64,000 nucleotides of DNA from Hyaloraphidium curvatum. Lineage: Eukaryota > Monoblepharomycota > Hyaloraphidiomycetes > Hyaloraphidiales > Hyaloraphidiaceae. Positions within the stretch are counted from its first letter, which is position 1; each line of letters starts with the position of its first letter. The notes under the pieces are model-generated. The model did no database searches. It saw nothing but the letters and a program-made list of their open reading frames with translations, and was not told the origin of the DNA. Positions 1 to 64,000 of the stretch are shown here, in pieces. A program made the translations under genes and the position numbers. The DNA lies in assembly GCA_025558095.1 (NCBI GenBank), contig JAIVFI010000034.1:310001-374000 (forward strand). Reading direction: 5' to 3'.

Positions 1-1
1 G

Positions 2-520
2 AGGAGGACGCGTGCCAGGTGCCCGGTCGCACCATTCCGAAGGTGGGGCAGGCTGCGCCTCAGCCCGCAACTCGTGGTCATGACACGCCACCTACACCTG
101 CTGCCTCAGGGTGCGCTCATCGTTCGGCACTTCAGCGGAAATCCCACGCGCGAGGGATGGCAAACGGTTGTGTCATTCCACTTGGAGTGCGTTCGGCCGA
201 GCTGGGTCAAGCGTTGGGAGCTGAAGGACGACATGCTGGATTCAGCTCTATCTGCCCAGGTGAGACCGGCTTTCTGCCTTGACGATTGCATCTGATGGCC
301 GAACTCTGCGCAGGACAAGGCCTACATCAAGGAGTGTTTCGACGTCGGCCAAAACGAGCGCTTCTGGGAGGCGAGGCGGGGCTCGCTGCATGAGGACCAG
401 TTGTTCGTAGCCCGCACCGTCTACGAGGCGCAGCAGCAGTCGCTGACGTCCCCTGCGGCGCGGAAGGCAGAGGCAAGGAGGAAGGCGGAGGCCGATCGGA
501 TCGCGGCCGAGGCCGAGTGA
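2..520 (+). CDS. 3' part of an unrecognised protein gene
   Basis: The reading frame is open from the window edge, so the 5' end is missing or lies in an upstream exon. Exon 2-259 joins exon 314-520 across a 54-nt GT-AG intron (260-313) in phase 0. The visible product is about 154 residues. The first Met in frame is at 80. The sequence is mixed alpha/beta, with aromatic residues in the middle (WVKRWELKDDM) and an Ala/Arg/Glu-rich helical tail that begins near SPAARKAEARRKAEAD. No family is recognised. The short charged tail could be a coiled coil or nucleic-acid contact, but that is only inference. The gene is followed by a 509-nt gap and then another plus-strand gene. Confidence 0.5.
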
Positions 521-1029
521 CGGTCGTGCCTCCTGCCTCGGAGGCGTCCTTGGTAGAGACGGCGACTCTTGAAGGTGCTTTTACACGATCCGTGATTCTT
601 TCTGAAAGGCACCGTCGATCCTCTTTTGTCCTCTTTGTTGGTTCGATCCCACTGATCTCCTGAAGCTGGCAGAGCATTGCTCCGCGTCTGGTCCCGCGGT
701 CCCGAAACGACACAACCCGGCGTTCGACCCGGCAGGCCTTCCGCTTTCCCCGCTGCGCCCTCCCAAAACGGCGCATCGCCTCGTACTTTGAGCGAGTCGC
801 GTGCCTGCTGGCCGGGCGCCCTCCTTTTCCGCGGCGGTGCGCCCGTTTCGCGACTCTTTGGTCGCGCGACCTCACACGCTTCCCGGGACCGCTCCGGCAG
901 GGCAAGGAGGTGCACGTCGCCGCAAACCCACTGTACCTTCTCTTCTATTGCCTCTTTTGCTCGCCGTTTGATCCAATCGCCTCCGGCAACGCAGTTCTCC
1001 AACGTTCCTCGCGCGACGTCGGACGCGAG
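521..1029. other. Intergenic stretch, no gene seen
   Basis: This 509-nt region separates two plus-strand genes. Long ORFs run through it on both strands, but they lack domain-like sequence, carry arginine-rich GC-biased composition and overlap real exons, so I treat them as chance frames. It probably holds the 3' UTR of the upstream gene and the promoter and 5' UTR of the zinc-finger/L7Ae gene. A GGTTCGATCCC string at about 640 resembles a tRNA T-loop, but no cloverleaf forms around it. Confidence 0.5.
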
Positions 1030-1950
1030 ATGCCACTCCAGCGGAGGGCGGTTTCTTCCATCGTACCGAAATTCTTTAACCGTGGATCGTGGCTCACTGA
1101 CGATAACGAGTGTATCATCTGTGGTGGCGTCCTCCGGGACAAGGAGGATCGGGGTGAGGTCGAGGAGCATCTCAGGTCATCGTACCACGTCAGGCGCTAC
1201 GTCCAGGAAGTGGTACGTTCCTTTGTGCCGTATCTTTGTCCTTGATTGCTCATTGGGAATTTGCAGGACGTGCTGCTCCTCGGGACGGCGGCATCCGAGG
1301 CCCTGGATCTTCTTCAACGTGCCCATGACCGCGAGCAGGTCCGCTTCGGACTCGACAGCGGTGAGCTCCGGCACATGTCATGGCGTTGATTTTGCTGCTG
1401 ACCGCGGTGGTTTGCCTTTCCCAGTCCAGCGGTACCTCTGGGGGCACAAGCACCTGAACATTGCCGGGGAGGCCCAACCCGTGAGGCGCAGCCAGGGACC
1501 GGTGGAGTTCGTCCTCATCGCCATGGACGTCACCGGCAAGGCGACGAGATGCGTGGAAGCCATCAGCGCCCTGTGCAAGGCAAGGGTACGGCGCTCACCG
1601 TCTCCTATCGGCTTCCCTTCTAACCTGTCTTTCCGCCCCCATGTTTGTTTGTGGTACGTTCGTTGACATCTCTTCTACTCGCGCAGAACGTCCCAGTGGC
1701 AGCTGTCCGTTCCCAAGTGCTCCTCGGGGCGGCGTGCGGCTTCTCCAAGGGCACCACGTGTGCGCTGGTCAAGGGCGGCACCCACGTGGCCGATCGGCAA
1801 CGGATCAATGAACTGGTTCGGCGGATCCGCCTCATCCAGGAGGGAACCTTCGGGCCGGACGAGGATCCCGGAGACTCTCCGTCGTTCGTCGCTTTCGGGC
1901 CTGGTCCCGCTGGCAGACCGGCTTCAGCTGACGAGTCGGACGGCGGATAA
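1030..1950 (+). CDS. C2H2-like zinc finger plus L7Ae-type RNA-binding domain protein
   Basis: Exons 1030-1212, 1267-1360, 1425-1585 and 1687-1950 give a 233-residue protein in perfect frame. Near residues 28-53 there is a Cys-x2-Cys-x15-His-x5-His pattern (ECIICGG then EEHLRSSYH) that resembles a single C2H2 finger. From about residue 100 to 190 the sequence resembles the L7Ae/L30e/NHP2 family: a FVLIAMDV strand, CKARNVPVAAV, then LLGAACG, matching the order strand, helix, strand, LGxAxG helix of that fold. L7Ae proteins bind kink-turn RNAs in ribosomes, snoRNPs, RNase P or SECIS complexes. The combination with a finger is unusual to me, so its partner RNA is unknown. The last intron (101 nt) is longer than most. 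An in-frame GTG at 910 lies upstream of the chosen ATG. Confidence 0.6.
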
Positions 1951-2119
1951 CGGACATTTGAGGTTATGCTATCGAGTGTTGCTATCGGATGTGGTTATCA
2001 CATGTTATGTTTGTGGAAGACTGTATACTAGAACCATTACACTGCGTGCTCCGAGAACTCCGAACGCCACGATCTTCCCGATGCCCCAAGCAGTCGTTCG
2101 AAGGAATCCGTCGGCCTTG

Positions 2120-2941
2120 TCATCGAACGACCCATGTCGGCTCGATCCGGACGCCCTTCTCGATGACCCTCTGGAGGATTCGTACGATGTTGCGAGTGTC
2201 ATCTATCCCGCGGTGCGGCGTGCCTTCGAATCTCTCCCCCATTACTCGGAGCATGTCGGGGATCTTGAGCTTCCTGTAGTCACGGCGCTTGAAAGCCTGG
2301 CCGAACTTGACCTTGAGATCCGTCCACCTTTTCATGCACGGGGGAACAACGATCTTGTTGATCGAGCACGTGGTCGGAATGAACTTTTGAAGGTCTGTGT
2401 CGCCGTCCGTCACGAATAGCGTATCGGTTAGATCCGGCGTGGAGTCGAAGATTCGGAGCCAGCTGACGAACGCCCTGAACGCTTCCTCGAAAGACGGCGC
2501 TTCGTCGACCTGCTCTTGCGTGATGCCCACGAATCCGTTGCAAAAGGGAGACAGCTCCTTGTTCAAGACTGGCTTGGCGAAAGACGTGAACTCGGCGACG
2601 GGCAGGAGCGAGCGAGCGCAGACGACTATGGCCGCCATCTCGATGACCTCATTCGGGTACTCGGTGCCGCTGCCTTCCTCGCAGGTGCACTCGAGGTCCA
2701 TGACCACGAGCCACTCGGCCGAGTGCGCGTTCGGCAGTTCGCGCCGGCGAGCGAGGAGCGTCCGAACACGCGCGTCCTCGCGGGTCTCCTCGGCGCGAAT
2801 CCCGGTGCGCGGCACGGGAGCGGGTCCTTTGTCTCCTGCGCCATAGTTCTCCATTTGTTCCTGCCGGGCTGGGCGTTTTCCGTCTTTCGAAATGTGGATG
2901 TCGTGCGCTGGTGATTGCAACGCGTCGCGCTGCCACCTCAT
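2120..2941 (-). CDS. ERI1/3'hExo-type DEDDh 3'-5' exoribonuclease
   Basis: This is a single-exon protein of up to 273 residues. An alternative start at 2854 gives 244 residues and leaves a longer spacer to the divergent neighbour. The exonuclease fold is clear: Exo I is MDLECTCEEG, which supplies the catalytic Asp and Glu, followed by PNEVIEMAAIVV. Exo II is the TDTLFVTDGDTDLQKF region. Exo III is HRGIDDTRNIVRI, which supplies the catalytic His and Asp. ERI1-family enzymes trim histone mRNA 3' ends, 5.8S rRNA or small RNAs. No N-terminal SAP domain is seen, so this is closer to the short ERI2/ERI3-like or QDE-2-interacting-protein type. It is divergent from the RG-rich gene that starts at 2964. 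Confidence 0.85.
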   Translation of the reverse strand: MRWQRDALQSPAHDIHISKDGKRPARQEQMENYGAGDKGPAPVPRTGIRAEETREDARVRTLLARRRELPNAHSAEWLVVMDLECTCEEGSGTEYPNEVIEMAAIVVCARSLLPVAEFTSFAKPVLNKELSPFCNGFVGITQEQVDEAPSFEEAFRAFVSWLRIFDSTPDLTDTLFVTDGDTDLQKFIPTTCSINKIVVPPCMKRWTDLKVKFGQAFKRRDYRKLKIPDMLRVMGERFEGTPHRGIDDTRNIVRILQRVIEKGVRIEPTWVVR

Positions 2942-2963
2942 CGCTTCCTGCCGACCTCGCGCG

Positions 2964-4004
2964 ATGTCGCGTCCCTCCTCTACCGGCTCCAGGGACGAGG
3001 AGCTCGACCTCCTCGATGCTCAGCTCGCCGATTTGCAAGGCCTTGAAGCGGTCGCGCGCAAGTTCTCGGGAACCCGCGTGATGCCGCGGCCCCCTCCGCC
3101 TCCGCCTGCACCTTCTCGCGGCGGACGGGCGAAGCGCCCCGCCGGTCCTGGTGGACGCGGCAGCCGTGCAGGTGGACGCGGACGTGCCGTTCGGGTCGGC
3201 GGCGAAGCAGGTGGTGGGGAGGATGAGGAGGCGTTCGCCGGAGCTGCGCCGGCGCCTCGCGGGCACGGGCGCGGGAAGGGCCGCGGACGGAGCCGTGGAG
3301 GTCGGGGCAGCGGCCGGGCTGGGCGTCGCGGCCGGGGAGTTGGGCGAGGTGGCTCCGCCGCGGCCGATCGGTCCCCGGTCGAAGCGCCCGCGGCGGACTC
3401 GGACGCGGACCGCGTCTCGGACGCCGGTTCTGGATTCGTCGAGCTCGTGGACCTGCCGGAAGGAACGCTGACGGAGCCCGACGAGGACGACGTCGCCGCC
3501 TCCATTTTGGCGGGGATGGGGGCTCTCGGTGCAGGCTCAGTCGGCGTCAAGGACGAGCTCGCAAATTCGGACGGCGTGCCCTGCGTCGCGGGCGATCGCT
3601 GCAAGCGCAGCATCTCGCGAGGTGTCCCGGCTCGCGTGCCTCGATCGTCGACGGTGCAATGTGGCTTTTGCCGTGGAGCCGCCTGCAGCACGGGTTGCCT
3701 CATTCGCGTGCGGAACGAAGCGGGAATGATGGATTTCTACTGCCGCGGCTGCCATGCCAACTTCGGTAGGTCTGACTGCATTGCATTACCGTTTCCTGCT
3801 GCTGACTCAACCACAGGTCCACCTGAACGTCGAGGCATGGCCGGGCGGAAGCGCTCACACCTCGTCGACGACGCTGGAGGCACCACGGCTTCCGGATCTA
3901 CCCAGAAAAGGAGGAAGCTTGCGAAAGGCGCGAGCGGCGAAGGAGGTGCCGACGAGATCTCGTCGGAGCAGACAGTCGCGCAGTCTGATTCAGAGATGGA
4001 TTAA
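2964..4004 (+). CDS. RG/GRG-rich protein with C-terminal Cys cluster
   Basis: Exons are 2964-3765 and 3817-4004. The 51-nt intron is a multiple of three, so the frame is open even if it is retained. The N-terminus is acidic and helical (SRDEELDLLDAQLADL). A proline run follows, then about 100 residues dominated by Arg-Gly and Gly-Arg steps, and then an acidic linker. Near the end lies a cysteine cluster: CGFC, then CSTGC, then CRGCH, a pattern able to bind one or two Zn ions. The tail is basic, with an RKR and KRRK nuclear-signal-like segment. RG repeats commonly bind RNA and are arginine-methylated. I do not recognise the Cys cluster as a named family. The product is probably a nuclear RNA- or chromatin-associated protein. 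Confidence 0.6.
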   Translation: MSRPSSTGSRDEELDLLDAQLADLQGLEAVARKFSGTRVMPRPPPPPPAPSRGGRAKRPAGPGGRGSRAGGRGRAVRVGGEAGGGEDEEAFAGAAPAPRGHGRGKGRGRSRGGRGSGRAGRRGRGVGRGGSAAADRSPVEAPAADSDADRVSDAGSGFVELVDLPEGTLTEPDEDDVAASILAGMGALGAGSVGVKDELANSDGVPCVAGDRCKRSISRGVPARVPRSSTVQCGFCRGAACSTGCLIRVRNEAGMMDFYCRGCHANFGRSDCIALPFPAADSTTGPPERRGMAGRKRSHLVDDAGGTTASGSTQKRRKLAKGASGEGGADEISSEQTVAQSDSEMD

Positions 4005-4243
4005 GGCATAGAGGAGAAGATCATGATGTCAGTTCATCCGTACACTGTAGAGCCTTGGAGACAGCACATGCACTGCACGTCCTTGTCATGGTGCGGCATT
4101 GCAATAGATTTGAACTTTGACCGATGGTGGAGGTGGAGCTGCGCTGCTCGTCGCTGTCGCTCGCTTCCTTCGCTACTCCCCACGCTCGCTTCCTTCCCGT
4201 ACGCGTCGCTTTTGCCCCGAAACATCCTCTGCGCTGCTCTACA

Positions 4244-5289
4244 ATGCCTGCTTCTGCTCTCTTCGTCGGCGTGCCGCCGCGGGACCAGCTCGTGGACCCG
4301 GCCACGGTCCCCTTCTACCGAGGAATGTTTGAACATTATGCGATGGCCCGCGTGCCTACTGCCGGGGCGGATCGCGGCTCGCTGCTGCAACTGGCGCGGC
4401 ACGCGGGAGAATTGGGCGGATGGGCTGGCGAGCCCGCGGTGGACTACTACGTCGTCTCGGAGCAGCTCATCCGCGACGAAGAGCGGCTCGACCTCCTCCG
4501 TCTTCCCAAGGCCTTTCGATGTCTGGAGAATCTCGAGCGCTCTCGCAGGCAGCGGTACGAGCTTGGTGATCGGAGGGTGCTCCAGGCGGAGAAGGACCGC
4601 CTCGCTGCAGCGGCGGAGGCCGCTATCGACGGCGACCCCGTGATTCTGCAAGCGATCGATTTCCGCGACGCGGTGGCGGCCACGGATGAGATGCACGCCA
4701 AGCTGGAGAGGCAGTGCGAGTTCGTGCTCTTGGTCAGCGCAAAGCTCGTAGGTTGCCCGGCCGCGGATACCACCGTTCCTCATTCGCCAACTTCAAACAG
4801 GTCATTGAGATTGCAATGCGCCGCGGCAAGAGCCCGGAACAGGCCGGTGCCATCGTCAACGCCCTTTATCCTGCTCCAGGGGGAGCCGTGCCAACCCATA
4901 GTCCCTTCGAACTGCGGCATTATGGCTACGACTGTCGGGCGTACCTTACGGAATTGATTGGAATGCTTGACCGCGCCCTCCGCAGCGCGAGCGCCGAGCA
5001 GGGATCCGAGCTGTGGGTCTGGTTTCGGACTCGGCATTGCTGGTTTGCCAACGCCATCCATCGCAGGACCCCGGACCAGGTCGCTGGTGTGGTCTCGCAG
5101 TACACCGACCCGACCCGAACCTGGTCCTACGCCTGCGCCAAGATCACCAAATACCTGACGTCCTTCTGTGATTTCTTTTGGGGACACGTCGGACCGTTGC
5201 TCGAGCGTTCCGGTGGTGCTGGGTACCGGGACGAGCTGCGCAGGGCTGCCGAGCAGCAGGCCGGCGAAGTGGAACTCGCGGAAGGGTAG
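4244..5289 (+). CDS. Unrecognised alpha-helical protein
   Basis: Exons 4244-4747 and 4801-5289 (intron 53 nt) encode 330 residues. The start chosen is the first Met after a serine-rich upstream frame (MPASALFVGVPPRDQ). The protein is rich in Ala, Arg, Leu and Glu and is mainly helical; a charged helical stretch lies at about residues 85-135. The C-terminal half has aromatic clusters (WVWFRTRHCWFANAI and FCDFFWGHVG) that look like a folded core rather than a membrane span. No signal peptide or known motif is seen. It sits among other orphan genes, all on the plus strand apart from the exonuclease. I cannot assign a function. Confidence 0.55.
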
Positions 5290-5713
5290 TGGCTGCGGTC
5301 GATCGAGGACCGGTTCCGGAATGTGGAGGTCTGTCTGCTTGACCGTGCGATGCGTCGGAGATGGGTGATTGGGCTCGGTCCCGAACCAGAAACTGTGAAT
5401 AGGAAAAGGCGTTTCGGAGTGCTTGAAAGGAGGAGCGAATCCTGGCTTGGGGACGAAGTCGAAAATGGCGTCCTGCTCCCGGGCGTCATGCAACCTTCGG
5501 TGCGAGTCCTGTGCCGAACAAAGTCGCTAATTAACCCTTAGTCCCCTTGCGTCCCGCATTCTGACCGCTCTGGGCCTGCGCACCGCTCTGGGCCCGCATC
5601 GCCCCGCGCCTCGCGCGTTAGAGGGCGGGCTTAAGCCGGGCGGCCGGCGCGGTCGGCGGCGGAGCGCGGCAGCCGGGAGGAGCGCGTCGCACTCGCTGAG
5701 CGGCGTTCCCAAA
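5290..5713. other. Intergenic stretch with short direct repeat
   Basis: This 424-nt gap has no convincing gene. Between about 5563 and 5600 a near-perfect direct repeat occurs (CCGCTCTGGGCC followed by a second CCGCTCTGGGCC after a few bases). The remainder is the probable 3' UTR of the upstream gene and the promoter of the long ORF. Confidence 0.4.
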
Positions 5714-8700
5714 ATGCCCGGCGGCTCTGTCGAGCACACTTCACACTCATCTCGCGGTATCCGTTCCTCCAGCATCCTGCAGCAGCTGCTGCTCCGCGCG
5801 TTGCAGAAGGCACCGTTCCCCGACAAGGCGGATCTGGAGGACCCCACCCTGACCTGGGAAGCACGGGAGGGCATGGTCAACCACCGCGACTATCGCTTTA
5901 CGTGGCCGAAGATAGCAAACTCGGACGCAAAGATCGCGAACGCCCTGACTGTTTTCATTCGGGCATGCGCGCTGGCAAACCCGCCGCTGCCGGCAGCCCA
6001 GCCCGAGGATGATGAGGGGCCTCAGGAGGACAGCGAGGAGCATGCCAAGCGCTTTTGGGACGAAGTCGCGTCGAAGCAGCTGAAGCGGGGCAAGGCGGTC
6101 CGCCCCGTGCCCATCCGGACCAAGGTCGTAGACTCACCGGTCAAGCTCTCCGCGCGCAACCTGGAGCACCTGATCATAAGGCCTCTGTCTCGCGAGCGTG
6201 GGGGTCTGGTGCAAGGTGTGCCGTCGAGAGATATCGTCGACTTCCGGGAGCACCTGTACAAGCGTACGGAATCGGATCTTCTGGAGGGCGACTCGCAGGA
6301 GCCCGACGTGGAGCAAACGGAGGCCGATGACCTCGTGCCGACCGGCACCATGACCTCGTGCGAGTTCTTCTCCAACCTCATGGCCATGCGATTCTTCGTG
6401 CCGAATTCTCAGATCGTCGAGGTCGAGATCGGCGAGGGCAGGACGGTGCGCAAGCGTATCCTGGTGCGGCAGCGCGGGCGCTGGTACCTCGTCCTCGCCT
6501 TCAACATGTCTACCGACGGCTTCGTCATGTACCTGCACCTGTGGCTGTCTGCTTGGCACGATCCGGAGCATCGCTTCCGGCTGGTGATCCCCGGGAACCC
6601 TCCGATCACGCCCGAGAGCCGAGGACATCTTCTCCGAGTTCGTGTCCTCGAAAAAACGAGCTCAAGTTCACCCCAAAGGGCCACATCTTCCCCTCTCCGG
6701 AACTCGCGCTGGCCAGCGGCGGTGGCGGCTCGATCGGCAACATGGGCGCGGTGGTGATCAGGCCCGAGGATGCCAAGCTCCGCGGCAGCACGATGAACGA
6801 CGCCGACCGCACGCCCATTGAGGGTCCATTCCGGGACACGGTGGGCGTGGACATTGGCGGCCACCACGCCGCGGAGATCCGCTACCGTCCAGTCGAGATG
6901 GAGCGAAGCGTCGCCCTCAAGATCTCGCTGAAGTTCATCGAGGAATGCGATGCCGGCGAGGAGGATCTGGTGCTGTTCCAGCTGCTCATGGCGGCGTTCA
7001 ACGAGGCGGCGGACCTCATGGGCGTCCCGCGGGCGGACAGCTACGAGCGCGAGGTGGAGCTGGCCGGGATGGGGCTGCTGCTGCTGTCAGAGGACTTCCA
7101 CAAGCTCGAAGTCGCCCGAGAAGTGCGCAAGCGCATCCGGGCGCTGCACCGCCAATCCGGTGCATACATCTCCAACCGTCAGCTCGCAGAGTTCAGCGGC
7201 CGCGCGCGCTACGATCGCTTCAACGCCATCCTGCTCGCCTCGGTCCCGGACCAACGCCGGCCCGGCCTGACTCTGCAGCAGATCCTGGATGCATTCAAGA
7301 GCACGACGCGCCGGCTCTTCCCGAAGCAGGCTGGTGCGGCGCCGTCCCTGTTTCATGGCGAGCTCTCGGAGCTGGACGTTGCCCACCAAGCCTACAACTC
7401 GCGGGAGGCGAAGAAGGCCAAGTTCGACCTGATGCGAACGATCGACCGTAACAAGCAGAAGGAGGCGCGCCTCTGGGAAGGTTCCACGTTCGTCGAGACG
7501 GATATGGTCGATCGGGACTATAAGCTCGCGTACAACCAGACGCAACTCCGGCAGTACCGCCACGGGGTGCTGCACCCGAAACCGCACATGCGCTTCACGG
7601 ACTCCCAGCCCGCCCGCGAGCCGCGCCGGGCCCTCGAGCTTGCCATGTTCCGCCCGAGCGAGCCGGACCGCCGGAAGCCCAACGTGCGCCAGCACACTGA
7701 CCCGTACTTTGGCGACATCTTGTCGGAGCCCGGGCCCAAGGAGGTCCTCTACCAGCCTCTCCACAACAACCCCAACGGGCCCGCGCTGGCCAAGATCGTC
7801 TACGTGGGCAAGGCAGGGTATCCACATCCTGGCGGGTACCTGTCGGTTGACCAGGCAGAGGTGGCTCACATTGTGGCTACGCACGGTCACCTGACGCTCA
7901 GGACGGACGAGAGGGGGACAAGTTCGCTGGACACGAGCTTCCACCGCCCCAACGCGTCCTACCTCGACATCAACCACCCGGACTCGCACACCTTCAACAG
8001 CATCACGCGCGAGTCCCACGAAGAGAACGCGCTGTCGAAGCTGCGTTTCAGCGAGACCACCTGCGGCCACGAAGGCACCAAGTTCCGGCGGCGGCACGAT
8101 CCCGGCGGGAACCGGCTCCTCCCGTACTGCATCACGCAGACCGGTGACGCCTTCCGGCGCTTCAAGTCGTACCGGTACGATGCAGAGGGGCTCCTGCTCG
8201 CCGGTGAGCACGTCGCCGGCTGCCCGAGGCGCGCGGCGAACGGGTTTGGACCCGTGCGTGCTACGCAACGCCTCCTTGCCGGGCATCGCCAGCGGCCCAA
8301 CGACCCGCCCGGCGTGCTGCAGAGGCACCTGGACCCGATCGGCTCGTGCTGCCGCCGCATCATGCAGCGCACCAAGCAGATCGAGGCGCTGCCGGAGGAG
8401 GAGCGGGAGCACAAGGAGGTCTATGCCGACGACGAGCAGCGGAGACACGCGGTGCACGGCCGAGACGCGATCGGGGCGAACGACAACGGGTTCGTGGGCG
8501 ATTCGTACCTCAGGTACGAGGGCCAGCGCCACGAGTTCAACATCCGGCCGGGTTACGTCTTCGATCCGCCGGCATTTCCGTGAAGCGATGTAGCGTCGAA
8601 GAGCCGAGTTTCGAAGCGGATTTTCGAGCTGGACGGGAAGCAGGTCGAGGTGCTGCGGGGATCGCAGCTGCCGCCGGGGCCGGGCAGGGCGTTCTGGGAT

Positions 8701-8754
8701 GCGGTGGAGGTCAGGGAGGACGGGACGGGGGTGGTGATTGTGGAGATCGACTAG
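5714..8754 (+). pseudogene. Long intronless orphan gene with frame changes and an in-frame TGA
   Basis: About 1,000 codons run without any normal intron, unusual for this window. The coding frame is phase 2 from 5714 to about 6610 and phase 1 from about 6657 onward. Between them, phase 3 reads a protein-like string (EDIFSEFVSSK), and a run of six A at 6651-6656 accounts for the second change. The phase-1 frame ends at TGA 8581-8583, but the same frame then continues 56 codons to TAG 8752-8754 with a plausible C-terminus (RIFELDGKQVEVL). Features include a strand-rich segment around VEVEIGEGRTVRKRILVRQR, a helical middle, and a late Cys/His group (TTCGHEG and GSCCRR). No family is recognised. 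The lesions could be decay, sequencing error or recoding. An alternative is a 77-nt intron from about 6584 to 6660 joining phases 2 and 1, but its acceptor lacks a pyrimidine tract. Confidence 0.5.
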
Positions 8755-8882
8755 TGCAAGGTGGCGGGGTTGCGTTCTTTTTCATTTCATCGGCAAGCCG
8801 CCGAACTACATCTAGAGACGGGTATCGTGCAGACGAAGGCCCATACATTACACCCGCGGTCTTCTGGACACGTCGGTCCTCT

Positions 8883-10398
8883 TCATTGCTTCCGCCTCCT
8901 CGCACCGCCGGCGATCGCCGTCCCGTTTGTCGCGGCCGCCGCCGCCGGTACCTCCGCGGCCTTCCCTGCCTCCGCGGCAAACAGCGGCACCGCCGTCCCG
9001 CCCCACCTGACGCTGAACCTGCCTCCCCTCCAATCGATCTCGGACCCCACGACCCCCGCGCACCACAGCGGGAACGCGAGCAGCTCCCGCGCGCACCACG
9101 CCAGGACGAGCTGCCACGCCGGCCGCCCTGCAGGCGCGCGGCGGTGCGACGCGCGCCAGATGACGAGGTCCGCGAGGGCCCAGAGGGAAAAGTGGGCGAG
9201 GAGGAAGAGGTCCGGCCGGGGGAAGCCGGCGGTGCGGAGGGCGAGGGCGGCGCAGAGGCCGAGGAAGACGGATTCCGTAAGGGGTTCGAGGACGGTGGCA
9301 GCGGGTTCCGTGAACTTGCGGACGCGGATCCAACGGAGGCGGCGGGTCCAGTAGTCGCGGAAGCGCATGGTCGGGGAGAGATGCTGGTAGGCGAGGTCAG
9401 GAGTCATGGCGTGCCTAGATCAAACCGTCAGTCCTCAAACAAAAAGAGTTACCAAATCGACAGCTCACCTCTTGCCGTTGTTCCAAAACAGCTTGGCGAT
9501 CGAGTTGTCCTCGGCCAGGTTGTCCTTAAAGTCCTCGATCCCCGTCCCCCCCGTGAAGCGCTCCAGCAAGTCCTTGCGGTACAGACACGATTTGCCGATA
9601 ACGCACGACGCGATCCCGATCCAGTTGAAAAAGGTGTACATCTTCGCATGCGCGGTTCCGAGGAAAGCGGCCTCCAGCATCGCGCCGACGCCGCAGCTGC
9701 CCGAAGGGAGCACACCGACCGGCAGGTGGTGGACCAGCTCGGCGCCGTCCACCACGGCCTCGACCGCGCGAAGCAGCACGTCGCGGTCAGCGAGGAGGAC
9801 GTTCGAGTCGATCGTCCACACGAGGGGGTGGCGCGCGGCGCGGAACGGTTTGGCGAGGTTGCGGACCTTTGGGTTCTTGCCGGCGGCCAGCTCGCCCACA
9901 AAAACCTCGGCGACGTCCGGAAACTCCTCTTTCAGTTCGCGGGCGATGGGAAGCGCGGGGTCCGCGGCGTCGGCGACGCTCATGATGACCTGCAGCTTCC
10001 CGTCGGGGTATCGCTGGTCCAACGACGAGCGCAGGTTTTCCCGCAGGTTGGCGTCGACGCCCTTGAGCGGGCGGAGGATCGTGACGCCGGGGAGCAGGGC
10101 GGCGTCCTCGGGGACGCCAGGGTCCAGCCGGGGCGGGGGTGGCGGCCGGGAGTAGCGGCGGTACCTGGGAACCAGCCGGTCAGCAGGGGTTCCGGGTCAG
10201 CCGGCAACCGGCCCCTCACATGTTAATCGTGCCGATGAGGCTGATCACCGTCATGACGCCGTACCAGACCGCGATCCCGCCGACAAAGGCGCGCTGGGGC
10301 AGCGGCAGGGCGTCCATTGCGGCGCGCAGCTCGCCCATCTGCGCGACCAGGGGCGCCGCGTCGCCGCTGGCGAGCAGCTGCCAGCCGGAGGTGTTCAT
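8883..10398 (-). CDS. UGCG: Ceramide glucosyltransferase (GT21)
   Basis: Exons (minus strand) 10220-10398, 9469-10164 and 8883-9414 give 468 residues, in range for the family. The enzyme transfers glucose from UDP-Glc to ceramide at the Golgi/ER membrane, starting glycosphingolipid synthesis. An N-terminal signal-anchor helix (AFVGGIAVWYGVMTVISL) precedes VTILRPLKGVDANLRENL. The D1 region is MSVADAADPA, D2 is TIDSN, and D3 is LAEDNSI. The (Q/R)xxRW motif is present as RLRWIRVRK, and it lies just beyond the second intron. The C-terminal membrane segments include ESVFLGLCAALAL and the conserved DWRGGRFSVRWGGTA tail. An upstream in-frame Met at 10470 would add a proline-rich extension; I preferred the inner start. 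A tight 3' spacing separates it from the orphan gene that ends at 8754. Confidence 0.9.
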
Positions 10399-10610
10399 CT
10401 GCGGCCGGGGCGCGGCCGGGCGGGATGTTGCGGGACGGGCCGGGGCAGATGGGGACGGCGGGCAGGGCAAGGGGAGCCGGCGGCTGCCACGCCGGGTGGC
10501 CGCTGAGGGCGGCGGGGCCCGCGCGCCTTAAATGAGCACTGTCAGGCCGGAATGCCGGGGGAACCGCCAATCTTGAGCTTTTCCAGACCAGGGACTGGCG
10601 AAGCGAGCGC

Positions 10611-12336
10611 GTGACTCGATCACGATCGGAAACCCGAAAGGGCGGAGGAAGTTGGACGCAAACGATCTTTGCTATGAGCTCCTCCGTCACGCGCACCGAT
10701 TCCCTCGCGGTCCCCGGCCGCGCCCGCACGCCGGACCCGGCCATGTCGCTGCCCCGCCCAAACAACCCGCTGTGGGCCGCGCGGCCCGACAAGCTGCGCA
10801 CCCCGGCCGCCTCGCCGCGTCTGCCAGGGTCACAGTCACATCGGTCCCTCTGTGGGTGTGGGGTGGCCGACGACGCCACGGACCATTCGCACGACGAGGG
10901 GTCTGCCATCAGCGACGAGACCCTCGCCGTGCCGTGCTGTTTCTTCGACGGCGTCTCGTCGCGGGCTGCCTGCAACCTCGAGGGGTGCTTCCTGCTGGGA
11001 GAGGGCATGGCGAAGGTCGCGGCCTGCCCCTTCGACCCCGTGACCAAGTCTGGCATCGTCAACGTCGGCAGCGCCGAGAACCGGCTGATGGTGCCCGAGA
11101 TCCTGGAGAAGCTCAACTCGATGGAGCTCAAGTTCACGAAAGACATGCTCGGCTACGGGAGCTACCACGGCAGCCTCGCTCTGCGGACCTCGGTCGCCAA
11201 TTTCGTCAATCGCCACTTCGCCTGCGCGGAACCCCTGAACCCCATCCACGTCGCCGCTTTTGCCGGCTGCGCATCGACGCTCAGCGCGCTGTTCCAAGTC
11301 ATTGCCGATCCAGGCGACGGCGTTTTGCTTGCCGGCCCTTTCTTTGGAGGGTTCGACCAGCATCTCCGGCTGGCTTCGCGAGCACGGCCCGTCATTGTCC
11401 AGATGGATCCGGACGACGGCTTCAAAGTTTCGGTCCCCCGGTTGGAACGCGCGCTGGACCGCGAGCTCGAGCGGGGCCTCCCCGTCCGCGCCCTGCTCCT
11501 CTGCAACCCCAACAACCCGCTCGCATTCGTGCACACCCGCGAAGAGCTTATCGAGATCATGGAGTTCTGCGCCCGGCGGAATCTTCATTTGGTCGTAGAC
11601 GAGATTTATGCTTGCAGTTCGTTCGGCGCGCCCTTCACGTCGTCGCTCGCGATCAGGCCCGAGGAGGTGCCCGGCGGTTTTTCGCCGAACCGCCTGCACG
11701 TCGTCTGGGGACTCTCCAAGGACTTTGCGATGAACGGATGTGGGTGGCCTCGTTCGAATTCGCTATTAGTTTGATCTGACGACGCCTCCAGTCCGAGCCG
11801 GATTCGCAATCACCCGTGCCCCGCGCGTGATCGCCGCGCTGCACCGCATCGCCTTCTTCCACAACTTCCAGGCCCCCATGGACAACTTAATCGCGCGGTT
11901 GCTCGCCGACGACGCCTGGTGCGACGGGTTCCTCCGCGCCAACAACGCCAAGCTCCACGAGACCTACTCGCGGCTGTCCGAGTGGATGGACGAGCGCGGA
12001 TGGACGTACCTGCGGGCGGGTGGGGGGTTCTACGTCTTTGTGGACTTTTCGCGCTGGGTGCGCAAGCTGGGGTGGCAGCCCCCGGAGGCCGGGTCGCCTG
12101 CGGACGAAGAGGAGGAAGAGGAGGACGCCGCGGCGGGGGACCGCACCGCGGAGAGGCAGCTCTGGCACCGGTTCCTCGATGCCGGGGTCTACATGGCACC
12201 AGGTGAGGGGTTCGGGGTGCCCGCGACCCAGCTGGGTTGGTTCCGGCTGGTGTTCGCGCTGGATTGGGCCGAGCTGGAGCTGGCGCTGGAAAGGATGCAG
12301 GGGGTCCTGGATGCTATCGACAAGGAGAGCAAGTGA
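10611..12336 (+). CDS. ACC-synthase-like PLP aminotransferase (class I/II)
   Basis: Exons 10611-11739 and 11792-12336 (intron 52 nt) encode 557 residues. Fold-type I PLP motifs are clear: NVGSAENRL near the substrate entry, YGSYHGSLALR, FAGCASTL for the cofactor phosphate, LLCNPNNPL for the cofactor Asn, VVDEIYA for the Asp that holds the pyridine nitrogen, and VWGLSKDFAMNG with the Schiff-base Lys, continuing as FRAGFAI after the intron. This order is typical of 1-aminocyclopropane-1-carboxylate synthase-like enzymes, many of which act as general aminotransferases outside plants. About 80 N-terminal residues between PLWAARPDK and ACPFDP look like linker and may hide another small intron. An acidic run (EEEEEED) is inserted near the C-terminus. 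Substrate is not determinable. Confidence 0.8.
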
Positions 12337-12447
12337 CGGCAGTCGGTCTTTGTACAGAATCACTAGTAGTAGTTCAATGTAACGCTACAATACCCGTGCA
12401 GATCAGCGGTGGAGCGTCCACGACTCCACAAGCATTTGTCCAGAGTT

Positions 12448-15400
12448 CTATGTTCTCGAAGGCGAAGCAGCGGGATCGGGCAGGCCCTGTCCCAGTCCTT
12501 CGCCTTCATCGTGCGCGCCGTGAGGCGCCGAAACGTCCGACCCGTAGTCGCCGACGGATCCGCGATGGCGGCTGGATGCCGACCCCAGCCAGTTCCGGTG
12601 TTCCCCGTCGTCCGCCGAAGACGAGGCGCGGGAATGCACGTGCTCCACGGCATCCTTCATGCCGGGCTCCGCGGCAAAGGCAAATCCGGAGTAGGGCACG
12701 GCTTCCGCGGGACGGTCCAAGTAGACGAGGTTCGCCTGGGATGACGGACCTTGGCCCCGAGCGACGCGAGCCTTTAAGGCCGAAAAGGAGGTGGTGATTG
12801 AGCGAGAGAAGGAGGAAGCCACTCGGCGGAGGCGGAGGAGGCTGTCGAAGGATTCGGAGCCGGTCGGTCGATTTGAGAGGGAGGCTGAGGCGTTTGAAAA
12901 GTCGGCAGGGGCAGATGACTTTGCTGACGTTAATCCCTGTGTGTTGCTCGATGCTTCAGGCGCCGTTAGCTTCTCCCAAGAGGCGTAGAGCTGATCCAGA
13001 TCGTTGCTGGACCAAATGTCGGCGCCGTGCAGCACCGGACTCTGGATCCGGAACTTCTCGATCTCCCTGACGATGCCTGAATCGGTCGGAACGAATTCCT
13101 GGCGCACGTACTCCGAAAGGAAGCGCGGGAGGAAGGCAGCCACGGTGCACAGCGCCCATTGCAGCCAGAAGGCCGGCATCGTAAGCAGCTGCGGAATCGT
13201 CCCGTAGGCCAAGCTTTCTGGAAGGCCCCAGTAGACAAAGGTGAAGCAAAGGAAGATGGCAAGGGTGATGCCCAGGGAGCCCATGATGATCCAAGTCCAA
13301 CGCTTGGCGATGAACAGGATGTACAGGTTGCCGTTGATGATGAGCATCCACGCGAGGAGGTTGCCGAGCTGGGTCTTGTCCGAGGAGTAGCCGTTCGGGT
13401 CGGGAGTGGCATCTTCGAAGAGGAAAATGCAGCCGAAGAAGTAGACGCACGATTGGTAGATGGCGTCTCCCATGTAGAGCCTGTGGCAGGGAAGTCAGTC
13501 GCCGTGTAGAATCGACCAACTGGCCCAACTCACCAGAAATGCTCGTGCGTGAAAAGAGCCTGCCGGATGCCGACGTCGTACAGCTGCGGGACGGCCATGG
13601 CCGCGCGATCGTTCACGTCCTGCTCGAATATCCCGATCACGAAGTTGGGCAAGAAGGTGAACAGCGTCGAGTAGAACATCCCGAAGACGAAGTCGGTGAT
13701 GTCCGAGGCCGAAAACCCGCAGTAGAACTGGTACCAGAACAGGACAAAGAGCCACAGGATGTTCTTGTAGAAGTAGATGAAGATCATGTCCGAAATGCGC
13801 ATGTAGCACCATCGCCCATGGACCAGGAGCAGCCGTGCAAGGAAGCGGAACTGCGCGATCGTGTAGTCGGACGACATTGCTGCCTGCAGACCTTCCTTTC
13901 CGGTGATGCCGATGCCGATGTTGGCCTGCTGGATCATGTTCACGTCGTTTGCGCCGTCCCCAATGGCCAGGCAGGCGGCACCGAGGCCCTGGCGCACGAG
14001 CTTCGTCACGTCCGCCTTTTGCAGCGGAGATGCCCTGCAGCACATGACCGCACGGCACCGGCAGGCGAGCTCAAGAAAGAGCTCGCGGTTGTCGGGATCC
14101 AGCGCGTACTCGAGGCTGTCGCCGTCGATGATGAGGGCGCGTTCAAATGAGTGGTCTGAGGGCGCTCCAGATGGGTACCAAAAGCTCTTGAGGGCTGTCA
14201 CCATGTTTCGTCGTGCGGCTGCAGCGCTTTGGCACGATTTGATGATGAGAAGCGTCGAGTTCTGATGAAGCAGGTTCGACGCGAAACCAATGTTGATAGC
14301 GGTCTCGAGCTTGTCGCCCGTCAGAACCCAGATCTTGAGGCCGGCCGAACGTAGCTTCTCGATCGCCTGAGGAACGCCATCCTGCAGCTGGTCATCGATG
14401 CCGGTGCAGCCGAGTAGCTGCAGGTCGACTTCGATCTGCTCGGCGACGCGAGCCATTTTCTCGTCGCGGTTTTTCAGCAGGGTCGATGCGGCAACGTAGT
14501 TGCAGTTCCAGGTCGAGTACTCGGCCGCCGGAACCTGGCGGTACGCGACGCAGAGCGTCCGCAGACCCTCGCTGGCAAAGCCGTCGATGTGCGACACCGT
14601 GAGGTCTTCCATGGCTCGCTGGCGCAAGGCAGCAACGCCATTCCCGTAGACGGGGGCGAGCCGCTCGAAGATGACCGAGTCCGCACCCTTGCAGAACAGG
14701 AATATCTTGCCGTCGTCGGCTTTGGCTATGACGCTCATGCGCTTCCTTTCGCTCGTAAACTCGAGAACGTTGAGGACCGTGAAGACGCGCTCCTTGCCGA
14801 GAGCAAGGATTGTTATCTCGGTGTCCTTCCTCCCGAGAAAGACGAAACCCGAGTCCCTGGCGGCCGCCACCAAAGCTTCCTCGTCCGGACTTTGCGCCTT
14901 GTAGTTGATAATCGTCCGCGGCTGACCGGGCCCCTCCTTCTTGAGCTCCACGAGCACGGTGTGGCACACGGCCAAATGCGTCCAGAACATCTGCAGCCGC
15001 CGCATCTGCTCGCGGCCGCTGTCACCCGACAAGTCTCTCCACATGCGTTCGTCCGCAAAAGTGGGATCCTTTGAGATGTGGCGGCGAGCTTGCGGAGGGA
15101 GGACCCTGCGCATCGCCTTCCGCGCACTGCGCTTGGCGTCTTCCCAGTCGGCCTGCCCTCCCGCACTCTCGGGCCCATCGTAGGCGTCCGCACCGACGAA
15201 CGCACGCTGCTCTGTGAGGAAACCGCCACCATAGACGATGCCGTTGACCGAGCACTTTCGAAACTCCATGAGGTTCTGCGTCAGCGTTCCCGTCTTGTCC
15301 GAGAACACAAACTCGATCTGGCCCAGATCATCGGACAGATTCCAGGTCCGAGGCGTGGCGCGCGAAAGCTGCATCGACTTAAAGTCATCTGCGGACGCAG

Positions 15401-17374
15401 CTCCGGCTTCAACGATGGGCTGAGCCAGGAAGTCGTCAAAGTAGATGAAGAGCGCCTGCGAGGCCAATCAGATGTTGACCAGCGGAGGCAACGAGATTGC
15501 TCACCTGCAGGGTCTTGCCCAAATCGGCGCTGATGTACAGAGCAAGGGGGATAATGTTTTGAAACATGATCATGCAGTTGAAGAAGATGAAGGTGGTGGA
15601 GGAGGCCGTGTTGTCCTGCGGATTGCTAGGAGTCCAGGGCGCAAACGTGAAGTTGAAGGAGTTGGCGTAGATGTAATGCGTGATCGCACAGGTGAGGCTC
15701 ATGCAGATGAGGATGAGGATGTTGAGGACCACTTGGGGGTTCATCTTGCGCTCAACGAGTGAGCGCTTGGAAGGGGTTGCTCCGGCGTTGCGGATGATTT
15801 TGGCGTCAGATCCGGTATAGACGACCAGGGCGATGCACCAGTGCGTGTTCCGAATCACGGAGCCCCGCAGCACGAGGTTCGTCAGGGTCAGGGGAGCGAC
15901 GGTGCTCGTGAGCGTCGCCACCCGCAGGTCAGATGTCGACGTGTTGATCTCCTCCATCACACCCTGGAACGAGTGCAGGTTCTCGGACGGCTGTTCGGCG
16001 TCCATCTTCAGCATCACGCGGCGACAACTCGCGGCGTCCCGCATGTGGTGGTTCACAGTCATGATCGGGCTGCGCCGGACCTTGAGGTTCGTCTCGCCGT
16101 CCAGATTCCGGGTCTCGACGAATATCATGCCGTCTTGCTCCGAGGACGACAGCACCACGCAATCCGCAGGGACCGGATCACCGTCCTGCAAAAGGAGGAT
16201 GTCCCCGACAACGACGTCCTGCCATGAAACGTCGCCCCATCCGTCCAGGAGCCCCGAAAACTCTTCCGCGTCCGCGGCGAGTTCCAGCTCGTCCTCCAGG
16301 AGATCCAGTTCACCGAGACTGGCGACTTCGGCATCGACGCCCGCGTCCGCACCACTTTCCGCCGGTCGGGCATCCAAGACCGTGATTTCGGGGCCAACGT
16401 GGGTCGGGTCCGCCGAAGCAACCACACGCTCTGACGCAGCAGGGACCCCGATCGCCTGTGAGGGCGAACGCTGCACCGGCACTGCCCCGTCGAGTTCCAG
16501 ATCGGGAACAGATAGCAGAGGGCCAGTTTGTGACCGCGTGCGTACCCGACCGACATTACGACCGACCGTCGCAGACGGAGATTTCGGTGCTGGCTGCCGC
16601 CGAAAGACGGCGCTGAAAAGCGTCCGCAGCAGCTTCCAAACGAGATTCAGCAGCGCCTCAATCCATAGCACGGGGTTGAGCTCCCTCAGACCGATGGAAA
16701 TGCCACCCCGAACGTTCGGGTTGGTCCACGGGCGCCCATCTGGACCGAGGAGCCGCAGTGTCCGCCGCTCGTTCAGCTCCTTGTCCTGTTTGTGGCGCTC
16801 CCAGTCTTCTATCCCGTTCTTGATCGCGACGACCGTCACGATGAAGGTGAGCGGGGCCGCTGTCACGATCGGGCTCGTGTACTGGAACTGCGGGAACAGT
16901 TGGAGGATGATGAGGAACAGGAAGTAGGCGTTGGCGAAGGACCGGAACTGCTCGTAGAGGTTCTGCAGACAAAACAGCAATCAGCGCAGGTACGGATGAA
17001 GCGCAAGTGCCGCCCACCTTGGGTATGAACGTCACGAGCGTGTACTTGCTCGACTTGACCGCGTTCGAGGCATACCGCACCCGCACCCTCCCCTTGTGGT
17101 CGGCCCATTCTCCGTCGGGAGCAGTGTTCACAAAGACCCTCCTCTCTGTCTGGGCCGGGTCCCGGCGCTTCGCCTTGGCGCTTCCAAAGACCGGGAGGTT
17201 TAGGGAGAGCCCAAGGGACAGAATAGAGCTCCGACGCGTCCGTGGGAGCCCTTGCCCCGGCAAAGGGTCGTCCAGAGCATCGGCCTGTAGCCCCGGTGTC
17301 CGCAAATCCTCTGCCTCCGCGGCCCGAGGTGGATCCCGGGCTTCGCCCAGAGGTTCCCCTCCCGGCTCCGCCAT
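12448..17374 (-). CDS. P4-type phospholipid-flipping ATPase
   Basis: Minus-strand exons 17018-17374, 15505-16962, 13534-15455 and 12448-13480 total 1,590 codons, with exact phase agreement. The family flips aminophospholipids to the cytosolic leaflet. The start of the core is SSKYTLVTFIPK joined to NLYEQFRSFANAYFL. An actuator loop has NLDGETNLK. The phosphorylation site FSDKTGTLTQN lies near residue 658. The nucleotide-domain motifs KGADSVIFERL and VLTGDKLETAINIGFA follow, then GDGANDVNMIQQANIGIGI. The C-terminal helices continue into exon 4 and end in a long Ser-rich cytosolic tail, perhaps regulatory. An unusually long acidic insertion occurs in the actuator region before DGWGDVSWQDV. The motif set is DNF/ATP8-like. 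Confidence 0.93.
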
Positions 17375-17688
17375 GCCCCGGGCTGCTACCGAGAGAACAC
17401 GACGGCGGATGCCGGGACTTTTGTAGAACCCATCGCAGTTGCCAATTTGGCCCGGTGGCGGTCCATCGTGCCTTTGGCGAGGCCGCCACGAAACGTCACC
17501 GTCCCCGCACGCGCCACTGCGGCTCAGCGTGCATCATCGATCGACCACTCATCGACCACAAACCACGGATAGAGGATTCCGCTAATTGATATTGAGATCC
17601 AGTACAGTTTGGGCTCGGAAAGATGGACGGGCCCATCACTCGCCATCCCTCCCGCTCTTTCTTCTGTTTCCCCATCCAGAAAGATGAC
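17375..17688. other. Intergenic stretch between two minus-strand genes
   Basis: This 314-nt gap holds the promoter of the flippase gene and the 3' UTR of the PEX11 gene. I see no ORF with recognisable content and no structured RNA. Confidence 0.4.
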
Positions 17689-18817
17689 TTAGGCAGCGGC
17701 AGCAAAGGCGCCGCTGAGCTGAACGTAGGCGGAGATGAGACCGAGGATGCCGATCTGGACGTCCGACAGGAGACCCAGGTCGGGCCTCGACATGTGGAAC
17801 TGTCGAAGGATACGGGGGATCAGCCCTCCGAATCACACAAAGCCCGCGAATTTGACTAACGAAGATGGGAGTGAGGGCGGCGTTGTTGATGAAGCGCATG
17901 GTCCAGCCGGCCTTCTCGTCGCGGAGCTTGCCGAGGCCCTTCTGCCTCTCGGCGCTGTCCGTGACGGTCAGGGCCTGCGATTCCCTGGCGATGATGCCCT
18001 GGCGCTCCTGGTACAGGATCAAGAAGCCGATGAGGAGGTTGCCGAGCATGGCGCGGACCGAGCGCAGCGCGTGCTGGCCGGCGCGGGCGGGCTCCATCTT
18101 GATGACACCCTTGCCGCCGAGCCAGGCGAGGTGCTCAGAGAAGAAGTAGACGAGCATGCACGCGAGCTGAGCGCGGCGCAGGTTCAGGCTGCAGTTCGTG
18201 GCGATCAATAGAGTCCCAGGAGTTGGCCGCCTCGCAGGACCCACGCGACAGCGTCGGCCGGGGGCGAGTTCTCGAGCCTGACGAGGCCGGCAATGACAGG
18301 CAAAGAGCCGGGCAGGCGGAGCGCAAACCGCGCGTCGTTGAGCGAGGCCGAGAGGGCCGAGACCTGCTTGGTGAGCTCAGGGTTGCCGGTCTTGTTCAGG
18401 TACCAGTTGATGAGCCTGGCACCGAACGTGTAGGTCTGTGCGGAGCGATCAGACGCCATTCGGCAACAGAAAAGGGCGGAGCTGGCCGGGGGCTACCCAC
18501 CATGAACATCTTGTCGATGCCATTGGTCGTGGCCGTGACCTGCAGTCCGTGCGCCAGTCGAAAGAAGACGGCACGAAATAGGATGCGTTCCGCGATGATG
18601 ATGGCCACCGGAGCATCGATGAAGACGCCAGAGACGATCGCGAAGGGCAGCGGCCGGTTGAATTTGTGCCGAACGGGACGGGATCGGGAACGCGTCAGAG
18701 CGAATCCCGGGGCGGCGCGCGCCCGGAGCGCATTGCGGCGATGCGCACCTTGTTGAAGCGCTCGAGCTCGGGCTTCGGGGCGCCCAGGAGCTGCGCGAGG
18801 ACCGTCTTGTTCGACAT
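17689..18817 (-). CDS. PEX11: Peroxisomal membrane protein PEX11
   Basis: Minus-strand exons 18749-18817, 18501-18539, 18245-18435, 17861-18188 and 17689-17799 give 245 residues, the usual size. PEX11 elongates and divides peroxisomes from the membrane. The first exons produce PKPELERFNK joined to VTATTNGIDKMFM and then TYTFGARLINWYL, the amphipathic N-terminal signature containing the GxDK-type element. ARFALRLPGSLPVI follows. The middle has LNLRRAQLACMLVYFFSEHLAWL, and the last exon GLLSDVQIGILGLISAYVQL forms the C-terminal membrane segment. Intron 18540-18748 is 209 nt, the longest seen here. Individual short exons (39 and 69 nt) rest on phase and similarity. Confidence 0.85.
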
Positions 18818-19089
18818 TGCTGGAGGCGCGATTACGTGGCCCGGTGCGCGTCAGCTGGCTCGCGGGTCGCGGGGCGGCGCGGCGGCACGGGCGGCAGCGA
18901 CGTACCGGGAAGCGAAGGCGGGCGAGGCGAGGAGTCGGCAGTCGGCGCTGACGGTGCAGACTTGTCTGGATCGAGGACCAAGAACCGTGCGGTGCACCAG
19001 CCGAGGTCGGCGTCGAGGTGCCGGGGCGGCTCGGAACAGGCCGCCACTTCACGGCCCCAACACCGCTTTTCCCCTCGCAACGCGCCGCG
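18818..19089. promoter_or_regulatory. Divergent promoter region, PEX11 / GAGSAMGP protein
   Basis: The two start codons face away from each other across 272 bp. The sequence is GC-rich and contains no recognisable TATA element. It is called only from gene orientation. Confidence 0.4.
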
Positions 19090-21054
19090 ATGTCCAAGTC
19101 CGAGAAGCCGAAGGCCCCGGAGGCCGGCCTGCTCTTCCCCAAGGACCCGCGGAAGGGCGATGAGCGCGGCTCGACGTACGGCAACAAGAACGCTTGGGCC
19201 GCCGCCGTCGGCGCCATCTCCAAGGAGGACGCCGAGAAGGTCCTGAGGGAGAAGGAATGGCGGAAGAAGTACACAAAGTGCGTGATCTCGCCCCGCGCAC
19301 GCGTGCCCCCGCGAGTGCGCGCTCCGGAACGGACTGCTCACCGGCCGGCGCCGCCGACAGGTACGTTGTCAAGATGGTCGAGCTCAGCGCCGGAAGCTAC
19401 GACAAGGTACGTGTTCTCGGTGTCATCGAGCCTCCTCTCATCTACGATTGATCGCTGAAACTCCTCGCCTACCTCCGCACAGGCTCTGTCGTCGGCCAAG
19501 GCCGGCCTCGACTACTGCTACAAGAACTTTGAATTCGGGCGCGACGGGGCCGTGCTGCCCTTCGGCGAGGCGATGGACAAGTTCCAGGACCGCATCTTCA
19601 AGACAGGCCACGTCAAGGGCACGGCCCCCAAGCCCACGTCGGCCGTCAAGGTGGGATTGGACGGGTGTCCTCGTGCGGCATTACCCCTCACACCCTCCCT
19701 TGCCAGGTTCCGTACAAGGGTGTGGAGCTTAGCGGAGACGCGCTGCTGAAGCAGCTGGACGAGTGGTGCAACTACGGCACCATCGAGCCGTCCTGCCGGG
19801 ACGCGATCGCCGCCGCGGTCAAGAACCCTGGCTGGTCCGTCATCGAGCGCGATGATATGTGATCTGCCTTCTGATCTTGGCGAACCTCACACAGGCTCGA
19901 CCTCTCCGACTCTTACTTTGTCCTCCTCGGAGCCGGCTCGGCCATGGGCCCGTTCCCGCTCCTGATGGCGCTTGGTGCCAACATCATTGCCATCGATCTG
20001 GACCGCCCGGGCATCTGGAAGCGGCTGATCTCGGTCGCCAAGAGCTCGCCCGGCTCCATCACCTTCCCCATGAAGGTCGACCAGGCGGGCCTGACGGACG
20101 ACGAGATCGCGGAGAAGGCCGGCTGCAACCTTTTCACCGAGACCCCCGAAATCCGCAACGTGGGTCTCCGTTGGTGCCGTGCCCGCGCGGTCCCTGACAC
20201 CGCATCCGTCGCAGTGGCTCGTGGATCTCTACCCGGGCAAGCAGTTCTACACCGGCGCCTACGCGTACCTGGACGGCGAGCTCCACGTCAAGGTGTCCCT
20301 GGCCATGGACGCCATCATCCGCGACCTCAACTCCAAGAGGAAGGCCGGTGCCGCCTACCTCTGCACCCCCACCGACGCCCACTTTTGCGGCAAGGAGGCC
20401 CACGATGCCGCCGAGGAGAACTACAACTCGAGCATGGTGTCCACCGTCTTCAAGCCGTTCCTGACCAAGAACGCCCGCAAGCCCATCACCACCGACGACG
20501 GCAAGCAGGTCTACATTTGCGATGCCCTGGTCAACGCCCAGGGTCCGAACTATGCTCTGGCGAAGCGGATCCAGCACTGGAGGGCCGTCGTCGCGCGCGA
20601 GGTGTGTCCCACCGGCTTTTGTCCGCGCATGCCTTGCTTGACCCCCCATTTCCAGGTTGACGGCTGCATTGTTTCGTCCAACATTGCCCCGTCGACGTCG
20701 ACCGTCTCGGTGACGCACAACAAGATGTTCGCCTGGGCCTATGGCGGCATGCCCACGTTCAAGCCCATGGAGATCTTTGCCCCCGAGACCTCCAACGCCG
20801 TCATGGCAGCGCTCCTCATCCACGACATTCGCAACCCCGAGTCGGTTTCGAACCCGAAGAACAAGCTGTCGAACCCGCTCGAGCTCTTCCAGTACGGCAG
20901 CTTCCACGGCGGGCCCTGGAGGACGGCCTTCACCCTGGACTCCATCGGCGCACCCAGTGCCATCATCTACCTCCTCGGCCAGCCCCAAGTCCAGCTCGGT
21001 CTCGGCCTCTGGTTGGCTTGGGTCGGCTTCTTGATCTCCAGCCTCCCGAAGTGA
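19090..21054 (+). CDS. Conserved Rossmann-like protein with GAGSAMGP motif
   Basis: Seven exons (19090-19277, 19361-19406, 19483-19650, 19707-19834, 19895-20159, 20215-20601, 20656-21054) encode 526 residues. A glycine-rich loop, FVLLGAGSAMGPFPLL, is followed by ANIIAIDLDRPGIW, which has the shape of a dinucleotide-binding beta-alpha-beta with an acidic residue at the end of strand 2. Later segments include AYLCTPTDAHF, YICDALVNAQGPNYALAKRIQHW, and SSNIAPSTSTVSV. The C-terminus (LGLGLWLAWVGFLIS) is hydrophobic and may be a membrane anchor. I recall similar proteins in algae and other protists without a defined activity. The fourth intron has two in-frame donors (19835 or 19859); the first gives a normal 60-nt intron. 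Confidence 0.7.
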
Positions 21055-21464
21055 AGTTCAGGCGGCGATCTTCCTGGCTCGAGTGGGAACTGCGCGAAAC
21101 TACCATCCATGGCGTGTACTCAGTGAAGTGAATTTAGAGACTGTCTTGTGGGCTTACAAATCGGTGGAGTTTTGGAGGGCACGGACAAAAAACGAGCCGT
21201 CGTTGACTGACTCAAAGCGCCACCGCGCCACCCCCGGACTCGAAAACTCCGTTCGCCGGACGTGGTCGGCTCCCGCTTGATCGTCCCTTCCTTTTCCCGG
21301 TTCTGCAGCCCCGGATTCGGAGGCTCCGCGCCTGCCAGACGCCGCGGACTCGTGCCCATTCCTCCCTTCGTTGTTCCGGCTCCGCATTCCGGACTCATAC
21401 GGCCCGGTTGCCACACCGACCGACTCCTACTCATTTCTCACTCTTCCTGGATTCTCGAGCTGCC
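21055..21464. other. Intergenic stretch, no gene seen
   Basis: This 410-nt gap holds the 3' UTR of the GAGSAMGP gene and the promoter of the next gene. Only short arginine- or serine-rich chance ORFs occur. Confidence 0.4.
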
Positions 21465-22268
21465 ATGCCTGCAGACGTCGTTGCCGTCGAGGAGGAGCCC
21501 GTGACCGCCGCCCGGCTCACCAAGCTCCTCGCCGTCGACGTTGCGGGAGCCGCCGTTACTGCCGTTTCCGTCGCGCCCATTATTGCGATCATGGACAAAA
21601 GCATTATCGCGTCAGCTTCCGGGAGGGAGCCTCTGGCTGCCGGGGTCGTCAACGGTTTCAAGCAGCTCTTCACCCAGCCGTTGTATTTCGTGCGGCAGCC
21701 GTTCTTCCGCTGGATCGTCTTCGTGTACTCGGGCACCTACATCATTGCAAACTCGGTGCACACCTCGTGCGATCTGCTGAAGCGGGACTGGCAGTTCCCC
21801 AAGTTCGTGGGGTCGTCCTTTGCGAACGTCTCGCTTTCGATCTTGAAGGATCGCGCGTTCACGAGGATGCTGGGGACCGTGGCGGCGAAGCCCCTGCCCA
21901 CCGCCTCCTACATTCTCTTTACCACTCGCGATTGCATGACGATCGCAGCGTCTTTCAACTTCCCGCCGTACGTTTCCTCGGTTCTCCAGGCGCGGACCGG
22001 ACTCTCGGCCGCCAGCGCAGAGTTCTGGGCCCAGCTCGTCTCGCCCTGCGCGATGCAATTCGCGTCAGCCCCTCTTCATCTCGCGGCGCTCGACATGTAC
22101 AACAATCCGGGGAAGACGTTTGCGGAGCGTGTTTCCTTCATCCGGTCGAACTACCTGGGAACGTCATTGGCTCGCGTGGGTCGCATCCTCCCCGCGTTTG
22201 GCATCGGCGGGAACGTGAACAAGGCCGTGAGGAAGGCGGGTCGCAAGATGCTGCACGTTTCTTCGTGA
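21465..22268 (+). CDS. Conserved integral membrane protein, function unknown
   Basis: This is a single exon of 267 residues starting at MPADVVAVEEEP. An earlier Met at 21408 would add 19 residues rich in His, Pro and Thr. Hydrophobic segments are seen at VAGAAVTAVSVAPIIAI, FFRWIVFVYSGTYIIAN and around ASYILFTTRDCMTIAAS. The C-terminus is basic. The arrangement, with RxxVFVYSGTYxxAN, reminds me of a eukaryotic family of mitochondrial or plastid membrane proteins related in size to mitochondrial carriers, but no PxDxx[KR] carrier signature is present. I cannot name it. Cellular location is inference. Confidence 0.55.
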   Translation: MPADVVAVEEEPVTAARLTKLLAVDVAGAAVTAVSVAPIIAIMDKSIIASASGREPLAAGVVNGFKQLFTQPLYFVRQPFFRWIVFVYSGTYIIANSVHTSCDLLKRDWQFPKFVGSSFANVSLSILKDRAFTRMLGTVAAKPLPTASYILFTTRDCMTIAASFNFPPYVSSVLQARTGLSAASAEFWAQLVSPCAMQFASAPLHLAALDMYNNPGKTFAERVSFIRSNYLGTSLARVGRILPAFGIGGNVNKAVRKAGRKMLHVSS

Positions 22269-22383
22269 ACTGCAGCGCTGGGGACAGACTTCGATCATGG
22301 CGAGAGTTTAGAGTTTCTGAAGACGACACAGAGATCGCAGACAAAGAAAAGGTGGAGATGAGACATATCCTGTACAAGATACA

Positions 22384-23579
22384 TCAGAGCTTCGATACAA
22401 CGTCCTCCTCTTCCACATTGACCCCTGCGCGAACGCTCCTGTCCGAGGCGTCGAACTTGGTTTTGCGCCGGATAACGGGGAGGATAACGCTCTGCCGGCC
22501 GACACACACCACGTTGCCCGTCACCGGATCCCAGATCGTGATGGAAAACAGACCAGTCCCGGATGTCGGCGACGCTAGCTCAATCTCGCTCCGGGCGAGT
22601 ACGTGTGTGACGCCGGGAGTGATGGGGTGGGGGTAGTGAACTTGCAAGCTGAGGGTGCTCCAGCCGATCGCGAGGATTTCTTCGTCCGGTGCATCCTTGC
22701 CGGCCGCCTCCCGTGCCAGTCTCCGGTACGCCTCCCCGACGGACACGTGAAGATTCGGAGGCAGTACGCCGTCCGACCAGTAAGTGAGCGACAGCGCATC
22801 GTGCGCCTGCTCGTTGGCGAACGAAACCCAAGACAGCGCAGGCATATCCATCAGGCCCCCGTCGATCGGAAGCTTGGTTCTCTGCTCAGCGCATGAATAT
22901 CTCCGGAAGGCGGGGAGTGCATCTTGTCAACCCACCCGATTCACAAAGTAGCTGAATCGAGGATCGGAAAGGATAACGCTCAAGGGTCGAAGACGACCTC
23001 CTGGGCGGAACCTCGGTCGACCCTTCATGTACACCTCGGAGAACTCAACGCAGGCATCCGGCGGAATCATCTCAGGCATCCGCATCTGCTCGATTGAAAG
23101 CTGCGGCCCAAAATCCACAACTGCAGCGGGAACGCCCGGAGCCTTGACCGCTTCGCCGATGCAAAACGTCGCCACCAAGGCGATCTCGTTCTTCCCGTTG
23201 ACAGTTGTGGATTGAGCAAAGGCGAACCGCTTCCCGTGCCGGAGGACGCGCGCCGTCACCGAAATCAAGCCGTCCCTCGGGTGCGCCGGAGCCAGGTACT
23301 GCGAGGTCACGCTCAGCGGATGCTGCAGGTTGGGCTTCACTTTCGCCGTTTCCTTTAGCACGGCGTTGAGGTTTAATGCAAGGAGCCATCCTCCATGCGC
23401 GGCCCCAATCCCGTTGCTCCACACACTATCGGAGAAGTGTGAGCCTACGCCAGGGAGGATTCGTCACAGGGAACGCACGGGGGAACTGCCGCCCGGTACG
23501 TGCCCGGCTCGATCTCCTCCAATTGAGACATGGACTCAGCAAAAGTCACGTCGTCCATCGAAGCGGTTTGAGCGCTCAT
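22384..23579 (-). CDS. Acyl-CoA thioesterase-like protein (double hot-dog)
   Basis: Minus-strand exons 23479-23579, 22936-23425 and 22384-22881 give 362 residues. The N-terminus MSAQTASMDDVTFAESMSQLE continues to VWSNGIGAAHGGWLLAL after the first intron. That string matches the N-terminal hot-dog of TesB-type/4HBT_3 thioesterases, with GGWLLAL leading the long helix. HPLSVTSQYLAPA and the RHGKRFAFAQSTTV strand complete domain 1. Domain 2 has DGGLMDMPALSWVSFANEQAHD, then WSTLSLQVHYPHPITPG. Such enzymes hydrolyse acyl-CoA esters. No peroxisomal SKL ends the protein (it ends VSKL), though the terminal SKL tripeptide itself is a canonical PTS1, so peroxisomal import is likely. The catalytic Asp/Gln/Thr set was not verified. 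Confidence 0.75.
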
Positions 23580-23692
23580 CGCGCTTTCGCGTTGTGGTGG
23601 GCTCAATAATCGCGTCTCAAAGTGTGACTTTGCGGGGAAACTAAACGGAAAGAGGGGCGACTTCGTTCCGTCTCCGAGCAGAGCTGCGCCAA

Positions 23693-25572
23693 ATGAAGGA
23701 CATTCCGGAGCTCGTTCTTTTGCTTCTCCTCGACTCGCCCTTTCTCCGCCCTTCGTCCGCCGTTTCGCTCCTGCACGCGTCTCCGGCACTATGGCGCCTC
23801 TCTACGGCCGCGGACGCTCCGGACGGCTCGGGCCGCAGGCCCGCTTCCGGGCCGCCTCTACCCGCGAACGACGACGACGGTGACCGTCTCTGGCGGCGAA
23901 TGCTGGTCGAGCATTTCCCTTTCTGGTGAGCACGCAGCCGATGCCCTACTCGGTGCGTTCCTTGTTTTGGAAGGATCTCATCCTTACTGTTCGATCCAGG
24001 GTCTACGACGGCCAGTGTGAAGGCCACGTTCGCTGTCCGGCTCAGCATATCCCTGTTTCTATGGACGCGTTCAAATCCCGGCACCGGCTGCCGTCCTCGC
24101 CGCGCCTGGCTTTCCTTCGCATCGTGCGCGGAGGTATCTCGCTGGTCTGCCAGGTCATAAACTCGGAGACCCCGCTGGAGCGCATGCAGAGCGTTTGCTT
24201 TGGGCTCGTCACTTTCCAGCCTTACGTGCCGCCGCCGGAAAAGAGTCCCGGATTGGAGGAAGCTGGCCCGTCGTCATCGGCGGCTGGACCCTTGTACACC
24301 CCATCCTCGTCAACGAACCACCGGCCGCCCGCGGATCCAAGCGCAGCACCGGCTGCCGCGCCGCCTTCCGCGCCGCCGTGGCACGAGGACGATTCCTGGC
24401 TCGCAAACTACGACCCGGCGTTTATTGCGCGGTCGGGTTACCATCCGGTCAAGGTGGCGCTCCCGGCATCTTCGCGGCCCTCGCCTCCTCAGAACCCGCG
24501 CAACAAGTTTGAGCTCGCGCCGTTGCACGAGCCGTTCACCGTCGTGACGGCCGCGGTTCAATTCCGCCGGGTTCCCGAGGAGTTCATTCTGTCGGGCTGG
24601 GACCCGCGCGAGCTGTGGTTCCGCGAGATTTGGGATCGCCGCGCGAAGTTCGGCGCCACGGTGGACGACGGGCCAAGGAGCGACCGCGGAAGCCACGTTA
24701 CGATTCCCGGAACAATCGAACCCACCGAAGCGGACGCCCCCTTGCCCACGCCACCGGCGAGCCTGCAGGTGCCCGCCTCGGGCTCTTCTTCAGCGGCCCC
24801 GGAATCCAACGCCTCGCAGACGCCGGAGCCCGACCCGTTCATCTACGAGCCGGGAACGCCCATCGAAGTGCAGTGGTTCCAGCCCTCGCTCTTCTTGCGG
24901 CGCAACGACCAGCTCGATTTCTGGCACGGCCGCGTCCTGGAGCACAACCCGGTGACCCACGCCATCGTGATCGACTTCCCCCAGTACAGGCTGAACAACG
25001 ACATTTACCGGCGCGTCGTGGCCGACGATCGCGGCATGCTGCGGGAGGGCGTGGCCGGCATGTGCGGCGGCATCCGCGAGGTCCGGTGCGTGAGGGAGAG
25101 GTGGAAGTGGGCAAAGAACTTTGTCCTCCTCGAGTCGGGCGGCGGTGCGCTGCCGGAAGGGATGGCCGAGTGGGACGTGCAGGGGCCGGACGACGATGAC
25201 GACGAGATCGACGAAGGTGGCTGGCTTCAGGCGGCGATGGATGGCCCCATGGGCGCGCTCGAGATGCAGGCCGGCGCGGCGGCCGAGGCCTTTGTCAACC
25301 TCTTCAACGCAAATCAGGGCGGAAACGACGGCGAGGACCAGATGATGGGCTTCATCGAGCAGCTGCAGGCTCAAATCGGGGCCGCGGTCCAGCAGGTGCA
25401 AACGCAGATTGGGTTTGCCGCGCAGCAAGCGCAGGCCCAGCTCGGCATAGCTTTGCAGGCACAGCAGCAGGCACCGGATCCTGTGGCGCAGGCAGCTGCC
25501 CAGGGCGGAGCGGCCGACCCTGTTGAAGACGAGGTTGAGGACCAGATGCAGGACTCGGATGACAGCGATTGA
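23693..25572 (+). CDS. F-box-like protein with C-terminal Gln/Ala repeats
   Basis: Exons 23693-23925 and 24000-25572 (intron 74 nt) encode 601 residues. The N-terminus (DIPELVLLLLLDSPFLRPSS then LHASPALWRL and LWRRMLVEHFPFW) has the helix pattern of an F-box, which recruits substrates to SCF ubiquitin ligases. The middle carries a proline/serine linker, two blocks with aromatic residues (EEFILSGWDPRELWFREIW and VQWFQPSLFLRRNDQLDFW), and a WKWAKNFVLLE segment. An acidic run follows. The C-terminus from about residue 505 is a Gln/Ala coiled-coil-like repeat (QLQAQIGAAVQQVQTQIGF). The F-box assignment is from pattern only, and the substrate is unknown. Confidence 0.6.
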
Positions 25573-25723
25573 CGTGCTCGGCGCGTGCGGGGGATGCAAC
25601 AGCTAGCTTTTGGAAATCTCCAGTTTTGCCTATTCAATCTCTTGAGGAAGATACAATGGGTGGCAATGGTATTGTAGCGATGCGTGCCTGGTATCGGTGT
25701 TCGTGTCCACTACGGGATGAGGC

Positions 25724-26964
25724 CTAATACCTCAGCCTCGCGGGCGGCTTCTTAGGGGCCGAGCCAAACTTGGACGTGATCGAAGTGAGGTTGCCGTTCG
25801 CAATCTGCCCCAGGTCCGCGCCGTTTAGGATCGACGTGAGGTCGTACCCGAGCGCCTCCGCCACCTGCGTGGCCAGCGACAGGATGTTCGTCCCCGGGGG
25901 AATGGTGAGACCGAGGTCCGAGGCCTTGCTTATCAGGTAATCCTGCAGCTGCGCCGGGTCGTCCGGTATCTCGGACGGGTCCACGCCCAGGCTGCCGAGC
26001 ACCTCCTCGGCCGTCTTCACCAGGCTCTCGCCGATGCTGTTGGCGGGGCAGTCCACGTCCTGCGACCCCGAGATGGGGAAGCGGGCAAAGGTGAAGAGCT
26101 TGAGGACGATGGTGGCGGTCCAGTTGATGCGGATCTTGCCGCTGCCGCCCGAGGTGGCGATGTTGCAGTCCTGGAGGAGGGAGGAGATGACGGGGTCCGT
26201 CAGGTTGTTGGCGGTGTAGTTGACATTGAAGGGGATGGCAAGGGAAGTGGTCGACTCGGGCGCAAAATAAATGTCCGGGAGCCGCCCGCCGGCGACCTTG
26301 ACCCGGCGGCCGGTGCCCGAGGGCGTGTAGAAGCCCTCCGTCTCGATCGAGTCGAGCGGGATCCCGATCTTCATCTGGCTCGTCACGTTGATCCGGATGA
26401 TGACGGGCACCTCGACTTTGTACGGGTAGACGGCCTGCAGCGTCGCCGCGCCTCCGACTTCGACGCCCGATACGGTCACGGTGGGCGGGATGCCGCGCGG
26501 CCAGCAGAAGTACAGGGCGACGCCCACGCCGGCCAGCACCGCGAGCCAGATGAAGAGGCACATCCACTTGGCCCACGTCGCATAGATGCAGCAGCAGCAG
26601 CTGTTTGGAAGCCGGGCGGCCGGGGTCAGCGGGGAAGACCAGGGCTTGCCGGTGCGGGCACGCACCATTTCGGCTTGCAGCAGGGACCGCAGCACTTCGG
26701 CTCCGGCTCCTCGTACACTGGCATCGCGGCCATCTCCATGCGCACCGAGTCATCGTAGGTCTGCTTCCATGCTTGTTGGGCAGATGGAAGCGGCTGCGGA
26801 GGAAGCAGCGGCGTAGGGCTCGGGACGGCCGAGCCCGGCACGGAGTAGTAGCCGGGGTCCAGCTGCGACATTTGCTGCGGCCCGGCGTAGGAGGAGGTGC
26901 CTTGCTGGCGGTAGGTGGGGTATGCCGGCTTTGGCGGGCCCTCTTGCCAGTAAGGCGCGCTCAT
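25724..26964 (-). CDS. LEA2-type single-pass membrane protein
   Basis: Minus-strand exons 26666-26964 and 25724-26600 encode 391 residues. The N-terminus is proline/tyrosine/glutamine-rich and cytosolic. Next a cysteine cluster (PKCCGPCCKPK then CCCCIYATW) abuts a membrane helix WMCLFIWLAVLAGVGVALYF. The part after the helix (TVTVSGVEV through RINVTSQMKIGI and NVNYTANNLTDP) resembles the LEA2/WHy beta-sandwich of NDR1/HIN1-like and related fungal membrane proteins. The Cys cluster is a candidate for palmitoylation. The C-terminal third (DPSEIPDDPAQLQDYLISKA) is helical and of unknown role. A type II orientation is inferred. Confidence 0.65.
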
Positions 26965-27553
26965 CGCGGGGGGTGTTTGCCGGCTCAGCAATAAACAAGT
27001 CGACTTTCCCCGGCCGGGCAGGCCGCTGCGGCCGCTGGCGGTGCTCGGGACGAGTCAGAAGACTGCGATGCGCTGCTTTCGTGCGCCGTGGGCCGGGAGC
27101 TATGTATGGAGAGTGGGCGGCGGAGCGATGAGGCGCTTCCGCCCCTGCGGCGACCATGCGCTGTGCTCTCGCCAAATCCGGCACGCGATGCAATGCACCC
27201 AGCAACTTCCCCAATCGGACGAGGCGACGGTGCAGTTAGAACGGGATGATGCCGAAATAGAATTCATGAATTGGATTTCTGGCTCTTCCCCGGCGAAGAG
27301 GACGGTGCGGCTTGCAGAGTTCCCGGAGGGTGATCGACCGCCGTCCCCGCGGGCAGGACGACCGCGAGCGGCCTCGAGCACCCAGGAGGACGGTGTACCG
27401 CTAGACATGCTCCAGTGCACCTGTCCCCGCTGCTTCTAACTGCCTGGTGCGGGAGGAGCGGCCGCCGCCCCGATCGCGACGCCGCCCCTGCGGAGTGAGG
27501 AACAACAAAAGTCCCACGACTGAACCGCGCAGCATTTAGCACTTGCCGCCGCG
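26965..27553. promoter_or_regulatory. Divergent intergenic region, LEA2-like / pICln
   Basis: This 589-bp spacer separates two divergent genes and presumably contains both promoters. It is the largest gene-free gap in the window apart from one doubtful small ORF at 27188-27439. No TATA box or repeat stands out. Confidence 0.4.
27188..27439 (+). CDS. Doubtful small ORF, 83 residues
   Basis: An ATG at 27188 opens 83 codons with a mid-part that looks protein-like (LERDDAEIEFMNWISGSS) and a CTCPRC tail. It lies wholly within the spacer between two divergent genes. No homologue is recognised, and chance is a real possibility in GC-rich DNA. Confidence 0.2.
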   Translation: MQCTQQLPQSDEATVQLERDDAEIEFMNWISGSSPAKRTVRLAEFPEGDRPPSPRAGRPRAASSTQEDGVPLDMLQCTCPRCF

Positions 27554-28530
27554 ATGGTCAAGCGCCCGCGATCGTCGTCGCCGCAGCCCGCGGGCCCCAC
27601 GTCCGCGTTCCCGCTGCGCGCGCTGGCCGCGCTGCCTGCGCTGCACGTGCTCTCGGCGGAGGTGCCGGGCCCCGACGCGCCGCGGCCGCCCGGCGCGGTC
27701 ACAGCGCACCACGCCGAGCACGGCGCGGCGGTGCGGTTCCACCCGGCGTCGCCCGCGCCCGCGGTGGTGCCCGACGGCGCGCGCGGCTCGCTGTACGTCG
27801 CCGAGTCGGAGCTCATCTTCTGGCTGCCCGGCGAGGGCCGCGGGCTCGCCGTGCCCTACCGCGCGATCGCGATCCACGCAATCTCGCGCGGCGCTGAGGG
27901 CGGCGAGGGCAGGGACCCCGAGCCGCCGTGCGTGTACGTGCAGGTCACGTCGGGCGAGGTGGTCGACGCGGACGGCAAGCTGCTGGCGCGCGGGGGCGCG
28001 AACGGCCACGGCGAGGAGAAGGAGGAGGGCGCAGAGGCCGCGGAGGACGCCGAGGAGGAGGAGAAGGACCCGCGGTACGACGACGACGAGGACGAGATGC
28101 TCGAGATCAGGTTCATCCCGCAGGACGCCTCGGCCCGTGGGTTCCCCCCCCCTTGCCTTGCCTCATCCTACACTCACCGTACCCGCGTGTTCTTGCAGTC
28201 GACCCGATCTTCCTCTCCCTCTCCATCTGCGCCGAGCTGCACCCCGACCAGAACTCGGACGGCGACGACGCGCCGTTCCCCGTCTTCGGCGGCTCCGACG
28301 CCGACGCCTCGGCCGGCGCCGCCATGGCGCGGCTCATGGCCGCCGGCGGCGCGCTGGGGCAGCCGGGCGGGCCGTCGCTGGGGGAGCTGCTGGGCCCGGG
28401 GTGGATCACTGCAGACAGCATGGCGGCGATGGAGGACGAGGAGGGCGGGGAGGGCGATGAGGGCGATGGAGAGGATCCGGAGGGGCGGTACGAGGACGCC
28501 GAGGAGGCGGACGAGAAAAAGGACGAATGA
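27554..28530 (+). CDS. CLNS1A: pICln, methylosome subunit
   Basis: Exons 27554-28136 and 28199-28530 (intron 62 nt with a nine-C run) give 304 residues. pICln delivers Sm proteins to the PRMT5 methylosome during snRNP assembly. The PH-like fold is marked by GSLYVAESELIFWLPGEGRGLAVPYRAIAIHAISR, matching the family order of GxLxI, LxW, YPxIxxHAISR. A long acidic loop (residues ~155-185, including EDAEEEEKD) interrupts the fold, as in other pIClns. After it come MLEIRFIP and LDPIFLSLSICAELHPD, the conserved ALF..S.CA.LHPD block. The acidic C-terminal tail ends in EEADEKKDE. GC content is extreme in the first exon. Confidence 0.88.
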
Positions 28531-28638
28531 TGATGGCGAATAAATCACATGCGCGACAGACTCCCCAGGGGGTACATTGAACGAGCCGATCGATCCGACC
28601 AAGACCACGCTATTCCTTCCCTCTCTCCCTCCCTCCGA

Positions 28639-30318
28639 CTAGGCCCGAGCCGTGCCGTCCGAGTCCGAGTCCCTCTTTGCCGCCGGGTCCATGTTGTCGA
28701 GCTCCAGCGCGCTCGGGCTGCCCGTGGCCGTCGCCGCGTCGTCCTCGTCCTCCTCCAGCAGCTTGACGCTAAAGGATTGGGGAAGAGTCGACAGCGGGTC
28801 AGCTGCAACTCCGAGCCAGTGACAGCACGAAAACTCACTAGGGGCTCTTGTTCTCGATGTAGGACGGGTAGTAGGCTCCCTCGGGGTCCGACGACGCCTT
28901 GCGGCCCCCCAGGCGCGGCAGCACGCCTCCCAGCACCCTCTCCCTCGCCAGGTCCTTCTGCGCGGCCCTGCGCCTCCGTTCCACGCGGCGCCAGCAGTAC
29001 ATGGCGCACAGCGCGATGCAGAAGGCCCCGATTAGGGATCCGATCACGATGCCTGCGATGGCGCCCGCCGAGAGGCCGGCCGGAGGCGGGGGCGGGTCCG
29101 AGATGGTGCCCGAATCGGGATCGTAAACGCCCTTGGGCACCGCCACGGACATCATGACCCACGCCTCGACGGTGGTCGCCAGCTCGGGCTGCGGGACCTG
29201 CAGCTCGATCCCCTCGGCCTGGCGCGCGGCCAGCCTGCGCGCGCGCGCGGAACCGGCCTCGAAGAAGCGCACGCGCGCGCGGACGGAGACGTTGAACCGC
29301 GATGTGCCGCCCATCTCCCACGGCTCGAGCCAGGCGCCGCGGAGCATGGTCGACATGGTCGGCCGGACATTGACCATCGTCACCGGCCCGTCCTCCATGT
29401 CGGTGATGCGCAGCAACGAGCGGCGGCCGAGGGTGCGCAGGAAGCCGGGGGTCGAAAAGCCGCCGGGGGATTCGCCGAGCAGCTCGGTGGCGTAGGGCGC
29501 GGTGGTCGGGCGGGGCGAGGCGTCGGGCCCGATCTTGGCCACCGAGACCGAGATGATGCGGACCTCCTCGATCGGCGGGTTGCCCGACGACGGTGAGAAG
29601 CGCAGGGCGATGGTGGGGCGGTCGCCGAAGGCGTACTGCTGGCGGTCGACCTCGGTGGTGACGGAGATGAAGGGCACGGTGACGGGCACGGCGCACGGGT
29701 TGGCGCCGGCGGCGGCGGCGGTGGCCGACAGCAGCACCGATTGCGGCAGGCCCGAGCAGTCCGCCTGGGCGAAGTTGAGCGCCTCTGGCGGCGACAGCCG
29801 CGAGATTTCCACGTCCTCGGAGCGCACGCAGGCGGTGCGGAATGAGAAGGCCCACGGCCCGCCGATCTCGCACGAGCCTGCGCCGGCCAGCGGCAGCACC
29901 AGCGCGCCCGAGTGGAAGCACTGCGTCGCGCCCTCGTTGAGCCCGCCGTCGGGCACGCACACGGTCGGGCGGCGGCTCTCCTGCGCGGGCGCCGCCGCCG
30001 CCAGCGCGCCCGGCGGCGTCAGCTTCTCCAGCGACAGCGCGACGGGGAAGAGCGACCGCACGCGGTACTCGACGGTGACGGTGCGGCGCGACGGGTCGTA
30101 CAGCAGCGCCGTGACGTTGAGCGTCGAGATTCCCGACAGGCGCGACAGCCGGTCCCCGCCATCCTGCCGCCGGGACAGCGCGCCGGAGTCCGCCATCGCC
30201 CCAAAGGCACCGGAGTGTCGAGGTCGGCGCTCACGGGAACCCAGGAGCGGGGCACAGTCGGGGCGAACGCGATGACCGCCGCAGCCCAAAACCGGCTGCG
30301 GGCCGGGGCGGTGCACAT
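28639..30318 (-). CDS. Type I membrane protein with large extracellular domain
   Basis: The model uses minus-strand exons 30235-30318, 28839-30163 and 28639-28768, total 513 codons in exact phase. The first exon encodes a basic start followed by a hydrophobic core (FWAAAVIAFAPTV), a good signal peptide. It joins DGGDRLSRLSGI across a 71-nt intron. About 390 residues of beta-rich sequence follow, with paired Cys (CVPDGG, QCFHSG, SCEIGG, ACVRS, DCSGL) and N-glycosylation sequons. A glycine-zipper membrane helix (AGAIAGIVIGSLIGAFCIALCAMY) lies near residue 425, then a basic stop-transfer and an acidic cytosolic tail. No family recognised. A simpler start at 30196 would lack any signal peptide. 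Confidence 0.6.
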
Positions 30319-30380
30319 CGAAGGGACCTCATCCTTCCCCGTCCTGGACACCATCAAACGCAATCGATCCATCAACCACG

Positions 30381-31484
30381 CTACGAGGCGCCCCGCACGC
30401 GCACGTACACGAACCGCCGCACCCCCGCCGCGTCGCGCCACGCCTCGGCCGACCGCACAGCCGGCATCGCCTCCGCGGCCCCGATCAGCACGTTCGCCTG
30501 CGCATCACCGTCCGTCTCCATCACCAGGCTGTTGGGCGCGCCGTCGCCCGGCCGCAGCAGCATGGGGGCCAGCTCGAGCAGCCGCAGGTGGAACCGCGTC
30601 CCCTGCGGGTCATCGCACGCCTTCCCAGCGGACGCAAGGGCGAGGCGAGACTCCCAGTCCCGCACGCTAGCATCCAGCGTCGGGATGCGGTCCGCGGGAA
30701 TGTAGGGCGGGTTGGACACGATAGCATCCGCCGATCCGGCCAGGTGCGACATGGCAGCGTCGTCAAAGAGGTCCATCTGGGCGAACGAGACCGGCAGAGG
30801 GGCCCGGCACGCGAGCACGCCATCCATCCGCAGATCGTCGTGCAGCCGCTGGTTGAACCTCGCGAGCCTGACGGCGGCGGGCAGCACGTCGAAGCCCAGC
30901 ACGCGGAAGGGCGGTTCCGCTTCACGCAGGCCCGCCCCTACGCCAACCGCCCCAGTTCCCTGCACCAGCCTGTGCGCGATGCCCAGCGCCGCGCAGCCCG
31001 AGCCCGTGCACGCATCCAGGACCGCCAGCGTCCCGCCGTCCCGCATCCGGTCCCCCAGTGCCGGCAGCAGCACCTCCTGCACCGCCCTCTCGCACAACTC
31101 CTCGGTCTCCCACCGCGGGATCAGCACCGGCGGCCTCGCGGCGACCGGCACGCCCATAAACGGCACCCACTGCAGGATGTACTGCAGGGGTTTGGCGCGG
31201 ACAACTCGCGAGCGAACGGCCGCCGCGAGCCACGCGGCCTCGCGGGGCTCGAGGAACGCCTCGGCGCGCGTCCAGCTTGAAATTTCGGGCACGCGCAGCG
31301 CGGGATGCGAGGAGGAGAGGCCGTACCGCGCCAGCCTCGCGCGGAGGGGTAGTTTCGCGGCGGGGGCGACCGTCCCGTCTCGCGGGAACAGCGCGAGGAC
31401 GTGCTCAACGAGCCACCGCCGCTCGGCCGATGGGAGACGCGTCCACAGCGCGGCAATGTCGGACGCCGGGTGCGATGCGGCCAT
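30381..31484 (-). CDS. HemK/Mtq1-type N5-glutamine methyltransferase (release factor)
   Basis: This single-exon gene encodes 367 residues. These enzymes methylate the Gln of the GGQ loop in peptide-chain release factors using S-adenosylmethionine. An N-terminal helical domain is followed by PPVLIPRWETEEL, the RPxTE-type element of the family. The SAM loop is VLDACTGSGCAALGIA, with FRVLGFDVLPAAVRLA as the motif II strand. The catalytic VSNPPYIP supplies the NPPY that binds the Gln side chain. A long N-terminus suggests a mitochondrial form (MTQ1/HEMK1), though no strong presequence is evident. It is tandem with the editing-protein gene upstream on the same strand. Confidence 0.9.
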   Translation of the reverse strand: MAASHPASDIAALWTRLPSAERRWLVEHVLALFPRDGTVAPAAKLPLRARLARYGLSSSHPALRVPEISSWTRAEAFLEPREAAWLAAAVRSRVVRAKPLQYILQWVPFMGVPVAARPPVLIPRWETEELCERAVQEVLLPALGDRMRDGGTLAVLDACTGSGCAALGIAHRLVQGTGAVGVGAGLREAEPPFRVLGFDVLPAAVRLARFNQRLHDDLRMDGVLACRAPLPVSFAQMDLFDDAAMSHLAGSADAIVSNPPYIPADRIPTLDASVRDWESRLALASAGKACDDPQGTRFHLRLLELAPMLLRPGDGAPNSLVMETDGDAQANVLIGAAEAMPAVRSAEAWRDAAGVRRFVYVRVRGAS

Positions 31485-31554
31485 GGGGAGGCTTTGGGTT
31501 GCACCTCCTTCCGATCAATCACTTCCCGGGTGGGATGACTCTATTGCGGCCGTG

Positions 31555-32232
31555 TCACGGCTCGCCCCTCGCGAGGGAAATCACCCTGACGTCCACTCCC
31601 GCAGACGCGACCGTCCGCTCGAGATCAGCCCACCGGAGCCCCACGGTTTGCGCGTTGTCACTTGGATGGACCCACAGCCTCCCTTCGCAGGCCACCAGCG
31701 CGTCCTCGGCCACGAACGCGATCGGCTGCCCGTCGGGGCGGCGGTTCAGCAGCGCCAAGGGCGTCACGGCACCCTGGGGCACCGAAAGCTCCTGCAAGAG
31801 AATGTCCTCCGAGGCGAAGCGCAGGCTGGCGCTCGCTGGGAGACCGAGCGCCTTCTGCAGGGCTTTGAGGTCCACGGAGCGCTCCCCGCCCACGGAGACG
31901 AGGTACAGTTGGCCTTTCTTGTCCTTTAGGAACAGGTTCTTGACGCTGGACGCGTGCGTGCCGTGAAACGTCCAATGAGCCCAATCGAATCGTCCGACGC
32001 GTCCAAGAGGTCCAGGCGAGGCAAGAGCAAATGAATGAGTCCGATGCACGTCCATGGAGCTGCAATCGGGCATTCCTCACACAATGTCACCCTCCTCAAG
32101 GTGGGATGCGAGAACCGGCAGCATCGCGTCCATGGTGAAGACCGGCTCGTGCGAGGCATGGGCAAAGTCAATCCCGAGCGACTTTAATCGTTCTAGATTG
32201 GATTCCGCAAGAGAAGGCGGCGAGTCGGGCAT
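31555..32232 (-). CDS. ProX/YbaK-type prolyl-tRNA editing domain protein
   Basis: Minus-strand exons 32081-32232 and 31555-31945 give 180 residues. Joining EEGDIV to VKNLFLKDKKGQLYL reconstitutes the family core, KNLFLKDKK being diagnostic, with HASHEPVFTMDAM before it. RFASEDILLQELSVPQGAVTPLAL is the conserved G[SA]VTPxxL block. The family hydrolyses mischarged aminoacyl-tRNAs (for example Ala-tRNA-Pro). The intron is 135 nt, long for this genome. An in-frame upstream Met at 32352 would add about 40 residues with mitochondrial-presequence character. The gene is divergent from the DUF2985-like gene 147 bp away. Confidence 0.82.
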
Positions 32233-32379
32233 GGTCAGCGCGACGATGGGGAGGGGGGACGGAGTCAAGATTCTCCGCACTGCGGGCGCCACTCCCACCT
32301 CCTTCCGAAGGCCGCCCGAGCCCAGAATCGCTTCCGCCCGCATTCGCATTAGCTTGCTGCGTCGTCCACCTGCACCGCC
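32233..32379. promoter_or_regulatory. Short divergent promoter region
   Basis: Only 147 bp separate the start of the tRNA editing gene from the start of the DUF2985-like gene, so both promoters must lie here. If the editing gene uses the upstream Met at 32352, the spacer shrinks to 27 bp. Confidence 0.4.
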
Positions 32380-33514
32380 ATGGCCTCCACGGCGGCCGCT
32401 GCTGGCCCGCCGGCCGCCGCTGCGCCCGAACCTCCGAAGTCGCTGTGGGGCCAAGTCAAGCATTATACGATGGCCTTCCTGCGCTGGCTGAGCCACCCCA
32501 TGAACATGCTTGAGTTCCTCCTGCTGCTCACGATCGTTGCCTCGGGTGCGCTCCTGGTGGGTCGGGGCCGGTGCTCGTCCATTCGCGGCACTCACCTTCT
32601 CGTGTCTCGTCCCGCCTCCTTCCCTGCTACAGGTCATGTGCCTCCTCCGCTTCCCCTTCTGCCGCGACTGGCCGCAATCGCAGGTCGACTACTGGGTCGA
32701 AGTGTGCAGCCAGCTGCTCAACGCGTGCTTCACCTTCAACGCGCTGCGCTTCTTCATCCCGCGCGGGATCCAGCTGGACCGCTGCGTCAAGATGAACAAG
32801 GCGCGCAAGGCGGGGGACTGGGCGACCTACGACATGAGGGAGGCGCAGCTGCTGGTGCCGTACCCGGGGGTCGTGTGCTCGCTGACACCCGAGGAGGCCG
32901 AGGCGAGGAAGGCGTACCATGCCGCGCGGAGGGCGGAGGAAGGGGACGTGCCGCTGGAGAACCTGGGCAAGGACGCGGCGGACAAGGGGGCATCGGACGC
33001 GGGAACGCTCGACAAGGCGCCGAACGGCGCCCTCGCCGTTCCGGCACCGGGCGAAAAGGCGGCCGAGGCGGCGCCGGCCAGCCCCACCGGTGCGACGAGA
33101 AGAGTGTCGCTGACGCGCTCGCAATCGCTCGTCGATTTGGCGGGCCAGAAGACCCATTCCTTTGAGGGAGACCCGGATGCAAAGGAGGCCGCGGCCGAGT
33201 ACGTTGCGGCGCTGGAGGCGCCCGTTGCGGTGGCGGAAGCGCCCCCGGCGCACGGCCCGCCGCCGTACCCCATCCCCTGGATCAACATGTTCTGGATCCT
33301 CATGCTGCTCAACATGAACTGCCATTTCCAGTGGCCGATGGCCGCCGTGATGTGGGCCTGGGCGGGGGACTATGGAAGCCGGCCGTTCTGGGTCGTGGCG
33401 CTGTTCCTCGTGCTCTCCTTCTCGTGCATGTTTGCGGGCTTCGGCTGGCTCTTTTACTACTCGTGGAAGAACAACAGGGAGTGGAAAGCAAAGCAGGCGG
33501 CCCACCAGGCATGA
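32380..33514 (+). CDS. DUF2985-like membrane protein
   Basis: Exons 32380-32556 and 32633-33514 (intron 76 nt) encode 352 residues. The N-terminus is Ala/Pro-rich. A membrane helix (MLEFLLLLTIVASGALLVMC) precedes DYWVEVCSQLLNACFTFNALRFFIPRG, whose W.E...Q.LNA.F pattern resembles the fungal DUF2985/PLAC8-related family. A charged, Ala-rich cytosolic loop follows with a Ser-rich site (RRVSLTRSQSLVDL) typical of basophilic kinase targets. The last 100 residues have a WINMFWILMLLNMNCHFQWPM block and two more membrane helices. No enzymatic motif is seen. The family name rests on pattern memory and should be treated as moderate. Confidence 0.6.
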
Positions 33515-33658
33515 GGTCATCCCTCTCTCGTCTATCACTGGCTCATTTGGGTTGATTACACTATATGGGCCGTCATGGCGCGGTATCTTTGGAAATGTAG
33601 AAGGGGCCGCATGGCCTGAAATGGCTTGAAATGTGGTGTTGAATGGTCCGAATGAGAA

Positions 33659-34646
33659 TCAGATGTCGACAAAGACCGAGGCCCCTCCCTTCTCGTCCGG
33701 CACGCAGGCGTCGAAGAACACGCGACCCAGCCCGTCCGGCAGCGGCGACTCCTTCAGCACCGCGTACTGCTCCGGCGTGAGCTCGAACAGCGTGTGCCTC
33801 CCCTCGGCCGGCCTCTCGCCCGACGGGGCGCACTTTTCCAGGCCGGGGACGAGGTACTCGCTGAGCGGCGCCGGGCACCAGGGTGCGCGGTCGTAAGTGA
33901 AGTAGTCCTCGACGATTTCGGTGCCGGCAGGCAGATCGCGCGCGGCGACGGTGACCTGGTAGCCGTTGACGAGGCGGAAGACGGAGGTGGGAGACTCGGA
34001 GTGGTTCAGGTAGCGCCCGCCGTCCAAGATGAACATCAGCGCGTTCTTGGGTTCTTCGTAGTAGCAGTAGCAATGCATTGCGTCGCAGAGAGGCCCGTAT
34101 CTCTCGGGGTGGAGATTGGCGGCCCAAAGCAGGAGGTCGTGGTTTGCCTTGGTGACGCGCAGCACCTTCTTGTCGTCCAGGAACCAGAAGATCTACCGGA
34201 AACGGGCGTCAGGGCGTCAAAAAGTGGCCGCGAAGCAAGGCTGCTACCTGTCCCTCCTGCAGCGGCGCTGTCGTGAAGGTGCCAAGGCCATGGATATGCG
34301 ACACGCGGTTTTCGATGAGTTTGGGGAGCCCGGCGAGTTCTGCGGGCAGCTCCCGGCGGCCGGCGACTTGTACAGACGCAGCCTGGGTCGCATGGCTGCC
34401 GATGATAGGCGCCATTCGATTTTGGCCGGGGGTGAGCTTCGGGGAACGTGGCGGTGCGACGATGATTATCTGATCACGAGTCCGATCACAGCTTCTCCGT
34501 TCCTTCGCGCCACCCACAGACCGCATGCCACGAAGAGAGGCAATGATACCGCTGTCAGCGCACAGTGCGGCAACTGCTCGTAGATTGCGGGCGAGCGGAG
34601 GCTGGATGCCGCCGGCCTGCACGGATTGCAAGTGATCTGTCATCAC
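33659..34646 (-). CDS. SET-domain protein
   Basis: Minus-strand exons 34248-34646 and 33659-34192 (intron 55 nt) encode up to 310 residues. The SET domain starts at VSHIHGLGTFTTAPLQEGQ, joins IFWFLDDKKVLRV, and has RYLNHSESPTSVF, the NHS-containing cofactor/substrate motif, then VTVAARDLPAGTEIVEDYFTYDRAP with the conserved GxEIxxDY. SET domains methylate lysines on histones or other proteins. The ending lacks an obvious post-SET Cys cluster. The N-terminus is uncertain: Met at 34646, or at 34418 (MAPIIGSHATQ). A distinct substrate is not predictable. Confidence 0.75.
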
Positions 34647-34849
34647 CAGTCACCGTCCATCGTGCCGTCCCAGCGGATCCTCAGCGCGTTCAGACTCCAG
34701 CAGCTAGGAGACTGCCATTCAGACCATGCTAGTGGATGTGATGTTACCTACTACTGGTGGGCGGGCATATGGTCGTGCTGATCGTGTCCGAAGTGGCGGC
34801 GCCCCAATCGCCGCCGCGCCGCCCGCCCTCCTGCCACTTTTCGCTGCCA

Positions 34850-35548
34850 ATGGGCAACCGGCATACGTTCACGCCGACGCCGGCCGAGAACACCGCGCGC
34901 GCGCTGGAGCTGCGGGGCGCGATCCAGCGGCTGCTCGCCGCGGTGCCGCCGCTGCCCGCCTCGGACGCCGACGGACCGCCCGACGTCGCCGCGTGGGACG
35001 CCTTCTGGGCGGCGGGGCAGGCGCTGCTCGACGACGTCGACGAGCTCGAAATCACGGCGCCGATGCTGCGCGAGTCGCGGCTGCCGAAGAGCGTGCGGCG
35101 GCTCGCGCTGGTGCCCGCGCCGTCGTTCCTGCCCTCGCACTCCGACGAGCTCACCGCCCGCTGCCTGGGCTTCCTGCGCCGCTGGAAAGCCGTGCAGGCC
35201 GCCGAGTTCGACGACTCGGAACCCCCGCCGCTCGCGCCGGCGTCGTCCTCCGCGCTGCCGCTGGGCTTGCCCGGCGCGGAGCTCCTGCGCGCAGGCCGCT
35301 CGCACGAGTCGCTGGTGTCGCGGCTGCTGGGCCTAGCGAGGGAGAGGGTGGCCGAGGGCGGGGTGGACAGGGGCTGGCTGCCTGCTGGCGGGTGGGCAAC
35401 GCCGGGAGCCGCGGGTGGCCGGGTCCGGGTGTCGATGACGCTGCGGGACGGACAGGGGGACGGGGAAGGCTCGGACGGAGAGACGTTGGAGCGCGAGGTG
35501 GCGCTGGAGAGCGATTGCCCGCCCCTGGTGCCCGAAGTCGCCCGCTGA
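34850..35548 (+). CDS. TFIIS N-terminal (LW)-like domain protein
   Basis: This single-exon gene encodes 232 residues from MGNRHTFTPTP. The segment from about 45 to 125 has helical repeats with LDDVDELEITAPMLRESRLPKSVRRLA and later SDELTARCLGFLRRWKAVQ. That layout (LxxLxxxxIT..LLxxT.lgK.V..L, then A..L...WK) resembles the TFIIS N-terminal/LW domain that docks on transcription elongation factors such as IWS1, Elongin A or Mediator. No TFIIS zinc ribbon or central domain follows; the remainder is low-complexity Pro/Gly. An in-frame Met at 34757 exists upstream. The assignment is an inference from pattern. Confidence 0.5.
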   Translation: MGNRHTFTPTPAENTARALELRGAIQRLLAAVPPLPASDADGPPDVAAWDAFWAAGQALLDDVDELEITAPMLRESRLPKSVRRLALVPAPSFLPSHSDELTARCLGFLRRWKAVQAAEFDDSEPPPLAPASSSALPLGLPGAELLRAGRSHESLVSRLLGLARERVAEGGVDRGWLPAGGWATPGAAGGRVRVSMTLRDGQGDGEGSDGETLEREVALESDCPPLVPEVAR

Positions 35549-35754
35549 CAACGTGGATGGGCTCTGCCATGGTCGACTCTGGTTTGAAAAAGCTGGACAA
35601 CTTGTGGCGCTGAAAAAGGACTCTTCTAGGTCTTGGTATCGCTCTTTATCAGCGGCATCGCCGCTCAATGACCAATCGTCAGAGATCATATCTCGTGGCT
35701 CGCCATGTCGCCCGTGTCGTCCGCCGTGTCGCAGCAGTCCACCTTGCCGTAGGA

Positions 35755-37561
35755 TCACCTCACCGTGTGTGCCGCAGCCGCCCTCTTGTCGTCATCTTCC
35801 GTCACCCACCCCTCTTCTTCTTCCACCGGCGCAGCAAAGGGCGCCGCAAAGTCCGACGACCTGCTCTGCGCATTCCCGCCCGATACGTCCAGGCCGGTGA
35901 ACAGAGACACCAGTCCTCCCGGGTCGCCGCCCACGCGCCGCTTCTTGGCCTTGATCTTCCTCTTCTTCTTCCTGGCCGTCCTGTTGTGCCCGGGGTCCGA
36001 AAAGTAGGCGAGCAGCGACGCCGTGACGTCCTCGGGCCCCAGTCGGTCCGAATTGGCCTGCTGGCCCGGATGCGGGTCGGGGCACTTGCCGTCCCCATCG
36101 AGGTCGCTGCCAGCGGACCGCGGCTTGCCGTTGGGCCGGGCGCCCTTGCCACCAGCGTGTCCCTTGTGGGCCTTCGGCGTCGCCGGGCGCTCCGCGGGCG
36201 GCCCGTCCATTTCCCAGTCGGATTCGTCGTCGCTCAGCACCCTCTTGCCGCCCTTCTTTTTCGTCGCCGCGGGTGCATGGCCGGGAACCTCGTTCTTGGC
36301 TTTGGCCCGCTCCCTCGCCCTCGCCACGGCCCACCACAGCTTCTGCTCCCCCTCCACGGGCCGCGCGAAAGCCACCGTCCGTCCGCCGAACCCGAACTCG
36401 ATCTCCGCTTCGGCTCCCGGCGTTTCGGGCTCCCGGTTTCCCGCTGCCGTCCGCACGGCCTTCATGGCGCTCATGGCCGAGTTAGCCCACCGTACGGCGC
36501 CCCACGGGTCCCCTGCGCGGTACGCCACCCCGACTGTCCTGCCGAACCGGGACAACCACCGCTCGAGATCCATCCTCGACGGCGGAGGCTCGTCGGCTTC
36601 GGAAGAGAGGCGGAAGAGAGTGATCCGATCGGGCTCGTAATCGACCGTGAGGATCGCGGACCAATCCGGCGGCGTCGGAGGCAGGGGGAGGGAAGAGGTG
36701 ATGGTGCCCGGCAAGCCGACGTGCACGGGGTCGCCCTGGAGGGAGAGGTCCGCGGCCAGCACGCCGAGGGCTGCCCCCGGGTTCTCAAGGATGACCTCGT
36801 ACCGGCCACGGCCGAGGTTCGAGATGCGGCGCGGAGGGCAGGGTGGGCCCCCGGCCGAGGCGTGGGGAAGGAGCAGGGCAGTGAGGTCTAAAGGGGTGAG
36901 GCCGTCTGGTAGATTGTACTGAGGTGATCCGAGAGGGGAAGTGGGGTGAGAACGGAGATCTCCACTGTGAATGGCGAGGACGGCAGAAACCCACGCATTC
37001 GATCGCGTAGTCGCCCGATGCGGCTCCATCGACGATGCTTGCGGTACCCGCGTGTGTGACGCGCCTGCGCAGCCAGAGCGAACCCCGCGCGTTGGCGAGC
37101 AGCGCCGATTCATCAGTCCGCCCTTCCAGCAGTTCCTCCAGCGTGTGCAGCTCCAGAAACGATGTGCAGTGATCTCTGACTGCCGCGGCGAGGCGATCCG
37201 CCGCCTCCGCCGGGGACAGGGCCGGCCGCGGGGCGCCGTGCGAGTCGGCCGTGCCGGGCGGGTCCAGCAGCCGCAGCAGCGCGCGAACGCGCTTGAAGTC
37301 GGCCAGAAAGCGGAGCGGCAGGTTTCCCTCGTTGCAGAGGCGCCTCCACGCGTCCTTTGTGGGCTGCTTCAGCTTCCCCTTCCTGCCATCCCCGCCGACC
37401 AGCCGCTCCTGCGCCTGCGCCGTCGCCGCGCTGCCGAGGTGATTTCGGAGCTCGCCATCGGTGAAGTACGAGGCAAGGAGCTCCCGCAGCCGCGCCCTCC
37501 CTTTCTCCCCTCTCCCCCCCCCCCCTTCTTCCTCTCCCTCCTTTTTTTCGTTCTTCCCCAT
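35755..37561 (-). CDS. Unrecognised protein with basic C-terminus
   Basis: Minus-strand exons 36995-37561 and 35755-36918 give 576 residues. The intron (76 nt) is needed because it joins YAIEC to YNLPDGLTPLDLTALL in phase. The N-terminus is Lys/Glu/Gly-rich and includes a run of glycines encoded by about ten C on the plus strand. A helical region (WRRLCNEGNLPLRFLADFKRVRALLRLL) follows. Middle strands include RYEVILENPGAALGVLAADL and WSAILTVDYEPDRITLF. The C-terminus has a strongly basic cluster (RKKKRKIKAKKRR), a likely nuclear or nucleolar signal, and an acidic end. I do not recognise it. A nuclear location is inferred. Confidence 0.5.
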
Positions 37562-37815
37562 CGCTGTCGGCTGCGCGGGGGAGGAGACGAGTCCGGCAGG
37601 CTGGCTGGCGCTCGCGAATCCCGGACGCGAACGTCGGCCGCGTGGAAATGAAAAATGATACGATGGAATGACGCGCTCGAAAGGCCACGCCGGGCAGTGC
37701 GTCGCGGGAGGCGACGTGAAGCGGAGCGCGAGTCCATCGTCAACCCAACCCACCCGGGAGCCTAAACTCGCCCCGGTGCACCCCGAACACTAACCGCTGG
37801 ATCCCCCGCGCCGTC

Positions 37816-38808
37816 ATGGACGTCCTGAGCCGCATCTGGGGCTTCTTTGCCCCTCGGGCCGACCTCGCCGGCCGCGCCGTCTTTGTCTCCGGATGCGATT
37901 CAGGCCTCGGCGCAGCGCTGGTCGCGCAGCTCGCCACACAGGGCGCGCGCGTCTTCGCGGCGTGCCTGACCGACGAGGGCGCGCAGCGGCTGGCCGGCCT
38001 GGCAAACGTGGCCCCGCTGAGGCTGGACGTGACCGATCCGGCGCAAATCGCAGATGCCGTGCGAACCGTCGAGCGTCTGCTCGACGGCGAGCCGCTGCAC
38101 GGCCTCGTGCTCAACGCGGGGGTAGCCCGTTCCTTCTTGCTGGAGTGGTCGAGCCCGTCGGACATTGCCGCCGAGCATGCGGTCAATTTTCAGGAAGGCG
38201 TGGTGTCAATGGTTCACTCCTTCCTTCCCCTCCTTCGATCGTCGGGACACCGTTCCCGTGACTCCCGATCCCCACCTCCGAGAATAGTCTGCATCTCCTC
38301 CATCTCGGCGCTGTACCCAATCGCCACCTTCTCGGGCTACTCGTCGAGCAAGGCCGCCGTTAGGGCCTTCTGCAAAGCGATCGCGATCGAGCTCGACTGG
38401 CACAACATCCGGGTCTCGTGCGTGATCCCGGGGGCCCACAAATCCCCAATGACCGAGCAGTTAGACGTGCGGCCTGCCAGGGCATGGGAGAGGCTGGATC
38501 CCCGGACAAAGGCGGCGTACGGGGAAAAGTTCTACGCCTCGCTGCTGGAGCAGTTGGAGAACACTCGCAGGTTCTCGGTCCTGCCACCGATCTCGAGTGC
38601 GGCGGAGCGGACCGCGGACGTACTGGCCAGGTGGACCCCGCCCGGAGAGGTCTTTGTCGGCTGGGATTGCTATCTCTTCTGGATCCTCGAATGGCTTCCG
38701 TGGCGATGGCAGGTCGCGGCTGGGAGGGCGTTCGCTGGCATGGTGGAAACGCCTGCGTTCCTGCTGCCCGCAGGCACGTCGCAAGACAGAGAAAACAAGT
38801 CTGAGTGA
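37816..38808 (+). CDS. Short-chain dehydrogenase/reductase, RDH/17beta-HSD-like
   Basis: This single-exon gene encodes 330 residues. The cofactor loop SGCDSGLG (residues 25-32) is the variant typical of SDR9C retinol/hydroxysteroid dehydrogenases (TGCDSGFG). LDVTD (near 70) and LNAG (near 99) support the Rossmann fold, and the catalytic Tyr175 and Lys179 occur in GYSSSKAAV, with Ser near 161. The acid residue that ends strand 2 is not obvious, so NAD versus NADP cannot be assigned. A hydrophobic C-terminal stretch (CYLFWILEWLPWRW) suggests membrane association. The likely substrate is a lipid alcohol or sterol; this is inference from family. Confidence 0.85.
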   Translation: MDVLSRIWGFFAPRADLAGRAVFVSGCDSGLGAALVAQLATQGARVFAACLTDEGAQRLAGLANVAPLRLDVTDPAQIADAVRTVERLLDGEPLHGLVLNAGVARSFLLEWSSPSDIAAEHAVNFQEGVVSMVHSFLPLLRSSGHRSRDSRSPPPRIVCISSISALYPIATFSGYSSSKAAVRAFCKAIAIELDWHNIRVSCVIPGAHKSPMTEQLDVRPARAWERLDPRTKAAYGEKFYASLLEQLENTRRFSVLPPISSAAERTADVLARWTPPGEVFVGWDCYLFWILEWLPWRWQVAAGRAFAGMVETPAFLLPAGTSQDRENKSE

Positions 38809-38876
38809 GCATTGCGCTGGTTGCTGGCGAGGGTGGTGGCGGGTAACCATATCTAATTGACGCCGGTATCTGGATA

Positions 38877-41246
38877 TCAGTTCACGGCCCACTCCACGAG
38901 CGAGACCACGCGCTCCCCCAGCTCCTCGTCCTCGCCCGGTCCCATCCACCCGACCACCACGTCCGAGTCCCGGACCTGCACCGTCACCCCGCCGCCCTTG
39001 CCCACGCGCAGCACCCTCCCCGCCTCCCCATCGGCTTCCTCTGCCGCCACGTCGGGCAAAAACCGCGCAATCGCCTCGGCCAGCTTGCCCCTGATCCCGT
39101 CGCGGACCTCAGGCGTGGTGAACCCCGACCCGGGGGGCGGGCGCACCTCGAAAGGTTTGCGAACGACGTTGGCGACCGATCGCGGCGGCATCCCGTGCTT
39201 CTTCTGCGCCGTGGCAGGGGAGAGGAACGCGAGCGCGCCAAAGTCAGCCGCGCGGGCTGGCTTCCTGCGCGGCGGCCTGGACCGCGGGGGGGCGCCGCCG
39301 TCCGAATCCTCGCCCGGGTCGGGCGTGGCGGCTTCGTTCGGATCACCGATTTGCAGCTGATCGTCCAGGCGGTGCGCGAACGCGCCAAACTCGGGGTCCT
39401 CGAACACCTCGCGGGGCGGTTCCGGTGCCGGCGTGGACGGGGCTTCCGATGCCGTTCCAGTGCCGCGCTCCGACCCGGCGTCCGTCGCCGTCGCTTCGCC
39501 ACCCTCGCCCTCGTCCGAGCCCGGGTCGCGCTCGCGCTTGTCCCTGCGATCCCATTCCAGAACCCCGCGCACGGGCAGGCTCTGCACGGGCTTGATGTCG
39601 GCCGCCTTCCAGTTTCCCGACTTGAGCAGCTTCCTCATGCTCAGCCTTCGCTCAGTCCAAGCCTTTTCGATCAGTCCCTCCTCAACCCGGACCCCGGAAA
39701 TCTCCCGGCTGGCAGGCACCGAGACAGTCTCGCCGTTGGCGGGGAAGTAGGCCGCGATCCCGAGCTCCTGGTTGATGCGCTGCTTCAGGAAGGCCATCTT
39801 GTGCTTCTCCCCGTGCACCAGCACGACGCTCCTCGGTTCGCACATCCTGACAAGCTGCAGGATCCCCTTGGCGTCCGCGTGCGCCGAGAAACTCAGGTTC
39901 TCCACGGCCATGTTGACCGTCACGTGCGTCCAGCGGTCCACGTCGATCTGCCGGTTCCCGGCCAGCACCTTGGCCCCGACGGTGCCGGGCACGCAGTATC
40001 CGGGCATGATGACCATGTTGCGCGGGTCGCCGCACCATTTCTTGAAGGCCTCGAGGCTCGTCCCGGCGTGCAGCATTCCGGGCGTCGCAAAAAGGACCAT
40101 GGGACCCTCGCGCTCGTACGACAGGCCGTGGTCCTCGAGCGCGCGCACGTGGTTGAATCCGAAAGGATTGCGGTCCACGAAGGTGCGCTTGATCTTCTGG
40201 TTGGTCCACTGCACGAACAGCTTGTAGTACTCGTTGGCGCGCGCGGTCATGCCCTGCGAAAAGTAGACGGGGATGTGCGAAAGCTGCATGCGCTCCCAGA
40301 ACGAGTCGACGAGGATGCAGAGCTCCTGCGCGCGGCCGAGGGCAAAGACGGGGATCAGCACCTTGCCGCCGTTCTTGACGCAGTTGTAGATCTTTTGGAG
40401 GAACTCGCGTTCGCGCGAGCGCTTCGAGTCCCGTATCGTCGTCGCGTACGTGGTCTCGGTGATGAGCACGTCGGGCCGGCAACGGTCGATCCACGCCGAA
40501 CCCAGGTGCCGGTCCGGGGTCATGTTGTAATCGCCCGTGTAGACAACCGACTGGTTGCCCGAGCGGATGTGGAACATGGCCGCGCCGAGCACGTGGCCGG
40601 CGTAGTAGCACTTAATTTCCAGGTCGTCGGCCACCTTGATCACCTGTCCGAGGTCCACGGCGATCACCTTGTCCATGCAGCGCGCCACGTTCTCGGCCGT
40701 GAAGAAGCGCAGCGGGACCTCTTCCGGCTCCGGCGTCGCGCCGTCGGGGGCCTGCGCCCTCGTGCGTGCGGCCTCGTTCTCGGCAGCCGTCTGCCGTCCC
40801 GTGACGATCCGCCGGAAATCTTCCAAGAGCAGCGGGCAGATGGCTTTGGTTGGGTAGGTCATGTACACGGGGCCGCGGTACCCGACCACCTCCGTGAGGT
40901 ACGGCAGGCCGCCGCAGTGGTCCAGGTGGAAGTGCGAGATGATGACGCAGTCGAGCTCGTCCGTCAAGTCCTTGTCCTTGGCGATGAACGAGAAGTCCGG
41001 GAACCGCCGCTCGTCGGTGTAGCCCATGTCTGCCCGTGGACGGTGAGGCGGGCGGAACGGCTCATCCGGGGCGCAGACACCCACGCATACCGCAATCGAG
41101 CATGATGCGTTTGCCATTGAGCCGCAGGAGGATGCACGACCGGCCGACGTCCTGCCCTGCGCCTGTCGCGGGGCGCGTGAGCGACGCCGGGGGACGCGTT
41201 AGCCCGCCTCACCGAGCGGGATGACCTCGATGTGAGGCAGAGCCAT
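38877..41246 (-). CDS. INTS11: Integrator complex endonuclease subunit INTS11
   Basis: Minus-strand exons 41213-41246, 41085-41162 and 38877-41029 give 754 residues. The N-terminus [12 protein letters not shown] joins [14 protein letters not shown] and then [22 protein letters not shown], which identifies INTS11 rather than CPSF73. The metallo-beta-lactamase HFHLDH motif lies at residues 70-75. The beta-CASP part includes [32 protein letters not shown], and [15 protein letters not shown], followed by [10 protein letters not shown]. Integrator cleaves nascent snRNA and paused transcripts. A Ser/Pro/Glu-rich linker and a shorter C-terminal domain complete it. Two of the three exons are only 34 and 78 nt and were found by phase. 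Confidence 0.93.
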
Positions 41247-41355
41247 CGCGTCGACGCGTCGGGACGCTCAGCTCCCCGCGTGCCCGCCGGACGATGTTTG
41301 ATGTTTGGACGCGCGGCAACAGCGCACCACCCCACCTCACCAGGAACGCGTGCTC
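41247..41355. promoter_or_regulatory. Divergent promoter region, INTS11 / MoaD
   Basis: The INTS11 start and the proposed MoaD start are 109 bp apart and divergent. No core element is evident; this call rests on orientation. Confidence 0.35.
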
Positions 41356-41731
41356 ATGTCGGTGGGCTGTGCATCCTCTTCGGCGTCTTCTCGCTGCTGC
41401 GTCTGACACCAGGATTCGCCCTCCCGGGCGGCGGCGTGGGGCCGACTGTCTCCCGCAGGTCCGCATCCTCTACTTCGCGTCCGCCCGCGATGCGGTCGAC
41501 GGGGTCCGGGAAGAGCACGTTGCTCTTCCGAGCACCGGCGATGGCGAAGTTGCCGGCATGTCGGTGCGGGACTTTGTCGCGTGGACCGTCGACCGGCGGC
41601 CAGGACTGCGGAAGCTGCTGGAGACCATCCTCGTCGCCCTGAACGAGGAATACGTGGAGCTGGACGACGCCGAGACAAAAGTGCATTCCGGCGATGTCTT
41701 TGCATTCATCCCGCCCGTTTCCGGCGGATGA
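41356..41731 (+). CDS. MoaD/MOCS2A molybdopterin synthase sulfur-carrier subunit
   Basis: Exon 2 (41459-41731) is secure: RILYFASARDAVDG and VALNEEYVELDD lead to the terminal GDVFAFIPPVSGG, whose C-terminal Gly-Gly is thiocarboxylated and inserts into MoaE to add sulfur to precursor Z. The total length of about 92 residues is normal. Exon 1 is a proposal: an ATG-TCG at 41356-41361 spliced by a 97-nt intron, which restores MSVRILYF. The ORF is also open upstream without splicing, but that version would carry about 55 unrelated residues. The organism therefore probably makes molybdenum cofactor. A partial copy of its tail lies directly downstream. Confidence 0.82.
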
Positions 41732-41817
41732 CCTCATACTCACTGGAGCTGGATGGTGCCCAGACCGAACTGCACTGTGGCGACGTCTTTGCATTCTCGC
41801 CACACGCAGCCGGATGA
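41728..41817 (+). repeat. Degenerate tandem copy of the MoaD C-terminal coding segment
   Basis: Starting at an ATG that overlaps the MoaD stop (GGATGA), 29 codons read MTSYSLELDGAQTELHCGDV followed by FAFSPHAAG. This repeats the real tail at about 41650-41731 (YVELDDAETKVHSGDVFAF). The copy ends in Ala-Gly rather than Gly-Gly. More GGATGA-xx-GCCTA strings follow up to about 41850. It reads as a local partial duplication, not an independent gene. Confidence 0.65.
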
Positions 41818-41937
41818 CTGCCTACGGTGGATGACCGCCTACTCGCCGTCGCCGAATATCCAGAACGGGAGGAACCAGCTTCCGCCCGAGCCGGATGAGT
41901 GCCTGGAGAAGAAATCAAAGTCTGTGCCGGCAAGCGA

Positions 41938-43133
41938 TCAGGATCCCTTGCGACCAGCAGGGACAGCGCCAGAACACCCACCGATCGTCACTGCGGCCGC
42001 CAGGGCCACGCTTCTCTCGTCGAGACTGAGCCCCGTGGCCTCGCCGTCCTGCTCGAGACCGTCCATTCGGAGGACGTACACACCGGTGTCGGTGAAGATC
42101 TCGCGGACGAACCCGGAGAAGTTGCGGTTGATGGTGCCCGTGAGGCGACCGTCTTTGCTAGTCATCGTGAAATCCCAAGACAAGAAAGGCGCGTCGATCC
42201 GGGCGAACTGTGTCTTGTTCACGAACAGCTCGTACTGGCGGCGGAAGATGTGGAAGATCTGATGGACCTCGCCTATAAGGTTGTCTTCCGGGTCGAAAAC
42301 GTAGACTTTGGAGTTGATCCACGTGAAGGGCCGGTAGATCTTCAGGGCCAAATTGCCATTTGCGTCGACCAAGAAAGCCGTGAACTGCCTGTGCGTCCGG
42401 AACAGCTGTCGTTGTATCACGGACAGCATGCCAGCTTCGTGCTCGAGTATCTGGCCAATTTGCTGTCCGTAAACGTCCCGGACCGCGTACTTCCCGTCCA
42501 ACATGTTTGAGCTTCTCAAGAGAACAATCGGCCGAGGCCGCTCACCTTATTTGCTTGCTCGAAGCCGATAAGCAAGTTGATGGCCTCCAACTGCCTTCCG
42601 ATGACAAAAGTGCCATGGTTTAGCACGTTCGCGGCCGGCGAAAGCGCGGTCAGCACGTCGTCAGCCTTTGCTGGAGGCAGCGAAACGACATCCTGGACGA
42701 GTTCAGAGTTCTCCTCAAAAGTCTCCTTCAGCTTCGCAGGTGGCTCCCGAACCCTAACCCTCCTGATGACCGTGGGTCGGCCGGATCGGATCACGCCTCC
42801 CGGGCGGCGCGAGATCCGCTGCTGTTGCGGCGCGACCGATGCGTGGAAATGGCTCATGGCTGCGGGCAAAGTGTTCCGTTGCCGGAAATGGCTCACGGCC
42901 GCGGGCAAAGTGTTCTGCTGCCATGCCAAAGAAGTCCTAGAGTCCCGTCCGAGCGTCGTCGATTGGTGGGCTACGATGGTCCTGGTGGCAGGAACCCGGA
43001 CTCCGTGGAAGCTCCTCGAAGACGACACAGGACTCCTCCCGAGTCTCAAGTTGGGCATCGCAGCAAAGATCTGCAGTTTTTGTCCCTCGCGCAGGAACGC
43101 GAGGGCGCTCGATCCGAAATGGCGCGTCGTCAT
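41938..43133 (-). CDS. Mitochondrial-type phospholipid scramblase
   Basis: Minus-strand exons 42546-43133 and 41938-42489 (intron 56 nt) give 379 residues. The join FEQANK-YAVRDVYGQQIGQI matches the scramblase core, with TAFLVDANGNLALKIYRPFTWINSKVYV, then DGRLTGTINRNFSGFVREIFTDTGVYVLRMD, which carries the C-terminal strand and acidic pattern of the fold. Scramblases move phospholipids between leaflets, and the fungal Aim25/PLSCR3 type acts in mitochondria. The first 90 residues are Arg/Ser-rich with few acids, a presequence-like start. That region has a 13-residue tandem repeat (NTLPAAVSHF and NTLPAAMSHF). No cysteine palmitoylation cluster is seen. Confidence 0.88.
42845..42916 (-). repeat. 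Two-unit 39-bp tandem repeat in the scramblase presequence
   Basis: Two 33-bp units (42845-42877 and 42884-42916) differ at a few positions and recur with 39-bp spacing, so the frame is preserved. They encode NTLPAAVSHF and NTLPAAMSHF. Confidence 0.8.
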
Positions 43134-43206
43134 TGTGCGTGCGTGGAGTTCTGGAGTACTTAGCGTCGCGACCCTGAATCGTCAGATCGTCATCTCTATG
43201 GATACA

Positions 43207-44674
43207 CTACGCCAAACACGCCTTAAGCTTCTGCAGCAGTACCGGATTCTCGTCCTTGTTGCCGACCGTGATCCGGAGGCACCCGTCGCAGCCCAGCTCC
43301 GTCCCGCGGAATCGCACAACGACCCCCATCGTCTCCGCCATGGTCTTGTAGACCCTGAACGCCTCGTCGCTACTCGGTGCGCCCTTGGTATCCAGCACCT
43401 CGACCAGGATAAAGTTCGAGTCCCAGCCGCCGAGGACGCGGCCGATCCGGGGCATGGACTTGAGTTGGGAGACCAGGTTCTCCCGCTCGCGGGTGATCTC
43501 GGCGACGTACTCCCGCAACCGCGTCGTAGAATCATCCATCAGCGCCATGCGCGCCAGGATCGAGGTGGGAGTGGCGACGTTGTACGGCGCCTTGGTCTTG
43601 TTGAGGACAGCGGCGATCTCGGGCGTCGTGATCGAGAACCCGAGCCTGAGCCATCCGATCAACATCGCGGCACGGCCGGCAACAGCACTGAATTAGCCCA
43701 CCTAATGCCTGCGAGCCCAAACCCTTTGCTCAGCGTTTGAGTGACGATCAAGTTGGGGTAATCCTTGATCCACGTCGCCACGCTGCCCTTGTCCGCTCCA
43801 GGCTGGGTGAAGTCGACATATGCCTCGTCCACAACCACGATGCCGCGGAAGTCTTCGAACTCAAGGAGTGCCTTGATGTCCGAGAGCCGGAGCGCAACGC
43901 CGGTGGGGTTCCCGGGCGAGCAGAGGATCACAAGCTTGATGCTAGGGTCACCGCGGACTGCGGCCTTGATCTGCGGAATGGCAGTTCGAGACGGTGAGTG
44001 GCAGTTAGGCGATGGGCTGCGCGGAGCATCACCTTGTCCACCTGCAGCTGGTACCGGTTCTCGCCCTCACTCGTCACGTCCAGCGGGACCTTCACGATCC
44101 CGACATCATTCGTTTGCGCGGCCACAGTGTACATCCCATAAGTCGGCGGGCAAATCAGAATCTTGTCCTTGCCCGGGACACAGAAGACCCTCATGATGAG
44201 GTCGATCGATTCGTCGGAGCCCACCCCCACGAACAAGCACTCCGGTCCATATGGCAGTCCCCGGAACTTCACCAAGAGCTGTTTCGTGTCCTCCTGGTGG
44301 GGATCCGGATACCGGTTGAGCGCGCTGTCCGGCTGTGCCACCGGGAAGCCATCGGGCCGAGGAGCTCCGGCGAGCAGGTCGAACGCGGCGTCCCCCGAGC
44401 CGTTGCCTGCGTGTCCATTTGCCTCCGCGGCCTTGGGAAACGCAATCACCGGTCCGATCGAGTTTTCGTTCGCGTCCAGCAGGATGCCCTCGGAGTAATC
44501 GTCGCGGGCGCACCGGTACGGGTGGAGCGCCCAAATGTTCGGCCGGACGATGTCCTGGAGACTCCACTTCCGGGCGGCCGAAGAGCCGTTCTGAGCCCGA
44601 CCGGAATCCTCGGCTTGGCCCATCGTGGATGACTGAGGAAGTGGAACAGTCCGCCGTTTGTTTACCCGCGGCAC
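43207..44674 (-). CDS. HIS5: Histidinol-phosphate aminotransferase
   Basis: Minus-strand exons 44033-44674, 43702-43970 and 43207-43645 give 449 residues. An internal start at 44623 (MGQAEDSG) is also possible. It transfers an amino group to imidazole-acetol phosphate in histidine synthesis. Signatures are [79 protein letters not shown], and [12 protein letters not shown], whose Lys binds PLP, then [10 protein letters not shown] after the second intron. The enzyme is usually about 360-390 residues; the excess is an N-terminal extension and a loop insertion ([16 protein letters not shown] region). The gene is divergent from adenylosuccinate lyase. Confidence 0.93.
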
Positions 44675-44770
44675 CTCTGCGTAGCGTCGCGGATCACAAC
44701 GATTTCCTCCGGGTCAGGGGAACCCGCCACTCTGTTCGCTGCCCGCATCGTGCTTGAGAAACCTTCCAAC
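44675..44770. promoter_or_regulatory. Compact divergent promoter, HIS5 / ADSL
   Basis: These 96 bp (147 if the internal HIS5 start is used) lie between divergent starts of a histidine-pathway gene and the purine-pathway adenylosuccinate lyase gene. The two pathways share the AICAR by-product, so co-regulation from one promoter is plausible, but no specific site was recognised. Confidence 0.4.
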
Positions 44771-46399
44771 ATGGCGTCCGCGCCAAAGCAGGCGCCGTCG
44801 GAGCACGACAAGTACGCGTCTCCGCTCACGTCGCGGTACGCCTCGCCGGAGATGGCGTTCAACTTCTCGGACATGAAAAAGTTCAGCACCTGGCGGCGGC
44901 TCTGGATCAACCTCGCCAAGGCGGAAAAGGAGCTGGGCCTGAACATCCCCGACGAAGCGCTAACACAGATGGAGGAGAACGTTACCAGTGCGTGGGGGTC
45001 TCCTGTTCCGGCGATTGGTGCTGACCCTGAGCTTCAAAGACATCGACTTTGAGATGGCCGCAAAAGAAGAGAAGCGCCGGCGGCACGACGTCATGGCCCA
45101 CGTGCACACCTTCGGCGTGGTGGCACCGGCTGCTGCCAGCATCATCCACCTCGGGGCCACGTCGTGCTACGTTACGGACAACTCGGAACTCATCATGATG
45201 CGCGATGGACTGGATATTCTTCTCCCGAAGCTCGCATCCTGCATCCAGAAGCTGGCGCAGTTTGCGCGGAAGCACGCGGACCTTCCCACCCTTGGATTCA
45301 CCCACTTCCAGCCCGCGCAGCTCACGACCGTAGGCAAGCGCTGCTGCCTGTGGCTTCAAGATCTGCTTTTTGACTTGCGGAACATCACTCGCGTCCGGGA
45401 GGATCTGAGGTTCCGAGGCGTCAAGGGCACGACGGGGACCCAGGCCTCGTTCCTCACCCTTTTCGATGGCGATGGAGAAAAGGTGGGAACATGTTCGTCG
45501 CTTCGCCGGATCATTCTCACACTCGCCAAAGTGTGAGAAGCTCGACGAGCTCGTGACGAAGCTCGCGGGGTTCCCCTCGGCGTACCGTGTGACCGGACAG
45601 ACCTACTCGCGCCACGTTGACCTGGACGTTCTCGCCGCGTTGTCTGCTTTCGGAGTCTCGGCTCACAAGCTAGCCACTGACATCCGGCTTCTCGCGCACA
45701 TGAAGGAGGTGGAAGAGCCGTTCGAGAAGGATCAGATCGGAAGCTCGGCCATGGCCTACAAGCGCAACCCGATGCGCTGCGAGCGCGTTTGCGGCCTTTC
45801 CCGCCATCTCATTGCCCTGGTGCAGGACGCACAGATGACGGCGGCGACGCAGTGGTGGGTCGGCGTCCACGGAGCGGGAATCTCCCAGCTCAATGTCTGC
45901 CCACGTCAGGTTCGAGCGCACTCTCGACGACTCCGCCAACCGCCGGATCTCCATCCCCGAAGCCTTTCTGACGACCGACATCCTCCTGTCGCTCCTCCAG
46001 AACATCTTTGACGGAATGGTCGTCTACCCGAAGGTGATCGCCAAGCACATTGCCCAGGAGCTGCCCTTCATGGCGACGGAAAACATAATCATGGCCATCG
46101 TCAAGGCTGGTGGCAACAGGCAGGATTGCCACGAGAAGATCCGAGTCCTCAGCCAGGAAGCCGCCAGGGTTGTGAAGGAATCCGGCGGTGACAATGACCT
46201 GATCGCCCGCGTGAAGGCGGACCCTTACTTTGAGCCCATCTGGGACAAGCTGGACGCGCTTCTGGATCCTTCGACGTTTGTCGGGCGCGCTCCGGAGCAG
46301 ACCAGGCGCTTCCTGGACGGTGAGGTCGCGGAAGCTCTGAAACCGTGGATGGAGCTCCTGGAGGGCGGAAAGGTTGCGCAGGAGGAGATCGCCGTGTAA
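44771..46399 (+). CDS. ADSL: Adenylosuccinate lyase
   Basis: Exons 44771-44987, 45040-45482, 45532-45854 and 45910-46399 give 490 residues, the eukaryotic size. The enzyme releases fumarate from SAICAR and from adenylosuccinate in purine synthesis. Clear blocks are [69 protein letters not shown], the signature loop [16 protein letters not shown] (with the flexible-loop catalytic Ser), and [16 protein letters not shown] rebuilt across the last intron. All exon phases agree. No unusual insertions. Confidence 0.95.
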
Positions 46400-46620
46400 A
46401 TTATAGGAAAACACCATTTTGGCAGTGGATTGCAGCTACAGGAGATGGCACGACACTTACCCGGAGCTTGAGCACGCGGTGTGTCGCATAAGGGCATCAG
46501 TGGGCATCAGCAGTATCAGCGGTCGTCAGATCTTCGTCCCCCGCGTACGGCGGCATTCAGGAACCTTTGAGCATTCTGAAAACAAATTGCCCCGCACCGC
46601 TTTGCCCGCAACGGCTCGGC

Positions 46621-47313
46621 ATGGCTGTCGAACGCGTCGACGACAACGCGGGGGAGCCAGACCATGACGCTCCGCCGCCCCACGCCTCGTTGCTGCTTCA
46701 AAGTCCCCCGCGGACAACGCTTGTGAAGGAGCAGAGGAGCGCGGAGATGAAGCTGAAGCTGCTGAACCGAATGCAATCCGCGTCACCGGCCGTCGGCGCA
46801 TCGAGAGCCGAAGCGGGCGAGGCATTTGGGTTCACAGAGGAGCACAGTCCGTCGCAGCAAGCTCTGCATACCGCGAAGCGGCAATCAGTGCACGTCATGA
46901 AACGGGCCATGTCGAACCAGAAACTCCTGCGACACACGAGCACGTCGTCCACCGCAGCGGGCCAGGCGGAGGATCTCGGAGCTTTGCGATCGAGGATCCA
47001 ACGACACATGCGCAGATTGACATTGGAGGATGATGCGGAAGGCTCGTCAGGAGAGCCCGCGACGGACTTGGTTGCACCAGGGGCCATCTTTGCCGCGGAT
47101 CCGGACGAGTTGCCTGCAGACGCCCCGCCGTCGAAACCAGTCAGACCATTGAGACTCGAGGAACTTCCGGGCCACGTGAAGCGCCACCTTGCCAAGTTGG
47201 ACGCTGCGCGATCGGGGCCAGAGGCAGGGGCGGAGGAGCGATCTGAGCCAGTGCGGACTCGGGCGGTTCTCCCTGTTGCGCCCCCGTCGGTTGGACGGTG
47301 GCGGATCGCATGA
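46621..47313 (+). CDS. Unrecognised low-complexity protein
   Basis: This single ORF encodes 230 residues from MAVERVDDNAGEPDH. It is rich in Ser, Pro, Ala and Arg, with two basic helical segments (KEQRSAEMKLKLLNRMQ and LRSRIQRHMRRLTLEDD) and a third near the end (GHVKRHLAKLD). Each helical segment has the spacing of an amphipathic binding peptide, but no family is recognised. A longer start at 46567 exists. No intron is seen. The even composition and absence of stop-rich stretches support coding, though the evidence is limited. Confidence 0.45.
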   Translation: MAVERVDDNAGEPDHDAPPPHASLLLQSPPRTTLVKEQRSAEMKLKLLNRMQSASPAVGASRAEAGEAFGFTEEHSPSQQALHTAKRQSVHVMKRAMSNQKLLRHTSTSSTAAGQAEDLGALRSRIQRHMRRLTLEDDAEGSSGEPATDLVAPGAIFAADPDELPADAPPSKPVRPLRLEELPGHVKRHLAKLDAARSGPEAGAEERSEPVRTRAVLPVAPPSVGRWRIA

Positions 47314-47466
47314 TAGTTGAATGCTTTTAGCGATCTTGTAGAGAAAGGTCGAAGAAGCTGAACAAAGAATCCTGGGGTGTGATTGTGGTGTAGGAGGACT
47401 CGTCCAGGAACTTGGTCGTCTTGGGCCGGGGACGTGCTTCCGACGGCCCCCTCGCCCACGGACCAA

Positions 47467-50400
47467 ATGGCCGCCGGGGCCCCGAGGACCATTGCTTCCT
47501 TCTTTTCCGCGAAGCCGTCGCCGGCGACGCGGAAGGAGGTCGTTGTCATTGACGACTCGGACGACGTTGTGGACTCCGCTGCGGACGCCGGGGAACCCGT
47601 CCCGCGGGACGACGCCGGGGCGCCGGAGCCGTCCCACGCCACGCCTGCGAGAGCTCCTCCTCAAGATGCTCCCTCTGCGGCGGACGGCCTTGAAGGTCGG
47701 TCCTTCCCTTTCGCAGCGGTGCCGCGGTCTTCAACGGCTACCGCGGTCCCAGGCACGTCGGGGTCGGTCGAGCGCAAGCGCAAGAGTCCGGACGCCGCAG
47801 CGGACGACGATCCCATGATACTGGGTTGGAAAGCTATGCGCTACCGGCTCGGCGCGCTCTGAACGCGTTTCGCAGACCAACCAGCCTCGCCCCCCCCTCG
47901 TCCTGTACCCTCGGCGAAGAAGGCCAAGACAGCTTCTGGTGGGCAACGACCTCGCTCTTACTTTGCGGACCTATCTCAAGGAAGAAAACAGGTGCAGCGT
48001 CGCCGTCTACCCCGGATTCGAGGGCGGCAGAAGTGAAGGATGGGAAGATTGTCTTCAAGGAGAGCAAGATGGAGTACGGGCAAGCTCCGTACAGCCTTAA
48101 AGGTTCTCGCCTCGCGTGAAGACTCTGTCAGTTGCTCACCCATTTCCCTCGCGTAAAGAAACCTTCACCTTCATGGAGTTCCGGAAAACGCAGACTGAAC
48201 CGGCCACGACCTTCCCCGAGCAGTGGCTGCCGCTGGTGGGCAAGCTGGTGCAGGACAAGACCACCAGCCGGGAGGTTTTGGCGAAGGAGGTGCTGAAGAA
48301 GCTCTGCCCCAACGAGGAGGAGGATTCGCAGGACCGTGGGTTTCGCACCTGAGCCCCGCGGAGCGCGTCTGAGGTTCCCAACCAGCGCCGGCACCGCCGT
48401 ACCTCTCGGCATCCGTGGTCGCGGAAGCCATTTCTTCCGTTGCGGAGAGGAAGAACTACGGGGTGCAGCGGAACGGTGCCGGGCCCCAGCAGTTGTCGAT
48501 TTGGCGTTGGGAGGTGCGGGATCTGGAGGCCACGTTCCCAGCGGACGTGGTGCAGAAAATTCGGACGAGGAGGGAGCGGAGAGTCAAGGCGCAGGAGGAG
48601 CTTCAGGGGTGGCTGGATGCGCTTCCGGAGGAGAAGCAGACCGAGACCCTGAACCCGGAGAAGAAGAAGCGTGCGAAGAAGAGCGACGTTCTGCCTGGGA
48701 GCGCGGTGGCTTCCCCCGCGCCAGCGAACGCTGCAGGTGCTGCTGAAAAGGTCAGCAGCACGAACGTTTCTCGGGACACCTCACCGACGGCAAATTGCCA
48801 GGAGAATCAGCCCGCTCCCGCGGCTCCAGCGCCTGCGCAAGCTGCGTCCGAAACGCCGGCCACTGGCAAGAAGAAGAAGGAACCGAAAGCCCCCGTGGAC
48901 AAGCAGAAGACCGCGGAGAAGGGAAAGGTCGCGGAGAAGGGCAAGAAGGCGGCCGAGCCAAAACCCGACCAGGTGCATTACGCCTGCAGCGGGTCGTCGC
49001 CGAGGATCTGACCCTCGGTCCAGCACAACCTTACCACCTTCTTCAAGGTCGTCGAGAGGGAGAAGCCGGCGCAGGGGTCCGGCGCCGCCGCCCTCTGCGA
49101 GTTCGATCGCATGTTCCTTCCGTTTGTGGGCGGCAAGGAGGTGCAAATCGCTCCGCATATTCCGTTTCCACGGGTTCTGCAGGACAGCTTCGAGTCGCTG
49201 CTTGAATCCCAAGATGCCACCGTCTCGATAGCCGAGTGGGTCGCGCAGGCAAAGGCGACCAACGTGGAGCGCGTGGTCAAGAGGCATGCCCCGTATAAGG
49301 CGTTGTACGCGGAGAAGGACGGGGTCGTGATGCTGGACGATGCGCCTCTGAAGCTCGCCGAGCGGAAGCCCCTGCGGAAGAAGCTGTTGCAGTTCCGGAG
49401 CGAGTACGACCTGCGTTTGCGGCCGCCGTACTGGGGTGGGTGGCTTTCTCGCCCTTTCTCTTCCACTCTGACCCGCCCGCGCAGGCGTCTTCACCAAGGC
49501 TTCCAACGTCGTCACCGGCCGCCGGCCTTTTGCCCGGGAATCGACACTGGATTACGAGTACGACAGCGAGGAGGAATGGGAGGAGGAGGAGGAGGGCGAG
49601 GACCTGGGGAGCGACGACGAGGACGAGGACGACCGCGCGAGCCGATCCTCCTTGGAGCCGGACGAGGACGACGACGGCTGGCTGGAGAAGGACGACGGTC
49701 AGGCCGACGGCGGGAGCGGGCTCGGCACACCGCGACCGTCGTCCCCTACGGGGCCCAAGAAGGCGCGCATCCAGCAGATCTCGGAACCGGTCGTCATCGG
49801 GCCGATATTCGACGACGTATCACTCGGGGAGTTTGCGCCCAACGCCCGGTTCGCCGAGTTTGCTTGCGAGGTGCTTGTGGAGAGTGGGTGTGTCGTGGGG
49901 TGGGATTGGTCGCGGCATCTGATGCAGTCCCGCCAGCCACCTGGTGCATCAACCCTTTCGACGTGCAATTCAACGATGCGCTGCTGGGCGGGGACGGTGG
50001 TGCTGGCGGCGCTTCCGAAGGACCGGGCGGTTCCAAGAGTGCGGGGGCAAAGTCGGGCCGGGGGAAGAAAAAGCAGGTCTTCCCGCCCGACAAGCTGCAG
50101 GAGCTCGCCGGCGTGGGTCCTTGTGCTGCTGCTGCACCCGATGGCCCTGATGCTTGGGTTCAGTACGTGCAGGGGTCGACAAAGTCGCTGCCCAACCTGG
50201 TCGAGGAGGTCAAGCTGAAGTGGGAGACCGGCGCCGTTTCCGCCGTTGCACGACTAACGGATGCCCCGTCCAGGTTCCCGGACGTTCCCAAGAAGACCCT
50301 GTCAGACAAGATCAAGGAGATCGCCGACACCAGGAAGGGATCGGTGCGTGGCTTGTGGCGTCGAGTGGAGTGGTCCCTGATCGTCCGTGCAGAAACCGCT

Positions 50401-50476
50401 GTGGCAGATCAAGCCGAACGTGGTGCAGGAGATGGCGAGTGCTGATGGTCCGCGCGCTCTGCCGGGTTTTGGCTGA
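47467..50476 (+). CDS. Chromatin assembly factor 1 large subunit (p150-like)
   Basis: Nine exons: 47467-47824, 47876-48102, 48159-48335, 48386-48972, 49024-49435, 49485-49883, 49928-50112, 50173-50343, 50393-50476. CAF-1 deposits H3-H4 at replication forks. The N-terminus RTIASFFSAKP is a PCNA-interacting (PIP) box. The middle holds KMEYGQAPYSLKETFTFMEF and a long Lys/Glu/Ala stretch resembling the KER helix. The core LLQFRSEYDLRLRPPYWG joins VFTKASNVVTGRRPF and LDYEYDSEEEWEEEEEG, the diagnostic acidic block. The C-terminal VPKKTLSDKIKEIADT and KPLWQIKPNVV form a winged-helix-like end. Exon 2 is one nucleotide short of the required phase, implying a frameshift in an A-run at 47985-47988. Confidence 0.85.
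47985..47988 (+). other. Putative one-base deletion in a CAF-1 p150 A-run
   Basis: Exon 47876-48102 reads SAKKAKTASGGQRPRSYFAD up to the run of four A, and VKDGKIVFKESKMEY in the next frame after it. One more A would give a single continuous frame and correct phase into exon 3. It may be a sequencing or assembly error or a true lesion. Confidence 0.55.
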
Positions 50477-50886
50477 CGTTCACCTCCAGGCGGGGGGAGG
50501 GGCCGCCCAAACCACCGGGGAAGCTGGGCAGGGATCCCTCGAAGTGCCGTGAGTTCCGTTGCGCTGTGGTGCCGCGTCAGAACATGGATTTCATGCCGAC
50601 CCCGCAGATCCGCGGCCCCTGTCGATGCCTTGTAGGTCGACGTATGAACCCGGGATGAGTGATGAGTTCAGGTGGAGGCGGTGCAGAGCGGTCCAGGTGC
50701 CGCCAGCCGCCTGTCGATCATCTGGTCCGGAGAAACCCGTCCCGGCGAAGTTGGACACTCCTCCCCCTCTGCGTCCCGGCGCCCGCCGCCGACGCCCGGC
50801 CCGTGATGGGCCAGCCGTAGCCGGCCCTGCGCCGCCCGCCCGCCGGCCGCCCCGCACACCGTCCCCCACCCCTTTGCCCCTTTGCG
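50477..50886. other. Intergenic stretch, no gene seen
   Basis: This 410-nt gap between two plus-strand genes is GC-rich in its second half. Long ORFs crossing it lack domain-like sequence. It presumably holds the CAF-1 3' UTR and the promoter of the AT-hook gene. Confidence 0.4.
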
Positions 50887-52787
50887 ATGAACCTGCCCGT
50901 GCTGTTCGACTCCATCATCCTCAACGCGCAGGGCGCGCGGTCGTGCTACTTCGCCGGCCGGGAGGACGAGGCGTTCGTCAAGCTGGAGCAGTGCCAGCGC
51001 ACCATCGCGGCGCTGCGCGAGTTCCGCGACAAGGTGCACGCGCTGCTCAACGCCGACCCGACGCCGCCGCCCGCCGCCGCCGCGCTGCGCGCCGAGAAGC
51101 CGCCCGCGCGCCGTGGCCGCCCGCCCGGCTCGGGCGCGAAGCCGAAGCCGCCGAAGGCCGCGCCCACGCCGCCCGCGCAGCCGTCGCCCGCGCCGCCGCC
51201 GCCGGCAAAGCGCCCGCTGCAGCGGCTGCCGTCCGCAGAGTACCCGCCCGACCTGGGGCCGCACGCCTCGCTGCCCATCTCGCCGTACCACACCGCGAAC
51301 GACGTGTCGGACGACGGCGACACGGCCGACCTCGGGCACCCGTCGCCCGCGGGCGCCACGGAGCTCGTGCCGGACTTCATCGCGCGGCTGGACGAGGTCT
51401 TCTTCGGCTTCCTGGCCCGCGTGTGCTCGGACCTAAACGCCACGGACAGCGAGGGCGAGCGGATGTGGGCACCTGCTGCATCCCCCGCGACCGCATCTCA
51501 CCCACCTCCGTTGCAGCCACCAGACGCAGACCGCCAAGCGGCTCCAGGGCGTCAGCGAGTCCGACTTCAACGCCTTCAAGTTCCGCATTCGGCCATTCAT
51601 CAACGCCTTCAGGGAGGAGCTTCAGTCCAAGGGCTTCACCCCCGACGTGCTGCCCGAGAAGCTCCTGAAGCTGTACCTGGCGCAGCAGCGGTGGGCACTC
51701 ATTCCTCGACGTGCAGTCCTTCCCCTCGCTGACCTGCGCCGCCCAAAGGTACATCTCCCGGTTCAATGAGGAGGGCCGGAAAGCAAAGTCCAAAGGGACG
51801 CACGTGTGGATGGTCGAGGCCAAGAAGACGGCAGACGGCGGCTTCATCTTCCGCGAGTTCGAGCGCAAGATCGTCGGCCCCGAACCGCCGGCCGTCGCGC
51901 ACGTCGGTTCGCGGTTCCGCTACGAGCCCCGCATCTTCGATCCCCAAACGAGCAGTAGGCATCGAGCCGGCGACCACCGCGCGTGCCGCTCTCGCTTACC
52001 CTGACTTCATCTAGGCCCGAAAGTTACCTTCAAGTCTCCAAACTTGCCTGATTGGCTGCGGTGGGAGAGCAACGTGCTCACCGGGATCGTCCCGCCGGAC
52101 GCGATGCCGGTGGACATCCAGGTGCTGGGCCACTACCGCTCCGGTGACGATGGTGGGTTCCAGGCTTGCTTGGCAGCGTCCCCGGGTCCCTAACCTCTCA
52201 TCTGTGCAGTCGTCACCGTCGAAAAGTCTTTCCACCTGGACATCGCGCCCTGGGACGCGAGCAGCGTGCCACCGGGCATGTTCCCGGACGGGAGCATGCC
52301 TTACAGCCCCACGGGCACCTTGGACTCGCGGACATTTGCCCTGCCGCCCACGCCGGCCGACACGATACCGACGATCTCAGTGGATCTCGCCCAACCAAAG
52401 ACGAAAATGCCGCGGCGCAACTCCATCGGCGCGCAGCCGCCGATGCCAGTCGGTTACGACGGTTCCCTGGGCTTCGACACGATGGAAGAGATCCCGGGGA
52501 GCCTGAAGCGGAAGCGGGGACGCCCTCCCATGCACGGGGAGGCCGAGTTTGCCAACAGCATCTACCAGGACATTGCCCACACCCACGGCGCGTTCAACGG
52601 GAACCCGCATTTCGGCGAGCACGAGGGATTCTCGGACGAAGGGGATCTGGGGCAGAACCCGGACCTCCTGTACGCGGCAAACGGCTATCCCGGGTCGATG
52701 TACGACGATTCGTTCCGGTATCCGCCGCCGCACGCCCGCATGCCGCAGTTCCAGCAGAGTGCGTACCCTGCATTTGAAGACTATTAA
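50887..52787 (+). CDS. AT-hook protein with Ig/cadherin-like segment
   Basis: Exons 50887-51464, 51517-51690, 51749-51954, 52015-52143 and 52210-52787 give 554 residues in exact phase. Two AT-hook-like motifs (RRGRPPGSG near 75 and KRKRGRPPMHG near 470) bind the minor groove of AT-rich DNA. A helical block (RIRPFINAFREELQSKG and LPEKLLKLYL) lies mid-protein. The segment FRYEPRIFDPQTSS to VTFKSPNLPDWLRWESNVLTG resembles putative Ig/dystroglycan-cadherin folds, ending in VVTVEKSFHLDI. A Pro/Ser/Tyr-rich low-complexity tail follows. It is likely a transcription regulator. I do not know a named family with this order. Confidence 0.6.
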
Positions 52788-52959
52788 GTGGCTGGCGAGG
52801 CGTCTCTGGAGCATGGTGGTCAGGAGATCTTTTGGCAAGGATGTACAGCGAAAATATGCCCTCTTTGCGTGTTGTGATTTGAGTCATTAAATGGCACAGT
52901 TCTACTAGCCGACTGGCGACAGAGGTATCGGGTGTGGGGGAATCTGCGGGCTCCGATCT

Positions 52960-53545
52960 CTACTTGGCACTTCCACGCGGAGCCAGCGGCTGCCCGATGT
53001 CCTACGGAGGTGGAACGTGAGATCACCCACAATCGCCCGCGGCAGCGACGCACCTTGCCACGCAGCTTGACGCCGAGCACCCGCTCCATCTTGCCGAGAA
53101 CCTGGGGGTTCGGGACCGCCTTGCCGGACTCGAACTCACCCACCACCGTGGGCTTTTCGTTGATCTTCTGCGCGAGGTCCTGGAGCAAAGGCATCGGTCA
53201 GATCTCCGCAACGGCTGCTCGCTGAACGGACCGGCCGACCTTTTGCGTCATCTCTTTCGCCATCCTAGCCTGCTGAATGGCCTTGGAGAGCGACAGCGAC
53301 ACCTTCTCGACGTGGAAGTTGCCCTCGTCCGTCTCCCGGTCGACCTTTGCCAGCTTCTGCCCGTCGACCGAGTGCCCGGCGTTCAGGTGGACGGCCTTCT
53401 TCTCCGTCTCGAGCGAGGCCCCGGACCGGCGGGCAGCGTTCAGCTCAGAGTCGGTCCGGAGGGTCGAGGTGGAGACCGGCTTCTTCTTGATCACGGTGAC
53501 CGAGTCCCAATCGCTGTTGGACTGCGGTACTCCGGCCTTCGACAT
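52960..53545 (-). CDS. MBF1: Multiprotein bridging factor 1 (MBF1/EDF1)
   Basis: Minus-strand exons 53240-53545, 53054-53179 and 52960-53001 give 157 residues. MBF1 bridges activators and TBP and also binds colliding ribosomes. The N-terminal [11 protein letters not shown] is the family start. The basic [15 protein letters not shown] leads into the helix-turn-helix ([22 protein letters not shown] then [20 protein letters not shown]). The last 42-nt exon supplies [13 protein letters not shown], matching the conserved C-terminus, and was located by phase and homology. The length is the usual 145-160 residues. It is divergent from PP5. Confidence 0.93.
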
Positions 53546-53683
53546 CTCTCTTTCGGCAGAGGCAAGAATGAAAGTGGGGAAGTTGACACGAGAAAACGTC
53601 CCGCGCGGCCAGGCTCTCCGTTCTCAGAACATATCGCGCCGCCCCGCGTCGAACGGCGCGCTCTGCCTGGGCCGACGAATGCG
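53546..53683. promoter_or_regulatory. Divergent promoter region, MBF1 / PP5
   Basis: These 138 bp separate the divergent starts of MBF1 and the PP5 phosphatase gene. No specific element was identified. Confidence 0.4.
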
Positions 53684-55635
53684 ATGGCGACGGACGCGAC
53701 AGCAGCTGTCGCCCACATGTCGCTAGTGGAGCCGCGGAGTCCGGAGGAAGTCACGGACGAGGACCGGGCGGCCGCGGAGGCGCTCAAGGACGATGGGAAC
53801 AAACTCTTCGCCGCGAGGCACTATCCGGCGGCCATCGAGGCCTACACTAAGGCGATCGCGCGGAATCCGGTAGGGTGGCCCGCCGTGCTGTCCGTCGGCG
53901 GCCGATCTGAATGTGCTGCCGGGGCGCGGGGCCTTAGTTCGTGGCATCATACTACTCGAACCGCGCGGCGGCGTACATCAGGGAGGAGTTCCTGGGATAC
54001 GCCATCGCGGACGCAAACAAGGCGATAGAGATAGATCCCAAGTTCATTAAGGCCTACTACCGCCGGGCGAGTGCCAACATGGGACTGTCCAAGATCAAGG
54101 AAGCGGTCAGGGACTTCCGGTGGGCCTCGCTGGAAGCTAGTGGCAGAGCCGTGCCCTGATTAGAGCTGTCCAACGACTCGGCAGCACCGTGGTCAAGTTC
54201 GCCCCGCAGGACGCGGACGCCAAGGGGAAGCTATCCGAGTGCGAAAAGGAGCTGCGCCGGCGGCAGTTCGAGAGCGCGATCTCCGTCCAGGAGCAGCAGG
54301 TTTCGGCTTTGGAGCGTATTGGGGACATCGATAGCATCATCGTCGAGCCCTCCTACGATGGGCCGCACTTGGAAGTGGATCCCGAAACAAAGCAAGATGT
54401 GATCACGGAGGACTTCACGCGGCGGTTGATGGAGGACTTCAAATCCCAGAAGAAGCTCCATCGAAAGTATGCCTACAAGATTCTCAAGAACGTGAAGGAG
54501 CTGCTCAGCAAGCAGAAGAGCCTCGTGGACATCTCGGTGCCGGACGGCGGCCAGGTCATCGTCTGCGGGGACATTCACGGGCAGTACTATGACCTCCTGA
54601 ACATCTTCGAGCAGAACGGCCTGCCTTCTGCGCAGAATGTCTACCTGTTCAACGGCGGTCGGTTCGATGCTGTATTCGGGGGGTTGGGGTTCTGACACTT
54701 CCATTTTCTGACCTCAGACTTTGTCGACCGCGGGTCCTTTAGTGTGGAGTGCATCCTCGTGCTGTTTGCCTTCAAATGGTTGTTCCCGGAAGCCTTCTTC
54801 CTCACGCGAGGCAACCACGAGGCAGACGACATGAACAAAGGTAGGAGCTCCATAGCACTCGGGGGGTTTCGCCGCGTCTGACCGGGGCCGCCGGCGTTGC
54901 TAGTGTACGGCTTCGAAGGAGAGGTCAAAGCCAAATTCAACGATACCATGTTCAAGCTCTTCAGCGAAGTCTTCGACGCGATTCCCGTGGCAAATGTGAT
55001 TGAGAACAAGGTTTTCGTGGTTCACGGGGGGCTGCCGAGCCAGGAAAACGCCACACTAGGTAGGTCTCGGCGCATAAATGTGCTGCACAAGCTGACTTCT
55101 CTGGAAGACGATATCCGGAACATAGATAGATACAAGCAGCCAGGCTCCGAGGGCCTCATGGCGGATCTCCTCTGGGCGGATCCGCAACCCATGCCTGGTC
55201 GCGGACCTTCGAAGCGAGGCGTCGGCCTTCAGTTCGGCCCAGATGTGACCAGTGACTTTCTGAAGCGGAACAATCTCGAGCTTCTCATTCGGAGCCACGA
55301 GGTCAAGGAGGCCGGGTACGAAATTGAGCACGGCAAGAAGTGCGTGACGGTGTTCAGCGCACCAAACTACGTGGGTTGGAGCCTCGCGAACCTAACCTAT
55401 GGCGCTGACTTCGTTTGGGGCACAGGTGGATCAGATGGGCAACATGGGCTGCGTTATAGCCGTCAAGAAACGCGGTTGCCCCTTGGTCGCCGGAAACGGC
55501 GGCTACACCGTCACCGATACCTTGACCGTCGGAGATTTCGACCTGCAGTTCCGGCAATTCTCCGCCGTGCCTCATCCTGTGGGCATCAAGCCGATGCAGT
55601 ATGCGGGCCGGTTGTCGGGCCTCCTGGGGGCATAA
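53684..55635 (+). CDS. PPP5: Serine/threonine protein phosphatase 5 (TPR + PPP catalytic)
   Basis: Seven exons (53684-53869, 53938-54119, 54164-54657, 54718-54840, 54904-55059, 55108-55370, 55426-55635) give 537 residues. The N-terminal TPRs ([20 protein letters not shown] then [20 protein letters not shown] and [20 protein letters not shown]) dock on the Hsp90 C-terminus. The catalytic part has GDIHG, GDFVDRG rebuilt across an intron, RGNHE, the VVHGGL His, and SAPNYVDQMGN. These supply the two-metal site. The linker and C-terminal helix of PP5 are present, with an Ala/Gly-ending tail. The gene nearly abuts the convergent TRMU gene (25 bp). Confidence 0.95.
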
Positions 55636-55660
55636 TGTAGGATGGTGCCGGAGAGTTTTA

Positions 55661-57005
55661 CTATGTCTGCAGCATTGTACGCGCTGCTTGCTCTACATCC
55701 AGCTCTGATGCCATGGTCCATTCCCACGGTCCTAGTCCGCTCACAGTGCCTCCGCCGAGGACGAGGTCGCCATGGTACGCAGCCACCCACTGGCCGAGGG
55801 CGGCCCCTCTCACTGGCTCATCAAATTCGATTGTGGCTTCCAAACGGTCCGGCATCCTCCCGGACTGGCGAACGCGCAAAGTAGCCAATCGCATGGTGTC
55901 TCGATAACATGTTTGAGCAGAGATCCGCAGCATCGCAGGGCCCACTTCGCGCCGAACCCAGCGCCAGTCATGAATTGTCAGGGAGCTCCTGAAGAGCGCT
56001 GGGTGATCATGATCGGGAACCACGACGACGGTGTCTAGGGGCACGATCTTCTGCGCCACGTAGTGCTTCGATCTTCTTCCAGGGATCCTCGCCGACTGAC
56101 CGATAGTCAGGTACCGCGACGGCTCCGTGTCCTTCAAAAGGTGCACGGGGGCACCACGCACGTCCTCGGAGTCCGCGAGCACCGCGAAGTGCCCCGCTCC
56201 ATTGGTTTGCTGACCTACGTATGCATCTGTAGCATGGCGTGAACGTCCGAGGCACGGCTCCGCGGCAGCGATGCTCACCGAGAAACTCCGAAAAGCGCTT
56301 CCGCTTCCCAACCATGCAGATCCCCATGCTTTCCTTCCTATTCCGAAGCCACGCCATGCCTGCTTCTTCGATGGCTATAGTCTTCACTTGCGACTTTAGG
56401 AGGCTGCCGAGCGGAAAGAGCACCGTCCGGAGCTGTCCGCTGCCCAGCGACGACAAGAAGTACGATTGGTCCTTGTCCGGATCCACGCCTCGCAAAAGCT
56501 CGGGCGTTTTCAAGGAAGAAGACGGCGGCCGTATCCTGGCGTAGTGTCCCGTCGCGAGCCAGCAATCCCCGCCAGCGAGATCATCCTCGAGGAGGTCCAA
56601 CAGGCGCCCGAACTTGATGTGCCTGTTGCACATGACGTCCGGGTTCGGCGTCCAGCCACGGCCATAGTCGGCCAACATGGGATCGAACACCTCGGTCCAG
56701 TAGTCCCTCACCAGGTCGACCCGGCGACAACGGATCCGGAGGTGAGAGCACGTGCGTTGGACGTCGGCCCAGTCCCGCTCAGACGTGCATTGGCCGGTTT
56801 CATCGCGCGTGTCCCAGTTGTGCATGTACACTCCCTCGACGGCGTAGCCTTGCTTCTGCAGCAGGTACGCCGTCGCGGAACTGTCCACGCCTCCGGACAT
56901 GGCCACAATTGCGCGCGGTCCGGGCTTCGAGGGGCCCATGGCGCCCGCGGAAGATGCCCGGCGACGTGATTCTAGGAAAACGGCACGTCTGACCACCGTC
57001 GCCAT
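55661..57005 (-). CDS. TRMU: tRNA-specific 2-thiouridylase (TRMU/MnmA)
   Basis: Minus-strand exons 56279-57005 and 55661-56214 (intron 64 nt) give 426 residues. The enzyme thiolates U34 of mitochondrial tRNAs for Lys, Glu and Gln. The ATP P-loop is AIVAMSGGVDSSATAYLL, VEGVYMHNWDT follows, TPNPDVMCNRHIKFG contains a catalytic Cys, ATGHYARI and DPDKDQSYFLSSL position the tRNA, and GICMVGKRKRFSEFLG supplies the second Cys. Across the intron, YLTIGQSARIPG keeps the YTIGQ element. The first 30 residues (RRAVFLESRRRASS) are Arg/Ser-rich without acids apart from one Glu, suiting a mitochondrial presequence. It is divergent from glutamate 5-kinase, with 95 bp between the starts. Confidence 0.93.
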
Positions 57006-57100
57006 GATTGCGAAGGGTGAGTTGCTGGGCGGGATTGAGTGTCGGTGGCAAAGGCAACTTGCCTGAAAACCGGCGTAAACAACCGGGTTCCGGAGCGCAA
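57006..57100. promoter_or_regulatory. Compact divergent promoter, TRMU / glutamate 5-kinase
   Basis: Only 95 bp separate the two initiating ATGs, the shortest divergent spacer in the window. Both promoters and both 5' UTRs must fit here or overlap the coding regions. Confidence 0.4.
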
Positions 57101-58639
57101 ATGGCCGATGCGGGGGAGCAACGGCGCGCAGCGCTTGCAAGATACTCGAAGAAGTCTCTTACGATCGTCCTGAAGCTCGGCACGTCGTCGATTTGTGACG
57201 AAAAGACCCACCTGCCGCTCCTCTCGAACTTGTCGGCGCTCGTGGAGACGGTAGTGCGCCTGCGCGGTCTGGGGCATCGCGTCGTCATTGTCAGCTCGGG
57301 AGCTATTGGTACTGGCCTCAGGAGACTCAACCTGGACAAGAAGCCGAAACACCTTGCCAAGATCCAGGCACGTGCTGCTCGTCCCGGTTGGCCAAGTCCG
57401 CCGGCTTATGTCCCGTGCTGCGCAATCCAGGCGGTGGCCGCTGTGGGTCAAGGCCGCCTAATGAGCCTTTACGACGACCTATTTGGCCAGTTCAATCAGC
57501 CGATAGCTCAGATTCTGTTGTCCCGGAACAATCTCTCTGAGGTCGGCTCGTCTGTGCAGCCGACGCAGGAGAGCCTAACATTCGACGCACAGCGAACACA
57601 CTACCTCAATGCCTGCAACACCTTTCTGGAGCTCCTGAACATGGGCGTGGTCCCCATCGTGAACGAGAACGACGCCGTGTCGGTTTCGGAGATCCGCGAG
57701 GGAGGCAACGGCAAATTCGGCGACAACGACACCCTTTCGGCTATCACGGCCGGGATGATCAACGCAGACTTCCTCTTCCTCATGACCGACGTCGATGCGC
57801 TCTACAGCGATAATCCTAGAACGAACCCGGACGCAAAGCCCCTTCGAGTCGTGGACGACATTACAGAGACACGCGGTACAGGTGGGCGTCTAGGGCCATT
57901 CCGCAGTACGCCAGAGCACCCTTCCTGATGCCCGCGCACAGTCAAGGTCACGACCCCCGGGTCGTCCTTGGGAACCGGCGGCATGGTAACGAAGCTCATC
58001 GCCGCGGAGCTGGCCACCGCGGCTGGTTGTGCCACGGTGGTCTGCCGGGGCTCCGAGCCGTCAAAGACCTTGACGATCATCCAGGACATTGCAGCGGGAA
58101 AGGAGCCGTCCGCGGGCACGGTCTTTCTCCCGAAACCGAACCCCATGATCGATCGGAAATGGTGGATCATGCACGGCCTGGCCACGGCCGGGACGATCTT
58201 TGTCGACCACGGGGCCGTGCGGGCCATTGTGGCACACCGCTCGAGCCTGTTCGCCGCGGGCATTACCAACGTCGAAGGCAACTTTGGAGCCAGCCAGGCC
58301 GTGAAGGTCGTGACGGTGGTCCGGGAGCCGGGCGCCGAGCCGGATAAGGAGGTCGAAACCGTCGTCGAGATCGCCAAGGGGTTGGTGAACTACCCGAGTG
58401 CGGATGTGCAGCGCATCAAGGGCTGCAAAAGCTCCGAAATCGTCGATCGCCTCGGAGTCATGGAGTCGGACAGCGTGATCCACCGCGACAACCTGGTGGT
58501 CGATTCGCGGGCTCGGCTGGTTTTAGAGAGACTTGCTGCCCTTTTGGCAGATTCGAAACGGGCCAACCCGCTGGCTCGAACGCTGAGAGAAGATGGGAGG
58601 TCCCCCTCCGTCGGTAGCAACATGAGCGAGGATGGCTGA
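57101..58639 (+). CDS. PRO1: Glutamate 5-kinase with C-terminal PUA domain
   Basis: Exons 57101-57367, 57431-57541, 57593-57881 and 57942-58639 give 454 residues. It phosphorylates glutamate as the first step of proline synthesis. The amino-acid kinase fold shows [66 protein letters not shown] and [15 protein letters not shown], then [22 protein letters not shown] domain at the C-terminus ([25 protein letters not shown] and [14 protein letters not shown]) follows, as in bacterial and yeast enzymes. It is not fused to glutamyl-phosphate reductase, unlike animal and plant P5CS. Intron 57368-57430 starts with GC. The third intron has two in-phase donors. Confidence 0.94.
57368..57430 (+). other. 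GC-AG intron in glutamate 5-kinase
   Basis: The exon ends KIQ (CAG), the intron starts GCACGT and ends CAG, and the next exon reads AVAAVGQG. No GT donor gives a workable join. Length 63 nt. Confidence 0.6.
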
Positions 58640-58646
58640 GGGAGGA

Positions 58647-59476
58647 TCATGGTCCCAGGTCGAAGACGCGGTAGAGCCAGCAGTACGTGGCAAGCCAAAA
58701 GGCCGAGCCCAGGAAGCTGCCCAAGAGCTTCTCCTGCCAGTCGTGGAAATAGAGCGACGTGGCGAGCAACATCACGGCCCACAACGCCACGATCCCGAGG
58801 AGAAACACTCCCAGCAGCAGTTGGGCACGCGCAGCGGTACCGAGGTTGTCCATCTGGCGGCCCAGCAGTCTTCGCAGGGGGAAAAGCTCCTCCAGCGCAA
58901 ACAGGGACGAGTGGATGAGCAGGAGGCAGTGCCCGCTAATGTCGAATCCATCCCAACGTCCGCCCTCCGCGTGACAGTGCTTATGGTGGGAATAGTCGCC
59001 GCCCAAGGAGCACGAGCCCGTCCGAATAAGCACGCGGTCGAAGACAGAGTAGCCAAAGAACCACTGGGTTAGGAGCGCCCAGTAAACCGTCGCCAGAGAC
59101 CACCGGACCGCTGCCTTGGCGACGCGCGTCCACCTGGAGGAAGAAGCGGTGGTGCCTTCGCTGTATGCTAGGAGCGGCATGAGGAAGAGCAACGGAGTGC
59201 TTGTCCAGGCCTGGACGCAAGCGAGCCCGTCAGGAGAGCGTTGCCGACCGAGTGGAGCCCACTCACCCAGCCAAGCTTCACAAAGACCGTGTTCAGCACG
59301 TTCCGCTTGTTGGAGAATATCGAAGGCGGGATCTCGAAGAGATGCTGCGCCAGCGTCCCGAGGAGCACCAAGGCCAAGTATCCGCCCAAGGAAACGCGCT
59401 GCCGGAAGTCCAAGCGGAACGGCTGCCGCTCCGTCCGGGTGCGCGCGGCGCTGATCTGGGTGCGCCCCAAGTCCAT
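58647..59476 (-). CDS. FIT family (fat-storage-inducing / Scs3-like) membrane protein
   Basis: Minus-strand exons 59267-59476 and 58647-59210 (intron 56 nt) give 257 residues. FIT proteins are ER enzymes that cleave acyl-CoA and support lipid-droplet budding. FVKLGW joins AWTSTPLLFLMPLLAY, giving the conserved N..FVK.GW.WT. The signature GGRWDGFDISGHCLLLIHSSLFALEE supplies one catalytic His. The second catalytic His later in the protein is less certain; YFHDWQEKLLG is a candidate region. About five hydrophobic segments are present. The 3' end lies 7 bp from the convergent glutamate 5-kinase stop. An upstream Met at 59527 is possible. Confidence 0.85.
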
Positions 59477-59588
59477 GCCGCTACCGGTCCGCCCTCGTGC
59501 CCGAGGATTCCGCCTCCTGGGGGTCATTTTCCGGGCCTGCTTTGATGCCGGCGGAGGTGCGCGGTATCAACAATCGACAACATCGCAA

Positions 59589-62308
59589 ATGCCAAAGTCG
59601 GAGCACCGCCGTGGCCGCCGGGGCGTCAAGAAGAAGAAGGCTGACAGGAGCTCGGCCGGCGATGAGGAGGCGGGCACAAAGACAGGCCGCCGCAAAGAGC
59701 GGCGGCAAACGGAGGAGCCGGAAGACGAGGTCGTCGCGGAACTGCCCGCGGCCCCGCCGCAAGCCTTCTACGGACCGGTGCCTTCCGATGTTAGGCAGTA
59801 TGTCATGAACTTGGACAGCTTGCTGGACGAGCAGACTTTCGAGGACGCCGAAGGTGCGGGGCTCGTGTCAACGGCAACCAGGCGATGTGACAGCCCACCC
59901 CCGGGCACCAGAGCAATCAGCTTTCGTCGGCAATGTGTTCCGTGGTCTTAGCGACAATGAGCTCCGCCTGGCGACGGATGTGGATTGCTCGGTTGTTCTG
60001 GAGAAGCTCTTGCGATTGTCCGACGACTTCCAGCTGCGGGTCTTTATGGACCGCCTGACTGGCCGGTTCGCGGATCTTTTTCGACACCAGTATGCTTCCC
60101 ATGTCGTTCAAACTCTCATCACTGTGGCCGCGGATGTCGTCGATCGAGAGGTTTGGTTGCGAAGCTGCGTAGGCGGCGACGTCTCATTGGGCCTTGCATT
60201 TCAGGTTCGCGACAGCAATTCGGACGGGCCGCAGCCCGTGACGGGCGAAGAAGGTGTACTTCTTCCCATGCAAGACCTGATCGTGGCAATGTGCAGCGTG
60301 GGTCGTCAGCGCATCTTGCACACGATGCCAATTGACGGCGGCCGCAACAGGAAATCGAAGGCGACGTTCTCTCGCTCGTTTCCGATCGATACGCCTCCCA
60401 CGTCATCCGAACGTTGCTGGCCGTTCTGGTTGGCGAAGAGCCTTCGCACCTTTCTTCGACCATTCGCAGCAAGCGGAGCCGGGCGTTTGCGCAGAAGCAT
60501 ACCGAGTCAGCTCCATCGTTTCGCAAAAGGGTTCGTTCTTCAATCAACGGTCGAGGAGTCGTTGCTGATCCGGGCCGCAGAATCGCTCCGTTCCGAACTC
60601 TTTCACTGAAGCAGCCAGGAGATTCGTCGCCGCGGTTTTCGGGGACCTCGCCGAGGCGATAGTGTCTCAAGTGGCGTTCGATCCTGTCACCAGTCCCGTC
60701 TTTCAGCAGACGCTGGATGTTCTTGCTAAGCTCAAACCAAACGCCGATGACCCCGCTGCATTGGATTCGTCTGCGCTGATCCAGCGCCTCCTCGGCTTCG
60801 GCCGCGACGCGAAGAAAGGTCGGCCGCCTCGACATTTCCTTCTGCCCAGCTTATGATCTTCCAGACTCCCGCCTCGATTTCGTCGAGACTATGCTGCGAG
60901 ACTCTGTGGGCTCGCACCTCCTGCAGAAGATTATTCAGCTCGCCGACGCCAAAACGCTGCATCGACTCTATCTGACGTACTTTCGCACGCGAATGGACGA
61001 ACTCAGCTTGCATCCGCTGGCCAACTTTGTCGTGCAGGAGCTTATTGCGTCCGTCAAGACAGCCGTGGAGCTGGAGATGATCGTCGAGGAGACTGGGCCC
61101 ATCTGGGCCAAGCTGCTATGTGGCTGTCACGCTTCACGCTGTGCTTCCCTTCATCAACTAACCTCGATGTACCAGTTGGTGCTCGTCCTGGGGTGGTCGT
61201 CAAGATCTTGGAGGCCTGTTTGCGGCTGCAGGCATCCTTTGCCGAGACTGTCAAGGTTCGCACACGTTGATAACGCCCCGTGCCCTGTAACTCATGCCGC
61301 TTCCAGCATCTTCAACAAAACTTTGGCGTGGGCAGTGCCGAAACCAGGAAGCTTTTCGTGAGGGCTGTGCTTGAACTGCGGCGGCTAGATACTAGCCCAG
61401 ATGGGCCGTCGTTGGATCTGGACGCCATATCGTTCCACGGCTCCCTGCTCGTGCAGCACTTGCTCGCCTTTCCGGCTGCGGAGAACAAGGACGTTGTGCA
61501 CTGGATCTTGGATCTCTCTCCGGACACGCTGGCGTCGCTTGCCAAGCACCCCCTGGGAGGCCGTGTGATTGAAGCTTTCATCCTGTCGTCCAACGTTGGG
61601 ATAAAGCTGCGGCGAAAGCTCGTGCGCCGCTTCGGGGGCAGCTTTGCCGGACTCGCGATGGACAAGTATGGAAGCCACGTGGTTGACAAGCTCTGGGCGC
61701 ACGTTGCAGACATTGACGACAAGGAGAAGATAGCCGGCGAGCTGCTGGAGTCGCTCGTGGCACTCCAGAACAACCACCATGGACGGTTCGTCGTTCGCAA
61801 CTGCCGTTTGGAATCCTTCAAGCAGCAGAGAGACACGTGGCGTCAGAGGGAGATCGGTGTTGATCGTCGGCGCGACATGTTCAAGGCGATCCTCGACGGC
61901 CCCGGAGCACCGGCAGGGCGTAGCTCGGACCAAGCGCCGGTCGCGCGCGACCCCGTCGTGGCGTCGAAAGCTTTTGATTCGACCATGCAGTCCTTGGGCT
62001 TTCAAACGAACAGCACCGCGGCGCAAGGGAAGAAGAAGGACAAAACGAAGCACAAGAAAGCATCTTTGCACCGCAAAGATTCGGAAATGGCTCTTTTCAA
62101 GGACGACGAGCTCGAAGGGAGCGGGCGGAAAGAGAGAGTCGGTGAGGCGGTGGACGGGAAGCGCATGGCAAAGAAGGGCTCTGCTGGCGGCGATTTGGAC
62201 TTTGTCCTGGCCGCAGTTGCATCCAGCAAGAAGAAGCGAAAGGCCGGGGAAAAGGAGGAAGGCGATGGGTCGGCGAAGAAGGATAAGCGCCGGAAGTTTG
62301 AGGGGTGA
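59589..62308 (+). CDS. NOP9: Nucleolar Pumilio-repeat protein NOP9
   Basis: Eight exons (59589-59853, 59912-60150, 60205-60297, 60351-60530, 60581-60818, 60865-61119, 61176-61255, 61307-62308) give 783 residues in exact phase. NOP9 binds pre-rRNA and regulates 18S maturation. A basic N-terminus (GRRGVKKKK) leads to YVMNLDSLLDE. Pumilio-like repeats include RHQYASHVVQTLI, SDRYASHVIRTLL, RDSVGSHLLQKII, HPLANFVVQELI, KHPLGGRVIEAFI and MDKYGSHVVDKLW. The lysine-rich C-terminus (KKKRKAGEKEEG and KKDKRRKFEG) is a nucleolar signal. It is divergent from the FIT gene with 112 bp between starts. Several exons are under 100 nt and rely on the repeat pattern. Confidence 0.9.
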
Positions 62309-62382
62309 TGTGTGGGGGGTGATCAAACCCTGGCCATCCAAACAGCTCGCGCGCAATTCCCGCAGCGGGACCCCGGCAAATG

Positions 62383-64000
62383 ATGGATATCGTGCGCGTT
62401 TTCCAGCGAAAGCGTCGAGAGGCAGGTGTGGCTCGCTTGCCCCGGGGCGCCGGCCTTGGCTTCAACCCCGCGCTAGTTCGGCAGACCCGTGGACCTCCGG
62501 GACGCATTGGCCTTTAATCTCAATGCCGACATATGGCCCGACAAGGACATCCGGGCAAACTACGTTGCTCGGAAGGAAGTCGCTGCCGAAACGCAATCGG
62601 TGCCGGAGCTCTCGGAACACGAGGCCAACACGGAGCACGCGACCCACCAGAGCGTGGCCGTCCAACACTCCGAGGGCGGGTGGCCTCGGGATGTTGATTC
62701 TGCGGACAATGAGCAAACCGCTCGCTTCCGGAAGAAGGTGGAAAAGGACGAAGGCTTCGCCAAGTCCGTCAAGAGCCTCGCTGAAGTGCGCACGTCTGCT
62801 GGCCACCGGGGAACGCGTGACTGACATTGATCCCAGACCGTGGAGCACGCGATCATGCAGAACAATGCCATCGACATCTATGAAGAGTATTTTCCCGGCG
62901 AGAGGGAAGACCTCGTCCAGGAGCAGCCCTCGGCACAGAACATTGGCCGTTACCTGTGAGCGCCGTTGCGGTGGATCATTCTCGTTCCCTGACAGCCGGT
63001 CAAGGTACCCTCACGAGTCGCCGCCTTCAGCAACACACACATCCTGGTACCCCGAAGAAGGACACCGCTTCGCAGTCTCATACGCGTGCCTCGAGTTCCA
63101 AAAGCCGTGGCCACATGGGATACCAAATGCGCTCATTTGGAACGTTGATCGCCACAATGTCCCGGATCAAGTGCTGTCTCCCTCCTCCGCTCTCGTGCAG
63201 TTGAAGTACAACCCGAAAGATCCCCACATTCTCCTCGGCGGCTGTCACAACGGAACCTTGGGTGGGGCTGCACGCACCTACCTGGAGGCACCGCTTGACG
63301 CATTGCTGCAGCATTCTGGGACACCCGCAAGGGTGCGCAAGCAGTGGAAAGCTCGTCCAAGAAGCTTTCGCACGGAGAGCCGGTCTTTGACGTTTCCTGG
63401 ATACAGTCCAAGACAGGTAAGCCGCAGGGGGTCGCTTTAGTGCGCCGCTCATCATGGGCATCCAGGCACGGAGTGCTTCTCCGTGTCAACCGACGGATGG
63501 GTCAAGTGGTGGGATACACGACACCTGGCGGACCCGGTGGATTCACTGGCGATGGACGTGGAAAAGAACGGAAAGCTGGTTGGGGGGACCTGCCTTGATT
63601 ACGATCTATCCCTGGTGGGCGACTCAGGACCCGTGCCGTCATCTTGCTGACATCGATTCAGCCCACCAAGTTTCTGATCGGAACCGAGGCCGGCAGTATC
63701 CTTGCATGCAATCGGAAGCTAAAGGCTGCGTCGGAGAGGATACAGCACACGTACAGCGCTCACTTTACCAGGGTCTGCGCAGTCAAGGTCGGTTGCGTTG
63801 CCTCATCTTGTCCCGCTCCTTGAATGACCTCCCCCTTGGAACAGCGCAACGCATTCTTCCCGAAAGCGTTCCTGTCTGTCGGCGACTGGACGGCAAAGAT
63901 CTGGACCGAAGATGTGCGAACTTCCATCTTCTCGACGGCTCGTGCGCCATCCTACCTCACGGACTGTGCATGGAGCCCGAGCCGGCCAGCAGTCTTTGCC
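62383..64000 (+). CDS. DNAI2: Axonemal outer-arm dynein intermediate chain 2 (5' part)
   Basis: Exons 62383-62421, 62477-62785, 62837-62955, 62996-63261, 63312-63416, 63466-63614, 63662-63787 and 63845 to the window edge. The gene is truncated at 64000, mid-frame. The protein anchors the outer dynein arm on motile cilia. [19 protein letters not shown] matches the family N-terminus. [19 protein letters not shown]-like [19 protein letters not shown] and [19 protein letters not shown] are conserved. WD40 blades follow: [68 protein letters not shown], and [12 protein letters not shown]. Intron 62422-62476 appears to be GC-AG, and intron 62956-62995 is only 40 nt. Confidence 0.93.
62422..62476 (+). 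other. GC-AG intron in DNAI2
   Basis: The exon ends RRE (GAG), the intron begins GCAGGT and ends TAG, and the next exon starts FGRPVD. The nearby GT donor at 62426 would shift the frame. Length 55 nt. Confidence 0.55.

What the first reader, a model, noticed from the sequence alone, without database searches (positions are those of the whole stretch)
5714..8754. Long intronless orphan gene in an intron-dense neighbourhood
About 3 kb of continuous coding-like sequence has no clear intron although most long genes here have several. I recognise no family. It might be a young retrocopy, a gene acquired from a virus or bacterium, or a mobile-element protein; it is the largest unexplained object in the window.
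Basis: partly seen in the sequence, partly recalled or inferred. Interest (0 to 1): 0.6.

Follow-up and report, generated by a model that had tools for sequence, protein, structure and literature searches.

The report
Broken orphan gene with borrowed promoter

Summary
The coding stretch is real. Codon usage in window 5714-8580 (+) matches neighbouring conserved genes (RSCU r=0.96; antisense 0.71), and no simulated sequence gave so long an open frame. It carries two single-base frame shifts (~6617 and the A-run 6651-6656) and ends at a TGA (8581), not at 8754. Bases 8614-8751 are the C-terminal tail of a SET-like family with relatives at window 33.7 kb and on contig C1. No Pfam, NCBIfam, PHROG or PDB relative was found, and no parent gene in its own 31.9-Mb genome. 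The only other copy there is 177 bp (8431-8607, 94%) inside a small mosaic insertion on C3. The region upstream plus the start codon is a copy of the promoter of an unrelated C24 gene.

Being intronless is not unusual here: CPSF73 and P4-ATPase genes have 2-kb exons. A young retrocopy is unsupported: no parent gene was found. Recent viral or bacterial acquisition is unsupported: codon usage is host-like, and limited searches found nothing.

Best reading: a lineage-restricted host gene with a captured promoter, now frameshifted (pseudogene or assembly error). Biochemical function is not determined; no fungal proteome could be searched.

The parts
5333..5722 (+). Copied promoter / 5' leader including the start codon; about 75% identical overall to the intergenic region upstream of an unrelated gene at C24:98615-99016, densest in the ~150 bp before the ATG
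5714..6616 (+). First coding part of the orphan gene (301 codons, ATG at 5714)
6617..6656 (+). Damaged junction: +1 at ~6617, 12 codons in a third frame (AEDIFSEFVSSK), +1 in the A-run 6651-6656
   Evidence: codon-likelihood Viterbi
6655..8583 (+). Second coding part (642 codons) ending at TGA 8581-8583
8431..8607 (+). Only other copy of the gene body found in the genome: 94% identical 177 bp at C3:668172-668348(-), TGA included; 6 synonymous and 3 non-synonymous differences before the TGA
8614..8754 (+). Remnant C-terminal tail of a SET-like family gene, not part of the orphan gene

Best explanation
Window 5714-8580 is a native, intronless, single-copy gene of lineage-restricted sequence, long resident in this high-GC genome. 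It carries upstream a promoter and 5' leader copied from the upstream region of another gene (C24), joined at the start codon, from which it was presumably transcribed, and it encoded a protein of about 955 residues: an N-terminal part with a strand-like stretch, a middle that reads as helical, and a polar basic C-terminal part. Two single-base shifts 37 bp apart now break the frame, so as assembled it would give only a truncated N-terminal protein: most likely a recently dead gene, or an assembly error at that spot. Shown: coding nature, breaks, promoter copy, absence of a known domain. Inferred: expression, a former role as a soluble, probably nucleic-acid- or protein-binding protein (weak, from composition only), and recency of the damage (from intact codon bias).
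For: Codon usage identical in style to conserved neighbours. Third-position G+C signal over the whole stretch. Two +1 shifts fit best and no consensus intron fits. 5333-5722 aligns to the C24 intergenic region through the ATG and stops there, while the encoded proteins are unrelated. No parent or paralog. No family. The C3 fragment shows 6 synonymous to 3 non-synonymous changes and keeps the same TGA, mild evidence for past constraint and for 8581 as the true stop.
Against: Reads and transcripts were not available, so the shifts could be assembly errors and the gene intact. No fungal proteome could be searched, so a family may exist. Nine coding changes in 177 bp is a very small sample for constraint. 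The single-sequence structure model was uninformative (mean pLDDT 35), and a second job had not finished. The functional guess rests on composition alone.
Confidence: 0.62

Rival explanations
1. The gene is intact and functional in the organism; the two shifts are base-insertion errors in the assembly.
For: One shift lies in a 6-A homopolymer; the other 2.8 kb are perfectly open with full codon bias.
Against: The conserved genes checked in the window (CPSF73, P4-ATPase exons, glycosyltransferase 21, RNase_T exonuclease) read without breaks, and two errors would have to fall within 40 bp.
Confidence: 0.3
2. A gene acquired from a virus, bacterium or mobile element and since adapted to the host.
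For: Intronless, no known domain, single copy.
Against: No match in IMG/VR, phages, plasmids or GTDB genomes, though the contig scans detect close relatives only; no PHROG or transposon Pfam domain; host-like codon usage; no terminal inverted repeats.
Confidence: 0.06
3. A retrocopy of a multi-exon host gene.
For: Lack of introns; small mosaic insertions with short direct repeats exist elsewhere in this genome.
Against: No parent gene found exon by exon; it carries a copied promoter, which a retrocopy of an mRNA would lack; no poly-A.
Confidence: 0.02

Closest known systems
Lineage-restricted (orphan) fungal genes
   Same: Real codon usage, no known domain, single copy
   Different: Frame broken; promoter apparently copied from another gene
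Chimeric genes / promoter capture by segmental duplication
   Same: 5' flank and start codon match another locus and are joined to an unrelated coding sequence
   Different: The source of the coding sequence itself is unknown
SET-domain-like proteins (window 33662-34192, C1:373798-374472)
   Same: Bases 8614-8751 encode the C-terminal tail of this family
   Different: The tail lies after the orphan gene's stop codon and is a leftover, not part of the gene; the Pfam SET score of the relative in the window (20.7) is just under the cut-off of 22.4
Chimeric retrogenes of Magnaporthe grisea (PMC2104539)
   Same: The C3 copy of the orphan's 3' end is fused to an unrelated ~255-bp piece also found in a C23 insertion flanked by short direct repeats
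   Different: No LINE and no poly-A seen, direct repeats of only about 6-8 bp against 10-20 bp; applies to the C3/C23 insertions, not to the gene itself

Membership tests
Young retrocopy | Intron-containing parent gene in the genome | tested here: not met
   Own-genome protein searches find only itself and the C3 tail
Young retrocopy | Poly-A tail and target-site duplication | tested here: not met
   No A-run after 8583, 8607 or 8754 in the sequence; duplication looked for by eye only, none seen
Mobile-element protein | Transposase, reverse transcriptase or helicase domain | tested here: not met
   No Pfam hit up to E=1 for the halves; none at E=10 for the 955-aa read-through
Mobile-element protein | Multiple copies and terminal repeats | tested here: not met
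   Single copy plus one 177-bp fragment; no long terminal inverted repeat
Viral or bacterial acquisition | Homolog in viruses or prokaryotes | tested here: inconclusive
   No hits, but the contig scans find close relatives only and mycovirus sets were not available
Viral or bacterial acquisition | Codon usage differing from host (if recent) | tested here: not met
   RSCU r=0.958 with conserved neighbours
Lineage-restricted gene | Protein-coding signal without known relatives | tested here: met
Lineage-restricted gene | Absence from proteomes of other fungi | not testable with these tools
   No fungal sequence collection available
SET-domain family | SET catalytic core in the protein | tested here: not met
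   No SET hit in the orphan; only the downstream tail resembles the family's C-terminus

The most novel reading that the evidence does not exclude
An intact gene of a new protein family that arose by joining an anciently divergent coding sequence to another gene's duplicated promoter, and whose transcript served as raw material for mosaic insertions elsewhere in the genome.
Probability: 0.12. Interest if true: 0.4.

Novelty: new member of a known kind. Interest (0 to 1): 0.22.

Why it matters
Orphan genes are common in fungi, so this one is mainly of local interest. It is a fairly clear case of a coding sequence sitting behind a copied promoter, and it shows how a strong open frame, a frameshift and an unrelated gene tail can be mistaken for one large gene. 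If the gene proved intact it would be a candidate new protein family.

Tried and rejected
Family scans with halves and a read-through (Pfam, NCBIfam, PHROGs, PDB): nothing above noise. Rfam over 4-10 kb: nothing. An intron at 6584-6660 or elsewhere in the junction: no acceptor or branch site fits the genome's own introns (GTGAGY..CTGAC..YAG). Classic -1 ribosomal frameshifting at the A-run: the heptamer AAAAAAC is present but in the wrong register for the incoming frame (worked out by hand). Stop readthrough or an intron to reach 8754: the C3 copy keeps the TGA and has AT in place of the possible GT donor, and the tail belongs to the SET-like family. Paralogy with the C24 gene that shares the promoter: no protein similarity. 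A 9.2-kb insertion splitting one SET-like gene (N half at C34:309.0-309.4 kb, tail at 318.6 kb): possible but not proven; window 1-5340 inside that block is single copy. Structure prediction of the 654-aa part gave pLDDT 35, so no fold search was run; a second job on 6880-7488 did not finish. Paper searches for orphan genes in basidiomycetes and promoter capture gave nothing of use.

Full report
Observation. Codon-position G+C is strongly periodic along the + strand, switching phase near 6617-6655. A codon model trained only on conserved neighbours (CPSF73-like at 38.9-41.0 kb, P4-ATPase at 13.5-17 kb, glycosyltransferase 21 at 9.5-10.1 kb, RNase_T exonuclease at 2.1-2.9 kb; families) scores the two halves at 0.24 and 0.27 per codon. 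Leave-one-out values for the conserved genes themselves are 0.18-0.39, and the antisense strand scores -0.01. Relative synonymous codon usage correlates at 0.96 with the conserved genes. The stretch is therefore a genuine gene on the + strand, not shadow coding.

Structure of the gene. The start is taken as the ATG at 5714. A likelihood path through the frames places two +1 shifts, at about 6617 and in the A-run 6651-6656, with 12 well-coding codons in a third frame between them. A single shift at the A-run is 12 nats worse before the penalty of 6 for the extra shift. Clear introns in this window look like GTGAGY..CTGAC..YAG, and nothing of that kind fits the junction. The gene ends at TGA 8581. 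An N-terminal half of another SET-like copy lies at C34:309.1 kb, 0.7 kb left of the window, on the same strand.

Promoter. Bases 5333-5722 align with the intergenic region between two genes on C24 (98615-99016), from the stop of one to just past the ATG of the next. Overall identity is about 75%, densest in the 150 bp before the ATG. The C24 gene is unrelated in protein sequence. Because the C24 copy sits between two coding regions and even includes the last codons of the upstream one, the window copy is more likely the derived one (inference).

Relatives. Nothing in Pfam, NCBIfam, PHROGs or PDB above noise, phages or plasmids, IMG/VR or GTDB genomes. The contig scans detect only close relatives, and no fungal proteome set was available. 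In its own genome the only other piece found is 177 bp (8431-8607) on C3, 94% identical, with 6 synonymous and 3 non-synonymous differences before the TGA and the same TGA. That piece is fused to a 255-bp sequence that also forms the end of a ~1.06-kb insertion in an NDH-2-like gene on C23 (gene named by eye from its protein sequence). The C23 insertion also carries a 94% copy of C34:309405-309761. Such patchwork resembles the chimeric retro-insertions described in Magnaporthe (PMC2104539), but without a LINE or poly-A it could equally be templated repair.

Judgement. Lack of introns is not surprising here. Retrocopy, mobile-element and recent foreign origin are each unsupported by the tests made. 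The most economical reading is a lineage-restricted host gene behind a copied promoter, whose frame is now broken or mis-assembled. What the protein did cannot be derived from the available evidence; composition suggests a soluble, largely polar protein, and any more specific function would be a guess.

Noticed in passing
L030 1484-2541 (C23:273402-274458): About 1.06-kb mosaic insertion inside an NDH-2-like coding exon (identified by eye), flanked by GATGATGC direct repeats, built from a copy of C34:309405-309761, an unmatched middle, and a piece shared with C3.
   Followed up: partly
L013 6173-6594 (C3:668172-668593): Orphan 3' end (reverse) fused to the same 255-bp piece; possible TGATCA direct repeats at the edges.
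   Followed up: partly
L015 6890-7410 and window 8614-8754: N-terminal half and C-terminal tail of a SET-like gene 9.2 kb apart on the same strand: one gene possibly split by an insertion or rearrangement.
   Followed up: partly
window 4690-5286: Neighbouring gene without a Pfam domain that has a diverged relative at C15:297974-298408 (37% identity).
   Followed up: no
window 33662-34192 (-): SET-like gene scoring just below the Pfam SET cut-off; relative on C1 matched in three separate pieces, so with introns.
   Followed up: partly
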